Source: Pseudomonas fluorescens
GTDB lineage: Bacteria > Pseudomonadota > Gammaproteobacteria > Pseudomonadales > Pseudomonadaceae
Length of the DNA stretch: 64,000 bases
NCBI RefSeq assembly: GCF_000730425.1
Contig: NZ_CP008896.1
Location: 2,108,001 to 2,172,000, forward strand
Direction of reading: 5' to 3'
Shown: piece after piece, positions 1 to 64,000 of the stretch
Layout: every line of letters begins with the position of its first letter
Position numbering within the stretch: the stretch's first letter is position 1
Position numbers and translations under genes: made by a program
Notes under the pieces: generated by a model
What the model was told of the DNA's origin: nothing
Database searches by the model: none
The model's input: the letters and a program-made list of their open reading frames with translations, nothing else

Positions 1-2173
1 CCAGCTTGCGACTTTTGGCTTCTAGGATCAGTGCAGTCTTGGTTGGAAGGAGCCAGAGTACATCCGGCCCTTCGCCGCCGTCGTCATGGCGCTCAGTTGA
101 CACGCCAATTAGGTCACCAAGGTCTGCCAACGCTTGTTCGAACTGATTGGCAGAAGCGTTGCCATTGAGCTTCGAGGCCACCTGTTCAAAGCGTTGCAGC
201 AGGCCGCGTCGCATACGATACCCACGCAGTTGAGATGCAATAGCAGCACCCTGTGCACCTGGAATAGGCAGAGGTCGGTAAGGAGGGGTGATCCGCGGAC
301 GCAAAAGGTTTCGATTCGCGGCAAATGCTGAGCGTTGCAATTCGTCACTGCGCTCGGTTTGCCCCCAGTTGTTCGCTATGCGGCCCGCAAGTTGGAATAG
401 CCAGCCGCGTGTTTGTTCGTCTGGAGCTTCCTGAGCATTAGCCACCTGATCTAACTTGGCTATCGCTTTGTCGTAATAGCCGTCAGCCCAATTGTTGAAA
501 GCCTTACGTTCGGCTGCGGCCATATCAAACCGCTTGGGATCAGGTGCTTCTTGTATGACGTTCTCTGCAAGGGTAGCCGCGTGATATTCAACCCAGCCGG
601 TGTCCCTGTTAATACTCAAAGTGATTGTATTCTCGAGATCATTGACGTCCTTCACTTCTTTACTGACCGTCGACCCCATTTCGAGCTGTGCGCGGGTCGC
701 GCTCGTCAGTAGCTTGAAGTTTGCATCCTTGGCGATCCAACCAGCCAAATCCGAGCCAAGAAGCAGTACGACGCAGTGGTCACCCGCTCCACGAGCCCCG
801 CGCCCGATGCCCTGTTCGATGCGCTGCGCTAGCATGCGGCTGATGGTTGCGCCGCCATAAAGGGTGGCCGCACGCAAAAGTTCATAGTCAGATGTACCGG
901 CAGGAAGGCCCTCCATGATAAGAAGCCTGCACGAGTCCCCTGGTAAGTCGATGCCATCGTAGCGGTTTGCGAAAACAACCGGGCCGCTAGTCTTACGCGA
1001 CTGCAATGCCTCGATTTTTTTCTCCACTTGATCCGAGCCTTCTGAGAATTCTGCGACGTCTTCCCAAGCCTTAGCCGCATAGTTGGCGTGTACGAGAACG
1101 ACTGCGCCGAGGTTGTGATCTGCAACCTGCTTAAGAATTGCTTTCGTGACTTTATGTGCGTCGAAGTCGAACTTCATCAGGCTAGGGATCAGGATCATAC
1201 GTTCGCTGATGCCCGCCAGCGATCTTGAAGTCAAGGCACTATTAACGTGTCGGGGGTCGGCGTCGAATGTACGTACTATTTCACTATCGTCCGCGATAGT
1301 GGCGGACATGTAGATTCGGCGCGGCGCATCCGCGAAGGTTGGGAAGCTGTTGACCAGGGGGAGCACAGCAGTAACAGTGAAAGCTTTGCTGCTAATAAGC
1401 GCGTGGCACAAGTGTAAATTGTCACGCAATAGGGGCCAAGCGTACGGGGTGTCCTCGCCGTCGCCTCGCAATACTCCTCGAACCGTATCGATTTGCTCAT
1501 GCCAAGCCCAGTAAGGCACCTCAACTACGCCAGTACTGAGGCCCGAGACGGTATCATCAAAGGTGCCTAGTCGGTCTATCTCCCTGAACGCGGCTCGGAA
1601 CAGCATACACAGCGCGTCGTACCTTTCCTTGTCGACTTCTGATGAAATCTCGAGCGTGAACGACTCGCGGACTACCGAGAATGCCACATGAGCGTCATCA
1701 AGGATTACGGCTCCTGCTTTGATAGGCATCCGTCCCCCACGTACACCGAACTTGCTGTAGCCGTTGAACAGTGCCTTGTAAGACGCCACCATGACGGCTT
1801 TGCCATTCACGAAATCGTCCGCCAACGGCTGTCCTCGGACGTAAGGTACTGCGGCAATTCCTAGCGATTGAGCCTTTTCTAAGGTCTGCCTGACCAGCTG
1901 TGTTGTCGGTGCCAGATAGAGCACCGGCTCTTTGAGTTCATTCAGCGTCGACTGCGCTATTAGCAGACCAACCAGCGTCTTGCCGCCACCGGTATGCAGT
2001 TTCACAATTGTGTCCCGCTCATCCTTGCGCTTGAACCATGCCTCCAGTACCTCGGCCTGGCTGGTATATAGATCATTGATGCCCTGAGGTTTGGGCATAC
2101 GTCTAAAAATTTCCAGAGGATCTACAGGGGCCGGTCGCAGGGACTGCGACCTGAGTTTATTGAAGTCCACCAT
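1..2173 (-). CDS. SF2 (DEAD/DEAH-type) helicase with C-terminal PD-(D/E)XK nuclease-like segment, 3' end outside window
   Basis: The frame is open from an ATG at 2173 (AGGA upstream) to the window edge, giving 724 codons with no stop. Visible helicase motifs are Walker A HTGGGKT near residue 60, a DDAH form of motif II near 157, MSATI (motif III) near 288 and QRIEQGIGRGARG (motif VI) near 448. Near residues 698-718, GPDVLW followed by LILEAKS matches the D...ExK pattern of PD-(D/E)XK nucleases. The inferred role is ATP-driven DNA translocation coupled to cleavage, as in restriction or defence helicases. Substrate and partners are unknown. The gene is convergent with nothing in the window and follows three small minus-strand genes. 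Confidence 0.85.
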   Translation of the reverse strand, partial: MVDFNKLRSQSLRPAPVDPLEIFRRMPKPQGINDLYTSQAEVLEAWFKRKDERDTIVKLHTGGGKTLVGLLIAQSTLNELKEPVLYLAPTTQLVRQTLEKAQSLGIAAVPYVRGQPLADDFVNGKAVMVASYKALFNGYSKFGVRGGRMPIKAGAVILDDAHVAFSVVRESFTLEISSEVDKERYDALCMLFRAAFREIDRLGTFDDTVSGLSTGVVEVPYWAWHEQIDTVRGVLRGDGEDTPYAWPLLRDNLHLCHALISSKAFTVTAVLPLVNSFPTFADAPRRIYMSATIADDSEIVRTFDADPRHVNSALTSRSLAGISERMILIPSLMKFDFDAHKVTKAILKQVADHNLGAVVLVHANYAAKAWEDVAEFSEGSDQVEKKIEALQSRKTSGPVVFANRYDGIDLPGDSCRLLIMEGLPAGTSDYELLRAATLYGGATISRMLAQRIEQGIGRGARGAGDHCVVLLLGSDLAGWIAKDANFKLLTSATRAQLEMGSTVSKEVKDVNDLENTITLSINRDTGWVEYHAATLAENVIQEAPDPKRFDMAAAERKAFNNWADGYYDKAIAKLDQVANAQEAPDEQTRGWLFQLAGRIANNWGQTERSDELQRSAFAANRNLLRPRITPPYRPLPIPGAQGAAIASQLRGYRMRRGLLQRFEQVASKLNGNASANQFEQALADLGDLIGVSTERHDDGGEGPDVLWLLPTKTALILEAKSRKL

Positions 2174-2469
2174 CCGTGTTTTCCTCACGTCGTCACTGAG
2201 TTTTCGAAGGCCCATGATCGTATGGTTCCTGCTCACCTTCAACGTGTACTTGCTCGGACTTCATATTCGAAGCTCAGAAAGAATCGGCCATTTCACTGCA
2301 GGTGTGGATTGCGGAGTTCCCCGCCGTGGTCGAAGCAAGCCTCTGTGCCCGCGTGCCAATCACCGGAGAGTGTTCGATGTAGTTGAGTCGTGTCGACTTC
2401 TAACTGGCATCGCAGCCCTATCTCAAACTGACCGTCCGCGAAGGGCAACTATGGGTTATAAAATGGGCA

Positions 2470-2838
2470 CTACCCGACACAAGTCTTCAGGCGTTCAAAA
2501 GCATCCAATTTCTTGAACGTCGACCTACCCATCTGACGCTTGAAACTAGCCACGACGTACAAGCTGTTCAGCGTGGTCAGAACCCAGAACCGACCTTCTT
2601 TATGCATAGATAAAATGTGGGAGGTTCGAATCATATGCCCATCCTGAAACTGCTCACGAGGCCCTTTTCGTGAGTGATCAAAGACTATGGCGATGCATGT
2701 ATTGCTTACGAACACAGCGTCGCTAAGGTATCCAGTGATCGGTGAATCGTAAGGCCACTGTTGGGCGCAAATGATCCTTTTGAGTTGAAAGTCAGTCAGG
2801 TGGCGGTCATGACGGCCTGCGTCGTTCGTGTCGAGCAT
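2470..2838 (-). CDS. hypothetical protein (122 aa)
   Basis: No family is recognised. The product is soluble-looking, with no signal peptide or membrane segment. Its C-terminal half (an HILSMHKEGRFWVLTT region, then SLYVVA) resembles in layout the C-terminal end of the 135-aa product at 3416-3823 (MAISFQDGFLFETKN, then TVYVLAG), so the two may be diverged paralogues. It lies in a same-strand series of three small genes upstream of the helicase, but 296 bases separate it from the helicase, so co-transcription is uncertain. Confidence 0.55.
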   Translation of the reverse strand: MLDTNDAGRHDRHLTDFQLKRIICAQQWPYDSPITGYLSDAVFVSNTCIAIVFDHSRKGPREQFQDGHMIRTSHILSMHKEGRFWVLTTLNSLYVVASFKRQMGRSTFKKLDAFERLKTCVG

Positions 2839-2950
2839 GTTAGATCTCCATACACTTTAATGATCGGACGTGGCTGAGGTGTCTCGCCGAGCCAAGCTCT
2901 GGTGGCTAGGCGATCATTTCATCGATGCAGATGCACGTTACGAGATCAGA

Positions 2951-3373
2951 TCAAAAAACCACTCTCATTCCTTTCAGGGAATGGACGTTGATTAGTTGTC
3001 CAGGCGCATCGGAATAAGCCTTTCCGTCATCTATGTTGTGAAGACAAACCCGACGCCCTGTGGAGTCATACCCCACCAGCAACCCCGAAAGCCCTTCCAT
3101 AATCCATTTGCCGGCTTTGTTCATCCACCCGGGCGTGACGACCTGAATGTCCGTAACGACAAACTCGCTGGTTTGTTTGGAAAGTATTACTTCGAGCATA
3201 TCGACGTCACTAATCATCATGGTGCGGGGCCATACCTTGCCCTCCAAGCGCTCTTCAAGGACGACGTGATACCAAGGATGAGCCAAGTGGCGTTCAAACA
3301 TCCGCCAGTTCGAATACCCATCCCCAAAGATATTAGGAGTGCCCTCGGCAACGGTTTCATGACTTCTAAACAT
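2951..3373 (-). CDS. hypothetical protein (140 aa)
   Basis: No family is recognised. The protein is rich in Trp and Val and mixed alpha/beta in character, without a signal peptide or TM helix. Only 42 bases separate it from the upstream gene at 3416-3823, which suggests a common transcript. A 152-codon open frame lies on the opposite strand over the same bases. The minus frame is preferred because of its spacing and its same-strand neighbours. Confidence 0.55.
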   Translation of the reverse strand: MFRSHETVAEGTPNIFGDGYSNWRMFERHLAHPWYHVVLEERLEGKVWPRTMMISDVDMLEVILSKQTSEFVVTDIQVVTPGWMNKAGKWIMEGLSGLLVGYDSTGRRVCLHNIDDGKAYSDAPGQLINVHSLKGMRVVF

Positions 3374-3415
3374 TTCGCATTCCCGTGGATCTACAGACCG
3401 CAGTTGCAGCTGACA

Positions 3416-3823
3416 TCATTGATAAAGAGACAGTATCGCGGCGAGACTGGCTGACTTTTCGTCGCCGTCTCCCGCCAAAACGTACACAGTGTTTTTGGTT
3501 TCAAAGAGAAAGCCATCTTGGAATGAAATGGCCATGGTGCTGCGAACCCAATTTCCGTAATCGAAGCGTCCTCGGCTGTCTAGGATGACTTTTTCGGCGA
3601 AAACGAAGAGCGGCAGATGGCCATGAACGTGGATTTTGGTGAGATCCCCATCGCTCGCTATCGCGCGCACGATCGTCCACTGCTGGACGATGCAAAAGCC
3701 TTTGTTTGGGAAGCGGGTCTGCGCGATATGAATTAGCGCTTCTTGGCTTTCTCCAGATCCAGAGCGTGGCTCTCCGATGGTGGAGAGGAGCTCGCTGGCT
3801 GCCTGGATTTCTTCAAGTTCCAA
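3416..3823 (-). CDS. hypothetical protein (135 aa), TTG start
   Basis: The start is a TTG at 3823 preceded by AGAGGA at 8-base spacing, which is why this start is chosen. An N-terminal helix (ELEEIQAASELL) is followed by a beta-rich region. Its C-terminal end resembles that of the product at 2470-2838. No catalytic motif is seen and no function is assigned. It is the first gene of the small-gene series between the helicase and the XRE regulator. Confidence 0.6.
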   Translation of the reverse strand: MELEEIQAASELLSTIGEPRSGSGESQEALIHIAQTRFPNKGFCIVQQWTIVRAIASDGDLTKIHVHGHLPLFVFAEKVILDSRGRFDYGNWVRSTMAISFQDGFLFETKNTVYVLAGDGDEKSASLAAILSLYQ

Positions 3824-4028
3824 TCAAAAAATCCTCTGACAATACATGTGATATGTTCGGTGCTGAGTTCCGCTGAAACCGCTTGCTATCTGCCTGAAAA
3901 CTCTCTTGAGCTTATGACTACGCACCATTGCCCTAAGCGGGCAGTGCTCGACAGTTCCGATACTAACAGAAATTTGGGTTTATCGGAACTGCGGCGTTAT
4001 GGCTCTATCCTCGCTTTTAGGACAGATC

Positions 4029-4493
4029 ATGTCGCTCAAGAATGAGATTGCCGGGGCGATCAGAGCAATCCGGAGTATTCGAGGCGTCGACTACGGGAAC
4101 TTGGCAGACGTCATTGCAAAATCCAGTGTCGGCAACCTTGAGCAAGGAAAGCACAGCATCACGCTTGAAAAGCTGATCGAGCTTTCAAATTCACTTCAGT
4201 TCGATCCTGTCGCCCTGTTGGCCCTCTGCGTATCCATCCAGAATGACGAACCTGCTGATGCCACCATAGAGCGAGCAAGAGCTCAGTTAGCTTTGTTCAG
4301 AGCAGAGGGTGGAGAAGAGCTTTTTCGAAGCCAATTTGTCGGCAAAGAATTAAAGAAGCGGCCTCCAGGTAAGCCTAGGAACTCCAAGAATGCCGCAGCA
4401 GTCAGGGAGCTTAAAGCCTCGGGATTGAGTCAGGCAGAGATCGCGCACAAGCTCGGGTTGGCTAAATCAACTGTACATCGGTATTGGCAGTGA
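4029..4493 (+). CDS. XRE-type transcriptional regulator with a second C-terminal helix-turn-helix
   Basis: The product is 154 aa; the ATG at 4029 follows AGGA. The N-terminal 65 residues fit a lambda-repressor-like (XRE) HTH (LADVIAKSS...NLEQGKHSITLEKLIELSNSL). The last 25 residues (LSQAEIAHKLGLAKSTVHRYW) form a second HTH of the resolvase/Hin type. Two HTH units in one small protein suggest a DNA-binding regulator that reads two half-sites. It lies just upstream and on the same strand as the interrupted nuclease gene, so it may act as its control protein; this is inferred from position only. Confidence 0.75.
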   Translation: MSLKNEIAGAIRAIRSIRGVDYGNLADVIAKSSVGNLEQGKHSITLEKLIELSNSLQFDPVALLALCVSIQNDEPADATIERARAQLALFRAEGGEELFRSQFVGKELKKRPPGKPRNSKNAAAVRELKASGLSQAEIAHKLGLAKSTVHRYWQ

Positions 4494-4779
4494 GCCCCAT
4501 ATTTCCCAGATCGGTGCTGCTCTTGGTTGTGTCGAAAAAGACATTATTAGTTGTCGCACATCGATGATTATTGGGAACGTATCCCACATGAGGATTTAGC
4601 ATGATTTCAGTATCTCAAAGCCAGATCGATGACGAAGTTGCCCACGGTTACAAACCGCACGCTGTGGGTACTGGACGTATGCGTCCGGCCAACACACCTT
4701 CCTGACCCCGACGCCAAAGGCGATGGTGTCCACCTAATTTAAGTGGACACCATTTCTAGCCTTTTAAGCGGGTCTTTCC

Positions 4780-5112
4780 ATGCAGCCACAACGCCGTTCC
4801 TACTCCAAATCCTTCAAGGCCCAGCTCATTCAAGAGTGTGCCCAGCCCGGCGCTTCGATTGCCAGCGTCGCACTCAGCCACAGCCTTAACGCGAACCTCG
4901 TCCACAAATGGATTCGAGTGCAAACGCAGAAAGCCATGGCGCTGCAACCTGCTTTCGTTCCGCTACCCTTGCAGCTAGCCGGAGGAAATTCGCAAGCTGC
5001 ATCATCGAACATCTGCGTTGAAATCCAGCACCCGCGTGGCACCGTCAAAGTGAACTGGCCGACCGAAAGTGCTGCCGCCTGCGCCACCTTTCTGCGAGAC
5101 CTGTTGCGATGA
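4780..5112 (+). CDS. tnpA: IS66 accessory protein TnpA
   Basis: The product is 110 aa, the first IS66 frame. The N-terminus (YSKSFKAQLIQECAQPG...VALSHSLNANLVHKWI) is the HTH typical of IS66 Orf1. It is needed with TnpB for transposition in this family, although it is not the catalytic protein. The stop overlaps the tnpB start (ATGA), which implies translational coupling. Confidence 0.9.
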   Translation: MQPQRRSYSKSFKAQLIQECAQPGASIASVALSHSLNANLVHKWIRVQTQKAMALQPAFVPLPLQLAGGNSQAASSNICVEIQHPRGTVKVNWPTESAAACATFLRDLLR

Positions 5113-5444
5113 TCCGCATCGACACCATCTGGCTCGCCACCGAGCCCATGGACATGCGCGCCGGCACCGACACTGCGATGGCTCGGGTGGTAGCAGTGTT
5201 CGGTGCGGCGCAGCCGCACTGTGCTTATCTGTTTGCCAACCGCCGTGCCAATCGCATGAAAGTGCTGGTGCACGACGGGCTGGGCATCTGGCTGGCGGCG
5301 CGCAGGCTGCATCAGGGCAAGTTCTTCTGGCCGGGTTCCCGGCACGGTTCGCAGATAGAATTGGGCTCCGAGCAACTGCATGCTCTGGTGCTAGGTTTGC
5401 CTTGGCAAAGGGTCGGGCCAGGCAACGCGATTTCCATCGTATAA
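5109..5444 (+). CDS. tnpB: IS66 accessory protein TnpB
   Basis: The product is 111 aa. It shows the family hallmarks PMDMRAGTDT near residue 15, then LFANRRANRMKVLVHDGLGI and KFFWPG, the conserved core of IS66 Orf2. It overlaps tnpA by 4 bases. It is an accessory transposition protein of unknown biochemical role. The length matches the family (about 110-120 aa), so it appears intact. Confidence 0.92.
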   Translation: MIRIDTIWLATEPMDMRAGTDTAMARVVAVFGAAQPHCAYLFANRRANRMKVLVHDGLGIWLAARRLHQGKFFWPGSRHGSQIELGSEQLHALVLGLPWQRVGPGNAISIV

Positions 5445-5525
5445 CTTCTGCCATGCCCCATCTGGCTGTGCAATTGTCCGATCAGCCTATCGTTGGTTTT
5501 GACCTGTTCTGGCAAAATCGGCGGC

Positions 5526-7094
5526 ATGACTTCGCTCCCTGATCTCAATCACCTGACCCCTGAACAACTGCGCGCTCTGGCAGCGCAGTTGATGCAGCGT
5601 GTCGAGACGCTGGACCAACAAGTCGAAACAATGGGCAAGACCGTCGAGACCATGGGTAAGAGGATCCATCATGGTCAAACGGTGATCGAAAAGTTGAGCC
5701 ACGAGATCGCGCAGCTCAAGCGCTTCAAATTTGCCAAGCGTAGCGAGCAGTTGAGTCCGGAGCAGGCCAGCTTGCTCGATGACTTGATCGATACCGATAT
5801 CGCGGCGATTGAGGCTGAGCTTCAGGCCTTGCAAACAGCTCCAACTCCAACCGAGGCAAAGCAAAAGCCCAAGCGCGCTGCGTTGCCGCCGGAGTTTCCA
5901 CGCACCCTGATCCATCACGAACCGGACAACACTCACTGCCCATGCGGCTGCGCCCTCAAGCGTATCGGTGAAGACGTCAGCGAGAAACTGGACTACACGC
6001 CCGGCGTGTTTACCGTGGAGCGTCACATTCGCGGCAAGTGGGTTTGTGATGACTGCGAAACGCTGATCCAGGCGCCGGTTCCGGCGCAGGTCATCGACAA
6101 GGGCATCCCCACCGCCGGGCTGCTAGCCCATGTGATGATCGCCAAGTTCGCCGACCATTTGCCGCTCTATCGCCAGGAGTCGATTTTTGGTCGAGCCGGT
6201 TTGGCCATCCCACGCTCAACCTTGGCCCAATGGGTTGGCGTTACTGGCGTGCAGTTACAGCCTCTGGTGGATGCGCTGCGCGATGTAGTGCTCGGGCAGC
6301 AGGTCATTCACGCCGATGAAACACCCGTGCAGATGCTAATGCCGGGCTCGAAAAAAACTCATCGTTCCTATGTCTGGGCCTACGCCACCAGCCAACTCTG
6401 CGAAACAGCGGCTGTCGTCTACGACTTCAGCCCCAGCCGCGCCGGTGAGCATGCTCGTAACTTTCTGCAAGACTGGAAGGGCAAGCTGGTCTGTGATGAT
6501 TTCGGTGGCTACAAGGCCAGCTTTGAACTCGGCGTAACCGAAATCGGTTGCATGGCCCATGCAAGACGCAAGTTCTTCGAGCTACACGCCACCAACAAGA
6601 GCCAGCTCGCCGAGCAGGCCTTGCGCTACATCCAGTTACTTTACGAAATCGAAAGTGAGATCCGCGACCTTGAACCGGATTTTCGCCACCGAATACGGCA
6701 GGAAAAAGCTGTGCCGGTGATGGGTGCACTGCATGCCTGGATGATCGCCCAGCGCCTACTTGTGCACGATGGCTCGGCTATCAGCAAAGCACTGGATTAC
6801 AGCCTGAAACGCTGGACGGCGCTGTCGCGCTATCTCGATGACGGGGCCGTACCCATCGACAATAACTGGTGCGAGAACCAGATCCGGCCATGGGCGTTGG
6901 GTCGCAAGAACTGGCTCTTTGCAGGTTCACTGCGCAGCGGCAAACGGGCTGCGGCGATCATGAGCTTGATCCAGTCGGCGCGGCTCAATGGGCATGATCC
7001 GTATGCTTATTTGAAGGACGTCCTCACGCGCCTGCCGACGCAGCGGGCGAGTGAGATTGCGGAGCTGCTGCCGCATAGATGGCAACCGGTTTAG
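5526..7094 (+). CDS. tnpC: IS66 transposase TnpC (DDE)
   Basis: The product is 522 aa from the ATG at 5526. An N-terminal coiled coil (residues about 5-80, leucine-zipper-like) precedes a zinc-finger-like segment (CPCGC...CDDC) and a DDE domain with HADETPV, VCDDFGGYK and IDNNWCENQIRP, which supply the acidic triad. It catalyses excision and integration of the element. A longer in-frame start exists upstream, but this ATG matches the family N-terminus. The frame is uninterrupted. Confidence 0.93.
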   Translation: MTSLPDLNHLTPEQLRALAAQLMQRVETLDQQVETMGKTVETMGKRIHHGQTVIEKLSHEIAQLKRFKFAKRSEQLSPEQASLLDDLIDTDIAAIEAELQALQTAPTPTEAKQKPKRAALPPEFPRTLIHHEPDNTHCPCGCALKRIGEDVSEKLDYTPGVFTVERHIRGKWVCDDCETLIQAPVPAQVIDKGIPTAGLLAHVMIAKFADHLPLYRQESIFGRAGLAIPRSTLAQWVGVTGVQLQPLVDALRDVVLGQQVIHADETPVQMLMPGSKKTHRSYVWAYATSQLCETAAVVYDFSPSRAGEHARNFLQDWKGKLVCDDFGGYKASFELGVTEIGCMAHARRKFFELHATNKSQLAEQALRYIQLLYEIESEIRDLEPDFRHRIRQEKAVPVMGALHAWMIAQRLLVHDGSAISKALDYSLKRWTALSRYLDDGAVPIDNNWCENQIRPWALGRKNWLFAGSLRSGKRAAAIMSLIQSARLNGHDPYAYLKDVLTRLPTQRASEIAELLPHRWQPV

Positions 7095-7137
7095 TTGCGC
7101 AAGGCGGGATGCCCGGACGCATACTACTGGACTACCG

Positions 7138-8508
7138 ATGTTGCCGCTGAACGAGCTCGGGGATCGTGAATTCGAGATGCTGGTGTACTCGCTGATAGAG
7201 GCAAGGATTCAGCGCAATGACTATGCGAGCTTCGACCAAGTTGTATTGATGAAAGGAGTGGGTGAGCGTGGAAGGGATTGCCTTCTGTACCGCCAAGGCG
7301 ATGTGGCCGGGCTAATCCAATGCAAAAAGCTTCAGAAAAAAATGTCGCGACCAGAGGTGATGGAGGAAATAACAAAGTTTTTGATGTTTACCATCTCTGA
7401 AGAGGAATTGATGCCTTCGCCTGGGGCATTCGAATATCACCTTTACGCTAGCGGCGGTTACTTCGAGCCCGCTGCCACGCTGCTCTCATCGTTCAAGACT
7501 GAAAGCAAAAAGGAAGTTGAGTCCGGCAATGCACTCAGGATTATTCAGGGGCTGAAGGAAAAATACGCTACGTTCAAAGCCTATAACGAGCAGCAGGCAC
7601 TTGAGCACGTAGCACGAGCGCTAGACGCGATGACGGTGAAGCCGTTTACCGGCGTTGACCTGAATCTTAGCTTGGCTAGCTTCCCAGTCGTGATGTCGAA
7701 ATTTTTCAGGACGCTGCCAGTCTTGGATGTCACCAGCTTTGAAGAAATTCTTACTCAGAAGCTTGAGGAATCTGGCATAAAATTTCTGACAGATCAAAAC
7801 CTGAGCGATCTGTACAAGCGTCTGTCTGCGGTGCCTCCTGAATTCCAAGTCGCTTTGGGTAACGTCGATCTCTTTGGTTACTCGGAAAATTATTTCAAGT
7901 TTCTTGGCAAAGAAGGCTTTTCTGAACTGATAAAAAAGGTTTCTGACGTACGCCTTTTTCTAGACATCAAAACTCACGACTACGCCGCCTCGCTCATCAT
8001 GCCTGAAATGGTTAAAAAGCTCACAGAGCCTTACGTCCACACTGGGCGCGTGCTCCCGTTCACACTGAACGTGGTGGCCCAATATCTAAACAAGCGAATT
8101 CTGCCTAGTGTTATGTCCAGGGCGAGCCCTAGTGCGTCGCTTAAGCATATGCACCCTCAAATGGGGCTAACTAAGCAAACCTTGATGGATTCGATACTGG
8201 AGGAGTGTATTGAGAGCAGTCGGCGTTTCTTTGCCGGTGATTACAGCGGTTTTCCCGATCCCGATCCAGACAGGGAAAAACGTCTAGCACTGTTTGAAGG
8301 TATGCATGCCGGATGCAGCACCGATGCACAGCTAAAGGCTAGATTTCTAATCGACCTCCCTCTGATCATGCCAATTGTTGATGAGATTGAACGCACCATA
8401 ATCGCATCGGTGCCCCAAGTGCGTACCGTGGTGATCAATGACATGGCCTACTTCGACGACCAGGAGAAACTTAAACGGATCCTCACGACCATCAAGGCGA
8501 TTGAGTAG
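7138..8508 (+). CDS. residual 3' frame of the interrupted nuclease gene, possibly still translated
   Basis: An ATG at 7138, just outside the IS66 right end, opens 456 codons that retain the whole nuclease core (LGDREFEMLVYSL, GERGRD, IQCKKL) and the long unknown C-terminus. Only about 27 N-terminal residues would be lost. No strong Shine-Dalgarno is seen before this ATG, so expression would depend on read-through or a promoter from the IS. It is either a still-active truncated nuclease or a dead remnant. Confidence 0.6.
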   Translation: MLPLNELGDREFEMLVYSLIEARIQRNDYASFDQVVLMKGVGERGRDCLLYRQGDVAGLIQCKKLQKKMSRPEVMEEITKFLMFTISEEELMPSPGAFEYHLYASGGYFEPAATLLSSFKTESKKEVESGNALRIIQGLKEKYATFKAYNEQQALEHVARALDAMTVKPFTGVDLNLSLASFPVVMSKFFRTLPVLDVTSFEEILTQKLEESGIKFLTDQNLSDLYKRLSAVPPEFQVALGNVDLFGYSENYFKFLGKEGFSELIKKVSDVRLFLDIKTHDYAASLIMPEMVKKLTEPYVHTGRVLPFTLNVVAQYLNKRILPSVMSRASPSASLKHMHPQMGLTKQTLMDSILEECIESSRRFFAGDYSGFPDPDPDREKRLALFEGMHAGCSTDAQLKARFLIDLPLIMPIVDEIERTIIASVPQVRTVVINDMAYFDDQEKLKRILTTIKAIE

Positions 8509-8694
8509 CGTACGGAGTGTCTGCCACAAAGAATAATTGCGCCCCAAAAATCGAGATAAAATGACTCGGGAAGAAAAAATTCCGGTGAGTGAATTGCCTC
8601 GTTTTTTCGTATACTTTCTCGGCTACACGGGGCGAAAAAACTGTAAATGTATACGTTTTTTTAATTGAGACGCGACAGAAAATCTGAAAAACCC

Positions 8695-8738
8695 TTATGT
8701 GTAAGGCGCTAAATCGATGTATACGCCCCTACACATAA
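8695..8738. repeat. inverted repeat in the 280-bp intergenic region 8509-8790
   Basis: TTATGTGTA (8695-8703) and TACACATAA (8730-8738) are perfect 9-bp arms, extended imperfectly by AGGCG and CGCCCC. GTATAC occurs three times between about 8610 and 8725. No gene is seen in this stretch. It may be a protein-binding site or an end of the accessory block. Confidence 0.5.
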
Positions 8739-8791
8739 CGCTTTTGTCAATAAGCTGAGCCCGCCCTGGGTTTAACCACCCAGGGTTGAAA

Positions 8792-8831
8792 AGCCCCCGA
8801 TATGCCTACGGTGTATCGGGGGCTTTCTTTT
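8792..8831. terminator. bidirectional intrinsic terminator
   Basis: An 11-bp perfect stem (AGCCCCCGATA with TATCGGGGGCT) is followed by TTCTTTT on the plus strand and by CTTTT on the minus strand. It separates the convergent nuclease-like gene and effector-like gene. A second 8-bp hairpin (CCCTGGGT/ACCCAGGG) lies just before it. Confidence 0.85.
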
Positions 8832-8855
8832 GCCTGTTAATTACTCCGGCGCAAC

Positions 8856-9902
8856 CTAGAACAACACCGTTGCTATACCCGACTGAGGTACACCACCTCG
8901 TTTCCCCCACAACTCAATGCGGCCGTTGATCACAGCCATCGAATGACCGTTGTATTCCACCGTCCCCACCTTGCTGCTTCTCAAGTCGGCATCCGTCGCT
9001 GGCCGGTAATGCCCTTTCAAGCCCAGGCGATCCAGGCCCTCGCGCGCGACCTCACCATCATTGAGGCTGTCCATTGCTGCCATGAAATCGCGCCCTGCCG
9101 TGCCATCATTGTTTTCCATTTGCGCCCGCTTGGCACTGGCGGCGTACAAGAAGTTGGCATCGGTCATCATCGCCGGATCATCACCGTTGAAACGCGCCTG
9201 GGTGGCAGCCTGCCGCAGCTCGTCCCTGGACAAAGAAAGTTTGAAACCGTCGCGCATGGTCACTTCGTAACCAGTGCCCGTCTCCCTCACATCCTTGAAA
9301 ATGTCGGTGGGCTTCTGGCCAAACTGCATCATTGCGGCCTTTATGGCAGAAACCGTTATGCAATTGCCATCAGGCCCCTGGCTGAAACCACTCCAGATAT
9401 TGTCCGGCTTTTTCCCGGGATTGCTTTTGTCGGGCCTGTAGTTGAAATAGTTAGCGCCGCTGGTGATCGGCTTGTTGCTCATGCGCTCGGCAGGGCCGAA
9501 ATCAGCGGGATTTACCCCACCACCACCACCACCACCACCACCACCACCACCACCACCTTTGGGTGGCAGTGGGGTAGGCGGCGTTACATCATTGGGGAAC
9601 CACTCTGCCAATAGCCGTTTGAGAAATTCAAGAAACGCGTCATTCGCTTCCTGGATCAACTTGTTAAGCACTTCCTTGAACTGCTCATCACCCAATTTCT
9701 GGCGCAGATCATTCAACTTGTCGCGCAAATCCCGAACCGTCTGGGTCTTGGAGGTCTGCTCGGCCTCGAACAGTTGGTTGAGCAACGTCTTGACCGCAGA
9801 CACTTCGTTGGCCAGCTCGATAGGAGCACGCTCTTGACGTGCAATAACGGGCACAAAAGCTATACGCCCAGTGCCTGGCGCGGACACTCCTGAGTTCCAC
9901 AT
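8856..9902 (-). CDS. effector-like protein: helical N-terminus, 14-Gly linker, possible papain-like Cys/His C-terminal domain
   Basis: The product is 348 aa. Residues 28-102 are strongly helical (ELANEVSAVKTLL...). Residues 116-129 are 14 consecutive glycines encoded by a GGT repeat. Residues 130-348 form a compact domain with DGNC at 178-181, NGHSM at 318-322 and ING at 325-327, the order Cys-His-Asn expected of papain-like hydrolases. This is inference from motif order, not a family match. There is no Sec signal peptide. The layout resembles secreted effectors or toxins. It sits between the flgBCDE operon and accessory DNA and ends at a strong terminator. The start codon is uncertain. Confidence 0.7.
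   Translation of the reverse strand: MWNSGVSAPGTGRIAFVPVIARQERAPIELANEVSAVKTLLNQLFEAEQTSKTQTVRDLRDKLNDLRQKLGDEQFKEVLNKLIQEANDAFLEFLKRLLAEWFPNDVTPPTPLPPKGGGGGGGGGGGGGGVNPADFGPAERMSNKPITSGANYFNYRPDKSNPGKKPDNIWSGFSQGPDGNCITVSAIKAAMMQFGQKPTDIFKDVRETGTGYEVTMRDGFKLSLSRDELRQAATQARFNGDDPAMMTDANFLYAASAKRAQMENNDGTAGRDFMAAMDSLNDGEVAREGLDRLGLKGHYRPATDADLRSSKVGTVEYNGHSMAVINGRIELWGKRGGVPQSGIATVLF
9517..9557. repeat. trinucleotide (CCA)n tract, 13.7 units
   Basis: An uninterrupted CCA repeat, read as GGT on the coding strand, encodes the poly-glycine linker of the effector-like gene. A pure triplet array can change length in frame by slippage. Confidence 0.95.
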
Positions 9903-10036
9903 CCTCAGCCCCCCCCGTTGATCGATGCCCCTCTCGGGCTCTTGCCCCGATCAGTGGTGCGGCTGGATTGAAGCGTTCCTTCCCATGCATTTCAGTGCGT
10001 AACCCAATGCTGCACCGGTGCTTTTCCTGCACGCAC

Positions 10037-10066
10037 AAAAAAGCCCCTCCTACGAGGGGCTTCTTG
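10037..10066 (-). terminator. terminator of flgBCDE
   Basis: AAGCCCCTC and GAGGGGCTT form a 9-bp stem with a short loop. On the minus strand it is followed by a run of T. It lies 16 bases beyond the flgE stop. Confidence 0.8.
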
Positions 10067-10081
10067 TACAGCGCTAGCGCA

Positions 10082-11401
10082 TCAGGTCATCTGAATGATG
10101 GTCTGCATGATGGTGCTCTGGGTGGAGATGGTCTTGGCGTTCGCCTGGTAGTTGCTCTGGGCCTTAATCAGGTCCACCAGCTCATTGGTCAGGTTGACGT
10201 TGGAGTTCTCCAGGGAGTTGGCCACGATCGAACCCAGGGTGCCGGATTCCGGTGCATCGTAGCCTGGCTGGCCGGAGGCAAAGGTTTCTTTCCACGTGGT
10301 TCCACCAGCAGGCTGCAGGCCTTGCTCATTGTTGAAACTGGCCAGGGAGATCTGACCGATAGCCTTGCTTTGCTGGTTGCTGAAGGTGGCGAACAATACA
10401 CCGCTGCCGTCGATTTTCAGCCCGGTGATTTCGCCGGTGGCGTAGCCATCGGTGATCGGCGGGTTACGGTAGCTGGCCGAGTTGTACTGAGTGATATCGG
10501 ACATGTTGATCGCGATACCCCCTGGGTTGGCAGCAGCCCCGTTGTCAGGGTTCCACACACCATTTTCCATGACACCCGGCTTCCAGTTGCTGATGGTCAG
10601 GGTGGTATTGGACACGGTGCTTGGCGGAGTCACGATGCCCTTCAGGGTGCCTGAGGTATCAAATGTCACGGTGGAGGCTACCGGGGCTACCGCACCCGTT
10701 CCCTTGACCCGCGTACCGTCAGGGTTACGTCCATCGATCAGGGTGTAGGACTTCCAGGTATTGGAACCGGTTTTCACCATGTACTGCACCATCTCATGGG
10801 CATTGCCTTGAGTGTCATACAGCGTGGTGCCGTATTGCTCGGTAAACGAGGTCGCTACAGTCGGATCAAACGGATTGGTCGTCTGGTCGATCACCGGCTT
10901 GGAGGAGTTCAGGTTGCTGCTGGAATCAACCTTGGTCGACGCTTTAGGCGGCAAGTTGGACAGGTTGATCCGCAGGTCGGTCAGGCCGCTCTTGGAGATT
11001 TTGCCATCTTCGTCGGCGGCATAACCCTGCAGGCGCGAGGTGCCGGTGTTGTTGGTGATGTAACCGTCCTTGTTCGCCTGGAACGAGCCGTTACGGGTGT
11101 ACTCCAGCGAACCGTCGCTGCCCTTCTGTACGAAGAAGCCGCCACCCTGGATGCCCATGTCCAACACGCCACCGCTGCCGTTGACTTCACCCTGGGTGAA
11201 CTGCTGGGAAACCGCCGCCAGGTTCACGCCCGTACCGATGGTTTTATTGCCAGTGCCCAGCCGGGACGCCGCATAAATGTCGCCGAACTCTGCGCGGGAC
11301 GACTTGAAGCCGGTGGTCGCGACGTTGGCGATGTTGTTGCCGGTCACGTCCAGTTGTTTGTTGGCCGCATAGAGGCCGCTAAGGCCGATATTAAAAGACA
11401 T
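10082..11401 (-). CDS. flgE: flagellar hook protein FlgE
   Basis: The product is 439 aa. The N-terminal motif SFNIGLSGLYAANKQLDVTGNNIANVATTGFKSS is the FlgE/rod-hook signature. The C-terminal coiled segment (SNVNLTNELVDLIKAQSNYQANAKTI) pairs with it to form the axial D0 domain. It polymerises into the external hook joining rod and filament. It is the last gene of flgBCDE and is followed by a terminator. flgF, which usually lies further downstream, is not in the window. Confidence 0.97.
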   Translation of the reverse strand: MSFNIGLSGLYAANKQLDVTGNNIANVATTGFKSSRAEFGDIYAASRLGTGNKTIGTGVNLAAVSQQFTQGEVNGSGGVLDMGIQGGGFFVQKGSDGSLEYTRNGSFQANKDGYITNNTGTSRLQGYAADEDGKISKSGLTDLRINLSNLPPKASTKVDSSSNLNSSKPVIDQTTNPFDPTVATSFTEQYGTTLYDTQGNAHEMVQYMVKTGSNTWKSYTLIDGRNPDGTRVKGTGAVAPVASTVTFDTSGTLKGIVTPPSTVSNTTLTISNWKPGVMENGVWNPDNGAAANPGGIAINMSDITQYNSASYRNPPITDGYATGEITGLKIDGSGVLFATFSNQQSKAIGQISLASFNNEQGLQPAGGTTWKETFASGQPGYDAPESGTLGSIVANSLENSNVNLTNELVDLIKAQSNYQANAKTISTQSTIMQTIIQMT

Positions 11402-11432
11402 GTTTCTCTCCTCTTGCCGTATTTAGCCGGCT

Positions 11433-12164
11433 CTATGTACCGATAGTCTGAATTTGCGACAGCTTGATACTGCCCATGCCGCCAGAAAGATTGAGCAGCA
11501 TTTCGCCGCCGGTCTGGCTCAAGGTCACGCTGGTGACCGTGGCCGGCAGCGAGGTTTTCAGGGCAACCGAATCACCGGCGTCATTCTTGGTGCTGGCCGC
11601 GAAGGTGTAGGTGCCAGAATCAAGCTGCTCGCCCGCGTCGTTTTTACCGTCCCAGATAAAGTCCGACTTACCGGCACTCTGGGGCCCCAGGTCGATGGTC
11701 TTGACCAACTTGCCATCCTTGTCGGTGACTTTGACGGTGACATTGCCCACCGACGATCCCACGGCGACCGAGCCCGTAAAGCTCTTGCTCGTATCCACCA
11801 GGGCCTTGTCGGTTTGAATAATCACCGAGCGCCCCACCAGCGAAGAAGCTTGCAGCGCCTGTGACGACTTGTAGTTGCCGGTGATGGTATTCACCGAGTC
11901 GTTCAACGTGTTGATGCCTTCCAGGCTGCTGAACTGTGCCAGTTGCGCCACGAACGCGCCGTTGTCCTGGGGCGACAGCGGGTTCTGGTTCTTCAGTTGG
12001 GTGACCAGCAGCTGCAGGAATGCATCCTTGCCCAGGGACTGGTTGCCCGAGGCCGCCTTGGCGGTATCGGCCAGGTTGCCCTGGCTGGACTTGGCATCCT
12101 TGACCTTGGAGTCGAACAGACTCTGGATCGTCGACTGACTCGACACATCGTTCGTGATGGACAT
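11433..12164 (-). CDS. flgD: flagellar hook cap/assembly protein FlgD
   Basis: The product is 243 aa. The conserved N-terminal block LGKDAFLQLLVTQLKNQNPL (residues about 44-63) and the C-terminal Ig/tudor-like domain (DFIWDGKNDAGEQLDSGTYTF) identify FlgD. It caps the growing hook and is discarded afterwards. It lies 16 bases from flgC and 31 from flgE, in the flgBCDE operon. Confidence 0.96.
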   Translation of the reverse strand: MSITNDVSSQSTIQSLFDSKVKDAKSSQGNLADTAKAASGNQSLGKDAFLQLLVTQLKNQNPLSPQDNGAFVAQLAQFSSLEGINTLNDSVNTITGNYKSSQALQASSLVGRSVIIQTDKALVDTSKSFTGSVAVGSSVGNVTVKVTDKDGKLVKTIDLGPQSAGKSDFIWDGKNDAGEQLDSGTYTFAASTKNDAGDSVALKTSLPATVTSVTLSQTGGEMLLNLSGGMGSIKLSQIQTIGT

Positions 12165-12180
12165 TCTTTAGCGCCCCTTA

Positions 12181-12624
12181 TCACTGACCGAGGGTCAGGA
12201 CCTTCTGCATCATGGCTTTGGCGGTGTTCATCATTTCCGCGTTGGTCTGGAACGAGCGACTGGCGGAAATCATGTCAGCCATTTCCTCGACCACGTTGAC
12301 GTTGGGGTAATACACGTAGCCCTTTTCGTTCGCGGCGGGATGATTGGGTTCGTAGCGCGCGTCGAGATTGCTCTGGTCTTCGACCACACCCAACACCTGC
12401 ACACCCTGACCCGCTGCATCCTGGCTCTGGAACAACGAGTCGCTGCCGCCGTTCTGACCCGCCTGGAACATGGTGGCAAACACCGGGTGCCGGGCACGGT
12501 AGGTCTGGTCGATGCTCGACGACACCGTCTCGGCGTTGGCAATGTTACTGGCGACCGTGTTCAGACGCGTGGTCTGGGCGCTCATGCCACTACCGGCAAT
12601 ATTGAAAACACTGGATAGAGACAT
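12181..12624 (-). CDS. flgC: flagellar basal-body rod protein FlgC
   Basis: The product is 147 aa, normal for the family. It starts MSLSSVFNIAGSGMSAQ followed by NTVASNIANAETV, the rod-protein signature, and ends with RSFQTNAEMMNTAKAMMQKVL. It forms part of the periplasmic proximal rod with FlgB, FlgF and FliE. Only 3 bases separate it from flgB. Confidence 0.97.
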   Translation of the reverse strand: MSLSSVFNIAGSGMSAQTTRLNTVASNIANAETVSSSIDQTYRARHPVFATMFQAGQNGGSDSLFQSQDAAGQGVQVLGVVEDQSNLDARYEPNHPAANEKGYVYYPNVNVVEEMADMISASRSFQTNAEMMNTAKAMMQKVLTLGQ

Positions 12625-12627
12625 GGC

Positions 12628-13035
12628 TTACTCTCCGCGCAGGGCTGCCATCAGCCCTTTGAATTTGCTATTGAGCAGGGTGAAGCTGGCCTGGAAGTTC
12701 ACCGAGTTCTCGGCGTAGTTCGATTGTTCCAACTGCGCATCGACGGTGTTCTGGTCGATCGAAGGCTGCATCGGCGTGCGGTACATCAGCGACTCATCGC
12801 CACTGCCCAGACCCTGCGCTTCGATATGACGGTTATTGGTCATGTTCAAGGCGAAGGCACCGTTCTTGGTCTTGTCGCTCTGTGCAGCGAGCACGGCGGC
12901 AAAGTCCAGGTCCCGAGCCTTGTAGTTCGGGGTATCGGCGTTGGCGATGTTGTTAGCCAGGACTTCGGCACGTTGGGCGCGGAAGCCCAGGGCTTGTTCG
13001 TGGATACCGAGCGCTTTATCGAAGCTGATGCTCAT
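12628..13035 (-). CDS. flgB: flagellar basal-body rod protein FlgB
   Basis: The product is 135 aa from the ATG at 13035. It contains ALGFRAQRAEVLANNIANADTPNYKARD, the FlgB rod signature, and a C-terminal helical segment. It is the first gene of the flgBCDE operon and is preceded by a sigma-54 promoter about 45 bases upstream. A longer in-frame start exists but would overlap the promoter, so the ATG at 13035 is preferred. Confidence 0.96.
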   Translation of the reverse strand: MSISFDKALGIHEQALGFRAQRAEVLANNIANADTPNYKARDLDFAAVLAAQSDKTKNGAFALNMTNNRHIEAQGLGSGDESLMYRTPMQPSIDQNTVDAQLEQSNYAENSVNFQASFTLLNSKFKGLMAALRGE

Positions 13036-13080
13036 GGCGGAAACCTTTAGGGGCTGACCTGCTTTTCGTAACAGGGTTAT

Positions 13081-13096
13081 AGCAAGCACCATGCCA
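13081..13096 (-). promoter_or_regulatory. sigma-54 (RpoN) -24/-12 promoter of flgBCDE
   Basis: On the minus strand TGGCATG-N4-TTGCT fits the sigma-54 consensus TGGCACG-N4-TTGCW. This agrees with FleQ/RpoN control of class II or III flagellar operons known in Pseudomonas. Confidence 0.85.
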
Positions 13097-13233
13097 GGTT
13101 TATCAAGCCCAATAAATCAAGGGGTTATGAAGATATTGCCGCCGGCAATGCCGGAAAAGCGGCAAGCGCTTTCCGCGAAACGCCAGTAAAGCGGCAATCG
13201 GGGTTGCCGCTATCGAAGGTGTCGCACAAACCA

Positions 13234-13342
13234 ATGTGGGAGCGGGCTTGCTCGCGAAGGCGGTGTGCCAGCCAGGTATCAACCAACTGACCTACCGCCT
13301 TCGCGAGCAAGCCCGCTCCCACACAAGCCCGCTCCCACATTT
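13234..13342. repeat. REP pair (REPIN-like) with an extra partial unit
   Basis: A REP unit at 13234-13265 (GTGGGAGCGGGCTTGC...CGAAGGCGG) faces its complement at 13294-13325. A third truncated copy of the inverted unit follows at 13326-13341. This is a typical extragenic palindrome of fluorescent pseudomonads, here between flgB and cheR. Confidence 0.9.
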
Positions 13343-13354
13343 TGTGGTTGGGTG

Positions 13355-14182
13355 TTATTTGGCCTGGTAGATGATGCCCGGGCTGCATTGCACCATCTGG
13401 TAATGATCCGGCAACCCGTTCAGCGCCTCGGATGCACCAAGGAACAAGTACCCACCGCGCTTGAGCGTGCCATGGATGCGCAACAGGATGTCCTTCTTCA
13501 CTTCAGCCGAAAAGTAGATCAGGACGTTGCGGCAAAACACGATGTCAAACTTGCCCAGGCTGGCATAGCTGTCCAGCAGGTTGAACGAGCGGAACTCCAC
13601 CCGGCTCTTGATCGGCGCCTTGACCGCCCAGCGCCCGGCACCCTTGGGGTCGAAGTAGCGCTGCAGCCGTTCCTGGGACAGCCCGCGCCCCAGGGCCAGG
13701 CTGTCGTACTCGCCGGTCTTGCAGTTGGTCAGCATGGTGCCGGACAAGTCAGTGGCAACAATTTGCACCCCTGCCTTCAACTGGCCCATGTTGGTCCGTT
13801 CGAACTCATCAATGGACATCGACAGCGAATAGGGTTCCTGCCCCGATGAACACGCCGCCGACCAGATGCGCAAGCGCTGGCCAGGGCTGGCCTTGATGGC
13901 CTCGGGCAATACCTTGTTCTTGAGCACCTCGAAGGGGTAGGTATCACGAAACCACAGGGTTTCGTTGGTGGTCATGGCATCGACCACCATCTCCTTGAGC
14001 CCGCTGCGTGGCTGGCCCTGGATGCGCTGCACCAGCTCGCCCAGGGACTTGATGCCCTGCTGTTCCATCAATTTGTTGAGACGGCTTGATACCAGGTATT
14101 GCTTGTTTTCACCAAGCAATATGCCACAGGCTTTTTCCAGGAATACCCGGAACTGTTCGAAATCCAAATTACCCGTAGACAA
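13355..14182 (-). CDS. cheR: chemotaxis protein methyltransferase CheR
   Basis: The product is 275 aa with a TTG start at 14182 preceded by GAGG. The N-terminal helical domain is followed by an SAM-binding domain with IWSAACSSGQEPYS (motif I), VATDLSG and CRNVLIYF. It methylates receptor glutamates in adaptation. It follows cheV by 43 bases in the same orientation, the usual cheV-cheR pair at this flagellar locus. Confidence 0.95.
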   Translation of the reverse strand: MSTGNLDFEQFRVFLEKACGILLGENKQYLVSSRLNKLMEQQGIKSLGELVQRIQGQPRSGLKEMVVDAMTTNETLWFRDTYPFEVLKNKVLPEAIKASPGQRLRIWSAACSSGQEPYSLSMSIDEFERTNMGQLKAGVQIVATDLSGTMLTNCKTGEYDSLALGRGLSQERLQRYFDPKGAGRWAVKAPIKSRVEFRSFNLLDSYASLGKFDIVFCRNVLIYFSAEVKKDILLRIHGTLKRGGYLFLGASEALNGLPDHYQMVQCSPGIIYQAK

Positions 14183-14225
14183 TGAAACCGCCTCTTAACT
14201 CGTGTGACCGCCAGGGAGAAAGCCC

Positions 14226-15158
14226 CTAGCCGTGATCTGCAGATTTGATCCGGTCGACTACCCGGGATGCCAGGTCATCAGGACGGAATTTGGCCAGGAA
14301 GTCATCGGCACCGACCTTCTTGACCATCGCCTGATTGAATACACCGGACAACGAAGTATGCAGGATGATATGCAATTTTTGCATGCGTGGATCGTTGCGT
14401 ATCTCGGCCGTGAGGGTATAGCCGTCCATTTCCGGCATCTCGATGTCGGAAATCATCATCAGGAACTCTTCTTCCGGCTTCTTGCCTTCGTCCACCAGCT
14501 TGCGCAGATAGTCCAGCGCCTGGCGGCCGTCATTGAGCGCTACCACTTCCACACCGACGGTCTGCAGGCAACGAGACACCTGCTTGCGCGCCACCGAGGA
14601 GTCATCCACCGTCAACACCCGCAGGGACACGGCCTTCTGCTGGGTCTGTTCATCCACCACACCCACCGAAATATGCTCCGAAGTCGGCGCCACTTCTGCG
14701 AGGATCTTCTCCACATCGATGATTTCCACCAACTGGTTATCGACCCGCGTCACCGCCGTGAGGTAGTGATCGCGCCCAGTGCCCTTGGGTGGTGGATGGA
14801 TCTCTTCCCAGTTCATGTTGACGATACGTTCCACCGAGCGCACCAGGAAACCCTGGGTCTTGGTGTTGTACTCGGTGATGATCACAAACGGGCTCTCGCG
14901 GTCTTGCAGGCCGGCAGAACCCGTGGCCATCGCCAAGTCAAGAATCGGAATCGTCGAGCCACGGATGTTGGCCACGCCACACACCACCGGGTTGGACTTG
15001 GGCATTATGGTGAGCTTGGGGCATTGCAGCACCTCCCGCACCTTGAAGACGTTGATGCCATATAGCTGCTTGCCATCGAGTCGAAACAGCAATAACTCCA
15101 GGCGATTCTGCCCTACCAGCTGTGTGCGCTGGTTCACTGAATCCATTACACCCGCCAT
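14226..15158 (-). CDS. cheV: chemotaxis coupling protein CheV (CheW domain plus receiver)
   Basis: The product is 310 aa. Residues about 18-165 are CheW-like (LFRLDGKQLYGINVFKVREV, then VCGVANIRGSTIPILDLA). Residues about 178-300 are a receiver domain with the phospho-acceptor in MMISDIEMPEMDGYTL. It couples receptors to CheA and is tuned by phosphorylation. It is divergent from flgA with an 81-base gap that must hold both promoters. Confidence 0.96.
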   Translation of the reverse strand: MAGVMDSVNQRTQLVGQNRLELLLFRLDGKQLYGINVFKVREVLQCPKLTIMPKSNPVVCGVANIRGSTIPILDLAMATGSAGLQDRESPFVIITEYNTKTQGFLVRSVERIVNMNWEEIHPPPKGTGRDHYLTAVTRVDNQLVEIIDVEKILAEVAPTSEHISVGVVDEQTQQKAVSLRVLTVDDSSVARKQVSRCLQTVGVEVVALNDGRQALDYLRKLVDEGKKPEEEFLMMISDIEMPEMDGYTLTAEIRNDPRMQKLHIILHTSLSGVFNQAMVKKVGADDFLAKFRPDDLASRVVDRIKSADHG

Positions 15159-15239
15159 GCCCAGACTCCTACGCTACAAAACTTACGGGTACGACGCGCA
15201 CCCAACACGAAACGGCACGCGCTTTGCTTTTTATTGGCC

Positions 15240-16004
15240 ATGGACATCAAAACGACAGTTTCCCGACGCCTTCGTTCGCCACAGTACCGCAGATTGCTCT
15301 GTGCCTGGATGGCGTTGCTTGCCTTGGGCACAGGCCACCAGGCCCGTGCCGACAACGTCACCTTGCCTGATCTGCTTATCGGCGTCACTCAAGGCTTTCT
15401 TGAGTTCACTGTAGAAGATTATCTGGCGACCACCCAGACGCCGGGCCGGTATGAAATCCAGGTCAACCCGTTGGACCCGCGTTTGCGCATGCCTATGTGC
15501 GACAAGGAATTGACAGGCTCCCTGGAAAGCCCAGCCCAACCCATTGGCCGCGTGACCGTGCGCGTGCGCTGCGACGGCAGCTCGCCCTGGACCGTGTTCG
15601 TGCCGGCCCAGGTCCGCCTGTTTCGCGACGTAGTGACTGTCACTCGCCCACTCAAGCGCACTGGCATCATCGGTTTTGAAGATGTGGCCTTGCGCGAACG
15701 AGACATCAGCCAGATCAGCCAGGGCTACCTCACCTCCGTAGACCAGGCCATCGGGCAGAAACTGACCCGACCAATGGTCACCGACCAGGTCATCACTCTG
15801 GTTCATCTGGAACAGGCAGAAGTGGTGCGCAAGGGTGACCAGGTGGTGATATCCGCCAGCAGTGGCGGCCTGAACGTGAAAATGCCGGGGGAAGCCCTGG
15901 CCAATGGCGGGATGAGCGAACAGATTCGCGTAAAGAACCTCAACTCCAAGCGCGTGATCAAGGCCCGGGTAACAGCCCCTGGCCAGGTGGAGGTGGCGTT
16001 ATAG
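15240..16004 (+). CDS. flgA: flagellar P-ring assembly chaperone FlgA
   Basis: The product is 254 aa from the ATG at 15240; a TTG two codons upstream is an alternative. A signal peptide (LLCAWMALLALGTGHQARA) sends it to the periplasm. The SAF-domain region (LKRTGIIGFEDVALRERDIS) and the C-terminal part (VRKGDQVVISASSGGLNV, then ANGGMSEQIRVKN) identify FlgA. It assists assembly of the FlgI P-ring. Confidence 0.95.
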   Translation: MDIKTTVSRRLRSPQYRRLLCAWMALLALGTGHQARADNVTLPDLLIGVTQGFLEFTVEDYLATTQTPGRYEIQVNPLDPRLRMPMCDKELTGSLESPAQPIGRVTVRVRCDGSSPWTVFVPAQVRLFRDVVTVTRPLKRTGIIGFEDVALRERDISQISQGYLTSVDQAIGQKLTRPMVTDQVITLVHLEQAEVVRKGDQVVISASSGGLNVKMPGEALANGGMSEQIRVKNLNSKRVIKARVTAPGQVEVAL

Positions 16005-16083
16005 ATCACTGGCGTGGGGCGCTGGCTTTTCCTACACTGTGCGCACGATCACGCCGTGCACAGGTTTTATTGTCGATCGAGCC

Positions 16084-16110
16084 TAAAGTTTGCCCGGGTA
16101 TGGCCGAAAA
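16084..16110 (+). promoter_or_regulatory. sigma-28 (FliA) promoter of flgMN
   Basis: TAAAGTTT-N11-GCCGAAAA matches the sigma-28 consensus with exact 11-base spacing. It lies 36 bases before the flgM start. Confidence 0.88.
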
Positions 16111-16146
16111 CATGGCAAGCGTCCAAATACCCAGAGGTTTTTCAAC

Positions 16147-16464
16147 ATGGTCATTGATTTCAGCCGATTGAACAGCGCCCAGGCAACGCCCGGCGGTACG
16201 CGTACCAACGCGACCAAGGACAGCGTTGAAGCCAAGGCTGCGACACTGCCCGCCAAGGCAGAACAAACCGCCTCGCCCCAAAGTGGCGAATCGGTGCACT
16301 TGAGCAACGAGGCTCAACAGTTGCAGAAGATCACGGACTCGCTGCGCGATCAGCCGGTTGTCAATAAAGCCCGTGTGGCCGAGTTGAAGCAGGCGATTGC
16401 CGATGGCAGCTATCAGATCGACAACGACCGTTTAGCCGGCAAAATCATCAAAGCCGAGCGCTAG
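16147..16464 (+). CDS. flgM: anti-sigma-28 factor FlgM
   Basis: The product is 105 aa from the ATG at 16147, the start that yields the usual MVIDFSRLN N-terminus. The N-terminus is low-complexity and presumably disordered. The C-terminal FliA-binding region (NKARVAELKQAIADGSYQID...LAGKII) is typical. It holds FliA inactive until it is exported through the completed hook. A sigma-28 promoter directly upstream gives feedback. Confidence 0.95.
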   Translation: MVIDFSRLNSAQATPGGTRTNATKDSVEAKAATLPAKAEQTASPQSGESVHLSNEAQQLQKITDSLRDQPVVNKARVAELKQAIADGSYQIDNDRLAGKIIKAER

Positions 16465-16512
16465 GCAAAGGCCTGCGCCAGGCTTTTGGACGCTTAAAAC
16501 CCAAGGCCAGCC

Positions 16513-16980
16513 ATGCACGACGAAAATCTGCTGCAACTGATCAATGAAGACCTGGTTCCCGCACAACAGTTGCTGGAGCTGCTTCAAGACGAATTCGTAG
16601 CCCTCTGCGGCCGCGACATGCGCCTGCTGGAAGACATCCTGGCACGCAAGCAATCGCTGATCATCCTGCTTGAACAACACGGCCAGAAACGCAGCCAGAT
16701 CCTGCTCAGCCTGGGCCTGCCCGCTGATCACAGCGGCCTGGAACAACTGGCCAGCCATTCGTCAGTCGGCGACCAGTTGCTGACCCAGAGCGCAGCGCTC
16801 AATGAGTTGTTGATCAACTGCCAGCAAGCCAACGTGCTTAATGGCCAGTCGATCCAACTGCAGCAATCCACCACCGCCAACCAGTTGCGCATCCTGCATG
16901 GCGGCGAACCCCCAGCCCTGTACAACGCCCAGGGCTCCACCTCACGGCTGGTCAAGCCCAGCACCCTCAGCCAAGCCTGA
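16513..16980 (+). CDS. flgN: flagellar export chaperone FlgN
   Basis: The product is 155 aa, largely helical ([53 protein letters not shown]), as in FlgN chaperones for the hook-filament junction proteins FlgK and FlgL. It sits 48 bases behind flgM, the conserved flgMN order. Confidence 0.93.
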
Positions 16981-17075
16981 CGCCGGTTTATTGCGCGACC
17001 TATCAAGGCGCGCCACATGCTGGCAAAATGCCGGTTCTTGCGTGTAGTCGTATTTTGCCTGGAGATGGAAGAACC

Positions 17076-17825
17076 GTGTTCAACACCCTTAGCGCGGAAG
17101 ATGCTCCGCAGCCACCCAAGGTCCTCACCACTCCTCTGGAAATTGCCAGCACCCTGCGGCTGCTGCAAGAAAGCCACGACCCGTTGATCATCACCTTCCA
17201 CGAACGCAACCAGCGCTTCCAGAGCTACCTGGTGGATGTCGATAAAGACAGTAAGACCCTGAGCCTGGACGAAATGATCCCGCCCGAAGGTGAACGCTAC
17301 CTGGAAAACGGCGAAGCATTTCGCATCGAAGGCTTTCACGAAGGCGTACGCGTAGCCTGGGAAAGCAATGGCCCCCTGACCATCGGCACCAAGGATGGCC
17401 ACCGCATCTATAAGGGCAGCCTACCGGAGGAGGTGGTCTACCATCAGCGGCGCAATGCCTTTCGTGCGGCTTTGAAACTGGCGCAACTGGTGAATATCGA
17501 ATTGGGCGGCGAGAAACTCAAGGCACCTATCAGCGGCAAGTTGCTGGATATCTCCGCCACCGGCTGCAAGCTGCGCTTTGACGGTGACATTTCCGAGCGC
17601 CTGCAACTGGGCCAGGTCTATGACCGCTTTATTGCCGCCCTGCCCTTTGGCAGCATGACCACCGCGGTGGAGTTGCGCTACCTGCACTTTGAAGAAAGGA
17701 TCAACACCACCTTTGCAGGCGTGCGCTTTCACAACATGAGCGGCCTGGTACAGCGCCAGGTTGAGCGCTTTGTCTACCAGTTGCAGCGCGAAGCGCGACG
17801 GTTCGACAAAGATGACGACATGTAA
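17076..17825 (+). CDS. flgZ: flagellar brake protein FlgZ/YcgR (PilZ, c-di-GMP binding)
   Basis: The product is 249 aa with a GTG start at 17076 and a GGAGA/GGAAG ribosome site. An N-terminal YcgR domain ([15 protein letters not shown]) is followed by a PilZ domain with the c-di-GMP motifs RRNAFR (residues about 125-130) and DISATG (near 159). It slows motility when c-di-GMP is high. It follows flgMN in the usual pseudomonad order and ends at a strong terminator. Confidence 0.94.
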
Positions 17826-17843
17826 GCGCCAAACCTCAGGCAC

Positions 17844-17885
17844 AAAAAACGGGCAGCTCCTTTGGGAGCTGCCCGTTTTTTTGTG
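17844..17885. terminator. intrinsic terminator between flgZ and the convergent MFS gene
   Basis: GGGCAGCTCC-TTT-GGGAGCTGCCC followed by GTTTTTTT, with an A-run on the left so that it can also act on the minus strand. Confidence 0.92.
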
Positions 17886-19277
17886 TCAGGGGCGGGCCCG
17901 GCTCAGGTCGTGCGGGTGGTCATCCGGGTCGGGGTGTTCCGACGGCTCGGACGCGGGCTGAGGCTCCAACTCAGGCTCAAGCTCAGGCTCTGCGTCAGGC
18001 GCAGGCTCTGGTGCGGCGGTTTGCATCTGGTCCTGGACCACCTGCCCATCCACACGCGGGTCAAGGGCTGCCACCAATGGAGAGCTGGACATGCTATCGG
18101 GCATCGCCACGTGATGCAGTGGTGCGTCATCCACCTGATGCAGGTTGGTCACAGCCTTGGGTCGAATGCGCCAGACGAGGATCAATGCGCACAGGCTGAA
18201 GAACGCATAGAGCATCTGGCTGCCAAACAGCTTCATCACCACACCCGCCAGCAAAGGCCCGATACTCGCCCCCACCCCGTAAGTCACCAGCAACATCGCC
18301 GTGAGCGATACCCGGCGATCCCCCTCAACATGGTCGTTGGAAAACGCCACGGCCAATGGGTAGAGGCAAAACTGCACCAGCGAGCACAGGAAACCGGCCA
18401 CAAATAGCACTTCCAGCGGCACCTGGGTCATGATTGCCAGCGGCAATGCCGCCACGGCCAGACACAGAGCGAAACAGCGAATCAACAACGCACGATCATA
18501 GCGATCCGATAGCCAGCCCAGCGGCCATTGCACCAACAGGCCGGCAAAAATGCAGCTCCCCATGAACAGACCGACCTGCTCGGTGCTCAGCCCCTGTTGC
18601 GCCGCATAAAGTGGCGCCAGGCCGTAGAAAGAGCCGACGATCAGGCCAGCCCCCAACACCGTACTCAGGGACTGCGGCACACGCTTGATAAAGAAGCGCG
18701 GCTCCATCGGCGCAGGATGCAAAGGTGCGGGGTGAATGCGCCGGGTCATGGCGACCGGCACCAGGCACAGGGCAAAACACAACGCCACCAGCATCAGCAG
18801 CTCAAGCCCCAATTGGGGGTGCATGACCAGAATCAACTGGCCCAGCACCAACCCCAGGTAGGACGCGATCATATAACCGCTGAACACCACACCCCGCTGC
18901 CTGGCATCCGCCTGCTCGTTGAGCCAGCTCTCGATGACCATGTACTGGCACATCATGCCCAGGCCGACAATTATCCGCAGTACGATCCAGGCCGGTAGCC
19001 AATCCACCAGACCATGGCCCAGCACGGCGGCACCGACAATCCCGGCACAGGTGGCGTAGGCCCGGATATGACCGACCCGGGCGATCAGGCGGTGCCCTAT
19101 CTTGCCACCCAGCACCAGGCCAAAATAGTTGGCCGCCATCAGCGCACCGACCCACAGGCTGTCGACGTTATCAGCCGCCAAGCGCAGGGCCAGGTAAGTA
19201 CTGAGCAGGCCGGAGCCGATCAGCATCATCAAGGAGGCAAAATAAAGGGCTCGAAAAGATTTCCAGATCTGGCGCAT
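17886..19277 (-). CDS. MFS transporter with acidic Pro/Glu C-terminal tail
   Basis: The product is 463 aa with about 12 hydrophobic helices; GGKIGHRLIARVG is the loop 2-3 signature and GWLSDRYDRALLI the mirror motif in the second half. It resembles YcaD-type MFS members of unknown substrate. After the last helix a cytoplasmic tail of about 80 residues ends in Pro/Glu dipeptide repeats (PELEPELEPQP). It is convergent with flgZ. It is the last core gene before island 1. Confidence 0.9.
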   Translation of the reverse strand: MRQIWKSFRALYFASLMMLIGSGLLSTYLALRLAADNVDSLWVGALMAANYFGLVLGGKIGHRLIARVGHIRAYATCAGIVGAAVLGHGLVDWLPAWIVLRIIVGLGMMCQYMVIESWLNEQADARQRGVVFSGYMIASYLGLVLGQLILVMHPQLGLELLMLVALCFALCLVPVAMTRRIHPAPLHPAPMEPRFFIKRVPQSLSTVLGAGLIVGSFYGLAPLYAAQQGLSTEQVGLFMGSCIFAGLLVQWPLGWLSDRYDRALLIRCFALCLAVAALPLAIMTQVPLEVLFVAGFLCSLVQFCLYPLAVAFSNDHVEGDRRVSLTAMLLVTYGVGASIGPLLAGVVMKLFGSQMLYAFFSLCALILVWRIRPKAVTNLHQVDDAPLHHVAMPDSMSSSPLVAALDPRVDGQVVQDQMQTAAPEPAPDAEPELEPELEPQPASEPSEHPDPDDHPHDLSRARP

Positions 19278-19588
19278 CGGCGGTCCGAGCGGCTCCTTGC
19301 AGTGGGTGTCAGGCTATTCACACTAGCCTGAAGACGAAGCGTCGTTAAGCCCAGCTACCCAACTACACAGGTACCCAGGGACATTTAGATCCGGCACGCA
19401 GCACAACCTCGGGATTGCCGAAGCATGCAGCCTTCGATGAACTCGACACCCAACAGTTCCTTCGCTGTTGAGCTTTGTGTCAGACGCACCCTGACAGCGG
19501 GCGAGGTACACAGTCTTGACAATATATCTCGCCAACCAGCCCAAAGGCACTGGCCAAACGGCCAAGAAAACCTCCCCCCATAAAAAAA

Positions 19589-19620
19589 CCCCGCCAGAGC
19601 GATCTGGTCGGGGCTTTTTA
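19589..19620 (+). terminator. intrinsic terminator next to the tRNA-Arg remnant
   Basis: CCCCG-CCAGA pairs with TCTGG-CGGGG (one bulge), followed by CTTTTTA, with an A-run upstream. It lies in the tail of a 380-bp stretch (19278-19655) in which no gene is seen. It can terminate transcripts from either side. Confidence 0.75.
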
Positions 19621-19655
19621 CGTCATGGCCGGGCATGGGGCGGCGAGACTGCAGA

Positions 19656-19709
19656 TGGTGTCCCAGGGCCGGTTCGAACGGCCAACCTTCCCCTTAGGAG
19701 GCAGATGCT
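19656..19709 (-). other. att site 1: 3' part of a tRNA-Arg(CCT) gene, left boundary of island 1
   Basis: On the minus strand GCATCTGCCTCCTAAGG, then a T-arm with GTTCGAA and GGGACACCA at the end, give the anticodon loop (CTCCTAA), variable region, T-arm and acceptor 3' strand. The D-arm and 5' acceptor strand are missing, so it is a displaced 3' end as left by tRNA-targeting integrases. A matching copy lies at 53442-53483. Confidence 0.88.
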
Positions 19710-19854
19710 TTGGTGAGTCAGCTTGATTCTGTTCGCTTCCTGAAACTCCACAAATCTCTGTTATTAAAGGGTCTATCTATTCTACTCGTGTCGTGAGGTT
19801 TCTCCTTGTAGCGTTCTGCATCATGGGAAGTGGGGACCGAAGTGGGGACTAGAA

Positions 19855-19977
19855 TTGGCCACGAATACTGCTGGCAAAAGCGTGAACGATCAAAAGCTCG
19901 AGGGCATGCCGCCAGCATCCAAACCGCCTCGCACAGTCATCCGGGCGCCCTGTTCACGGTTCAGACGACCAGCGTAA
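19855..19977 (+). pseudogene. remnant of a tyrosine integrase N-terminus (island 1)
   Basis: The TTG start and about 23 codons (LATNTAGKSVNDQKLEGMPP) are nearly identical to the start of the intact integrase at 54813. Homology also extends upstream over about 150 bases to the att site. After ASK the sequence diverges and stops at 19977. The island therefore lacks its own working integrase. Confidence 0.85.
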
Positions 19978-20080
19978 CACCGTGTGCGCTGATCACCGAC
20001 CTGCAGATATCCGGCCTCATTTCCATGCCGCTGCCTTTCGTGGTGTCGAACGCATTGAAGATCTGCTCGTGCTCTTGACG
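19961..20080 (-). pseudogene. remnant of a histidine kinase ATPase domain
   Basis: The minus-strand frame reads EQIFNAFDTTKGSGM followed by DICRSVISAHG, which aligns with the G-box region of histidine kinases (IFEPFFTTK...GLAICRSIIEAHG). The glycine-rich loop is degraded, and a stop lies in frame at the 5' end. It is a fragment of about 38 codons with no start. Confidence 0.7.
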
Positions 20081-20185
20081 TCAGCTCAAAAAGGCTAGAG
20101 AGGGTGTTCACTTCAAAATTAGGTGGACACCTTCGCCCCATTCGTTGCGATCAGGAGGGTGTGAGGGCTGGACGGTTACCCAGCT

Positions 20186-20219
20186 TTAACCCCCACATAA
20201 ATAGACCGGTATGCGGGGG
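20186..20219 (-). terminator. probable terminator of the LTA-synthase-like gene
   Basis: On the minus strand CCCCCGCAT and ATGTGGGGG form a 9-bp stem (one G-T pair) with a 12-base loop, 17 bases past the stop. The T-run is weak. Confidence 0.55.
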
Positions 20220-20235
20220 CGATTAGTGTCGGGAG

Positions 20236-22173
20236 CTATTGCTTGGTGATGTTTTCACTGCCGGGCCAATTCAACAATCCATGGGTGAAACCATAACTCG
20301 CGGCCTGGTAGTAGGTAATCGCACGTGAGACAAGAGGGTCGTCGAGTTGAACCGTCACCTCATGGCTGGCACCCAGCGCGTCATCGTGGCGTCGCAACAT
20401 CGCTCGCGGGCTGAGAATCGCCAGATCTTTACCATCGAACAGGCCAAGGTGTTGGTAATTGCCTACCAAAACGCGGGGCGGCAAGGTGGAAGGCAGAAGC
20501 AAATTGCGACCAAAGAATGTCGATTCGTAATTGAGATTCAACAGGCCAAGCAGGGTTGGAGCCAGGTCGATCTGACTCGCTAGCTGGCCTTCTTCACGTG
20601 CCGGAATGAGCTTGGGCGCATAGATGAACAAAGGGATCTGGTAGTTGCGAATCGGAAGGTCTTCCTTGCCCGCGCTGCCAGCGGTGTGGTCAGCGACAAA
20701 GACGAAGATAGTGTCGTCGAACCAGGCTTTCTTTCGGGCTGCTTCAAGAAACCTGCCGATTGCATAGTCGGTATATTTCACAGCGCCGTCACGTCCGTCA
20801 CCGGATGCAATGTCAATCCTGCCTTCAGGGTAAGTGTATGGACGATGGTTGGAGGTGGTCATCAGTTGCAGCAGGAAAGGTGTCTGTTTGGCAAAATTCT
20901 GGTCTGCCAGCTTCAGCGTTTGCTGGTAAAGATCTTCATCAGCCATACCCCAGGCATTTTTGAACTGGATCTCAGCTTCATCGACACTGCTTTGATCGAC
21001 GACCCGATAACCATTTCCGCTGAAGAACGCATTCATGTTGTCAAAGTAGCCACGGCCGCCATACACAAAAACGCTGTCGTAACCGACGTGATTCAGCTGT
21101 TGGCCCAAGCTGGCGAAACCACTTTCACGGCCAACCCGTTTGACAATAGAGCGTCCCGGCGTCGGCGGTATAGACAACGTAATGGCTTCCAGGCCGCGGT
21201 CCGTCCTGGTGCCAGTGGCATAGAAGTTGTTGAAGTACAGGCTCTCTTTACGCAGTTGGTCGAGGTTGGGCGTCAGGTTACCGACGCCCCCATTGCTGCC
21301 CATGTACTTGGCGCTGAAGCTTTCGATTGTCACCAAAATAATATTATGTCGCTGGGTCTTATCGTTCTGGGTCACGATTCGACGGACATCGAGCGAATCC
21401 TTACCGATGAACCGCACATCGCCTTCCGCCAACTCTTGGTGGATGTTCTTGCCAAACGCGTCATTGGGCAACGTGCCGTAGAACTTATCGTAATCCAGCT
21501 CGTTATTGCGAAATGCGGCAAAGAACTGGTAGGGACCATTGCTGGCCAGCTCATGCTGATAGGTGTTGCCCCCCTTACCACGTGGAGTGTCTTGGTCAAC
21601 GACCAACAGAACGACAGCACTCAGAGCGAAAATCACTGCGATACTCAGCAGGCGTTGGCGCCAGGACGGCAACGGCGCACCAATCACCCGCTGTAGAGGT
21701 TTGTGCAGAGCAATGCAAATGACAACCGCGATCACCGCCAGCCCGCTAAGCAATTTGCCAATTGGGTAGGACTCCAGGATGTTGTTCAACACCTCGTCGG
21801 AGTACACCAGATAATCCACGGCAATAAAATTGAAGCGTACGCCGAACTCGTCCCAGAACAGCCATTCAGCCACCGCAGTAAATAACATGGCGAAAACGCT
21901 GAGCGTCAGTAGCCCCTGCAAAAACCAGAGGTGACCGCGTAAACGCCACAGCGACGGCGGGCACAGCAGCAGATAAAGGCTCATCGGCGTTGCGGCGTAC
22001 AGTAAAAAGCTCAGGTCGTATAAGACGCCGATGCCAAAGATCGACGCAAATGCAGTGCCCGACTCTGAAAGATGAGTAGCGAGTAACACTAGGCGGGTGA
22101 GGAAAAAAATCACTAGCCACAGGCTTGTGATTATCAGTAGGAAACGCAGAGGGGCTGAAGCGGGCAAACGCAT
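20236..22173 (-). CDS. LTA synthase family protein (membrane phosphoglycerol-transferase/sulfatase fold)
   Basis: The product is 645 aa from the ATG at 22173 (AGGAG upstream). Five N-terminal membrane helices (residues about 10-215) are followed by an extracytoplasmic alkaline-phosphatase/sulfatase-fold domain. ILVTIESFSAKYMG holds the metal-ligand Glu and TGTRTDRGLEAI the nucleophile Thr. YGGRGYFDNMNAFF, TTSNHRPYTYP and FVADHTAG supply further conserved motifs. Family members transfer phosphoglycerol or phosphoethanolamine to envelope glycans or lipids; the substrate here is unknown. It lies next to GT39 transferases and in the same island as arn, which suggests surface modification. Confidence 0.9.
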   Translation of the reverse strand: MRLPASAPLRFLLIITSLWLVIFFLTRLVLLATHLSESGTAFASIFGIGVLYDLSFLLYAATPMSLYLLLCPPSLWRLRGHLWFLQGLLTLSVFAMLFTAVAEWLFWDEFGVRFNFIAVDYLVYSDEVLNNILESYPIGKLLSGLAVIAVVICIALHKPLQRVIGAPLPSWRQRLLSIAVIFALSAVVLLVVDQDTPRGKGGNTYQHELASNGPYQFFAAFRNNELDYDKFYGTLPNDAFGKNIHQELAEGDVRFIGKDSLDVRRIVTQNDKTQRHNIILVTIESFSAKYMGSNGGVGNLTPNLDQLRKESLYFNNFYATGTRTDRGLEAITLSIPPTPGRSIVKRVGRESGFASLGQQLNHVGYDSVFVYGGRGYFDNMNAFFSGNGYRVVDQSSVDEAEIQFKNAWGMADEDLYQQTLKLADQNFAKQTPFLLQLMTTSNHRPYTYPEGRIDIASGDGRDGAVKYTDYAIGRFLEAARKKAWFDDTIFVFVADHTAGSAGKEDLPIRNYQIPLFIYAPKLIPAREEGQLASQIDLAPTLLGLLNLNYESTFFGRNLLLPSTLPPRVLVGNYQHLGLFDGKDLAILSPRAMLRRHDDALGASHEVTVQLDDPLVSRAITYYQAASYGFTHGLLNWPGSENITKQ

Positions 22174-22424
22174 TAAAAAACTCCTTGTTGTGCTCCCCTC
22201 CAGATTGCAAATTGCTGTGCCGATTGGCCGACAAGTCATAAGCACTGAGACATTCTTGTCTTCGAACTCACTGAATTACGACTCATTTGGAGGGGAAGTA
22301 AATCTATCCGACGAATTAGCAAAATTTCGTCAAAGCAATGAAGAGTACAGGTTATTGAAAAGGTTAGGCTGCAAGCGTTCGGCAAGCCCAACCTCCAGTC
22401 ATGCAGAGCTTCAATGACGCAGTT

Positions 22425-23906
22425 TCAAGGTTTGATCTGGCCTTGATTGGCGCACAAAGAGCCCAGCCCGAGCAGCAGGGCCGAACGCTTGGGTCTCAGG
22501 TACGACTCGATCCGCGTCAGGGTGCAAGGCGCCAAGGCTTGCAATGCCGCAGGAAGCGGTTCCCGGACAAACAGCAGGCCCGGCGTATGGGCTACGCTGC
22601 TGGCTTCCAACTCGGTGATCGAACTGACGGGCCGACCCATGTAATAGACCAGGCGAATGTCCGCAGCTCCCAAGCTATAGGCCGGGAAGTTTGGGTACGC
22701 GTCGGTGGCGGCCTTTATCTGCGGAAATCCGTCGATCCGATGGGCGAACACCCGCCCTTCAAGGCCCAGGTAGAACAGCGTGTATCCCGCCAGTACCACG
22801 GCCGGAACAACGCGCAGACTCCAGCGCCACCAAGGGTGCCGGGCCTCGGTCAGCAGTTGGCTCCAGTGCCAGGCCAACAAAAGGGCGATGGCCGGGTAAA
22901 CAGGCAACAAGTACTTGGCGTGCTTTTCGGTGAACAGCGAGAAGACCAGCAGCGGCACCAGAATGCAGCACAGCAACAGGGTCAACTGCGGGCTCAGACG
23001 GATGGCGTGCCAGAGTTGCCGCGGCCGCACCAGTAATATCAGCCAGAAGGGAAAGAAATCCCCACCCAAATACAACAGATAGGCATACCAGGCTTCTGCA
23101 CCCTGGCCATTGATTTTCTTGACGATGTCTTCGTTGATGATGGCCGACCAGACTCCCCAGCCCTCCTGCATGGACACCGCCAGATACCAGGAAATCCCGA
23201 TCAGCACCGCAAGCATCCAGCCCCGGCTGTCACACAGAAAAGCTCGGGCCAGGCGATCGCGGCTGATCAACGCATAGACCAGTATCGGTGCGGTCACCCA
23301 CAACAGGCAGACCGGTCCCTTGGTCAGCAAGGCACAGCCGAGCAGCCCGTAACTGAGCCAGACCCAACTGCGACCACCTTGCGCGAACAGAAAGCGCCAT
23401 GCACAAAACAGTGCCAGCAGACACAGGCCGGTCAAAGGCATTTCTATTTCTGCACGGCGGGCAAACAGGCTGAACCCGGCATTCGCCGCCAGGAACATCA
23501 CAGCCAGCAGCGCCACTTGTCGCCCGGCGAATGCACGAGCCTGGCGATACAAGGTCAGACAACATACCGTCGCAAACAGCGCCGAAGGCAGGCGCACGCT
23601 CCATTCGGAGATGCTGCCCGACAGTGACATGCTGACCAGGGCCAGCCAATAGAACAGCGGCGGTTTGGACAGGTACAGCTCGCCGTTCATGTACGGCAAC
23701 AGCCATTGGGCAGACTCGTACATTTCCCGTGTCGTCACCGCGCGCCGGGCTTCATTGACGCTCAGAAACGGCAGACTCCCCAGTCCCCAGTAAAACAGCA
23801 GCAGGAGCAACACCGCCACGCCCAGGGTTGGCCAGTCCAGCGCACGCCGCGCGGCTTGCATCCGCCGAAATACCTCGCCTTCTGTACTCATACGCGCCTC
23901 ACTCAT
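22425..23906 (-). CDS. GT39 (ArnT/PMT-like) membrane glycosyltransferase
   Basis: The product is 493 aa with about 12 membrane helices. The first periplasmic loop has LSVNEARRAVTTREM and LSKPPLFYW, the ArnT-like signature, with Glu where many members carry Asp-Glu. Such enzymes move a sugar from an undecaprenyl-phosphate carrier to lipid A or protein in the periplasm. The acceptor is unknown. It is not co-directional-tight with its neighbours (252- and 187-base gaps), so it may be a separate unit. Confidence 0.88.
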   Translation of the reverse strand: MSEARMSTEGEVFRRMQAARRALDWPTLGVAVLLLLLFYWGLGSLPFLSVNEARRAVTTREMYESAQWLLPYMNGELYLSKPPLFYWLALVSMSLSGSISEWSVRLPSALFATVCCLTLYRQARAFAGRQVALLAVMFLAANAGFSLFARRAEIEMPLTGLCLLALFCAWRFLFAQGGRSWVWLSYGLLGCALLTKGPVCLLWVTAPILVYALISRDRLARAFLCDSRGWMLAVLIGISWYLAVSMQEGWGVWSAIINEDIVKKINGQGAEAWYAYLLYLGGDFFPFWLILLVRPRQLWHAIRLSPQLTLLLCCILVPLLVFSLFTEKHAKYLLPVYPAIALLLAWHWSQLLTEARHPWWRWSLRVVPAVVLAGYTLFYLGLEGRVFAHRIDGFPQIKAATDAYPNFPAYSLGAADIRLVYYMGRPVSSITELEASSVAHTPGLLFVREPLPAALQALAPCTLTRIESYLRPKRSALLLGLGSLCANQGQIKP

Positions 23907-24092
23907 CCCAAAGATGCACGAAAATGCGTGAGTCTGCTCAACGGGTCAGCTCATCGTGTTTTCGTGAAAATAACAACGTATTGCGCCTTCAAGTCCGTCC
24001 CCGCGAGTTTTATTGGAGGGATAGTCGGGCGCTATAGCCACCCGGGATTTGCTCTTTGGGGGAAACTGAAGAGCTCATCCGGGGAAGCGACT

Positions 24093-25046
24093 TCAAGGTT
24101 TACGCATAAACGAATAGAACAAGTTCGGCTCCGCCACGACATACAAATGGCCTTGCGCATCCATGGTTACGCCTTCCGGATGCACGTTGGGCGAGAAAAA
24201 ATCCTTCACGCCTTCGAGCAGACTTTTGTAGCTGACAAAGCGGCCTTCTTTATCCAGCTCAATCAATAATTTGGATTGCTCGCTGAGTAAAACGAGATGG
24301 CCAGTGCCCGGATCGTAATAAGCGTCGGCGATGTCACGCCCGAAAAAGCTATGGTTCACCCATTCAGTTCGATCGATCAAGTTGATGGACAAGTTTCCAT
24401 TCAGGCTCTTCGACACTCCACCAATCTCATACAACTGTCGCGGGTCGCGCTCCTTGATCGCAAACAATCGGTCCCCTACAGGGTCATAGGTCACTCCTTC
24501 AAAGCCCTTATTGTTTGTGCTCAGGTTGACACCTACGGTGATGAACGGCTCTGCTCCCTTTCGAATAGTCGCGGACTTCTCGGGCAGTTGAATAAACGTC
24601 AGGCGCTGGTCACCCTCTTCAGAGACAACGACTCGACCATTGCCCATGTAGGCCAATCCTTCAGTATCGTCAAAGCCCTCAAGCGGATAACGCTCAAGTA
24701 CATTGCCGGCTCGGTCGAGAGCGACAATTTGCATGAGCCCGCCGTTGGTAATGGTCAGCAACCGGTCATGGTCGTAGTCGTAGGTGATCCCTGAGATGTC
24801 TTCTTCAATGCCCTCTATTGGCTTGGCCACTACATCAGGCACAAAGCCTGGCAGCCATAAGCCAGTCGCTTGACTGGCACTGCTCCAGGTTTGCAGTACA
24901 GAGTGGTAAAGCTGCTGGTGCCAGTAGAAACGGGAGGAATTCGTCCCAAACACTCCTAACAACAGAAACACAAAAATAAAAATGCGTAGACGATGTCGTC
25001 GCTGAGGTCTTCGCAACCCCAGAGCAGCACTCAATTCAATATTCAT
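24093..25046 (-). CDS. SdiA-regulated-domain (YjiK-like) protein
   Basis: The product is 317 aa from the ATG at 25046. One N-terminal membrane helix (IFIFVFLLLGVFG) anchors a periplasmic beta-propeller-like domain: IEEDISGITYDYDHDRLLTI, DDTEGLAYMGNGRVVVSEE, FEGVTYDPVGDRLFAIKE, DIADAYYDPGTGHLVLLSEQ and HPEGVTMDAQGHLYVVAEP. These repeating blades are the SdiA-regulated/YjiK pattern. No catalytic role is known. Its start lies 16 bases beyond the stop of the upstream GT39 gene, so it belongs to that operon. Confidence 0.85.
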   Translation of the reverse strand: MNIELSAALGLRRPQRRHRLRIFIFVFLLLGVFGTNSSRFYWHQQLYHSVLQTWSSASQATGLWLPGFVPDVVAKPIEGIEEDISGITYDYDHDRLLTITNGGLMQIVALDRAGNVLERYPLEGFDDTEGLAYMGNGRVVVSEEGDQRLTFIQLPEKSATIRKGAEPFITVGVNLSTNNKGFEGVTYDPVGDRLFAIKERDPRQLYEIGGVSKSLNGNLSINLIDRTEWVNHSFFGRDIADAYYDPGTGHLVLLSEQSKLLIELDKEGRFVSYKSLLEGVKDFFSPNVHPEGVTMDAQGHLYVVAEPNLFYSFMRKP

Positions 25047-25062
25047 AGAACAACTCCGCCCC

Positions 25063-26583
25063 TCACAGGGAACGCTTCCACACGAATGAGTAAACCTTGT
25101 CTGGCGCGGGAGACTGGCAACTATGGTTGTCCGCGTCCGCGCCAACCAGGAACCACTCAGCCCTTGAGGTATCGCCAACACTGCGAGCTTTTTGCAGGTC
25201 GTAACAACGTTCCAGATCGTGCGCGGGCACTAACGCATAGGCCTGCGGGTGGTTACGAAGCCAGAGGGCTGATTGCTCCAAAGCCCGGTGGTTCGCAAAG
25301 CCAAAATGCACAATAGGTTGCTGCGCGAACAACCAGTGTCCTTCACGCCAACCGACCAGCACCAACTCGGAGTTTCCAGTCAGTCGCGCCACTTCACGCA
25401 TGATCGTTTCGTGAGGGTTAATGCCTTCTTTTCGGGGCTCGATGAAGCCGCGCACGAACCACGCGCCCAACCACACCGCGGTCAATACAACAAATACCGT
25501 CCGCCCCCTCGGACGCTTGCTGAACCATCGGCGCAGCATCCAGGGAATAAGTGGCGCCACTAACAGAATCAGTGCGGGCAACGCAGGAAAGATATACAGC
25601 TTGCGTTTGCCGCTGCTCAGGCTAAAAAACAACAACACCAGTACCACCCAACCGAGTAGCACCAACACTCGACCGTCATGCTTGGCCAGTTGCTTACGCC
25701 AAGCTGGCACTAGCCATGGGAGCATGAAAAAAATCGGCACCCAGTACTTGGGAATAACCTGGACGAAGAAATACCAAAAAGGTTCGCGGTGTTCCCACGC
25801 ATTGGCGTAACGGCCAGCCGTTTGCTTCAGCAAGATTTCCTGAGCATAAGCCAGGCTATCGGAACTGCCCTGCAACACGATCACCACCAGAGGTCCCAGC
25901 CATACCGCAATGGCTGCCAACGCTACCAGCAGCCCCAGCCACCAGGCCCCCGCTTTGCCGGGAATGGGCACCACGCCTTTCCAACCTTTGCGCACCGCAT
26001 ACGCATAGGGGATCAGCATCAACACCGGCAGGAAGCCCACACCTTTGCTGATGATGCCAAACCCCATGGCTGCACAGGCAACGTAGTACCAGCGCCACGC
26101 CGGGCCGAGCAATAAATGCCTGCATAGACCGTAGATACCCAGAATTATCCAAAGAGCCAGAAAGCCATCAATCTGCCCCGTCCGTAAAATGCTGTAGGAC
26201 TGGTAGGTCGCGAGAAACAATATCGCTGCAATTACACCTACTCGCCGGCTCCACAAGCGACGGCCCAGGTCATACAAGCAGGCCGTAGTAACGGCACCTG
26301 CTAATAGCGCGGGCAAGTACAGGGCCACTTTTGGCAGGTGAGTAAGCTGCACGAACAGCGCCACAGCCCACATGAAAAGTGGAGGTTTGTCTGCGTAAAT
26401 TTCGCCAGCCCGATGGGGAATAAACCATGAACCGTTCTGCAGCATTTCCAGGGCTACGCCGAGAAAACGCTCTTCATCGACGTTCAACGGTTGGCGCCAG
26501 CCGAGACCCGCTCCCACCATGACCAACGTCAACACCACAAAAGCCAATAGCTCTAACCGCGAAGAAGATAGTCGTATCCGCAC
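25063..26583 (-). CDS. GT39 (ArnT-like) membrane glycosyltransferase
   Basis: The product is 506 aa with a GTG start at 26583 (AGGA 8 bases upstream). Multiple membrane helices; the first periplasmic loop has LNVDEERFLGVALEM and YADKPPLFMWAVAL, the DE and KPP motifs of the ArnT/PMT family. It likely transfers a polyprenyl-linked sugar to an envelope acceptor. It lies in a tight operon epimerase - GT2 - LABN - GT39 - YjiK-like, which gives a complete route: make sugar, load carrier, flip, transfer. Confidence 0.88.
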   Translation of the reverse strand: MRIRLSSSRLELLAFVVLTLVMVGAGLGWRQPLNVDEERFLGVALEMLQNGSWFIPHRAGEIYADKPPLFMWAVALFVQLTHLPKVALYLPALLAGAVTTACLYDLGRRLWSRRVGVIAAILFLATYQSYSILRTGQIDGFLALWIILGIYGLCRHLLLGPAWRWYYVACAAMGFGIISKGVGFLPVLMLIPYAYAVRKGWKGVVPIPGKAGAWWLGLLVALAAIAVWLGPLVVIVLQGSSDSLAYAQEILLKQTAGRYANAWEHREPFWYFFVQVIPKYWVPIFFMLPWLVPAWRKQLAKHDGRVLVLLGWVVLVLLFFSLSSGKRKLYIFPALPALILLVAPLIPWMLRRWFSKRPRGRTVFVVLTAVWLGAWFVRGFIEPRKEGINPHETIMREVARLTGNSELVLVGWREGHWLFAQQPIVHFGFANHRALEQSALWLRNHPQAYALVPAHDLERCYDLQKARSVGDTSRAEWFLVGADADNHSCQSPAPDKVYSFVWKRSL

Positions 26584-26587
26584 CGTC

Positions 26588-26881
26588 TCAGTCCTTTTTA
26601 TCCAGTTCGTGGCTTTCCTGCTCACGATGCTTGGCAATCAACTGCAAATTGCGCAGGTACACAATAAAACCGAAGGACTGGCCGACAATAAAAACCGGGT
26701 CTTCGCGGTAGATTGCATATGCCAATAGCAGCGCACTACCGACGATGCTCAGGTACCAGAATGCGACAGGGATCACGCTGCGTTTTTTGTATTCGCTGTA
26801 CAGCCACTGCAGAACAAACCGCCCGGTGAATGCCAACTGACCGACGAAGCCAATGGCCAACCACAAAGATTCTCTACCCAT
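26588..26881 (-). CDS. small LABN-domain membrane protein (lipid-A-disaccharide synthase N-terminal-like)
   Basis: The product is 97 aa. Three hydrophobic helices with GFVGQLAFTGRFVLQWLYSE, IPVAFWYLSIVGS and VGQSFGFIVYLRNL define the LABN domain. It lacks the LpxB catalytic part. From size, topology and position between GT2 and GT39 genes it may act like ArnE/ArnF as a carrier-lipid flippase or partner; this is inference. It is separated by 1 base from the GT2 gene. Confidence 0.85.
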   Translation of the reverse strand: MGRESLWLAIGFVGQLAFTGRFVLQWLYSEYKKRSVIPVAFWYLSIVGSALLLAYAIYREDPVFIVGQSFGFIVYLRNLQLIAKHREQESHELDKKD

Positions 26882-26882
26882 G

Positions 26883-27626
26883 TCAGACCTCGGACTCTTG
26901 TGCGTCGACTTCCAGGCGGGTGCGTTTTACCAGCCACCACACCCCGAACAGATCAACAATGCCCACGAGAGCCCGGTCAAGATTTCCGTAGTTGGAAGCC
27001 CCGGCTCCACGCTCACGGTGGTTCACCGGCTGAACCAACATTCGTCCGTTGTGACGGCGGATCAGTGCAGGAATAAAGCGGTGCATGTGATCGAAATACG
27101 GCAGGCGTAGAAACGCCTCGCGTTCAATCAACTTAATACCGCAGCCGGTATCGGGGGTCTGGTCTTTCAGCAAGCGACTGCGCAGATTGTTGGCGAATCG
27201 CGAAGCCCAGCGTTTGCTCGCCGTATCCCGGCGATTTACGCGATGACCCGCCACCAGCTTGACGCCTGCGGGTTTACCCTCCGAACCACGAACCAGGTCC
27301 AGCATTTTCGGTAGATCGGCCGGATCGTTCTGGCCATCGCCATCAAGGGTTGCCAACCAATGCCCACGCGCCACTTCAGCTGCGTGGTAAATCGAGGTGC
27401 TCTGCCCGAGGGAACGTGCATGACTGAGCACCCTCAATTGACTGTAACCACTACTTTGTAGCGTTCGTAATTCGATGGCGGTGGCGTCGGTGCTCCCATC
27501 GTCAACCACTATGACTTCAAAGGTCTCGTTGGCTAACGCGGCACGCACTTCCTCCAATAGTGGAATGAGGTTACCTGCTTCGTTTTTTGCCGGAATCAGG
27601 ACCGACACATAAGGAGTTTCTTGCAT
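26883..27626 (-). CDS. GT2 family glycosyltransferase (ArnC/DPM1-like)
   Basis: The product is 247 aa from the ATG at 27626. The GT-A fold is seen in VSVLIPAKNEAGNLIPLLEEV, VVDDGSTDATAIEL and LATLDGDGQNDPADLPKML (metal-binding DGD). Unlike arnC in this window it has only weak C-terminal hydrophobicity. It probably loads a sugar onto undecaprenyl phosphate for the neighbouring GT39 enzyme. It lies 34 bases behind the epimerase. Confidence 0.88.
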   Translation of the reverse strand: MQETPYVSVLIPAKNEAGNLIPLLEEVRAALANETFEVIVVDDGSTDATAIELRTLQSSGYSQLRVLSHARSLGQSTSIYHAAEVARGHWLATLDGDGQNDPADLPKMLDLVRGSEGKPAGVKLVAGHRVNRRDTASKRWASRFANNLRSRLLKDQTPDTGCGIKLIEREAFLRLPYFDHMHRFIPALIRRHNGRMLVQPVNHRERGAGASNYGNLDRALVGIVDLFGVWWLVKRTRLEVDAQESEV

Positions 27627-27660
27627 GACGTTTCCGTAAATAAAGCGAAGAAGTGAGTAG

Positions 27661-28632
27661 CTAAACGCCGTAATAGTTGCGGTACCAATCCACAAACGAC
27701 TGCACGCCGACGGACACCGTGATCTGCGGGCGAAAACCCACACGGTCTTCCAGCTCGCGAGTGTCGGCCCACGTGTTAAGAACGTCGCCTGACTGCAACG
27801 GCATGAAATTTTTCACTGACCGGATTCCCAGTGCCTCTTCAATGCACTCGACAAACTCCAGAAGCTTCACCGGCGCGCCAAATCCAATGTTGTAAACCTT
27901 GTTTCGCGCGCCGGTCTCATCGGTAGGTGGCAGCGGCATCAATCGCATAAGGCCTTCGACAATGTCGTCGATATAGGTGAAATCGCGGGACATTGCGCCA
28001 TCGTTGTACACATCAATGGGGCGACCTTTCAGGATCGCGTCAGTGAATTTGAACAGCGCCATGTCCGGCCGCCCCCAAGGCCCATAAACGGTGAAAAACC
28101 GCAGACCGGTAGTGGGAATGCCGTAGAGATGCGAGTAGGAATGAGCCATAAGTTCATTGGCGCGCTTGGTCGCGGCATAGAACGACATCGGCCGATCGAC
28201 AGGGTCAGTCGTGGCATACGGTAAATGGTCGTTCAATCCGTATACCGAGCTACTTGAGGCGTAAATCAGATGCGCCGGTCTATGAGCACGACAGGCTTCC
28301 AACACGTTAAGGAATCCCACCAGATTGCTTTGCGCATAGGCGTCCGGGTGGTCGATGGAATAGCGCACACCAGCCTGGGCTGCCAGGTGAACGACTTGCT
28401 CGAACTCATTTTCAGCAAACAAATCCAGCAGCGCTTGTTTGTCGGCCACATCCAGCAACTTGAACTGGAAATTGCGGCATGCCGCCAGTTGCGAAAGTCG
28501 AGCCTGTTTCAGCTCAACGCTGTAGTAGCTGTTGAGGTTGTCGATGCCAATAACCTCGTGGCCATCGCTGCATAGGCGCTTGGCGGTATGAAACCCGATA
28601 AAACCTGCAACGCCGGTTACCAGTACTCTCAT
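27661..28632 (-). CDS. NAD-dependent epimerase, UDP-glucuronate 4-epimerase-like
   Basis: The product is 323 aa from the ATG at 28632. MRVLVTGVAGFIGFHTAKRL is the Rossmann motif; IDNLNSYYSVELKQARL is typical of CapI-type UDP-GlcA epimerases. The catalytic pair is YAATK (YxxxK) after SSSSVYG. It would make UDP-galacturonate from UDP-glucuronate, possibly the sugar used by the downstream GT2/GT39 genes. It is the first gene of a five-gene minus-strand operon. Confidence 0.85.
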   Translation of the reverse strand: MRVLVTGVAGFIGFHTAKRLCSDGHEVIGIDNLNSYYSVELKQARLSQLAACRNFQFKLLDVADKQALLDLFAENEFEQVVHLAAQAGVRYSIDHPDAYAQSNLVGFLNVLEACRAHRPAHLIYASSSSVYGLNDHLPYATTDPVDRPMSFYAATKRANELMAHSYSHLYGIPTTGLRFFTVYGPWGRPDMALFKFTDAILKGRPIDVYNDGAMSRDFTYIDDIVEGLMRLMPLPPTDETGARNKVYNIGFGAPVKLLEFVECIEEALGIRSVKNFMPLQSGDVLNTWADTRELEDRVGFRPQITVSVGVQSFVDWYRNYYGV

Positions 28633-29060
28633 ACGCCTCGTCCTTGCGCGCGACAAACATCTGCTAAGCGGGTTGGCTGTGCCAAACCGACATAGTCACT
28701 ACAAGGGACGGTCACTTCCATAAATCACTCTGCTAGATGGCAAGGCTTTTCTGTACCTGCAAAGGCTTATAATCAAAAAGAAATGAAAATTTCGTGAGTG
28801 GCAAGAGGTAATAGCGGGAAAGGGCTATAAACAACGAATTTTAAAGGAGAACAGGCTTTCTGCAGGCGCTATAGGCCACAACTTTTCTGTGCGTTCGGCT
28901 GGTGCGCAAAAGGGATGGATGGAGCGAAGGCGATGATCGTTTGATATCAATCAGAGGGCAATCAGGCGAGTGCCATCTACCGAATGAAAATGACATGTAT
29001 TAACGGTTTTTTGACGTTTTTTTCTCATTTTGCTCTCTACATTCGCTGCACCTCAAAACA

Positions 29061-29080
29061 TGCAAATGATTCGCATTGAT
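29061..29080 (+). promoter_or_regulatory. Fur-box-like site before the iron ABC transporter
   Basis: GCAAATGATTCGCATTGAT matches the 19-bp Fur consensus at about 11 positions, with the NAT-A/T-AT hexamer symmetry. It lies 54 bases before the substrate-binding-protein start in the 500-bp divergent region 28633-29133, where no gene is seen. Confidence 0.55.
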
Positions 29081-29133
29081 AGCCGGCGAATCTGTGTGCA
29101 TGACCTCTAAAAAGAATCAGGAGCTGCCACAGA

Positions 29134-30147
29134 ATGATGCCCCCTATCCCCTCGTTCCTCAAAACAGCACTGCTGGCCACCGCGCTGCTGAGCGCCGGCC
29201 ACGTGTATGCGGCAGAGGCTGATGGCATCGTGGTCTACAACGCTCAACACGAAAGCCTGACCAAAGCCTGGATCGAAGGCTTTACCAAGGAAACCGGAAT
29301 CAAAGTCACCGTACGCAATGGCGATGATACCGAGATGGGGAATCAGCTTGTGCAGGAAGGCGCTGCGTCTCCGGCCGACGTGTTCCTGACCGAGAACTCC
29401 CCGGCCATGGTGCTGGTCGACAACGCGGGGCTGTTTGCGCCTGTTGCGCCGACCACTCTGGAACAAGTCGGTGCAGCCTATCGTCCGGCCCATGGCAAAT
29501 GGGTGGGAATCGCCGCGCGCTCCACGGTGTTTGTCTACAACCCGGGCAAACTGCTCGAAGCCGAATTGCCGAAGTCGCTGATGGACCTCGCCGATCCGAA
29601 ATGGAAAGGTCGCTGGGCGGCGTCACCGGCCGGTGCCGACTTCCAGGCCATTGTCGCCGCAGTGCTGGAGCTCAAGGGTGAAACCGCTACCCTCGAATGG
29701 TTGAAGGGGATGAAAACCAACTTCACCGCGTACCGGGGCAACAGTTCCGTGTTGAAAGCGGTGAATGCCGGGCAGGTCGACAGCGGCGTGATCTACCACT
29801 ATTACAGCTTCGGGGATAAAGCAAAGAGCGGCGAAAACAGCAAGGACACTGCCTTGAACTATTTCAAGCACAAGGATCCGGGTGCATTTATCAGTGTCTC
29901 GGGTGGCGGCGTACTGGCGTCCAGTAAACACAAAGAACAAGCCCAGGCGTTCCTGAAGTGGGTCACTGGCAAAGACGGTCAGGAAGTGCTCAAGACCGGT
30001 AAATCGTTTGAATACGCGGTGGGTAAAAACGCTGAATCCAATCCAAAACTGGTGCCGTTGCAGCAACTCGACGCACCGAACGTCGATGCCTCAAAACTCG
30101 ACAGTAAAAAAGCCGTGGAGCTTATGACTCAGGCTGGACTGCTTTAA
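29134..30147 (+). CDS. fbpA: Fe(3+) ABC transporter periplasmic binding protein (FbpA-like)
   Basis: The product is 337 aa. A signal peptide (LLATALLSAGHVYA, cut before AEADG) precedes a class II binding protein starting IVVYNAQHESLTKAWIEGF. The motif GVIYHYYSFGDKA carries the paired tyrosines that bind ferric iron in FbpA/SfuA. It is first of a three-gene transporter operon preceded by a Fur-box-like site, which agrees with iron repression. Confidence 0.92.
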   Translation: MMPPIPSFLKTALLATALLSAGHVYAAEADGIVVYNAQHESLTKAWIEGFTKETGIKVTVRNGDDTEMGNQLVQEGAASPADVFLTENSPAMVLVDNAGLFAPVAPTTLEQVGAAYRPAHGKWVGIAARSTVFVYNPGKLLEAELPKSLMDLADPKWKGRWAASPAGADFQAIVAAVLELKGETATLEWLKGMKTNFTAYRGNSSVLKAVNAGQVDSGVIYHYYSFGDKAKSGENSKDTALNYFKHKDPGAFISVSGGGVLASSKHKEQAQAFLKWVTGKDGQEVLKTGKSFEYAVGKNAESNPKLVPLQQLDAPNVDASKLDSKKAVELMTQAGLL

Positions 30148-30150
30148 TTG

Positions 30151-31749
30151 ATGCCTGAAACCTTGCTGACGGGTGTCGCTGAGGCGATTCCCGCGAATTT
30201 GCGGCGACGATCTCGTGGTCTCTTTGCGGGTCGCGGTGGCGAGTGGGTGGTCGGTTTGGCGGTGCTGGTGTCGCTACTGGCGCTGCTGCCGATTGGCTTC
30301 GTCATCGGCGTGTCCTATCAGGCCGGCTGGGCAACGCTCGTGCCGCTGGTGTTCCGCCCCCGCGTTGGCGAGTTGTTGATCAACACCGTGTTGCTGGTGG
30401 GGCTCACGATTCCCTTGTGCGTCACGCTCGGTGTGGCGCTGGCCTGGCTCACCGAGCGCACCGACCTGCCGGGGCGGCGTTGGTGGTCGTTGTTGGCGAC
30501 CGCGCCGCTGGCGGTGCCGGCCTTCGTTCACAGCTATGCCTGGGTCAGCCTGGTCCCACCGATTCACGGGTTGTTTGCCGGGGTCCTGGTGTCGGTCATC
30601 GCCTACTTCCCGTTCATGTACCTGCCGGTTGCTGCGACGCTGCGTCGTCTCGATCCGGCCATCGAAGACGTTGCCGAATCGCTGGGTCTCAAACCTTGGG
30701 CGGTGTTTTTCCGAGTGGTGCTGCCGCAACTGCGCTTGGCCATCTGTGGCGGTGCCTTGCTGGTGGGCCTGCACCTGCTGGCCGAATATGGCCTGTACGC
30801 GATGATCCGCTTCGACACCTTCACCACGGCAATCTTCGATCAGTTCAAGTCCACCTTCAACGGCCCCGCCGCAAACATGCTGGCCAGCGTGCTCGCCCTG
30901 TGTTGCCTGGTGATGCTGACCGTCGAATCGACTTCTCGCGGCAGTGCGCGTTACGCCCGGGTCGGGTCGGGCAGCGCCCGCGAGCAGCGTGTTATGCGTC
31001 TGTCGCCGACCGCAAACACACTCGCGCTGACTTTACAGGTGCTGACATGCGCCCTAGCGCTGGGTGTGCCATTGATTACATTAGGCAAGTGGTTAATCGC
31101 CGGAGGTACGCAGGTTTGGCAACTGGACGAATTGATGCCGGCGCTGGAACAGACCCTGCTGTTCGGCGTTGCGGGTGCAGTCCTCACCACCTGCGCTGGC
31201 ATCCCAATTGCCTGGCTGTCGATTCGCTCGCCGGGCCGGTTGCAACGTGTGCTGGAAAGCTGCAACTACATCACCAGTTCATTGCCCGGGATCGTCGTGG
31301 CCCTGGCATTGGTGACCGTCACCATCCATTTCGCCCGGCCGATTTACCAGACGACTATCACGGTGTTGCTGGCGTATCTGCTGATGTTTCTTCCGCGCGC
31401 CCTAGTGAGTTTGCGCGCAGGCATCGCACAGGCGCCGGTTGAGCTGGAAAACATGGCCCGCAGCCTAGGCCGCTCGCCCGCCCGTGCATTATGGCTGATC
31501 ACCTTGCGTCTGGCCGCGCCCGGCGCTGCCGCAGGTGCCGCGCTGATATTTTTGGCGATCACCAATGAATTGACCGCCACCCTGCTGCTCGCCCCAAACG
31601 GCACGCGCACCTTGGCCACTGGATTCTGGGCCATGACCAGCGAGATCGATTACGCCGCCGCGGCGCCCTACGCCCTGTTGATGATCCTGCTGTCGCTTCC
31701 GTTGACCGGACTTCTTTATCACCAATCCAAACGAACGGCTGGCCGATGA
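30151..31749 (+). CDS. fbpB: Fe(3+) ABC transporter permease (FbpB-like)
   Basis: The product is 532 aa from the ATG at 30151. It holds two fused permease halves, each with an EAA loop: [20 protein letters not shown] near residue 175 and [20 protein letters not shown] near 435. About 12 helices cross the inner membrane. Fused halves are usual for FbpB. It starts 4 bases after fbpA and overlaps fbpC by 4 bases. Confidence 0.92.
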
Positions 31750-32816
31750 ACGCTCTTGAACTCCATTCCATCTGCAAATCCTACGGCGCCCATCAAGCGC
31801 TGGAGAGCATCAACCTGTCGGTGCCGACGGGCAGCCGAACAGTCATCGTCGGCCCGTCCGGCTCAGGGAAAACCACTTTGCTGCGAATGATCGCGGGCTT
31901 CGAGTTCCCGGATGCGGGGCGCCTTTCGCTCAACGGCCAGACGCTGGTCGACGACACGCACGAAGTACCCGCCCACCAACGCCAGATCGGTTATGTGCCT
32001 CAGGACGGCGCCCTGTTCCCGCACATGACCGTGGCCGCCAACATCGGATTCGGGCTTTCGACCAAGGGCGGCGCAAAACAGGAGCGCATCGCGGAGTTGA
32101 TGGACAGAGTGGCGCTGGATGCGAACATGGCCAACCGTTGGCCCCATGAACTCTCCGGCGGCCAGCAACAGCGCGTGGCGCTGGCGAGGGCGTTGGCGCA
32201 ACAGCCGCGCTTGATGTTGCTGGATGAACCGTTTTCGGCGCTCGATACCGGCCTGCGCGCCGCCATGCGCAAATTGGTCGCGCGGCTGCTAGGCGACGCT
32301 GGCGTCACCACCATTCTGGTCACCCATGACCAGAGCGAAGCTTTGTCGTTTGCCGATCAGCTGGCGGTGATGCGCAACGGTCGGCTGGTGCAGTCAGGCC
32401 ATCCGCTGGATCTGTACCGTTATCCCGAGAATGAACAAACCGCGCTGTTTCTGGGGGATGCCGTGGTCATGCCCGCCAGAATCGAAGCCGGCTGGGCCCA
32501 TTGCGATCTCGGTCGTATCCCGGTGAACAATCATCGGAACACCCAATCGGCGCAGATCATGCTGCGTCCCGAGCAACTGCACCTGGTCAGCATCCAACCA
32601 GGCCCTTCCGAAGAGGTCGGCTGCCGAGCCGTGGTCACCGAGCGCGATTTCAGCGGCAACACCTGCACCTTGACCGTGCAGTTACAGGCGCATGCAGCCG
32701 ACGATCTGTCGGGACGATCTTTGATGGTTCGCAGTTCGGGCCTGTATGCACCACCTGCCGGCAGTGCGGTTTACGTCTCGATGATCGGTCATGCCCACGT
32801 ACTGGGCAAACCTTGA
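31746..32816 (+). CDS. fbpC: Fe(3+) ABC transporter ATP-binding protein (FbpC-like)
   Basis: The product is 356 aa. Walker [19 protein letters not shown] (near residue 40), signature [15 protein letters not shown], Walker [13 protein letters not shown] and the H-loop [10 protein letters not shown] are intact. A C-terminal TOBE-like domain (residues about 240-350) follows. It powers ferric iron uptake with fbpA and fbpB. A 460-bp stretch without a clear gene follows before arnB. Confidence 0.92.
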
Positions 32817-33026
32817 GCTTTCAAAGATCGAAGATCCACCGACCGGCGCATTCTGGCAACTAATCGTATCGGCCGCTGGCCAATCATTTAAACGAAATGA
32901 CTTCGAATAATAGAGGGTAACGAAAACCTGAATGACTTGAACGTAATACAAAACGACAACCATTCTGTAAGACGTTTCCCATTAAAGGCGTGAGAGAGAG
33001 ACCAAAATTTTAATAGTGTCTGTCTG

Positions 33027-33179
33027 GTGCAGATAAACGATTTGCCGACCGGCTTTTTATACTTCTTTCACAATATCGCACTTAACCTCAATGAATACGG
33101 GCTGACCCGTTGCGAGCTCTCGCTTGCCTACCCCGGCACGAAAAATCTACTGGAGCGTTTGATCAAGTATTTCAGGTAA
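33027..33179 (+). pseudogene. short coding remnant upstream of arnB
   Basis: A GTG-started frame of 50 codons ends LSLAYPGTKNLLERLIKYFR. The sequence looks protein-like but no ribosome site is clear and no family is recognised. It is probably the 3' end of a lost gene in the 32817-33275 gap. The rest of that gap is AT-rich and likely carries the arn promoter. Confidence 0.3.
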
Positions 33180-33275
33180 CTGATTGATGCAGCTTTTCTC
33201 TTTTAGCGTCTACGCTGTCATTCAATCCATGTTTTTAGCCTCAAAGGCTATTCACTTTTCAGCCCCGAGGTGCCC

Positions 33276-34424
33276 ATGAGTCAAGCGTTCCTTCCGTTCT
33301 CCCGCCCCAGCATCGGCGATGAGGAAATTGCCGCCGCAGAGCAAGTATTGCGCTCTGGCTGGATCACAACCGGGCCGAAAAACCAGCAACTCGAAGAACA
33401 CTTCGCCAACTACGTGGGATGCCGTCATGCCGTGGCATTGTCCTCGGCCACCGGCGGGATGCACATCACGTTATTGGCATTGGGTATTGGTCCGGGCGAC
33501 GAAGTCATCACGCCGTCCCAGACCTGGGTGTCCACCGCCAACATGATTTGCTTGTTGGGGGCGACGCCGGTATTCGTCGACGTGGATCGCGACACGTTGA
33601 TGAGTGGCCTGTCGAGCATCGAAGCGGCGATCACGCCACGCACCAAAGCGATCATTCCGGTGCATTACGCCGGCGCCGCGTTTGATCTCGATCCGCTGTA
33701 TGCATTGGCCGACAAACACGGCATCCCCGTCATCGAAGATGCCGCTCACGCCGCAGGCACCTTCTACAAAGGTCGTCATGTCGGCGCGAAAGGCACGGCG
33801 ATCTTCTCGTTCCACGCGATCAAAAACATGACCTGCGCCGAGGGCGCCATGTTCGTCAGCGACGATGAAGCCCTGGCAAGTCGGGTGCGCATGCTCAAGT
33901 TTCACGGCCTCGGCGTCGACGCCTATGACCGCCTGACCCACGGCCGCAAACCTCAGGCTCAGGTGATCGAGCCGGGTTTCAAATACAACCTGGCCGACAT
34001 CAATGCCGCTATCGCGCTGGTGCAACTGGAACGTCTGGACCAGATCAACGCCAAGCGCACCGAACTGGCCAGGCGCTATTTGCAGCGTCTGGAAGGCTCA
34101 CCGGTGCAACCACTGGCCATTCCGCTTTACCCGCAACAGCACGCCTGGCACTTGTTCATCCTGCGCATCGACGCCGAGCGCTGTGGACTGGATCGCGAAG
34201 CCTTCATGAAAGCCTTGCAGGCGCAGAACATCGGCACCGGCATCCACTTCATCGCTACGCACCTGCACACCTACTACCGCCAGTGCTTCCCCAACATCCA
34301 ATTGCCCAACACCGAATGGAACTCGGCACGGCTGTGCTCGATCCCGTTGTTCCCCGACATGACCAGCGATGACGTCGACCGTGTGGTCGGCGCCATTGAA
34401 AACGTTATGGACTCAAGCCTGTGA
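33276..34424 (+). CDS. arnB: UDP-4-amino-4-deoxy-L-arabinose aminotransferase ArnB
   Basis: The product is 382 aa from the ATG at 33276 (GAGG upstream). It is a DegT/DnrJ PLP enzyme: [16 protein letters not shown] at the N-terminus, [19 protein letters not shown], and the PLP lysine in [16 protein letters not shown]. It transfers an amino group from glutamate to UDP-Ara4O. It is first in arnBCADTEF-ugd, where each junction overlaps or nearly does, so the whole set is one transcript. Confidence 0.95.
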
Positions 34425-35440
34425 AACCTTACCCAATCCGTTGCGTGTCAATCGTCATCCCGGTCTACAACGAACAAGACAGCTTGCCCGAGTTGCTCAG
34501 GCGCACCGAAGCGGCGTGCCAGCAACTGCACTATGACTACGAAATTGTGCTGGTCGACGATGGCAGTCGGGACGAATCGGCGCAAATATTGGAACAGGCA
34601 GCATCGCTCAAAGGAAGCCCGGTGGTAGCGGTCATTCTCAATCGCAACTACGGCCAGCACGCGGCAATCATGGCCGGTTTCGAGCAGTGCAAAGGCGATG
34701 TCATCATCACCCTCGACGCCGATCTGCAAAACCCGCCCGAAGAGATCCCACGCCTGGTGGCCCAGGCCGAACTCGGCTATGACGTGGTCGCCACGGTGCG
34801 CAGCAACCGCCAGGATTCGGCCTTGCGTCGCTGGCCGTCAAAGCTGATCAACCTCGCCGTGCAGCGTTCCACCGGCGTCGCCATGAGTGATTACGGCTGC
34901 ATGCTCCGCGCCTATCGTCGATCGATTGTCGACGCGATGCTCGCCTGCCGCGAACGCAGCACCTTCATCCCGATCCTCGCCAACAGCTTCGCCCGGCACA
35001 CCACGGAAATCCTGGTGACCCACGCCGAACGCGAACACGGTGAATCGAAGTACAGCCCGATGCGCCTGGTCAACCTGATGTTCGACCTGATCACCTGCAT
35101 GACCACCACGCCCCTGCGATTGCTGAGCATTGTCGGCTTCGCCATGGCGGCCCTCGGCGTGCTGTTTGCCATTGCGCTGATCGTTCTGCGTCTGGCCTTC
35201 GGCGCCCATTGGGCCGGCGACGGGACGTTCGTGCTGTTCGCCGTGTTGTTCATCTTCACTGGCGGGCAATTCATCGGCATGGGCCTGTTGGGTGAATACC
35301 TGGGGCGGATGTACAGCGACGTCCGTGCGCGCCCGCGGTTCTTTATCGAAAAAGTCCTGCGCAGCCAGCCCGCCACACCCGTTCCCGTGGTCACCGTTGA
35401 CGGCCTCACTTCCTCTTCTTCCGATCAGGTTCTCTCATGA
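34421..35440 (+). CDS. arnC: undecaprenyl-phosphate Ara4FN transferase ArnC
   Basis: The product is 339 aa with a GTG start overlapping the arnB stop. The GT2 domain has [30 protein letters not shown] and [13 protein letters not shown]. Two C-terminal membrane helices (residues about 235-255 and 270-290) anchor it. It moves Ara4-formyl-N from UDP to undecaprenyl phosphate at the inner membrane. Confidence 0.95.
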
Positions 35441-37428
35441 GTGCAAAAGCAGTTGTTTTCGCTTATCACGATATTGGCTGTGCCGGCATTGAAACCCTGC
35501 TCAGCTCGGGCTTCGACATCGCTGCGGTGTTTACCCACGCCGATGATCCTAAGGAAAACGCCTTTTACGGCTCCGTAGCGCAACAGTGTGCGCGCAACGG
35601 CATCCCGGTGCATGCCCCGGAAGACGTCAACCACCCGCTCTGGATCGAGCGCATCGCCAAGCTCAATCCGGATTACCTGTTCTCGTTCTACTACCGCCAT
35701 CTGCTGAGCGAACCGCTGTTGGCCACGGCAGGCAAAGGCGCGTTCAACCTGCACGGTTCATTGCTGCCGCGCTATCGCGGTCGTGCGCCGGCCAATTGGG
35801 TGCTGGTCAACGGCGAAAGCGAAACCGGCGTGACCTTGCACCGCATGGTCAAGCGCGCCGATGCTGGTGCCATCCTCGCGCAGAAGAAGGTTGCAATCGA
35901 GTGCAGCGACACCGCGCTGAGCCTGCACGACAAACTGCGCGTGGCCGCTACCGACCTGTTGCGTGACACCTTGCCGGCGCTGCTCGCCGGCAAGGTCAGC
36001 GAGATCCCTCAGGACGAATCCAAGGCCACGACGTTCGGTCGCCGCACGCCCGCCGACGGTAAGCTGATCTGGCAGAAACCGGCAGAAGAACTGTTCAACC
36101 TGGTGCGCGCCGTCACCCAACCTTATCCCGGCGCGTTCTGCGCGGTGGGCGAGCACAAATTGATTGTCTGGAGCGCTGAAGTCGTCAAAGGCAACGAAGG
36201 CCAGGCACCGGGCCGGGTCATCAGTGTCGACCCGCTGCGCCTTGCCTGCGGCGAGGACTCGCTGGTGATCAGCGCCGGCCAGCGCAACGACAACGGCTTG
36301 TACCTGAGCGGGCCGCAACTGGCCGGCGAACTCGGTCTGGTGGACGGCTCCTTGCTGCGCGGTGCCGAATCCGGACGCACGCCACGCCACACGCGCGTGC
36401 TGATCCTCGGCGTCAACGGCTTCATCGGCAATCACTTGTCCGAGCGTTTGCTGCGCGATGACCGCTACGAGGTGTACGGCCTCGACATCGGCTCCGATGC
36501 GATCGAGCGTTTGCGCAGCCATCCGAATTTTCATTTTGTCGAAGGCGACATCAGCATCCACTCCGAGTGGATCGAGTACCACATCAAGAAGTGCGACGTG
36601 ATCCTGCAGCTGGTGGCGATCGCCACGCCCATCGAATACACCCGCAACCCGCTGCGCGTGTTCGAGCTGGATTTCGAAGAGAACCTCAAGCTGGTTCGCT
36701 ACTGCGTCAAATACAACAAGCGGGTGATTTTTCCGTCGACGTCGGAAGTCTATGGCATGTGCCAGGACGACAAGTTCGACGAGGACACGTCCAACCTCGT
36801 GGTCGGGCCGATCAACAAGCAACGCTGGATCTACTCGACCTCCAAGCAACTGCTCGACCGCGTGATCTGGGCCTACGGCCAGAAAGGCCTGAATTTCACC
36901 CTGTTCCGCCCCTTCAACTGGATGGGCCCGCGCCTGGACCGTCTGGATTCGGCACGCATCGGCAGTTCCCGGGCCATCACCCAGCTGATCCTCAACCTGG
37001 TGGAAGGCACGCCGATTCGTCTGTTCGACGGCGGTGAGCAAAAACGCTGCTTCACCGACATTGCCGACGGCGTCGAAGCGCTGGCGCGAATCATCGACAA
37101 CGACAACGACGCGTGCAACGGCCAGATCATCAACATCGGCAACCCGGACAACGAAGCCAGCATTCGCCAGTTGGGCGAGGAACTGTTGCGGCAGTTCGAA
37201 GCGCACCCGCTGCGCCACAACTTCCCACCGTTCGCCGGGTTCCGCGATGTCGAAAGCAAGGCGTTCTACGGCACCGGGTATCAGGACGTGTCCCACCGTA
37301 AACCGAGCATCGCCAACGCCAAGCGTCTGCTGGACTGGACGCCGACCGTAGAGATGAGTGAAACCATCGGCAACACCCTGGATTTCTTCCTGCGTGAAGC
37401 CATGCTCGAAATCGCGGACAAACGTTGA
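35437..37428 (+). CDS. arnA: bifunctional UDP-Ara4N formyltransferase / UDP-GlcA C4'' decarboxylase ArnA
   Basis: The product is 663 aa, full family length. The N-terminal formyltransferase (1-300) has [19 protein letters not shown] with the catalytic Asn and His. The C-terminal dehydrogenase (about 315-660) has [27 protein letters not shown] and the YSTSK (YxxxK) active site. It oxidises and decarboxylates UDP-GlcA and formylates UDP-Ara4N. It overlaps arnC by 4 bases and arnD by 1. Confidence 0.96.
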
Positions 37429-38312
37429 TGCAGGCAGGCCTTCGAATCGATGTCGACACCTACCGAGGCACCCGTGAGGGGGTGCCGAGGCTGCTGGAAA
37501 TCCTCGATGAAGCGCAGGTCAAAGCGACGTTTTTCTTCAGTGTCGGGCCGGACAACATGGGCCGGCATTTGTGGCGCCTGATCCGCCCGCAGTTTCTCTG
37601 GAAGATGCTGCGCTCCAATGCCGCCGGCCTGTACGGCTGGGATATCTTGCTGGCCGGCACCGCGTGGCCGGGCAAGCCGATTGGCCGCAACCTTGGACAT
37701 TTGATGCGTCAAACCCTGGCGGCCGGTCATGAAGTCGGTCTGCACGCCTGGGATCACCATGGCTGGCAGGCCAATGTCGGACACTGGAGCGACGCGCAGC
37801 TGGTGGAACAGATTCGTCAGGGCGTGGACGAACTCAGCGACATCCTTGGGCAACCCGTCGAGTGCTCGGCGGCCGCCGGTTGGCGGGCGGACGAGAGCGT
37901 GATCGAGGCCAAGCAAGGATTCAACTTTCGCTACAACAGCGACTGCCGGGGCCAGAGCCTGTTTCAGCCGACCCTGGCCGGTGGCGGCCTCGGAGCGCCG
38001 CAGATCCCGGTGGACCTGCCCACCTTTGATGAGGTGGTCGGCCCCACCGTGGCGGCCAAGGACTTCAACGCCTTCATTCTTGATCGCTTCCACCCCGAAA
38101 AACTCAACGTCTACACCATCCATGCCGAAGTAGAAGGGATTCTGATGGCCAACGATTTTCGTCAACTGCTGGCCGATGCGCGCCCGCGAAACATCCGTTT
38201 TCAACCTTTGGGCAATCTGCTGCCCGAGGCGCCCGGCACCCTGCCGACCGGTCGCGTGCTGCGTGGCACGCTTGAAGGTCGCGAAGGCTGGCTGGGAGTG
38301 CAAGGCGTATGA
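37428..38312 (+). CDS. arnD: Und-P-Ara4FN deformylase ArnD
   Basis: The product is 294 aa from the ATG at 37428, which overlaps the arnA stop (TGATG). It is a polysaccharide-deacetylase fold: [21 protein letters not shown] holds the metal Asp, and [14 protein letters not shown] the His pair. It removes the formyl group from undecaprenyl-phosphate Ara4FN so that the sugar can be flipped and transferred. Confidence 0.95.
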
Positions 38313-39958
38313 GCAAGCCCTGGGCATTGCCGCTGTTGCTGGGGATTTTTCTGTTGGCTTACCTGCTGCCATTAGGCAGTCATGGCTTATGGATTCCCGA
38401 CGAAACCCGCTACGCCCAGATCAGCCAGGACATGCTGCTGAGTGGCAACTGGGTGTCGCCGCATTTCATGAGCCTTCGCTATTTCGAAAAACCGGTGGCC
38501 GGTTACTGGATGATCGCCGCCAGTCAGGCGTTGTTTGGCCAGAACCTGTTCGGCGTGCGCTTCGTTTCGGCCCTGAGCACCGGGCTCAGCGTATTGCTGT
38601 GTTACCTGATCGCTCGCCGGCTCTGGAACGAACCGCGCAAGAGTTTTGCCTGTGCGCTGCTGTACATGAGCCTCACCGTAGTCGCCGGCGCCGCGGGCTA
38701 CGCCAACCTCGATCCGCAATTCACCTTTTGGGTCAACCTGAGTCTGGTGGCGTTGTGGTTTTCCCTGGACAGCGTCAGCCGTGGCCAGCGCCTGTTCGGT
38801 TGGGCGTTGCTGGGCCTAGCGTGTGGCATGGGGTTCATGACCAAGGGTTTTCTCGCCTGGCTGCTGCCGGTTCTGATCGCCCTGCCCTGGATGGTCTGGC
38901 AGAAACGCTGGCGCGAGCTGCTGATCTACGGTCCGTTGGCGATTGTCGTGGCCATCGCCGTGAGCCTGCCCTGGGTCTTGGCGGTGCATGTGCAGGAACC
39001 GGATTACTGGCGATTTTTCTTCTGGCACGAACACATTCGCCGCTTTGCCGGGGACGACGCGCAGCACGACGCTCCATGGTGGTACTACCTGCCGTTGCTG
39101 GTCGCGTTCAGTCTGCCGTGGGCCGCGTTGTTGCCGTCGGCGCTGAAGCAGGCGTGGCAAACACGTCGTCAGGCCAGCATCGGCTTTCTGCTGTTGTGGT
39201 TGCTGATGCCGCTGCTATTTTTCAGCCTGAGCAAAGGCAAACTGCCGAGCTACATCCTGCCGTGCCTGTTGCCAATGGCCTTGTTGTTGGGCAACGCACT
39301 GGCGGATCGCTTGCGGCTGGAGCAAGGCCGGGTGCTGGGCATCAATGGCTTGCTCAACCTGCTCCTGGGCCTGATCACCCTGCTTGCGCTGGTCTACCTA
39401 CAACTGAAAAAACCGCTGTACGACCATGAGCCACACAACCTGGTGCTGATGTTCATCGGTTTGATCGGCTGGATCATGGCCAACCTGCTACAAGCCTTCA
39501 GGCCTTTGCGATGCTGGGCGGCGCCGGCGTTTGGCAGCCTGTTGCTGATCGGGCTGCTGCCAGCCGGATTGCCCAAGTCCGTGGTCGCTAACAAGATGCC
39601 TGATCAGTTTGTCCTTGAACACGCCGCGGAACTCGGCCAGACCGCCCACTTGCTGAGCAACGATCTGGGCGCTGCGTCGGCCCTGGCCTGGCGCCTGAAA
39701 CGCCCGGACGTGGCGTTGTACAACACGATAGGCGAGCTGAAATATGGCCTCGCTTACCCTGACGGAATACAGCAGCGGGTCGACCCGAACCAGGTGCAAC
39801 AGTGGATGCGCGAGGCCCGCCAAAGCGGCTCGGTCGGCGTGGTCATGCGCGTCAAGGGTGACGACGAACTGCAAGAAATCGAACGACTACCCAAGGATGG
39901 CAAACGCTATGAACAAGGCAATCTGGTCATTCTGATTATCCCTCAGGGGGCGTCATGA
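38309..39958 (+). CDS. arnT: Ara4N transferase ArnT
   Basis: The product is 549 aa with about 12 membrane helices in the first 450 residues and a soluble C-terminal part. The first periplasmic loop has [16 protein letters not shown] and [11 protein letters not shown], the ArnT DE and EKP motifs. It transfers L-Ara4N from the lipid carrier to lipid A phosphates in the periplasm, which lowers negative charge and confers polymyxin/cationic-peptide resistance. It overlaps both neighbours by 4 bases. Confidence 0.95.
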
Positions 39959-40299
39959 GCCTGTTGCTGCTTTTGGTCGCCTGCCTGCTGACTTGCCTGG
40001 GCCAGATTGCCCAGAAGTACGCCGTGGAAAGCTGGCGCGGCAAGGCGTCGGGCTGGGGCGAAAAACTGCGCTCACTGTGGTTATGGCTGGCAATCGCCGC
40101 GTTGGGCGCGGGTTTGCTGGTGTGGCTACTGGTGCTGCAGCGTCTTGAAGTCGGCGTCGCGTACCCGATGCTGAGCCTGAATTTCGTGCTGATCACCCTG
40201 GTCGCTCGTTTTGTTTTCCACGAAAGCATCGACCGTCGCCACTGGCTGGGCGTGGCATTGGTCATCAGTGGCGTGGCGCTGCTGGGGCAACACACATGA
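39955..40299 (+). CDS. arnE: ArnE subunit of the Und-P-Ara4N flippase
   Basis: The product is 114 aa, an EamA/SMR-like protein with four hydrophobic helices ([57 protein letters not shown]). It acts with ArnF to flip the carrier-linked sugar across the inner membrane. It overlaps arnT and arnF by 4 bases. Confidence 0.93.
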
Positions 40300-40697
40300 A
40301 CCTGCGCCGTGGCCTGACCTTCGCCCTCGGCAGTGTGCTGCTGGGCAGCGCCGCGCAGTTGAGCATGCGCTGGAGCATGACGCGCCTGCCGCCACCCGAA
40401 CACTGGCTGACCGCCCCGATTGATCCGACCGCTGTGGTCGTGGTGCTGGCCGCCATTCTCGCTTATGCCCTGTCGATGCTCTGCTGGCTCGCCGCCCTGC
40501 GCGATGTGCCGCTGGGCCGGGCTTATGCGCTGCTGAGCATCAGCTATGCACTGGTGTACCTAATCGCCGCCGCGCTACCGGTGTTCAACGAAGGATTCAG
40601 TCTCTCTAAAAGTCTGGGGGTGGCCCTGGTCATCCTCGGCGTCATCACCATCCACTCTCGACCTGCTCACGCGCCCGAACTCAGGAGTGCACCATGA
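40296..40697 (+). CDS. arnF: ArnF subunit of the Und-P-Ara4N flippase
   Basis: The product is 133 aa with four hydrophobic helices of the SMR type ([68 protein letters not shown]). It is the partner of ArnE. It overlaps arnE and ugd by 4 bases. Confidence 0.93.
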
Positions 40698-42070
40698 AAA
40701 TCAGCGTATTCGGAAGCGGCTATGTCGGCCTCGTCCAGGCAACCGTCCTGGCAGAGGTCGGTCATGATGTCGTCTGCATGGACATCGACTACGAAAAAGT
40801 GAAAGCCCTTAATCTAGGGCAAGTAAGCATCTTTGAACCTGGCCTGGCTGAATTGGTCAAGGACAATCTGGATAACGGACGGCTACGCTTCACCTGCGAA
40901 GAAAAGCTTGCCGTGGAGCATGGTCAGGTTTTGTTTATTGCCGTGGGCACGCCGTCCCAGGAAGACGGCTCAGCCGATTTGAGCAGTGTCTTTTCGGTGG
41001 GCGAAGCCATCGCCCGGCACCGCAGTGAGCCAATCATTATCGTTGAGAAATCCACTGTGCCAGTAGGCACGGGTGATGCCCTGCGTGATCGGATTATCGA
41101 GGCCCTTCGACGCTACGACCAAACACTGAATTTCGATATCGTCTCCAATCCAGAGTTTCTCAAGGAAGGCTCGGCCGTCGCCGATTGCCGGCGTCCAGAC
41201 CGGATCATCATCGGCTGCGAGCGCGATGAAGTGCGCGACGTCATGCGCGAGCTTTATGCGCCGTTCAATCGCAACCATGACCGCATCATGTTCATGGACC
41301 TGCGCAGCGCCGAGCTGACCAAGTACGCTGCCAACTGCATGCTGGCGACCAAGATCAGCTTCATCAACCAGATCGCCGAATTGGCTGAGCATTTGGGCGC
41401 CGACATCGAATCGGTGCGCTTGGGCATCGGTGCCGACTCGCGTATCGGCTACGACTTTATTTATGCCGGTTGCGGTTATGGCGGCTCGTGCTTCCCCAAG
41501 GACATGCGCGCCCTGATCCACAGCGCACAACAAGCTCAATGCTCCAATGATCTACTGCAGGCAGTGGAAGCCATCAACCAGCGGCAGAAACACAAGTTGT
41601 TCGAACGCATCAACGCGTTCTACAAAGGTGATCTGCGTGGCAGGACCTTTGCCGTGTGGGGCCTGGCGTTCAAACCCAACACCGATGACATGCGAGATGC
41701 CCCCAGCCGGGTGCTCATGGAAGCGCTGTGGGAAGTAGGCGCACATGTCCGGGCATTCGATCCTGAGGCGATGCAGCAGACTCAATCGTTGTATCAGGAC
41801 CAACCCAAGCTGAGTCTGATGGGCACACCGGAAGCAACGCTCAGTGGTGCCGATGCGCTGATCATTTGCACCGAGTGGCAGCAGTTCAAAGCGCCGGATT
41901 TCGATCTGATCCACAAACGGCTCAAAGCCCCTGTGATCTTTGACGGCCGCAACCTGTACGACGCAGAACGTCTGGCACACCGGGGTTTTCAGTACTTCCC
42001 GATAGGGCGAGGCGATTCGTGCAGGTTGCCCATCCCACACCAAAAGTGGAATGCCAGAGTCGCGCTCTGA
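40694..42070 (+). CDS. ugd: UDP-glucose 6-dehydrogenase
   Basis: The product is 458 aa. [21 protein letters not shown] is the Rossmann motif, and YGGSCFPKD holds the catalytic Cys. The C-terminal UDP-binding domain starts at [20 protein letters not shown]. It makes UDP-glucuronate, the precursor of ArnA and also the substrate of the epimerase at 27661. It is last in the arn operon and overlaps arnF by 4 bases. No strong terminator is seen after it. Confidence 0.95.
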
Positions 42071-42209
42071 TTCCTGAAACCCGGGGCTAGTGTTACGTGG
42101 TGCAACGTTCACGGCACCGGGTTCATCAGGCAAAGTCGAGGGGATTCACGGAGGATTTGTATAGCCGGCTCGAATCCCTGAAGACAGCTCTGGACACCTT
42201 GCTCAGAGT

Positions 42210-42890
42210 TTAAATCTTGCGCAAAACGTAGACACGCCACATGGCATAAAACGGGATAAAGTCAGACTTGCTATCTATCACGAATCCGGCTTGCTTGAAT
42301 TCAGCTTCTGCGACGGATCGAGGAATAACAAACCTGTTCTGGTATTCACTCTGCTCGCCTTTGGCTTTACGCCGTTTTTCCTGACGCTTTCGCTTCCATG
42401 ACTTGAAGTTACCATCTACCCACATCGATAGGATGACGGTGTCTCGCGTCACCCGATGAAACTCTCGCAGCATCGTCAATCGATGCGCGGATTCACCGAT
42501 ATGATGAATCAATCGCATGCTGAAAATACTGTCCACCGAATTATCAGGTAGATCAATGGAGAACGCTGAAGTCTCGAGAGACTTCACACGCTTGACGATA
42601 TCGGCAGGTTGATTCTCCAGTGCGGTTTTAATCATATCCGGCGAATTGTCTGCGCCAATGATGATTCGATTAGAGTTTTCTGCAAGCAAAGGCCAGAACC
42701 GCCCCGCACCGCATGGAAGGTCGAGAACCAGTCCGGGGTCTCCCGCCTCGTGTAACGCATGGCGCGCCATCTGTACGTCCCGATAATGGGACAATTTCCG
42801 CGACAGACCATCCTGATGCTTCAGGAAGTATTGTTCTGCGTGATCTTTATCGTATTTTTCGGAAAATTTAAGTTTGACAGGGGCGCTCAT
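42210..42890 (-). CDS. class I SAM-dependent methyltransferase
   Basis: The product is 226 aa; the ATG at 42890 has GGAG upstream. LVLDLPCGAGRFWPLLAEN is motif I, IIGADNSPDMI motif II, and SVDSIFSMRLIHHI motif IV of UbiE-type methyltransferases. A basic insertion (KSWKRKRQEKRRKAKG) lies near residue 165. It is convergent with ugd. It may act on an envelope lipid or an LPS-modification enzyme, which is inferred from context; the substrate is unknown. Confidence 0.85.
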   Translation of the reverse strand: MSAPVKLKFSEKYDKDHAEQYFLKHQDGLSRKLSHYRDVQMARHALHEAGDPGLVLDLPCGAGRFWPLLAENSNRIIIGADNSPDMIKTALENQPADIVKRVKSLETSAFSIDLPDNSVDSIFSMRLIHHIGESAHRLTMLREFHRVTRDTVILSMWVDGNFKSWKRKRQEKRRKAKGEQSEYQNRFVIPRSVAEAEFKQAGFVIDSKSDFIPFYAMWRVYVLRKI

Positions 42891-43059
42891 TGGCGATCTC
42901 CATTGGCCAGGATCGTAGGGTAAACATCCGCCTGTCGCTGAAAGGTCAACCTGATGTGAATTTTCTGTAGTACCGTCCTTTCAAGCCCGCCAAACGATCC
43001 ACCGCCTAGCCTTTTTTGCAATGTCCAAGCTCAGAAGCGTACTGGACTTATCCGTCCTG

Positions 43060-43365
43060 TCAGTATCGATTTTTAACGTAGCGCTGAACTAACCCCATGC
43101 CAGCAATCGGCAAACCTACCCCTGTAATACAAAGGCTCCAGACCAGGCCTTCGATACCAAAAGCAATCAATGCCCCACCAATGAAAGTCGCGGGCAAAAC
43201 CGGGAATAACAGAACACAAATCATGAATGCGTGGGCCCCCAGGAGACTTTTCAGTCGGCCCTTGGCATTGAAAATGCAGACCATCCAAAACAACACCCAA
43301 AATGCAATGGTCGTCAAATAAAGGGCTAGATGAAGCAAATCCCCCACCATTCCGTAGCCATGCAT
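43060..43365 (-). CDS. small membrane protein (101 aa)
   Basis: The ATG at 43365 has an excellent AAAGGAGG ribosome site at 6 bases. Three hydrophobic helices (LALYLTTIAFWVLFWMVCIF; HAFMICVLLFPVLPATFIGGALI; LVWSLCITGVGLPIAGMGLV) span the inner membrane. No family is recognised. It stands alone between the methyltransferase and the response regulator. Confidence 0.7.
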   Translation of the reverse strand: MHGYGMVGDLLHLALYLTTIAFWVLFWMVCIFNAKGRLKSLLGAHAFMICVLLFPVLPATFIGGALIAFGIEGLVWSLCITGVGLPIAGMGLVQRYVKNRY

Positions 43366-43598
43366 ACCGTGCCTCCTTTCTGCAATTGAGCTTTTTTACC
43401 CTGATCGTCTCAGCGTAGGCGACTCAGCTACAAAGCGGCCAGCCGCCCAACGAACAAATGCACGAAAAGTTTATTCTAATCATTCATGTGGCGCCGTCAA
43501 AACGCGGCAGAATACAAGATAGAGGAGATGGAACGTTTGCCCTTCCTCCATGATCATCAGAGTGCGGTTAACTTGATTAGAAGCATAAAGGCTATGCA

Positions 43599-44285
43599 AT
43601 GAACATTTTGATTATTGAGGACAATCGGGACATTCACGACAATCTGATGGATTTTTTCACGCTGAAGGGGCACACCGTCGAGGGAGCACTTGATGGACTG
43701 AGCGGGCTTCATCTAGCCGCCTCGAAAGACTTCGACGCGATTGTTCTGGATGTCATGATCCCTGGCATCGATGGTAACCAGATTTGCCAAAGCTTGCGTC
43801 AGAATTCCAAATCCGACGTTGCCATTGTGATGTTGAGTGCGCGAGACCAACTGGAAGATCGATTGACCGGTTTCAAGGTCGGCGCTGATGATTACGTCAC
43901 CAAGCCATTTGCCATGTCTGAAATTCTTGCCAGGATCGAAGCCGTAGTATCGCGTCGTGTTGGTTACATGAATCGGGTTCTGGTTGTAGCCGATCTCCAG
44001 TTTGATTTAGACACATTGGAAATTTCTCGCGCCGGGATCCCCCTCAAGGTGAATCCTACCTGTATGAAACTGCTGGAAACCCTCATGCGCAGAAGCCCGC
44101 ATGTTGTTAAACGGACGGAACTCGAAGATCTCATTTGGGGGCGACATCCTACTAGCAGCGACAGCCTTCGCAGTAATATCCACATGTTGAGACGTGCGTT
44201 GGATAAAGCATTTGATGAACCACTGCTGCACACCGTACATGGAATTGGGTACAAACTCTGCACTCAGAACGGTTCTTACTTATAG
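43599..44285 (+). CDS. OmpR/PhoB-family response regulator, orphan
   Basis: The product is 228 aa. The receiver domain (1-120) has the acidic pair EDN near residue 7, the phospho-acceptor in AIVLDVMIPGIDGNQ, and GADDYVTKPF. The winged helix (130-225) has RTELEDLIWGRHPTSSDSLRSNIHMLRRALD. No kinase gene is adjacent. It may regulate envelope genes in the island, but its partner is unknown. Confidence 0.9.
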   Translation: MNILIIEDNRDIHDNLMDFFTLKGHTVEGALDGLSGLHLAASKDFDAIVLDVMIPGIDGNQICQSLRQNSKSDVAIVMLSARDQLEDRLTGFKVGADDYVTKPFAMSEILARIEAVVSRRVGYMNRVLVVADLQFDLDTLEISRAGIPLKVNPTCMKLLETLMRRSPHVVKRTELEDLIWGRHPTSSDSLRSNIHMLRRALDKAFDEPLLHTVHGIGYKLCTQNGSYL

Positions 44286-44318
44286 CCCCCGACGTCGAAC
44301 ACCGTGAAGGTACGTTGA

Positions 44319-45020
44319 TCAATTTGAATGAGCGTCAGCCAGTGCTTTCCACTGTGCGGCATTCAATGATCCGAGAATCCTGGGTTCGTGACTGCCGTCC
44401 ACCTGAACAAATATGGTTTGCATGTAAACGCTGGAGCGCTGTCCCGCACGTACCCCCATCAGGCGCTCGAAATGATCGATACAACCGCTGTGGGTGATCA
44501 AGATCAGATTCTCATTGCGGCTTTTATGAGTTAACACGGCATCTTTGAATCCATCATCGCACTCAGCCACCCAGTCCTGAGTTGGCACGGCCCGGCCCGA
44601 TATCAGATCAGCAGTCTGCCGGGTACGAGTCGAAGGACTGGCGATTATCCGGACTTTTTCGAGACCTAATTGTCGTATACCTGTGCCGACTGCTATCGCA
44701 GCATTACTGCCATTGACGGTAATGCCTTCGGCGTCGCCCAGACAAGGATTCGCCGATCGATCGCATCGTTCGGCGTGCCTGACCAGGGCCACAACGGAAC
44801 CTTGCCTCCACTGCTCTTTCAGCCCTGACTTTATCAAGTTGTTGCCCACGCCCAGATCCATCACAGGCGTCGCCGTCGAAAACCATACAAGCACCGCGCC
44901 GAGCACAAGAGTGATGATCAACGCGAGATATTTTCCGCGTAATCGCAGAGTGTGCGGGACCAATCTTGAAATTAACGAGCCATTGATATGGGTGTAGGGC
45001 ATACATCGAACCTGCAGCAT
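44319..45020 (-). CDS. membrane-anchored histidine phosphatase, Ais/PmrG-like
   Basis: The product is 233 aa; an ATG at 45002 is an alternative start with a slightly better ribosome site. One N-terminal membrane helix (LALIITLVLGAVLVWFS) is followed by a histidine-phosphatase domain with VALVRHAERCD (RHxE), IIASPSTRTRQTADLI and LILITHSGCI. Ais/PmrG in enteric bacteria removes the phosphate of LPS core heptose and lies next to arn; the same context here supports that assignment. The match to Ais itself is inferred. Confidence 0.8.
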   Translation of the reverse strand: MLQVRCMPYTHINGSLISRLVPHTLRLRGKYLALIITLVLGAVLVWFSTATPVMDLGVGNNLIKSGLKEQWRQGSVVALVRHAERCDRSANPCLGDAEGITVNGSNAAIAVGTGIRQLGLEKVRIIASPSTRTRQTADLISGRAVPTQDWVAECDDGFKDAVLTHKSRNENLILITHSGCIDHFERLMGVRAGQRSSVYMQTIFVQVDGSHEPRILGSLNAAQWKALADAHSN

Positions 45021-45050
45021 CAGGACTCTGGTGCCAGCCAGGGTTACCCC

Positions 45051-45188
45051 TTAGAACTTCACCATGCCATTAACGCCAAGATAAATGCGCCGCTGTGCGG
45101 GAGCGGTGAAAGCGATGTGAAAAAACAGTAAACCCGGAAGTTCATTGACCCAGTCGGTTACGCTCTCACCCTGCCGATTTGCCTCCCC
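45051..45188 (-). pseudogene. C-terminal remnant of an outer-membrane beta-barrel protein
   Basis: The frame has about 45 codons, is open to the left stop and has no start. It ends RRIYLGVNGMVKF with a terminal Phe, the signature of outer-membrane barrel proteins recognised by Bam. A stop lies upstream in frame. It is the only sign of a lost gene in the 45021-45264 gap. Confidence 0.45.
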
Positions 45189-45264
45189 TCAGGCTCAGCT
45201 AAGTTTCGTTACGTAGCTTCTCTCCTGCGCACATTCCGCGCTGCTCAGGAGAGGCTACCCGACT

Positions 45265-46029
45265 ATGAAATACGCAATTGCCGGCTGGCTCAACAAGGTG
45301 CCCGAAGTGACTCTGTCATTCTGGGTGATCAAGATCTTGTCAACGACCGTAGGTGAAACAGGCGCTGACTTTCTTGCCGTCGATGCCGGCTTCGGCGCGG
45401 GCCCGACCAGTATCGGCATGGCGGTTTTACTGGCCATAGCGATGTTCTACCAATTGCGCACCAAAGCCTGCACACCCTGGATTTACTGGCTGACCGTCGT
45501 ATTGGTGAGCATCGTCGGGACACAAATCACCGATATTTTGACCGACGTACTGGACGTCAGTCTATACACCAGCACGGCAGTATTTTCCGCCTTGTTGGCG
45601 ATTAACTTCCTAGTCTGGTACCGGACCGAACACAACGTATCGATCCGGGAAATTATCACGCTGCGGCGAGAGTCGTTTTATTGGGCCACGGTTCTCTGCA
45701 CCTTTGCCCTCGGTACCGCCGCCGGCGACCTAGCTACCGAAGCCTTGGGTCTGGGTTTCACCCTCGGTGCCGTGATCTTCGGAGCGCTGATTGCTGCCAC
45801 CCTGGTGGCCTGGCGCATGGGCAGCAATAGGGTCCTGACGTTCTGGATCGCCTACATCCTGACCCGCCCGTTCGGCGCCTCCCTCGGCGACTTGCTGACA
45901 CAAGCCAAAACCTACGGTGGTCTCGGAATGGGTGCCACCTGGACCAGCACAATCTTCCTGTGCGTCATTGTCATTCTGGTTGCGGTCGCGCAAATCAACG
46001 TCGGCAATCGCAAAACAGTTACTCAGTAA
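45265..46029 (+). CDS. COG4705-type membrane protein
   Basis: The product is 254 aa with about eight hydrophobic helices in tandem repeats. The repeated motif is seen in FWVIKILSTTVGETGADFL near the N-terminus and in FALGTAAGDLATEALGLGF, then FWIAYILTRPFGASLGDLL, in the second half. The family is of uncharacterised function, possibly transport. It leads a group with a lipoprotein and a PmrAB-like pair, an order that suggests co-regulation. Confidence 0.85.
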   Translation: MKYAIAGWLNKVPEVTLSFWVIKILSTTVGETGADFLAVDAGFGAGPTSIGMAVLLAIAMFYQLRTKACTPWIYWLTVVLVSIVGTQITDILTDVLDVSLYTSTAVFSALLAINFLVWYRTEHNVSIREIITLRRESFYWATVLCTFALGTAAGDLATEALGLGFTLGAVIFGALIAATLVAWRMGSNRVLTFWIAYILTRPFGASLGDLLTQAKTYGGLGMGATWTSTIFLCVIVILVAVAQINVGNRKTVTQ

Positions 46030-46057
46030 ACGTCAAAAAGTCATTTAAGGAATCGTC

Positions 46058-46495
46058 ATGAGCCAGATTCAAAACATCATTCGCCACGTTGCCATCGTCT
46101 CGTCCATTTTTTTGCTCAGCGTCGTCGCCGGTTGTTCGAAACCTGCCGACAAACCCAATGCAGGCACAACCTCAAGTTCGCTGAGCACTCAATCCCGGTC
46201 GAATTCAAAATTGGGCGATCTGTCCGAGTTCCGCAACATAGCCGCCGACGTTGCCGTGCTCGTCGACAAAAATGATCTGCCCGGTGCGAAGGTCCGTATC
46301 AAGGATCTGGAAACCGCTTGGGACTCGGCCGAAGCCGGGATCAAACCTCGCGCCGCCAGCGACTGGCATGTGGTGGACAAGTCGATCGACCGCGCACTCG
46401 ATGCCCTGCGCGCTAGTAACCCGCAACAGAACGACTGCAAGGCTATGATGGATGAGCTGTTGAAGGCCTTCGATTCGATGAAGGGCAAATCCTGA
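46058..46495 (+). CDS. lipoprotein of unknown function
   Basis: The product is 145 aa. A type II signal peptide ends in the lipobox VVAGC (Cys near residue 23). The mature part is helical ([39 protein letters not shown]). It would sit in the periplasm or outer membrane. It lies 28 bases after the COG4705 gene and 95 before the response regulator. It may sense or buffer for the kinase, which is inference. Confidence 0.75.
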
Positions 46496-46590
46496 TCCCG
46501 AAGGTGATCCCACAGCTGGCAAACATTTGTACAGGTGCTTCAATACTGGCGTGACGGTCATGACGGTCGCGCTTTTTTCCGGAGCGGCAA

Positions 46591-47256
46591 ATGCGCATAT
46601 TGCTGGTTGAAGACGACCCGATGATTGGCGATGCGATCCAGGGTGCCCTGAGCGATGCGAGTTATGCCACTGACAGGGTGAAAAACGGTCTCACCGCTCT
46701 TGCAACGCTGGACACCCAACACTATGACCTGGTGCTACTGGATCTTGGGTTGCCCGGGAAGGATGGGCTGGATGTACTCGACAGCATTCGCAGGAGCAAC
46801 AACCCGGTGCCATTGCTGATCATCACCGCACGGGACGACCTAGGTGATCGCCTGCGCGGCCTTGACGGCGGCGCTGACGACTACCTGCTCAAACCGTTCG
46901 ATATGGCGGAGCTGTTGGCCCGTATGCGAGCCGTGCTTCGTCGTAAAGGTGGCACGGCCCTGTCCGTGCTGGACAATGGCGTAGTGTCGCTGGACTTGAT
47001 CTCCAAACAAGCCACCACCTTAGAAAATCGCGACATCCAATTATCCAGTCGCGAGTTCGCCCTGTTGCAGGCATTAATGATTCGGCCAGGCGCAATTCTC
47101 TCGCGTAGTGAACTCGAAGACCGCCTCTATGGTTGGGGCAATGAAGTGGAAAGCAACGCGGTGGAATTTTTGATCCACTCACTGCGGCGCAAGCTGGGTA
47201 GCCATGTCATCAAGAACGTCAGGGGTATGGGATGGATGGTTTCAAAAAGCGTTTGA
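46591..47256 (+). CDS. pmrA: OmpR-family response regulator, PmrA/QseB-like
   Basis: The product is 221 aa. The receiver has VEDDPMIGDAI, the phospho-acceptor in DLVLLDLGLPGKDG, and GADDYLLKPF. The winged helix has LSRSELEDRLYGWGNEVESNAVEFLIHSLRRKL, which is the PmrA/QseB/BasR form. It overlaps the sensor-kinase start. By family and context it likely controls arn and polymyxin resistance. PmrA and QseB cannot be separated from sequence alone. Confidence 0.85.
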   Translation: MRILLVEDDPMIGDAIQGALSDASYATDRVKNGLTALATLDTQHYDLVLLDLGLPGKDGLDVLDSIRRSNNPVPLLIITARDDLGDRLRGLDGGADDYLLKPFDMAELLARMRAVLRRKGGTALSVLDNGVVSLDLISKQATTLENRDIQLSSREFALLQALMIRPGAILSRSELEDRLYGWGNEVESNAVEFLIHSLRRKLGSHVIKNVRGMGWMVSKSV

Positions 47257-48644
47257 GGGACTCGGTACAACTACGCCTGTCCGTGACGCTATCGCTGGCC
47301 ATCCTGATCGTTGCGGTGCTGGCCGGGATTTTTGCGTTTGTCTCTGCGTTCGACGAGGCCCACGAAATGCAGGACGATACCTTGCGTCAGGTGGCCGTCT
47401 TATTTGATCGGCAGCAGATGTCCCTACACTATCCCGCATCCCAAGAAGTCGATGGCGACAATGAAGAGTCCAGGGTCATCGTGCAATACCTGGCCGATGG
47501 CAGCAAAGCTATCGGCAACGATGACGCCTTGATACCACTGCCCTTCCCCACCACGCTTGCCGATGGCCTCTCGACTTTGAATGTCACCGGCGAAGACTTT
47601 CGCGTGCTGGTCAGAACCACAGCCCGCGGTGAACGCATCGTCGTCGCTCAAGAAACCGGAGTGCGCGACAAAGAGGCCCGCGAGAGCGCCTGGCGAAGTT
47701 TGCTGCCGTTTCTCATTCTGTTTCCGGTGCTATTGCTGGTGGTGGGCGACCTGGTGCGCAAACTGTTCCGTCCGATTGCCGCCCTTTCGGCTGACATCGA
47801 TCGACGCGATGAACAGGCACTGCACCCTATCGACGAGCGCCATCTGCCGACCGAGATTCGGCCTTTCGTCGTGGCTATCAATCGCTTGCTCGCGCGTGTC
47901 GCGCAGTCCATGGAAAACCAGCGTCGTTTCGTCGCTGATGCTGCCCACGAGCTGCGTTCACCCATGACGGCACTTTCCCTGCAAGCTGAGCGACTGGCCG
48001 CCACTGAGATGCCGGGGCCGGCCCGTGAGCGCCTGTTGCCGTTGTCACAGGGGATAGAGCGCGGTAGAAATCTGATCGATCAACTGCTGACCCTGGCTGC
48101 CGCACAATCGAGCTCCAATCGACCACAGACAGCCGTTTCAGTCCATGAAATCTATCGACGTGTATTGGAGGATTTATTGCCGTTGGCTGAACGCAAACAC
48201 ATCGATATTGGTGTTGAGAGTATCGAGGACGTGCATGTCTTCATCAACGAGATGGACCTGTTAATCCTGATCAAAAATTTGGTGGACAACGCGATCCGTT
48301 ATACCGCGCATGGCGGACGGATAGACCTTGCGGTGGAGCAGGTGCAAGAGACTGCAATCCTACAGATCAAAGACTCAGGCCCAGGCATCTCTTTAGAGGA
48401 ACACACGCGGGTGTTCGATCCATTTTATCGCAGCCTGGGGACCGATGCAGCAGGCTCAGGGCTGGGCCTGTCTATCGTCAAGGCAATAGCAGACCGCACA
48501 GGGATGCGCGTTTTATTGAGTTTCTCGGACGAGACGAAGAAGAGCGGTTTATGTGTTTCGGTACGGTTGAAACAGGCAAGTGCTGTAGCACCCGCGGGGG
48601 GCTGTTTTTCAGTCTCTCCACTCAAAAAACCACCGAAACAATGA
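47232..48644 (+). CDS. pmrB: sensor histidine kinase, PmrB/QseC-like
   Basis: The product is 470 aa. Two membrane helices (residues about 20-40 and 155-175) enclose a periplasmic sensor domain of about 115 residues. FVADAAHELRSPMTAL is the H-box (His near 239). NLVDNAIRYT, DSGPGIS and GSGLGLSIVKAIADR are the N and G boxes. It phosphorylates the upstream regulator in response to a periplasmic signal. The last 25 residues are unusual and may reflect a shifted stop. Confidence 0.86.
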   Translation: MDGFKKRLRDSVQLRLSVTLSLAILIVAVLAGIFAFVSAFDEAHEMQDDTLRQVAVLFDRQQMSLHYPASQEVDGDNEESRVIVQYLADGSKAIGNDDALIPLPFPTTLADGLSTLNVTGEDFRVLVRTTARGERIVVAQETGVRDKEARESAWRSLLPFLILFPVLLLVVGDLVRKLFRPIAALSADIDRRDEQALHPIDERHLPTEIRPFVVAINRLLARVAQSMENQRRFVADAAHELRSPMTALSLQAERLAATEMPGPARERLLPLSQGIERGRNLIDQLLTLAAAQSSSNRPQTAVSVHEIYRRVLEDLLPLAERKHIDIGVESIEDVHVFINEMDLLILIKNLVDNAIRYTAHGGRIDLAVEQVQETAILQIKDSGPGISLEEHTRVFDPFYRSLGTDAAGSGLGLSIVKAIADRTGMRVLLSFSDETKKSGLCVSVRLKQASAVAPAGGCFSVSPLKKPPKQ

Positions 48645-48750
48645 CTACTTATTTTTGACTTTTTTACCAAATCAGGTTTTATAGTCACGCAGATTTTGCA
48701 TGAACAAATAAGCGAAAACCAGTTACAGGCTCAATTGTCTCTACATCTAA

Positions 48751-49927
48751 GAGGGTGTAGACAAAATAAAGTAAACTTCTTGCCTCCTTTCTATGCAGCA
48801 TTGAGCCATGCCTAAAACTGGACGCCCACCGGTAATCGCTGCGCACCATTATCCTCTGCTGGCCAGGCTCGCTCATACGCAGCCTTATTCCAGTCAAGCC
48901 GAACTGGCGCAAGCATTCCATGCAGAAACGGGCATCACCGCGCATCCCGACACCTTTGCAAAAGCGCTGAGACTGGCCGGGATCGTTCGAGTAAAGGAAC
49001 GTGCCAAAGGTAGCTTCCAGCCTCCCGAGCCTCGTAAGTCTTATGGCTATACCGAGGCACACCGGCGTCAGTTGCCGGAGCAACGCTACCCCAGTTGCCT
49101 GACTGATGCAGAATGGACGTTGGTCGCTGATTTATTTGAAGTCTCGGGAGGTCGAGGCGTACCGCCTCGCTACTCCCGGCGCACTCTTTTGGAAGCCTGC
49201 TGTTATGTCGTGCGCACAGGGTGCTCCTGGCGAATGCTGCCTCGCGAGTTTCCCCATTGGGACAATGTCTATAAAACCTTTCGGCGCTGGAGCGCTCAGG
49301 GCAAGTTTGAGCAAATGCACGACCGGCTCCGTGCCCAATGGCGAGAGCGGGTGGATCGTGATGAGCGGCCGTCAGCCGCTGTTCTGGATTCCCAATCAAC
49401 GCGCAGCTCTCCCCAAGGCGGTGAAAGCGGTTACGACGCAGGCAAAAAGGTAAAAGGACGTAAGCGAAGCCTTATCGTAGATACCTTGGGCCTTCTTTTG
49501 GCCGTGAGCATCAGCGCAGCCAGTGTGCAGGATCGAGATGCGGCAGACGACGCCGTGACCTCCTCGATGGACAAGTACCCGTCATTAAATACCCTGTTCG
49601 TCGACAGTGCCTACGCTGGAAAGTGGGCCCAGCGTATGCAGCACACTCATTCGCTCGAGATCCAGGTCATACGAGGAGCGAACAATCGCCGCACCGGGAA
49701 ATGGCATTCAGAGCAAGGCGATTTGTTCACGGCAGCGCCGGTTGCGAGCGGCTTTGTGGTCATGCCCAAGCGCTGGGTGGTGGAACGGACTCATGCCTGG
49801 AATGAGCGAGCCAGGCGGCTGATCATGCACCACGATCGGTTACTGGATGTGAGTGAGGCTTGGGTATGGCTGGCTGAGGCTCGCATGCTCGCTCGTCGAC
49901 TTACTACTTGATTTTGTCTACACCCTC
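48751..49927 (+). mobile_element. IS5-superfamily element (IS427-like group), 1177 bp
   Basis: Perfect 17-bp terminal inverted repeats: GAGGGTGTAGACAAAAT at the left and its exact complement at the right. TAA flanks both ends, consistent with a 3-bp target duplication. One transposase frame fills it. Its right end abuts the next IS exactly, so it inserted at that element's edge. Confidence 0.92.
48808..49911 (+). CDS. IS5-superfamily transposase with N-terminal wHTH extension
   Basis: The product is 367 aa. Residues 1-85 form a winged-helix domain (SSQAELAQAFHAETGITAHPDTFAKAL). From about residue 95 the IS427-type DDE domain follows: LTDAEWTLVADLFE, YVVRTGCSWRMLPREFPHW, AAVLDSQSTRSS (D1), LFVDSAYAGK (D2) and WVVERTHAWNERARRL (E region). 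The frame is intact and flanked by perfect inverted repeats, so it is probably active. Confidence 0.92.
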   Translation: MPKTGRPPVIAAHHYPLLARLAHTQPYSSQAELAQAFHAETGITAHPDTFAKALRLAGIVRVKERAKGSFQPPEPRKSYGYTEAHRRQLPEQRYPSCLTDAEWTLVADLFEVSGGRGVPPRYSRRTLLEACCYVVRTGCSWRMLPREFPHWDNVYKTFRRWSAQGKFEQMHDRLRAQWRERVDRDERPSAAVLDSQSTRSSPQGGESGYDAGKKVKGRKRSLIVDTLGLLLAVSISAASVQDRDAADDAVTSSMDKYPSLNTLFVDSAYAGKWAQRMQHTHSLEIQVIRGANNRRTGKWHSEQGDLFTAAPVASGFVVMPKRWVVERTHAWNERARRLIMHHDRLLDVSEAWVWLAEARMLARRLTT

Positions 49928-49930
49928 TAA

Positions 49931-51099
49931 GGAAACTCCGAACAAGTCTCCAAGTATGCTGAAATACAGCCTCACCACCTGACCCGAGTGCTTCATGAGC
50001 CAGATGAGCTTTTCCGATTTCGAATACGCGGGCAAGCGCAAGCAAACACGCCGCGAACGGTTCCTCGCCGAGATGGATCAGGTCGTGCCCTGGAGCGGTT
50101 TACTGGCGTTGATCGAGCCGTATTATCCGAAGGCTGGCGGTGGCCGCAAACCGTATCCGCTGGAAACCATGCTGCGCATTCACTTGCTGCAAAACTGGTT
50201 CTCGCTGAGCGATCCTGCCATGGAAGAAGCGCTGTATGAAATCACGCCCATGCGCCAGTTTGCGCACTTGACCCTGAGCGCGCCGATCCCTGAAGACACC
50301 ACGATCATGAACTTCCGGCACCTGCTGGAGAAACATAAGTTGGCGCCGGCGATCCTGGCGGTCATCAACGGTTATTTGCAGGAGAAAGGCCTCTCGCTGC
50401 GCCAGGGCACCATCGTCGATGCGACGATTATCCACGCGCCCAGTTCGACTAAAAACGAGGACGGTAAACGCGATCCAGAGATGCATCAGACGAAGAAAGG
50501 CAATCAATATTTCTTCGGAATGAAGGCCCATATTGGTGCCGACGTTGAGTCGGGGCTGGTTCACCACGTTCACGGCACCGCGGCGAATGTAGCCGATGTC
50601 ACTCAGGTTGCCGAACTGCTGCACGGCGAGGAAAACGCGGTCTACGCCGATGCTGGTTACACCGGTGTCGAGAAGCGCGAAGAGCATGAAAACCGTGAAG
50701 TGGTTTGGCAAATCGCCGCGCGACGCAGCACCTATTCCAAGCTGAGCAAGCGCAGCGTGCTGTACAAAGCCAAGCGCAAAATCGAGTACCTCAAAGCCCA
50801 GACACGGGCCAAGGTCGAACACCCATTTCGGGTGATCAAACGTCAGTTCGGTTATGTGAAAGTGCGCTTTCGCGGCCTGATGAAAAACACCGCTCAATTG
50901 ACCACGCTGTTTGCCTTGTCCAATTTATGGATGGCTCGAAAAAAGCTGATGGGTATGGGCTAATTACGCGCGTAACACGGAGAAATGGGCTGACAAGCTC
51001 GCCAAGGCGGCGCGTACGGGATATTTCGCGGTCAATAGCGCCAAATTCAGCGGGATTTTCAACTTGCCGCACGGTTGCGGCAAGTTGATCGGAGCTTCC
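49931..51099 (+). mobile_element. IS5-family element, copy A (1169 bp)
   Basis: Imperfect terminal inverted repeats: GGAAACTCCGAACAAG at the left and the complement of GTTGATCGGAGCTTCC at the right. CTAA, the known IS5 target, flanks both ends (49927-49930 and 51100-51103). A hairpin AACTTGCCGC/GCGGCAAGTT lies inside the right end. The related copy B is at 53484-54675. Confidence 0.9.
49995..50963 (+). CDS. IS5-family transposase (copy A)
   Basis: The product is 322 aa. The N-terminal block KRKQTRRERFLAEMDQVVPW is the IS5 signature. DDE residues are in RQGTIVDATIIHAPSS (D1), VYADAGYTGVEKRE (D2) and RAKVEHPFRVIKRQFGY (E). It is intact. The protein is closely related to copy B at 53628-54605 but clearly diverged, so the two are different elements rather than a recent duplication. 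Confidence 0.94.
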   Translation: MSQMSFSDFEYAGKRKQTRRERFLAEMDQVVPWSGLLALIEPYYPKAGGGRKPYPLETMLRIHLLQNWFSLSDPAMEEALYEITPMRQFAHLTLSAPIPEDTTIMNFRHLLEKHKLAPAILAVINGYLQEKGLSLRQGTIVDATIIHAPSSTKNEDGKRDPEMHQTKKGNQYFFGMKAHIGADVESGLVHHVHGTAANVADVTQVAELLHGEENAVYADAGYTGVEKREEHENREVVWQIAARRSTYSKLSKRSVLYKAKRKIEYLKAQTRAKVEHPFRVIKRQFGYVKVRFRGLMKNTAQLTTLFALSNLWMARKKLMGMG

Positions 51100-51129
51100 C
51101 TAAATACAATATCATTGAGTACCTAGACG

Positions 51130-51939
51130 ATGAACAGCACTAGTTTTCCAGCTGAAATATCTAAAGCTTTTAGCATAGTCATTGTAAATTACAAGACACC
51201 AGAAATCACCAAGATATGTTTAGACTTATTGCACCAACATGTAGGCAACCACAGCGTACCAATATGGGTCGTCGACAACTATTCCGCCGATGAAAGCACA
51301 GAATACTTGCGAACACTTGATTGGATTAATTTAATAGAACGTTCCGTCTCTGAACCTGAGCCAGGACATATCGCGCACGGTAAAGCACTTGACCTGGTTT
51401 TGGAACGAGTTGAAACTGATTATTTATTCCTCATGCACACTGACACATTTGTTTTCGATAAAAACGTTTTCCCGATGATGCTAAATAAATGCATTAAAAA
51501 TCAAAAAATTGTAGCTGTCGGCTGTGTAGAGCAAATAAATCGCGGAACCACGAGAACTCTTTGGCGCTTTAGCTCACGATTAGTCAAACACCATTTCAGA
51601 CGCCTGAAAACCTCTATTGGATTACGCTCCAGAGAACCAAAACCATACAGAGAAGTGTATTTGAAGAGTTTCTGTACATTGTGGAACTGCAAACTTATCA
51701 AACAGCACAACATGCATTTTTCGATGGATGATCGCGTGCCAGGCTACACCCTCCAAGACCGCATGACCGAGCTTGGCTATGTCGTTGAAATGTTATCACC
51801 GCGTAAAATCTTCAGTTATCTGGATCACATCCAGTCCGGCACTGTCGCAGCGGCTGGCGGCTATGAAAAGACTCATAGACGAACCAGAATGTACAACGAT
51901 ATCCTTAAGCGCCTGAAAAAAGAAGACAGCAAAAGTTAA
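51130..51939 (+). CDS. GT2 family glycosyltransferase, AT-rich
   Basis: The product is 269 aa. The GT-A fold is seen in FSIVIVNYKTPEITKICLDLL, WVVDNYSADEST and YLFLMHTDTFVFDKN (a HTD form of DxD). It is rich in A and T, unlike most of the window, which suggests recent transfer. No membrane helices. It is followed by the 2OG oxygenase; the pair may modify a surface glycan. The acceptor is unknown. Confidence 0.85.
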   Translation: MNSTSFPAEISKAFSIVIVNYKTPEITKICLDLLHQHVGNHSVPIWVVDNYSADESTEYLRTLDWINLIERSVSEPEPGHIAHGKALDLVLERVETDYLFLMHTDTFVFDKNVFPMMLNKCIKNQKIVAVGCVEQINRGTTRTLWRFSSRLVKHHFRRLKTSIGLRSREPKPYREVYLKSFCTLWNCKLIKQHNMHFSMDDRVPGYTLQDRMTELGYVVEMLSPRKIFSYLDHIQSGTVAAAGGYEKTHRRTRMYNDILKRLKKEDSKS

Positions 51940-52022
51940 GCTACGAAGAGACACAACGAGCAGTGCACTGGAATCTGCTTGAAGTCAGCCACAAGTCTAT
52001 ATATCAAGTTATTGGAGCGGTA

Positions 52023-52826
52023 ATGGCACCCATCACTCAAGCACTACCTATGACCCCCTCCCCGGAGCTTGATTTCGACCAGAACGCCGCCAGCGCCTTG
52101 GGTTACTCATTGGCCAGTCGCTATATTCAGGCTACGCCATTTCCGCACATCGTCATCGATAATTTCTTAGATGAAGAGCTGATTGCGAGTATCTGCTCGT
52201 ACTTCCCAATCGAGCCAACCAACAACGAAATGCTCTACGAGCGCGGCTATAAAGGTCAACGAAAACGTCAAATCAGTCCCAATGAATGCGCCCCCTACTT
52301 GAAGACTATTTTCAACGCCTTTAACTCGGCCCCCATGTTGCAGTTTCTCGAAAAGCTCACAGGTATTGAAGGCTTGATACCCGACCCCTACTTTACTGGT
52401 GGCGGCCTGCATGAAACGAAAAGTGGTGGTTTCCTGGGGGTACACTCGGACTTCAGACTCAACAAAAAGCTTAATATTGAGCGCAGATTAAACATCATAA
52501 TTTATCTAAATGAAGACTGGCGAGAGGAGTACGGCGGCAACCTTGAACTTTGGGATGTCGACATGAAGTCCTGCCTTAAAAAAGTCCTGCCCATTTACAA
52601 TCGATGTGTCATTTTCAATACAGATAAAGACAGCAATCATGGGCATCCAGAGCCTTTAACAACTCCAGAGCACATCACGCGCAGGTCTATAGCGCTTTAT
52701 TACTACACTGCAGGAACCATGGCGATCGATCCCGCACAAAGAAACAAAACCCACTACAAGCCAAGACCCAAAGATCGATTAAGCCTCAAGTATTACGTGA
52801 ATAAATTAATCAGGAAGAAAAAATAA
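52023..52826 (+). CDS. 2OG-Fe(II) oxygenase (prolyl-4-hydroxylase-like)
   Basis: The product is 267 aa from the ATG at 52023 (GGAG upstream); a GTG at 51963 would add 20 residues. It has the iron ligands HSD in FLGVHSDFRLNKK, then NRCVIFNTDKDSNHGHPEPL with the distal His, and RRSIALYYYT with the 2-oxoglutarate Arg. It would hydroxylate an unknown substrate. It lies 83 bases behind the GT2 gene, and such pairs are common in surface-glycan loci. Confidence 0.85.
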   Translation: MAPITQALPMTPSPELDFDQNAASALGYSLASRYIQATPFPHIVIDNFLDEELIASICSYFPIEPTNNEMLYERGYKGQRKRQISPNECAPYLKTIFNAFNSAPMLQFLEKLTGIEGLIPDPYFTGGGLHETKSGGFLGVHSDFRLNKKLNIERRLNIIIYLNEDWREEYGGNLELWDVDMKSCLKKVLPIYNRCVIFNTDKDSNHGHPEPLTTPEHITRRSIALYYYTAGTMAIDPAQRNKTHYKPRPKDRLSLKYYVNKLIRKKK

Positions 52827-52987
52827 ACTACGAAACGCCCATAGAGCAATTTAGCCAATCTGTTGCATCGACCGGTTGACTCCACAGTAGATTGCAGTCC
52901 GTCAGTGCTTGGCTAACGACTCACCCTGAGGGCGCCGCCGACATCCACCAACAGCAAACCGCTGATTAGCGTGACGGCAAATGATTC

Positions 52988-53353
52988 TTAAAGTCGAATG
53001 CAAGCGACTGGAGAGTGGCGATGCAATTGGATGCCAGGTGAGACGCACAAACGCACGGAAAGGCCGAGGTGCGCAAAAACTTTCGAATATTGACAATCCC
53101 AGAGGTCGGTAAAGGCGTGGCGTCTGAAAGGGATTTTTTCACTAGTCGCCTGTTGCGCCCAAAGGAAATGTGATGGGAGTAGCGATCTTGGATATCCGTA
53201 ATTATCGGGGTATCTGCGAAGGAAGGGTTCATTTTCAAAGACCATCCGGTTGCCGTGCTTTGCTCCTGCTGCAACCACATCATCAATCCAGTCACCCGAA
53301 TTGTGATCGGCTAACGCTATGATCTCAATGCCCTGCCCTTTGAACTTAAACAT
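52988..53353 (-). pseudogene. remnant of a PHP-domain protein
   Basis: The first 35 codons read GIEIIALADHNSGDWIDDVV, which matches the PHP metal-binding motif (ALADHN) found in PHP-ATPase (TrlF-like) proteins. After AAGAKHG the match is lost and the frame runs into unrelated sequence. It is a broken gene in the 52827-53441 gap. Nothing else is seen there. Confidence 0.55.
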
Positions 53354-53441
53354 GTAAAATCGAGAAATGCGGTGCGATCATATGACGTTTTGAAATCGAA
53401 GTTTTAGTCAGCGCGCAATCGCGCTAACCACCTGATTATAT

Positions 53442-53483
53442 TGGTGTCCCAGGGCAGGTTCGAACTGCCAACCGTCCCCTTAG
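53442..53483 (-). other. att site 2: 3' part of tRNA-Arg(CCT), boundary between islands 1 and 2
   Basis: On the minus strand CTAAGGGGACGG, then GTTCGAA and GGGACACCA, is the same tRNA-Arg 3' part as at 19656, with compensatory differences in the T-stem (GGCAG/CTGCC against GGCCG/CGGCC). The core continues as TTAGGAGG at 54676-54683 beyond the IS5 insertion. The 5' half of the tRNA is absent. Confidence 0.88.
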
Positions 53484-54675
53484 GGAAGGTCTGAAGTAAG
53501 CAGCCGTTTTTAACGGCCTCGCTGTCTGAGGTTCAAAAAACACCGACTTAATCGAAAATCAGACCTTTCCTCCTGTCAGTTCACTGTTTTTTGCGGAATA
53601 GCACCTTTTCAGGGCTCATTGTCCACATCACAGGCGCACCTCGCCTGCATTCAACAGTCGTTTTCGCATCATCCACAGGTTCGATAAGGCAAACAGTGTG
53701 GTCTGCTGCGCGGTGTTTTTCACCAAGCCTCGGAAGCGGACTTTCGTATAACCAAACTGGCGCTTGATCACCCTGAATGGATGCTCAACCTTGGCCCGGA
53801 CTTGAGCTTTCGCGTATTCGATTTTGCGGCGCATGCGACCGATCAGGCTCTTTTTTGCATGCTTCTTATAGCTGCTGGGGCGCGCTGCGATCGACCAGAT
53901 CATCTGGCGATGTTGATGCTCCGCACGCTTCTCCACGCCGGTGTAACCGGCATCGCCAGAGACGTAAGTTTCCTCGCCATGCAGCAACTGATCGACCTGA
54001 GTCACGTCCGCCACATTCGCCGCCGTGCCCACCACGCTATGTACCAGACCGGATTCAACATCGACACCGATGTGCGATTTCATCCCGAAATAGTACTGAT
54101 TTCCTTTCTTTGTCTGGTGCATTTCGGGGTCGCGTTTACCGTCCTTGTTCTTGGTCGAACTGGGCGCATGAATGATCGTCGCATCGACCACAGTTCCCTG
54201 ACGCAGCAGCAAACCTCGGTCGCCCAAATAGCCGTTGATGACCTGCAAAATCCCACCGGCCAGCTCATGTTTTTCCAACAGCCGGCGGAAGTTGAGGATC
54301 GTGGTTTCATCCGGAATCCGATCCAAATGCAGCCCGGCAAACTGGCGCAGAATCGTGGTTTCGTAGAGGGACTCTTCCATCGCCGGATCGCTGTAGCCGA
54401 ACCAGTTTTGCATCAGATGAACCCGCAGCATGGCCATCAACGGATACGCCGGACGACCGCCTTCACCCTTCGGATAATGCGGCTCGATCAACGCAATCAG
54501 GCCTTTCCAGGGCACGACCTGATCCATCTCAATCAGGAAACGCTCACGGCGGGTCTGCTTACGTTTGCCTGCGTACTCGGCATCAGCGAAAGACATTTGC
54601 TTCATCGGGGCTCAACCGTTCAGTTCGTGGGACAGCCGTATCTCACCAGATTTGGAAGTCTTTTTCAGAGTTTCC
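53484..54675 (-). mobile_element. IS5-family element, copy B (1192 bp), inserted in the att core
   Basis: Terminal inverted repeats: GGAAGGTCTGAA at the left and the complement of TTTTTCAGAGTTTCC at the right. TTAG (CTAA) is duplicated at both ends (53480-53483 and 54676-54679), the IS5 target rule. Removing it joins CCCCTTAG to GAGGTGAGTCAG, the att core followed by integrase leader, as seen intact at 19692-19720. Confidence 0.93.
53628..54605 (-). CDS. IS5-family transposase (copy B)
   Basis: The product is 325 aa. The signature KRKQTRRERFLIEMDQVVPW is followed by the DDE motifs RQGTVVDATIIHAPSS, VSGDAGYTGVEKRA and RAKVEHPFRVIKRQFGY. It is intact. It is related to copy A, with clear divergence in the N- and C-terminal parts. 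Confidence 0.94.
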   Translation of the reverse strand: MKQMSFADAEYAGKRKQTRRERFLIEMDQVVPWKGLIALIEPHYPKGEGGRPAYPLMAMLRVHLMQNWFGYSDPAMEESLYETTILRQFAGLHLDRIPDETTILNFRRLLEKHELAGGILQVINGYLGDRGLLLRQGTVVDATIIHAPSSTKNKDGKRDPEMHQTKKGNQYYFGMKSHIGVDVESGLVHSVVGTAANVADVTQVDQLLHGEETYVSGDAGYTGVEKRAEHQHRQMIWSIAARPSSYKKHAKKSLIGRMRRKIEYAKAQVRAKVEHPFRVIKRQFGYTKVRFRGLVKNTAQQTTLFALSNLWMMRKRLLNAGEVRL

Positions 54676-54812
54676 TTAGGAGGTGAGTCAGCTTGATCCT
54701 GCTCACTTCCTGAAACACCGCAAACCGCTGCTTTTAAAGGACCTATCTATTTTACTTGTGTCTTGAGGTTTCTCCTTGTAGCGTTCTGCATCATGAGAAG
54801 TGGGGACTGGAA

Positions 54813-56246
54813 TTGGCCACCAATACTGCTGACAAAAGCGTGAACGATCAAAAGCTCAAGGGCATGCCGCCTGCATCTAAGTTGACGGAAAGCTTGCCTG
54901 GCCGTTCCCGGGGTAGTCTTTTGTTCAAGCGCAGCCAAAGTGGTGCGATCAGCGCCTACTTCCGCTACCGGCTCAACGCAAAGGACACGATGATCTCCCT
55001 GGGCCAATATCGCTTGAGCGCCAGAGCGCCCGGGCTGGCGCTGTCCGAGCTCCGCGACAAAGCGGCAGAAATGGCATTGATTGCTTCCGAGCACGGCGAC
55101 GTTAAGGTGTACTTGGCGGCCAGAGCCGCCGCAGAGAAAACACAACGACAGGCCGTAGTGCTCGCGCAGCAGCTTGCTACGCGGCAAGGTAGCTTTGAAG
55201 AACTACTAAATGCATACGTCAAAGATCTGACCGCTCGCGGAAAGGTCAAGGCAAAAGAAGTTGAGCGCCTATTTCAGACACACGTGATCCAGCACCACCC
55301 AGATCTGATGGCGCATCCAGCAAAGTCCATCACCGGCGAAGACATTCATTTAGTAATGTGTGCGCTACTCGCCCGCAAGCCCAAAGGGCGTGGTATCGGG
55401 AACAAAGCGCAAACTGCCAACACTGACATGCGATCAACAGCTGCCAGTGTCCACCGATACCTAAAGGCTGCATTCAGCTATGGCAGCAAGGCACACCTTT
55501 CCTTGGATCGGGATGTAAGCGATTCGAAAATTTTCGATATTGGCGTCAATCCGGCTACCAAGGTCCCTACCCTAGCTAACACCCGCGGCGGCCAGACGGA
55601 ATCCTTGAGTCCAGAGGAGCTAGGTGAGCTTTTGCGCTACCTGGATACATTGCCTGCGCGGGAAATGGCGATCTGCAAAGGCCTAATCTATATGGGTGGC
55701 CAACGTATGGAGCAGTTGCTCCGCGTAACTTGGGAAGATACGTCCGATGACCTTCTGCATCTTACCGACGGTAAAGGACAAAAGGCTCAAGCATGGGATC
55801 ATCTGCTACCTATCACCGAACGGGTTAAAGAAATCCTAAAGCCTTTGTTTGAAAGCAAGATCGGACCAGGTCCGTTCTGTATTGGCCGGCGCTGCATCCG
55901 CCCTGACACTGCCGGTAAACGCTTCAGTAATGCCGGGAAAACTTTGAGTAGCGCAGGCAAGACTCAGTACTTCAGTTACGCGAATGTTCGGGTCAGCACT
56001 GAAACGCTGATGGCCTCACTCGGGATTACGAAAGAAATCCGCAGCTGGCTTTTGTCTCACGGACGCAGCGATGTGCAATCGGTTCACTACGACCGATACA
56101 GCTACCTGCCAGAGAAAAAGGCTGCACTGGAGTTATGGGGTAGGTACCTAGACTGCTTGTACGCGGAGAAAGAGTGGGAGCAAGGCAAGGTTGTTTTACT
56201 CAGTCGGAATCGGCGTCATGAGCACTCCGATAAGAAGGCGCCATAA
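54813..56246 (+). CDS. int: tyrosine recombinase (integrase) of island 2
   Basis: The product is 477 aa from a TTG at 54813. This start is chosen because the homologous remnant at 19855 is conserved from here, whereas upstream codons carry a stop there. An Arm-type N-terminus (RSRGSLLFKRSQSGAISAYF), a helical core-binding domain (residues about 120-250) and a catalytic domain follow. GGQRMEQLLRVTW holds the first catalytic Arg, LLSHGRSDVQ the box II region, and HYDRYSY the nucleophile Tyr. It acts on the tRNA-Arg(CCT) 3' end directly upstream. Confidence 0.92.
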   Translation: MATNTADKSVNDQKLKGMPPASKLTESLPGRSRGSLLFKRSQSGAISAYFRYRLNAKDTMISLGQYRLSARAPGLALSELRDKAAEMALIASEHGDVKVYLAARAAAEKTQRQAVVLAQQLATRQGSFEELLNAYVKDLTARGKVKAKEVERLFQTHVIQHHPDLMAHPAKSITGEDIHLVMCALLARKPKGRGIGNKAQTANTDMRSTAASVHRYLKAAFSYGSKAHLSLDRDVSDSKIFDIGVNPATKVPTLANTRGGQTESLSPEELGELLRYLDTLPAREMAICKGLIYMGGQRMEQLLRVTWEDTSDDLLHLTDGKGQKAQAWDHLLPITERVKEILKPLFESKIGPGPFCIGRRCIRPDTAGKRFSNAGKTLSSAGKTQYFSYANVRVSTETLMASLGITKEIRSWLLSHGRSDVQSVHYDRYSYLPEKKAALELWGRYLDCLYAEKEWEQGKVVLLSRNRRHEHSDKKAP

Positions 56247-56382
56247 TTCTCGTTCATTTATCCACAGGCCGCCAATGAGCTTGAACAGCGTAACTCGTCT
56301 ATACGGTCTAGGTTGCCGCGATGCTCCGACACACTCGACGTGGCCCTGCAAATCTTTCCCTCCGCTCTGAGGAAATGTAGCC

Positions 56383-56586
56383 ATGTCGTCCTAACCGGCA
56401 CATTCTCGAAAAAATCACGAAAACCAGCTCGCGCTTGCCGACGCCATCGAGTCGATAGCGATTTGGATAGACCAGAGAGGTTCCACGGGCGTATCAAGTA
56501 CAGCTCTTGGAGCCATAGCTACCCTCGACGTGAACGCCGAGTCCATCAGACTGGGAATTGACTCGCTGAGAAAAGCCATCAGATGA
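56383..56586 (+). pseudogene. small gene broken by a stop at codon 4
   Basis: ATG TCG TCC is followed by TAA, then an open frame of 63 codons to 56586 that looks like a real protein (NQLALADAIESIAIWIDQRG; VSSTALGAIATLDVNAESI). GAGG lies 11 bases upstream of the ATG. A single C-to-T change of a Gln codon would explain the stop. No family is recognised. The flanking gaps 56247-56382 and 56587-56917 show nothing. Confidence 0.45.
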
Positions 56587-56917
56587 ACCCGATTCACCAA
56601 TCCTCTATGTCGCTTCAACTCCATCCTCGGACCTCGAAAGGGTATTAGCTTTTCTGTCTAAGATCGTAGAGGACTAAACATCCGCCCAAAGGGAATCTAG
56701 TGATGCAGATCAGAATCTAAGAAGGGAACACACCCGAAGGCTGGCTTGTCTGGATCGACGCCTAGGCTATGTGGAGTGTGCGTTTGCTATCTGCTACTGC
56801 TTGAAACCCGCTTTGACTGCTGCAAACCGCACAAATGGCGAGCTATGCACGGTGCATAGGTCCGTCACCCCAATTACGTTTCCGCGACGTAGCCCAGCCA
56901 TGAGGGCGTGGAGTGAT

Positions 56918-57127
56918 TTAACCTGGCGATTCGCAATCCATTGTTGGCTTCAGCGCAACGGCAACAGTCCCAGCCATTTCCACCAACACATCAACAATCC
57001 GCGCATGCTCCCACGGATCATTCGGTGCAACAGCCGTCGCGACGGCCCTCGGGTTTGCCAGCACGGTCTGCAGCGCATCAAGGTCATTTTCGTTCAGGTC
57101 TAGGCTGAAGCTCAAGCGTTTAGTCAT
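56918..57127 (-). CDS. small hypothetical protein (69 aa)
   Basis: The ATG at 57127 overlaps the stop of the upstream 145-aa gene by 8 bases, which suggests coupled translation. The protein is soluble and acidic (LSFSLDLNENDLDALQTVLA; WEHARIVDVLVEMAG). No family is recognised. It is the last gene of the minus-strand transfer operon. Confidence 0.6.
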   Translation of the reverse strand: MTKRLSFSLDLNENDLDALQTVLANPRAVATAVAPNDPWEHARIVDVLVEMAGTVAVALKPTMDCESPG

Positions 57128-57557
57128 GATGTAACTCCAAAAGAGGGATCTGGATGCCGATGGCCATCGCCTGTCCTAGGTGCTCAGCATGTTTGATGTA
57201 GCTGAATACTTCGACTCGATTGGCTACCGGGCGAGGGCCGTCGTCGAAAAGGCGATTACGAAGATTGAGTATGCCGAGCTCATCAGGGGCGTTTTCCGAA
57301 AATAGCACAAGGTGCCAACCACCATTTCCTTCCCAGCATTTCTCATCAGATAGCGAATGGGGAACGACATACGCCTCTTTGATCGGCAACACCTGCTGAG
57401 CGATAGTTAACATGAGTACGAAAGGACCAGCGCTTTCGTTAGAAAACGAAGCGCGAAGCTGTTCAAGCTGGGTCGCCAGATTGGAGATTTCTAAAGCACG
57501 CATCTGCTTACCAAGAGCTTGGATCTGACAAAGGAATTTTTCATGGTCCCGAGACAT
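57120..57557 (-). CDS. hypothetical protein (145 aa) downstream of traI
   Basis: The ATG at 57557 overlaps the traI stop (TAATG), so it is translationally coupled. An N-terminal helical segment (KFLCQIQALGKQMRALEISNLATQLEQL) is followed by a beta-rich part. No family is recognised. The position suggests a role in transfer or establishment. Confidence 0.7.
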   Translation of the reverse strand: MSRDHEKFLCQIQALGKQMRALEISNLATQLEQLRASFSNESAGPFVLMLTIAQQVLPIKEAYVVPHSLSDEKCWEGNGGWHLVLFSENAPDELGILNLRNRLFDDGPRPVANRVEVFSYIKHAEHLGQAMAIGIQIPLLELHHD

Positions 57558-60500
57558 TAGATCGATCTCCTGTAGCTATAAGTTGCTTCATCTTCGTCAT
57601 ACGAAGGTTGGGTTTCTGGCTGGGCAACCGGCCTTGTTGTCGGTTCTGCCAGAGCAACGGTTTCAGAATTCTGCACTTCTCGCTGGGCGCTCATCGCTTC
57701 AATACGCTTCAGGGCTTCGTTGGGATCTTCGCCAAGTTGCAGACCAACACGCTCGCGAACATCCTCGATCTGCGCACCAGCGAACTGGCTGACGAGTCGA
57801 GCATGACGCTTCACCGTAAGGCTATCGCCGCCTTGGTCGCGATCATAAGCAAGCGAAAAGCGCTGGATTTTATAGCGCTCGGCCAGGGCGATGATTGCCC
57901 CCTCAGTGTTTGGACCAGGTTCGCCAGTAGTGCCGATGAACAGGATCCGCTGCCGCTCTTCTGGGCTAGCCAACTGGTAGGTGCTCAGGGTGTCGACACC
58001 GCCCTCGCTGAAGCGGATTTCGGTGGGGTTCGCGCATTTCGGGTTAGCGAGGTAGACACCTTTTTCAGTTTCTGTCGTAAAACCCTTGAACTCACGTCGT
58101 TCGCCATTGATAACCTGAGCGCCGCGGTACTCATACCCGCAGAACTTGGCATTAGCATCAATGTGAGGAAACACGGCGGAGCCATGCCGGCTCGTACGCC
58201 AGCGCGTTTCGGCCAACACTTCGGACGAGATACCTCGCTCTTGGCTCAGATAGCTATCACGGCGAGACATGAATCCGAAAGTGCGGTAGTGGTTTTCCGT
58301 GCTGGTTGCGATTGTCTCTAGGCGCTCGCGTTCCTTCCTCTGTCGCGACTCTTCGCGTGCCCGATCAATACGGGCCTGCTCTTCCGCTGATTTACCCAGC
58401 GAAGGCAGAACGCCCCCCTGAAACGCACGAACATCGTCCTTGGCCTGGATGAAGGTGCCGCCACTGGCTTCCTGATAGAGCTTGAAGATGTCACCGCTCT
58501 TGCCCGAATGGCGGTCATGCCAGACCCAATTGTCATCAGCGGCCTGGTAAATGTCGTATTTCCCTGAGCCGTGGCGGAAAACAGCATGTCCTTTGTACGA
58601 GGCCTTCTTGTCGTACTCCATGCCAAGGTGAACAGCGTAGTCGGTCAGGTCAACGTCGCGTTTCATCGCGGCCACTTCGCGGGCGTCTGATGCTTTGTCG
58701 TATTTCATCGAGCGTGCTACAGCAGAACCAGGAACCTGCCGTCGCACTCGACCAAGAGGCTGTCGATCAGCGAGTGTGTTATCGGGCAATAGACCCTCAC
58801 GTCCCCTTCCGGAACCTGCTGCCAGATCGCATGTGGACAACGTACGCAGACCGTCTGAGGAAACTCGCCCTGCAGGGCGTTTAATGTTGCCGAGCGGACG
58901 GGAGAAGGCTTCTTCGTTTGCGGCGTTACCGGCGCCGGCGGCGCGGTCAAATTGGCCGAGGCTGCCGGCGACTCGCTGGCCTGCGGCGCCGGCTCGGGAC
59001 TCGGGTCGGGAAACTCCATCGACGGCGGCGACAGGTCGTCCATCAACGCGGGGGTACCGGCCGAGGCCGGCAAGGGTGGCAGGTCGGGCAGGATCAATTC
59101 GAACATAGCGGGCCTCCTGAGGCTCAGGCTTGATCAGTTTCAGCTTCGTGGTGAATAAGGCGGGCTTCATTCCCTGGAGCGTTTCGCAAAGGTCGCGGCG
59201 TTGCTCTAGGGGCACGGATGAGCCGGGGTTTGTCCAGGGTTCAACTTCAATACCTAGAGCGGGGTTTTCTGCAGCTACAACAGCAACGCGGCGGGCGTCG
59301 AGCGGCCAGGTCTGTTCGTTGGCGCGAAGGTCGACCACGGCAGCGCCGAAGGCCTTGGCGTGGTCGATCTCGGTTTGAGCGGGCGGCAGGACCGTGACGG
59401 ACTGACGGGGCTTTTCTTGAGGTTGTTCCTTCGCTTGGCCGGGGAACTGGAAGAGTGGTGAAACACCCTGGAGGCGATCGAGGACAGACAGTTGTTGAGG
59501 GGCTAGCTTGAACGGCTGGCCGGTGTGCACGGATGCGCGAATTGCTTCGCGCACTTGAGGCATGAGATCGAGGGCGTTTTCTTTGTAGATGAATTGCGAC
59601 GCCGACTTCTTGAATGGGAGCCAGTTCGCTTCACTCAGGTACGTTTTGCAACCGTGGATTCCGCGGGTATAGGCGACATACCAAGCCTGTAGAGAGGCGT
59701 AGGAGGACGGCAGGTAGTAGGACTGCATGACAGTCATACCCTGTGCCTTGTGTCCGGTCATGGCGTAGCCGTACTGCAGCGACTCGTACTCGCTGGAGTT
59801 GATCTTGACTGACTTCCCATCGTCCCGGGCGATCGTGAACAGAATCTCCTCGATCGGCTCGCCGTCGACTTCGCGGGCGATTCGCTCGATACCCAATACG
59901 GTGCCGAGATCCCCGTTATAGATGGGCTCTTTTTGGGCATCCTTGGCCGTTTTGCGTAACAATAGTCGATCGCCAATCGCGACCTGGATCGTGCAACGCT
60001 CGCCCGGCAGCACTTCGGTTTCGATGCTAACGCTGCCCCCTACGCTCAATTCACTGCGAGCGAATCGGGCATCGCGGATTTTGTTGTTGAGCGCTCGAAC
60101 CTGTTCGTTAGTGTCGGCGAGAACGAGGATCTGGGACCAGTCCAACTCTCGAACGACGCCATCTTTTCCTGTTAGGCCGGCTTTCATGTCACCGAAAACA
60201 TCGCCAACCAGCTCGTCAGCCTCGTTCACACCGTCCGCGAAAACCCTGAGCTGGTCGTCGCGCTGCATATGCCGAATTGCATCGCTCACCTTGCCTTCAT
60301 ACAGGGCCTGGGCAGTCGGTTTGAACTGGTCTACCTGACGGGCGATCGTTTCGATCTTCGCGCAGCGGTCGCCAACAGCGTCATGCAGGAGGCCGAACAG
60401 TGCGGCGGTTTCTACGGCGTCATGCTGGTTTCTGTCACCCACGCAGATCAGGCGGGCACCGGCCTGGTGGCAAGCCACTACTAGGTTATGCATCTGATAT

Positions 60501-62449
60501 GTGTCCAGCATGCCGGCCTCATCACACACGACGATATCACCACGTCCAATGAGGTCCTGCTTTTTGACGCGCTCGCCGGCCTGCTGAGCGGCCAAGGCCT
60601 CCTGGTGCTTAATGAGCAACGAATGGACAGTCTGAGCCTGGATGCCGGTCGACTTCGCCAACTCCGTCGCCTGCTTGTTTGCAGGCGCAACGCCAATGAC
60701 GCGGCGCCCCTGCGCCTTGAACGCCTCGGCATATACGCGGAAAGTCGGCGCCATGGTGGCCGACTTGCCCACGCCAGCGGCCCCCTTGAGGTATGTGTAC
60801 TGGCCTGGCCCAGTCAGATCGTAGGCAGCTTGGCGTTGCTCCAGACTAAGCCTGAAGGGCTTTTCACCCGGTTTCTGGGTCGACTGTTTTTCTTTCTCGT
60901 AGCCATCGATCACCAGGTCTACGAGGGTCCGGTCGACGTTCCAACTCGGATCATCAAGGCCGGCATGAACGGCTTTTAGGCAGTCAGCTTCGAGGGTGAT
61001 TAGCTCTTTCGTCGTGTACCGCTTCGACGGCATCCGGCCGTGTTCGTCGGGCTGCTGGGGGATTTCGATGAGTCCGAGTTGTTTGAAAATCTCCGACTTG
61101 GTTGCTTCGATTTCATCGAGTCCACCTTTGCCAATAGTCAGGTGCGCAGCTGCAGAATCGATCGCGAACTCATCGATCACGGTGGATCCACGAAACACCA
61201 TGCGCTGCAGTTCAGCGAGACTCGGAGCCTGGAGCTCTTTAGCTGTAGATGCTCTCAGCTTGATTGTAGGAATCGCTTCGCGCCAATGGGCATCCAAGCT
61301 GTCACCTAGCTCAATGTCCTTCGCATCGCGGCTTCGGACAGCGATCGCCTGAGCTGCAGCTTGGCCAGAGGTGGCCATAGTCTTCTTCTCGGCCTGGATT
61401 TGCTCGCTGCGCTTAGAAAATTCGGCAACAAGTTCCTTCGACACTGAAGATTCATTGATGCGCAGGCCGTGACCGCTCCAATCAACGACCATCGCCGATG
61501 CCAACTCGGGTAGTTGTGCCTGGAGACGCTGAAAAAAGGCCACGTCAAAGACGGCCCCGAACTCCTTCTGGGTCTTGTATAGCCATCCCGCATCGAGGGT
61601 TAGGAACTTGCCGTCGACGGTGCGAACGAAGTTCGGCCGCTCTAGATGTACATGCAACTGGGGATCAGGGAAGTCCTGACCAGGGGCGCGACGTGCTGTG
61701 CAATGAGCATATGTCAGGGTGACGCATTCGCCGGTTACAGACTCTGCGCCCTGAGCGCCTTCACGTCCGCGAATCCGACCAGTAAGGTGCTCGCGCTCAA
61801 TCGCATCGTTGACGGCTCCCATCATGCATTCCTGGATCACGCGACGGGTTTGGTCGTCGGTCTGTGCCCAGTAGATACTGATGGACTTCTGCATGGACAC
61901 GCACGAGCTGAAGCCAAGGACAGGATCCGTTGCCGATTTTTCTTTGCCCTCCTTCTCCAGTCGCTCCAGATCACCGGCGTCGAGCTGCTTTTTCGAGGAC
62001 GGGTTTGCCTTCTTTGATTCAGCTTCCTGAATAGCCTTGTCGATGGCGTTTTGGCGCTTCTCATCGAGGAACGCCTCACCAGTGCGCGGATTGATGCCAC
62101 GGAAAAGAGCTAGGTAATCACCGTCCTGGGGATGCTCACCGAGGTCCAGCTTGTTGGCCAACGGGCCGGCAATACCCGACGCCAAGGTGTCGTTGCCGGA
62201 CTTGTGGTAGTAGTCCTCGCGCCCTGTGCCCTGGTCGCCTTCCACCTGACTGACGATCGCTGCGATCTCGGCATCGACTTTCGCCAGTTCGGCAGCCATT
62301 ACTTCATCTGTCACGCCACGCTCTGCGCCCAGAGTAATGCGCTCCTCACGTAAGGCCTGAAGCTCCTTCAGTTTCTTTTCGAAGTAGCTGGCTTTGGCTG
62401 CAAAATTGCCGGCCGTGGTCTTCTGATTGCTCATCCCGTAGTGGCTCAT
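57557..62449 (-). CDS. traI: MobF conjugative relaxase-helicase TraI with DUF3991/Toprim-like C-terminus
   Basis: The product is 1630 aa; the ATG at 62449 overlaps the previous stop (ATGA). The relaxase domain has the catalytic Tyr pair Y80-Y81 (EDYYHKSGN) and the three-His site H249, H266, H268 (QLHVHLERPNF). A coiled insertion of about 50 residues precedes the tyrosines. The SF1 helicase has Walker A GAAGVGKSAT (near 556), CDEAGML (near 642) and GYAMTGHKAQGMT. A low-complexity linker (about 1110-1250) leads to a DUF3991-like part and a Toprim domain (SEGGVDTLS; AYDRDQGGD). It nicks and unwinds DNA for transfer; the Toprim part may prime or process DNA. Confidence 0.93.
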   Translation of the reverse strand: MSHYGMSNQKTTAGNFAAKASYFEKKLKELQALREERITLGAERGVTDEVMAAELAKVDAEIAAIVSQVEGDQGTGREDYYHKSGNDTLASGIAGPLANKLDLGEHPQDGDYLALFRGINPRTGEAFLDEKRQNAIDKAIQEAESKKANPSSKKQLDAGDLERLEKEGKEKSATDPVLGFSSCVSMQKSISIYWAQTDDQTRRVIQECMMGAVNDAIEREHLTGRIRGREGAQGAESVTGECVTLTYAHCTARRAPGQDFPDPQLHVHLERPNFVRTVDGKFLTLDAGWLYKTQKEFGAVFDVAFFQRLQAQLPELASAMVVDWSGHGLRINESSVSKELVAEFSKRSEQIQAEKKTMATSGQAAAQAIAVRSRDAKDIELGDSLDAHWREAIPTIKLRASTAKELQAPSLAELQRMVFRGSTVIDEFAIDSAAAHLTIGKGGLDEIEATKSEIFKQLGLIEIPQQPDEHGRMPSKRYTTKELITLEADCLKAVHAGLDDPSWNVDRTLVDLVIDGYEKEKQSTQKPGEKPFRLSLEQRQAAYDLTGPGQYTYLKGAAGVGKSATMAPTFRVYAEAFKAQGRRVIGVAPANKQATELAKSTGIQAQTVHSLLIKHQEALAAQQAGERVKKQDLIGRGDIVVCDEAGMLDTYQMHNLVVACHQAGARLICVGDRNQHDAVETAALFGLLHDAVGDRCAKIETIARQVDQFKPTAQALYEGKVSDAIRHMQRDDQLRVFADGVNEADELVGDVFGDMKAGLTGKDGVVRELDWSQILVLADTNEQVRALNNKIRDARFARSELSVGGSVSIETEVLPGERCTIQVAIGDRLLLRKTAKDAQKEPIYNGDLGTVLGIERIAREVDGEPIEEILFTIARDDGKSVKINSSEYESLQYGYAMTGHKAQGMTVMQSYYLPSSYASLQAWYVAYTRGIHGCKTYLSEANWLPFKKSASQFIYKENALDLMPQVREAIRASVHTGQPFKLAPQQLSVLDRLQGVSPLFQFPGQAKEQPQEKPRQSVTVLPPAQTEIDHAKAFGAAVVDLRANEQTWPLDARRVAVVAAENPALGIEVEPWTNPGSSVPLEQRRDLCETLQGMKPALFTTKLKLIKPEPQEARYVRIDPARPATLAGLGRYPRVDGRPVAAVDGVSRPESRAGAAGQRVAGSLGQFDRAAGAGNAANEEAFSRPLGNIKRPAGRVSSDGLRTLSTCDLAAGSGRGREGLLPDNTLADRQPLGRVRRQVPGSAVARSMKYDKASDAREVAAMKRDVDLTDYAVHLGMEYDKKASYKGHAVFRHGSGKYDIYQAADDNWVWHDRHSGKSGDIFKLYQEASGGTFIQAKDDVRAFQGGVLPSLGKSAEEQARIDRAREESRQRKERERLETIATSTENHYRTFGFMSRRDSYLSQERGISSEVLAETRWRTSRHGSAVFPHIDANAKFCGYEYRGAQVINGERREFKGFTTETEKGVYLANPKCANPTEIRFSEGGVDTLSTYQLASPEERQRILFIGTTGEPGPNTEGAIIALAERYKIQRFSLAYDRDQGGDSLTVKRHARLVSQFAGAQIEDVRERVGLQLGEDPNEALKRIEAMSAQREVQNSETVALAEPTTRPVAQPETQPSYDEDEATYSYRRSI
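58717..59106 (-). CDS. overprinted gene inside traI (129 aa, Pro-rich N-terminus, CxxC C-terminal domain)
   Basis: A second minus-strand frame within traI starts at ATG 59106, preceded by a perfect AGGAGG at 6-base spacing (59113-59118). Residues 1-70 are acidic and Pro/Ala-rich (LPDLPPLPASAGTPALMDDL). Residues 80-129 look folded, with CVRCPHAIWQ, VRVYCPITHSLIDSLLVECDG and FLVLL. Codon third positions in this frame are mostly G or C. The TraI frame over the same bases is Arg/Ala/Gly low-complexity. RP4 encodes TraH inside traI in a second frame, a precedent for a relaxosome factor. Function here is unknown. Confidence 0.75.
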   Translation of the reverse strand: MFELILPDLPPLPASAGTPALMDDLSPPSMEFPDPSPEPAPQASESPAASANLTAPPAPVTPQTKKPSPVRSATLNALQGEFPQTVCVRCPHAIWQQVPEGDVRVYCPITHSLIDSLLVECDGRFLVLL

Positions 62450-62880
62450 CGCTCGATCTCCATGCCTGTCTGCTCGGCAATGAGGCGATCCATAACCATC
62501 GGCACGAGCCGATTGAGCATCGGCTCGACGGTGCCGGCGAGCAGTTCAGGCCGGCGTTCAGCCTGGCTGGCGAGAACCTGCAACAGCAGATCAGGAAGAG
62601 CAGAGCCCAGAAGGGAAGAAACGGACTGGGTGATTGCGCCTGCCATCGAAGCCACAACCGGACCATCGAGGAGAACGGGAACAGGTCGGGAAGGCTCGGC
62701 GCTGAAACGCTGCGCAGCCATGAAGCCGGCGATTTCTTCGTCTGTGCGCAGGGACATGAGGGCATCGAGCACGCGGCCTTGAGCAACGCCCAGGCGAGCC
62801 GAAAGGCGTTCCAGACGCACTGCCGCAACTTCATCCAGGTACTGGGTCGAGGTCTTCGCCCCGGCCTTCTTCCGCGCCAT
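62446..62880 (-). CDS. probable relaxosome accessory protein
   Basis: The product is 144 aa. It overlaps the traI start (ATGA). An N-terminal basic segment (RKKAGAKTSTQYLDEVAAVR) is followed by helical stretches (LERLSARLGVAQGRVLDALMSL; VEPMLNRLVPMVMDRLI). Position directly before a MobF relaxase fits a DNA-binding helper such as TrwA or TraJ-like proteins. This is inferred from position, as no family is recognised. Confidence 0.65.
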   Translation of the reverse strand: MARKKAGAKTSTQYLDEVAAVRLERLSARLGVAQGRVLDALMSLRTDEEIAGFMAAQRFSAEPSRPVPVLLDGPVVASMAGAITQSVSSLLGSALPDLLLQVLASQAERRPELLAGTVEPMLNRLVPMVMDRLIAEQTGMEIER

Positions 62881-63223
62881 TTTCCTTTTCCCTTCTGAGA
62901 ACGCTTCTCAGGTAGACGGCTTTAGCCGGCGTACCTTGCTTTTGCTTTGTTGCTTTTCCGGCTTGGAGGCCGCGCACAGCGCGGGCTCCGGGCCGACGCG
63001 AAGCACCCGAAGGGTGCAGATGTGTTAACGAAAGCTGTATATATACAAGCATATCGCATCACTTTAAGCAAGTTTTGCTTGACTAGCACTAGTTTGCAAC
63101 TAATATGAACCCTAAGCGGTCAACCTTTGCAGCTTGTTTGCAATAAACCGCCAACTAGAAGCCGAACCTTTGGTAGAGTTAGCAAGCAGTTTTAAACAAA
63201 CGCAGCGACCATAGGTGAATGCC
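62881..63223. promoter_or_regulatory. divergent control region, candidate oriT/operators
   Basis: This 343-bp gap holds no convincing gene. It has a perfect palindrome TGTATATATACA near 63037, an inverted repeat AAGCAA-GTT-TTGCTT near 63067, CTAG-CA-CTAG near 63084, and three TTTGCA motifs between 63093 and 63141. It lies between the relaxosome operon and a divergent plasmid-type operon, the expected place for oriT and promoter/operator sites. No nic site is claimed. Confidence 0.45.
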
Positions 63224-63778
63224 ATGTTTGACCGACGCACAGACGCCGAACGCGCCCGTGATGAGCAGGACCAGCTGGAGTGGATGCGGATGCAGCAGGA
63301 AGAGGCCGATCGCAAAACGGCGGCATTGAAAGCCGAGCTGGAGCGTATGAAGGCCGCCGCTGAATCTGGCAGTGGCCAGAAGAACGTAAGGGGAAGCGTC
63401 ACCAAAGCTTTGCTGCCGAGGATCGAAATCCTCCGCGAGGCAACGCGCTTAGGAACACCGATCACGCAACAGCAGGAAATGCTGGAAAGGGCAGGAATCG
63501 TTGTTAGCTACAACAGCTTGCGCAAGTTCATCCAGAAATTCCTGGCTCGCGAGTACCGAGAGTTTCTGGCGAACGTACGAACGACCGGAGCTGATCCTGA
63601 TTTTGGGCGTGAGTTACACCCTGAAGTCATCCGCACAAACACCCCTGAAGCCTTCGATAAGCGACCAGCAGAAACAACAAGCATTAAGGAAGAAAGCGGT
63701 TCAACTGCAGGAAATATTGACTTAGAGCGGGCGGCAACCCTCGAAAGTTTCTCTAGAAATCAACGGGAAAACCCATGA
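63224..63778 (+). CDS. plasmid-type coiled-coil protein (184 aa)
   Basis: The ATG at 63224 has AGG upstream; a GTG at 63215 is an alternative. Residues 5-60 form a charged coiled coil (ARDEQDQLEWMRMQQEEADRKTAALKAEL). The middle part (KALLPRIEILREATRLGTPITQQQEMLERAG, then SYNSLRKFIQKFL) resembles the DNA-binding or TraJ/Stb-like segments of mobile elements. No function is assigned. Its stop overlaps the next gene (ATGA), so the two are coupled. Confidence 0.75.
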   Translation: MFDRRTDAERARDEQDQLEWMRMQQEEADRKTAALKAELERMKAAAESGSGQKNVRGSVTKALLPRIEILREATRLGTPITQQQEMLERAGIVVSYNSLRKFIQKFLAREYREFLANVRTTGADPDFGRELHPEVIRTNTPEAFDKRPAETTSIKEESGSTAGNIDLERAATLESFSRNQRENP

Positions 63779-64000
63779 GCAAGAAGGAAGAGAAAATGGC
63801 AAAAGCAGCAGCAGTTGCTCACCTGGTGGAAATGGACGACCTTAACCTCGATTCGTCGTGGCTCACTGCATCGCGAATCCGCCCGCTGCAACTCCCAGTT
63901 GGTAGTGACCCTGGCGCGTCGATTGAACACCTGATCTACGGCAGCGGGCTGGACAGCTTCGTTTTGGACATCGGTGGCAATGAGACAGCGAGCAAGACCA
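63775..64000 (+). CDS. partial plasmid-type protein, possibly StbB/TraL-like
   Basis: An ATG at 63775 overlaps the previous stop and the frame is open to the window end (75 codons). SFVLDIGGNETAS near residue 65 resembles the second motif of ParA/StbB-like ATPases, but no P-loop is seen in the N-terminal part, so the family is uncertain. The coupling with the upstream gene suggests a two-gene stability or transfer operon. Confidence 0.55.
   Translation, partial: MSKKEEKMAKAAAVAHLVEMDDLNLDSSWLTASRIRPLQLPVGSDPGASIEHLIYGSGLDSFVLDIGGNETASKT

Follow-up and report, generated by a model that had tools for sequence, protein, structure and literature searches.

A traH-like gene overprinted within the MOBF relaxase gene traI of Pseudomonas fluorescens

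The traI gene in a 64,000-nucleotide stretch of the Pseudomonas fluorescens chromosome (hereafter, the window; source genome, 6.06 Mb) contains a second long reading frame on the same strand. Is this frame a gene, and if so, of what kind? The first-pass annotation, made from the letters alone, had proposed that 129 codons are overprinted on traI in another register, that AGGAGG precedes their start at 6-base spacing, that their third positions are mostly G/C, and that they encode CxxC, a Cys in VYC, and a Cys in VECDG. An ORF survey of the window located the 129 codons wholly within the 1630-codon traI ORF, and the proposed features were all confirmed, as listed below.

57557..62449, minus strand: traI, 1630 aa, MOBF relaxase; traH overlaps codons 1115-1245.
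58717..59106, minus strand: traH-like CDS, 129 aa, ATG start, +1 relative to traI.
59113..59118, minus strand: Shine-Dalgarno (SD) sequence AGGAGG, with the ATG (59106-59104) 6 bases downstream; in the TraI reading it is part of P-Q-E-A.
58744..58848, minus strand: C4 motif consisting of Cys87 (58848-58846), Cys90 (58839-58837), Cys107 (58788-58786), and Cys121 (58746-58744), with Trp95 between.

The encoded protein, referred to here as TraH, is acidic (pI 4.39), with a Pro/Ala/Ser-rich N-terminal half and a Cys-rich C-terminal third in which the cysteines are arranged as C87-x2-C90, C107 (VYC), and C121 (ECDG). For the bases of the overlap, third-position G/C was 79% in the TraH frame and 51.5% in the TraI frame, the latter compared with 64.1% for the whole of traI. 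Searches of the 129-aa frame against Pfam, NCBIfam, PHROGs, and PDB sequences gave nothing usable. Nevertheless, the frame at 58717..59106 is real: conservation of the start and SD sequence, frame-specific constraint, codon randomisation, and homologues all support a true overprinted gene, as described below.

The host protein carries a TrwC relaxase domain (PF08751, aa 73-392), an SF1 helicase domain (AAA_30, 534-737), and DUF3991 (1399-1463), and matches the MobF model NF041492 above its cut-off. Based on these domains, the window TraI is a MOBF (TrwC-type) relaxase-helicase, not a MOBP relaxase, and belongs with TrwC, F TraI, and TraA_Ti. The IncP Tra1 relaxosome module (MOBP TraI, TraJ, TraK, and TraH) was considered for the locus and rejected, because the relaxase matched PF08751 and NF041492 instead of the MOBP family PF03432. 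Over the overlap, TraI reads as an Arg/Ala/Gly-rich stretch with the helicase on one side and DUF3991 on the other. The low-complexity linker described in the first-pass annotation was present; for the Toprim part described beyond it, Toprim_2 was matched by Pfam in the relatives L035 and L078 and not in the window TraI, where the next domain is DUF3991.

Nine traI genes of near-clade Pseudomonas were codon-aligned, with L042 included from its open piece onward. The overlap DNA differed in all nine; eight were 93.5-99.5% identical there, and L043 was 81.7-84.5% identical to the others. Synonymously varying TraI codons numbered 26 of 129 in the overlap versus 726 of 1452 outside (Fisher p = 2e-11), and the fraction in the overlap, 0.20, was lower than the lowest value (0.389) among 1235 other 129-codon stretches. 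Inside the overlap, the fraction was 0.27 for the first 75 codons and 0.11 for the last 54; the 300-codon flanks gave 0.53 and 0.49. TraI amino-acid variability in the overlap (0.43) was above that of the flanks (0.32 and 0.25). Substitutions were further assessed by counting distinct changes against the consensus, taken as the ancestor, with transitions given an assumed weight of 3, which is a simpler scheme than a full likelihood model. In the last 54 codons, changes silent in TraI and altering TraH amounted to 7 per 239 weighted opportunities (0.029; flanks, 0.169 and 0.160), whereas changes altering TraI and silent in TraH amounted to 23 per 193 (0.119; flanks, 0.043 and 0.034), about a threefold rise. 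For the whole overlap, the two rates were 0.061 and 0.085, respectively, and no stop-creating change was seen in either frame across the overlap of the nine genes. This comparison of synonymous and nonsynonymous change in both frames indicates frame-specific purifying selection on the TraH frame.

A constraint from RNA or DNA structure, or from a regulatory signal, might instead be acting on the overlap, and the suppression of synonymous change would by itself suit an RNA element. However, the suppression is frame-specific, and the TraH-silent changes are raised in the C-terminal part, which a base-level constraint does not favour; moreover, the start, the SD sequence, and the cysteines are conserved across distant lineages. 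The probability of a purely nucleic acid signal is therefore very low.

It should also be considered that TraI alone is selected, that the second frame is a by-product of high G/C content, and that its similarity to IncP TraH (see below) mirrors homologous TraI DNA. When the TraI protein was fixed and its codons were redrawn from the usage of the gene itself (1000 versions, kinship of the loci ignored), the TraH profile score was reached by 0 of 1000 versions in each of the 13 loci. Stop-free versions accounted for 8.2% for the window and for 0.2% to 61% at the other loci; accordingly, openness of the frame alone is weak evidence. In favour of a by-product, GC-rich genes often contain long +1 frames (61% of the versions stop-free in L072). 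In the reverse randomisation, TraH was fixed and the TraI frame was scored (13 loci, 1000 draws each). The observed TraI-frame score was reached by no draw in 6 loci, by 1 to 17 draws in 5, by 398 in L075, and by 630 in L072. This mixed result indicates that the TraI-frame likeness among the loci is partly unexplained by the TraH codons. That the two frames occupy the same bases, and that in six of the 13 loci this likeness beats the TraH-derived expectation outright, speaks for a by-product, although the unexplained part is most simply shared ancestry of related rows. On the other hand, the overlap has lower rates of TraI-silent and higher rates of TraI-changing substitution than its flanks, no randomised TraI gave the TraH score, and TraI residues are variable at positions where the cysteines are constant. 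Furthermore, the window TraI shares three short weak stretches (E >= 0.006) with the TraI of the Polaromonas plasmid pPNAP06 and none with that of the IncP plasmid PB5. These findings make a mere by-product highly improbable. Few TraI residues recur over the overlap (LR, RR), and they are largely dictated by TraH-frame codons; for example, TGC GAC GGN, which encodes C-D-G in TraH, reads as R-R in TraI. Among 25 sequences, TraH core identity exceeded TraI-frame identity in 290 of the 300 pairs.

The first-pass annotation had cited RP4 traH as a precedent and claimed no sequence relation. Such a relation was found, to IncP TraH, for which the annotated traH of plasmid PB5 (L002) stood in for RP4's own record. 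The single-sequence match between the window TraH and IncP TraH was weak (E 0.2). Profile A1, however, constructed from the MOBF copy of strain 8Z (L035), the window copy, and four database proteins that share 66-93% identity with the window copy, with no IncP sequence among them, matched PB5 TraH at E 2e-13 and the pPNAP06 frame at E 4e-20 in searches within one locus each. In genomes, the same profile matched copies in G339 (E 6.5e-10) and G925 (E 1.8e-7), both lying in relaxases that look IncP-like by N-terminal sequence. The pPNAP06 frame was also the best plasmid match to the window TraH (E 5e-8). In 25 aligned members, including PB5 and 11 that are close to the window, C-x2-C, W, C, and C-D were invariant, a pattern derived in this analysis and not from a literature source. 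The pI was below 5 in 23 of 24 TraH copies. No Pfam or NCBIfam model matched the IncP TraH protein.

Like the window copy, PB5 TraH is acidic and is encoded within the relaxase gene in the +1 phase with an SD sequence before its ATG. The two proteins (119 and 129 aa, respectively) have C-x2-C-P...W...C...CDG in common and are 35% identical in the 25-member alignment. They differ in the host relaxase, which is MOBP for IncP and MOBF for the window, and in location, that of PB5 lying between LPD7 and TraI-like_C and that of the window between the helicase and DUF3991. The pPNAP06 frame (L001), for which its annotation has no separate gene, resembles the window TraH in phase (+1) and sequence (43.6% identity over query 52-123) but is located in a MOBP relaxase between TraI_middle and LPD7, and has 71 aa from its ATG and a pI of 6.5.

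If the MOBF copies had arisen independently by convergence, the likeness to IncP TraH would be a chance zinc-knuckle pattern. Four cysteines and a tryptophan are indeed a short pattern, and the single-sequence E value is weak; nevertheless, the profile matches within the locus and in the genome, the pPNAP06 match, the same motif order, phase, and acidity, and the similar SD-ATG layout render convergence very unlikely. Judged from its sequence, the window frame is a member of the RP4-type (IncP) TraH family in a new host gene, having in common with it homology, an other-frame location within a relaxase gene, a small acidic product, and the C4 pattern. Adding the conserved start and SD sequence, the purifying selection, the +1 phase, and the joint presence or absence with the linker (see below), we estimate a probability of roughly 0.8 that the frame is a real gene of this family, internally initiated from its own SD sequence on the traI message.

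The start site was compared in 27 aligned rows, among which L038 repeats L033 and L070 repeats L043. An ATG with an SD match of at least 4 bases located 6-11 bases upstream was present in 25 rows, and AGGAGG at 6 bases in 12. The exceptions were L081, whose first ATG has no SD match, and L071 (G761). In the latter, the TraH frame upstream of 6233 meets a natural TAA after its first 17 codons, whereas TraI is uninterrupted and the Cys part is retained; as its frame reads, this is a truncated or restarted TraH copy. Apart from this early stop, the loci read at the DNA level included no traI gene with a similar linker and without the second frame. In L042 (Pseudomonas bharatica CSV86, 3620-8507), the relaxase ORF is broken, since the TraI matches fall in three different frames; the TraH frame there is open. 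The available part of a description of the CSV86 islands does not mention TraH (PMC9298801).

Homologues were found among proteins, plasmids, and genomes. With the window protein as the query, 7 proteins were obtained, which share 66-93% identity with it and carry either no name or the label hypothetical. Against plasmids, 391 records matched at E <= 10, none spanning 80% of the query; the best 60 comprised 57 on traI or relaxase genes, several of which have traH annotated as an additional feature, along with 2 on a "DNA processing protein" and one on an LPD7 protein. Profile A1 at E <= 1e-4 had matches in 3 of 390 genomes at the order level, 16 of 398 within the genus, and 4 of 398 across the phylum, the window's own genome being counted each time. 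The relaxase domain of the window was found in 6 of 396 Pseudomonas genomes, all six among the 16 with the TraH frame. The joint profile A2 (25 sequences) matched 491 proteins at E <= 0.001, and the best 120 of these included several named TraH. A scan of the named genomes yielded 7 loci, all in Pseudomonas. Another search gave matches at E <= 1 in 71 of 95 genomes; among the matches listed, 4 were taken as real (E <= 7e-19) and the rest were set aside as noise (E >= 0.006). With the 8Z copy as the query, 849 plasmid records matched at E <= 10, including those of Campylobacter (210), Neisseria (52), and Vibrio (13), many with E values that are meaningless alone. Eight of these plasmids were read, and all eight contained the frame in the +1 phase with C-x2-C and had no separate TraH gene in their gene tables. 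Two scans of viral contigs gave 12 and 76 pattern matches, of which none was confirmed.

The TraH frame was in the +1 phase relative to the host gene at all 35 loci read, which include two repeats and several close relatives (26 called by script, L076 read separately, and the 8 fetched plasmids). Nevertheless, it occupies different interdomain linkers in different relaxases. The Pfam placements, made for loci other than L074, L076, L077, L079, L080, L082, L083, and L097, were as follows.

PB5 (TraI codons about 514-632) and L091: TraH between LPD7 and TraI-like_C.
L073 and L092: between Relaxase and TraI_middle.
pPNAP06: between TraI_middle and LPD7.
MOBF hosts tested (window, L072, L035, and L078): between the helicase and DUF3991 or Toprim_2.
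L090 and L096: at the very end, extending past the relaxase stop.

LPD7 was the sole domain recognised in L075 and L081. The spacing between Relaxase and TraI_middle was 12 residues in PB5 versus 111 in L092, where TraH takes up 94 of the 111. A similar difference was observed between MOBF proteins. Over some 1360 aligned residues, P0180 and P0181, known from protein sequence alone, share 73-76% identity with the TraI of L035 and L078; their linkers, however, have 40 and 35 residues versus 128 and 131, and the gap of 88-96 residues coincides with TraH frames of 94 and 97 codons. Because P0180 and P0181 lack almost exactly the TraH block, the TraI "linker" is essentially TraH's own DNA. It had been suggested that a linker absorbs the cost of the second gene; the overlap does lie on a linker, but the direction is better reversed, as the two close relatives without the TraH block are also without the linker. 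A strict motif for the TraI-side trace of TraH matched 42 of 60 MOBF proteins, which were obtained by a search scoring just the 7992 candidates with the most words in common. The 18 misses comprised 15 with a linker of 190-200 residues and a variant motif (by eye), one that is too short (P0177), and 2 without the block. For the DNA of a close relative without TraH, the search gave none: 12 plasmid records matched the helicase part only, and 3 of 293 genomes matched.

An overlapping gene is generally regarded as tied to the gene that hosts it. The position, the phase, and the TraH-less pair suggest instead that the block may have been transferred between relaxases. We consider it somewhat better than an even chance that TraH is a travelling dual-coding block, which arose once and then moved, as an in-frame insertion, from linker to linker among several relaxase types, namely the MOBP relaxases of IncP, IncX4, and Campylobacter plasmids, LPD7 relaxase-like proteins, and MOBF relaxase-helicases. 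The phase would then always be +1, and gain or loss of the second gene would mean gain or loss of about 90-130 linker residues in the first. The block, consisting of TraH and a tolerated Arg/Gly/Ala linker, has probably passed between relaxase classes, and its phase would be kept on transfer because its other frame is already open. If this is true, TraH is not locked to its host gene and may be a rare overlapping gene moving between host genes.

What TraH does was considered from the known systems. In the available parts of the sources, RP4 TraH is an acidic protein encoded in another frame within traI that stabilises TraI-TraJ at oriT, and its nested gene on IncP plasmids has been on record from 1990 at the latest (PMC7314908); TraH of RK2 is counted among the best characterised auxiliary transfer proteins (PMC4175270), and that of an IncP-1 beta plasmid is a relaxosome stabilising protein (PMC3614916). 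The TraH proteins in the accessible parts of PMC7690428 and PMC12857230 are other proteins of the same name. Among the titles, abstracts, and passages surveyed, which took in few subscription journals and preprints, none described an overprinted TraH in a MOBF relaxase. The novelty is in the host, a MOBF relaxase-helicase rather than a MOBP relaxase.

Our best reading, drawn from sequence comparison, is that TraH is probably an acidic, C4-metal-binding accessory protein of the relaxosome, carried as a dual-coding block. It would be expressed from the traI message by internal initiation at its own SD sequence. The C-terminal C4 part would bind a metal, probably zinc, and form a small fold, whereas the Pro-rich acidic N-terminal half would be disordered. 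The AlphaFold model was weak (mean pLDDT 59; 78-79 for residues 91-110; low in the N-terminal half) and is compatible with a predicted disordered tail and a small metal-bound knuckle. Foldseek against the PDB gave 115 matches at E <= 10, which were set aside since the model is weak and none reached E <= 0.001. By analogy with RP4 TraH, the protein may bind its own relaxase, directly or via the upstream accessory DNA-binding protein, and stabilise the relaxosome at oriT. RP4 traH is reportedly dispensable for transfer in laboratory matings, which counts against this reading. A real TraH-like protein with another task, e.g. in regulation, anti-defence, or the recipient, is possible but unlikely; retention of the family across very different relaxases suits a task independent of the relaxase fold, and no TraJ is recognisable upstream of the MOBF relaxase, whereas at the loci read TraH lies wholly or in part inside a gene for a relaxase or relaxase-like protein, which argues for a link to the relaxase. 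Selection on TraH in a non-homologous relaxase class, together with its being unlisted in other conjugative plasmids, suggests that TraH is a general conjugation gene, overlooked in annotation because another gene contains it. Relaxase pairs with and without TraH render its role directly testable.

The region upstream of traI contains the following features.

62446..62880, minus strand: 144-aa ORF with a 4-base overlap with the traI start; candidate relaxosome accessory protein by position only.
62881..63214, no strand: stretch between divergent ORFs; putative oriT/promoter region, judged from position (ORF layout) only.
63775..63999, plus strand: start of a ParA/StbB-like ATPase gene, with weak matches below curated cut-offs, running beyond the window (L036:11776-12609).

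The 144-aa ORF had no Pfam or NCBIfam match at E <= 0.01. A 187-aa ORF (63215-63778) and the weakly ParA/StbB-like gene oppose traI. Comparable neighbours of relaxases were observed on plasmids, namely StbB in L094, TraL in L095 and L096, and an ArsA-related ATPase and TraK in L092. Beyond the window, the same chromosome encodes a T4CP-like protein, and a DotA/TraY-like protein was found at L037:219-2402 (53.4 bits versus a model cut-off of 100); from their sequences, the two hint that an IncI-like transfer system accompanies the MOBF relaxase. No tRNA was found within the window. An ORF at 54756-56246 (plus strand) looked integrase-like by eye, with no Pfam or NCBIfam match at E <= 0.01. Two similar transposase-like ORFs in opposite orientation, 49995-50963 (plus strand) and 53628-54605 (minus strand), flank the 51-53.6 kb segment as judged by eye.
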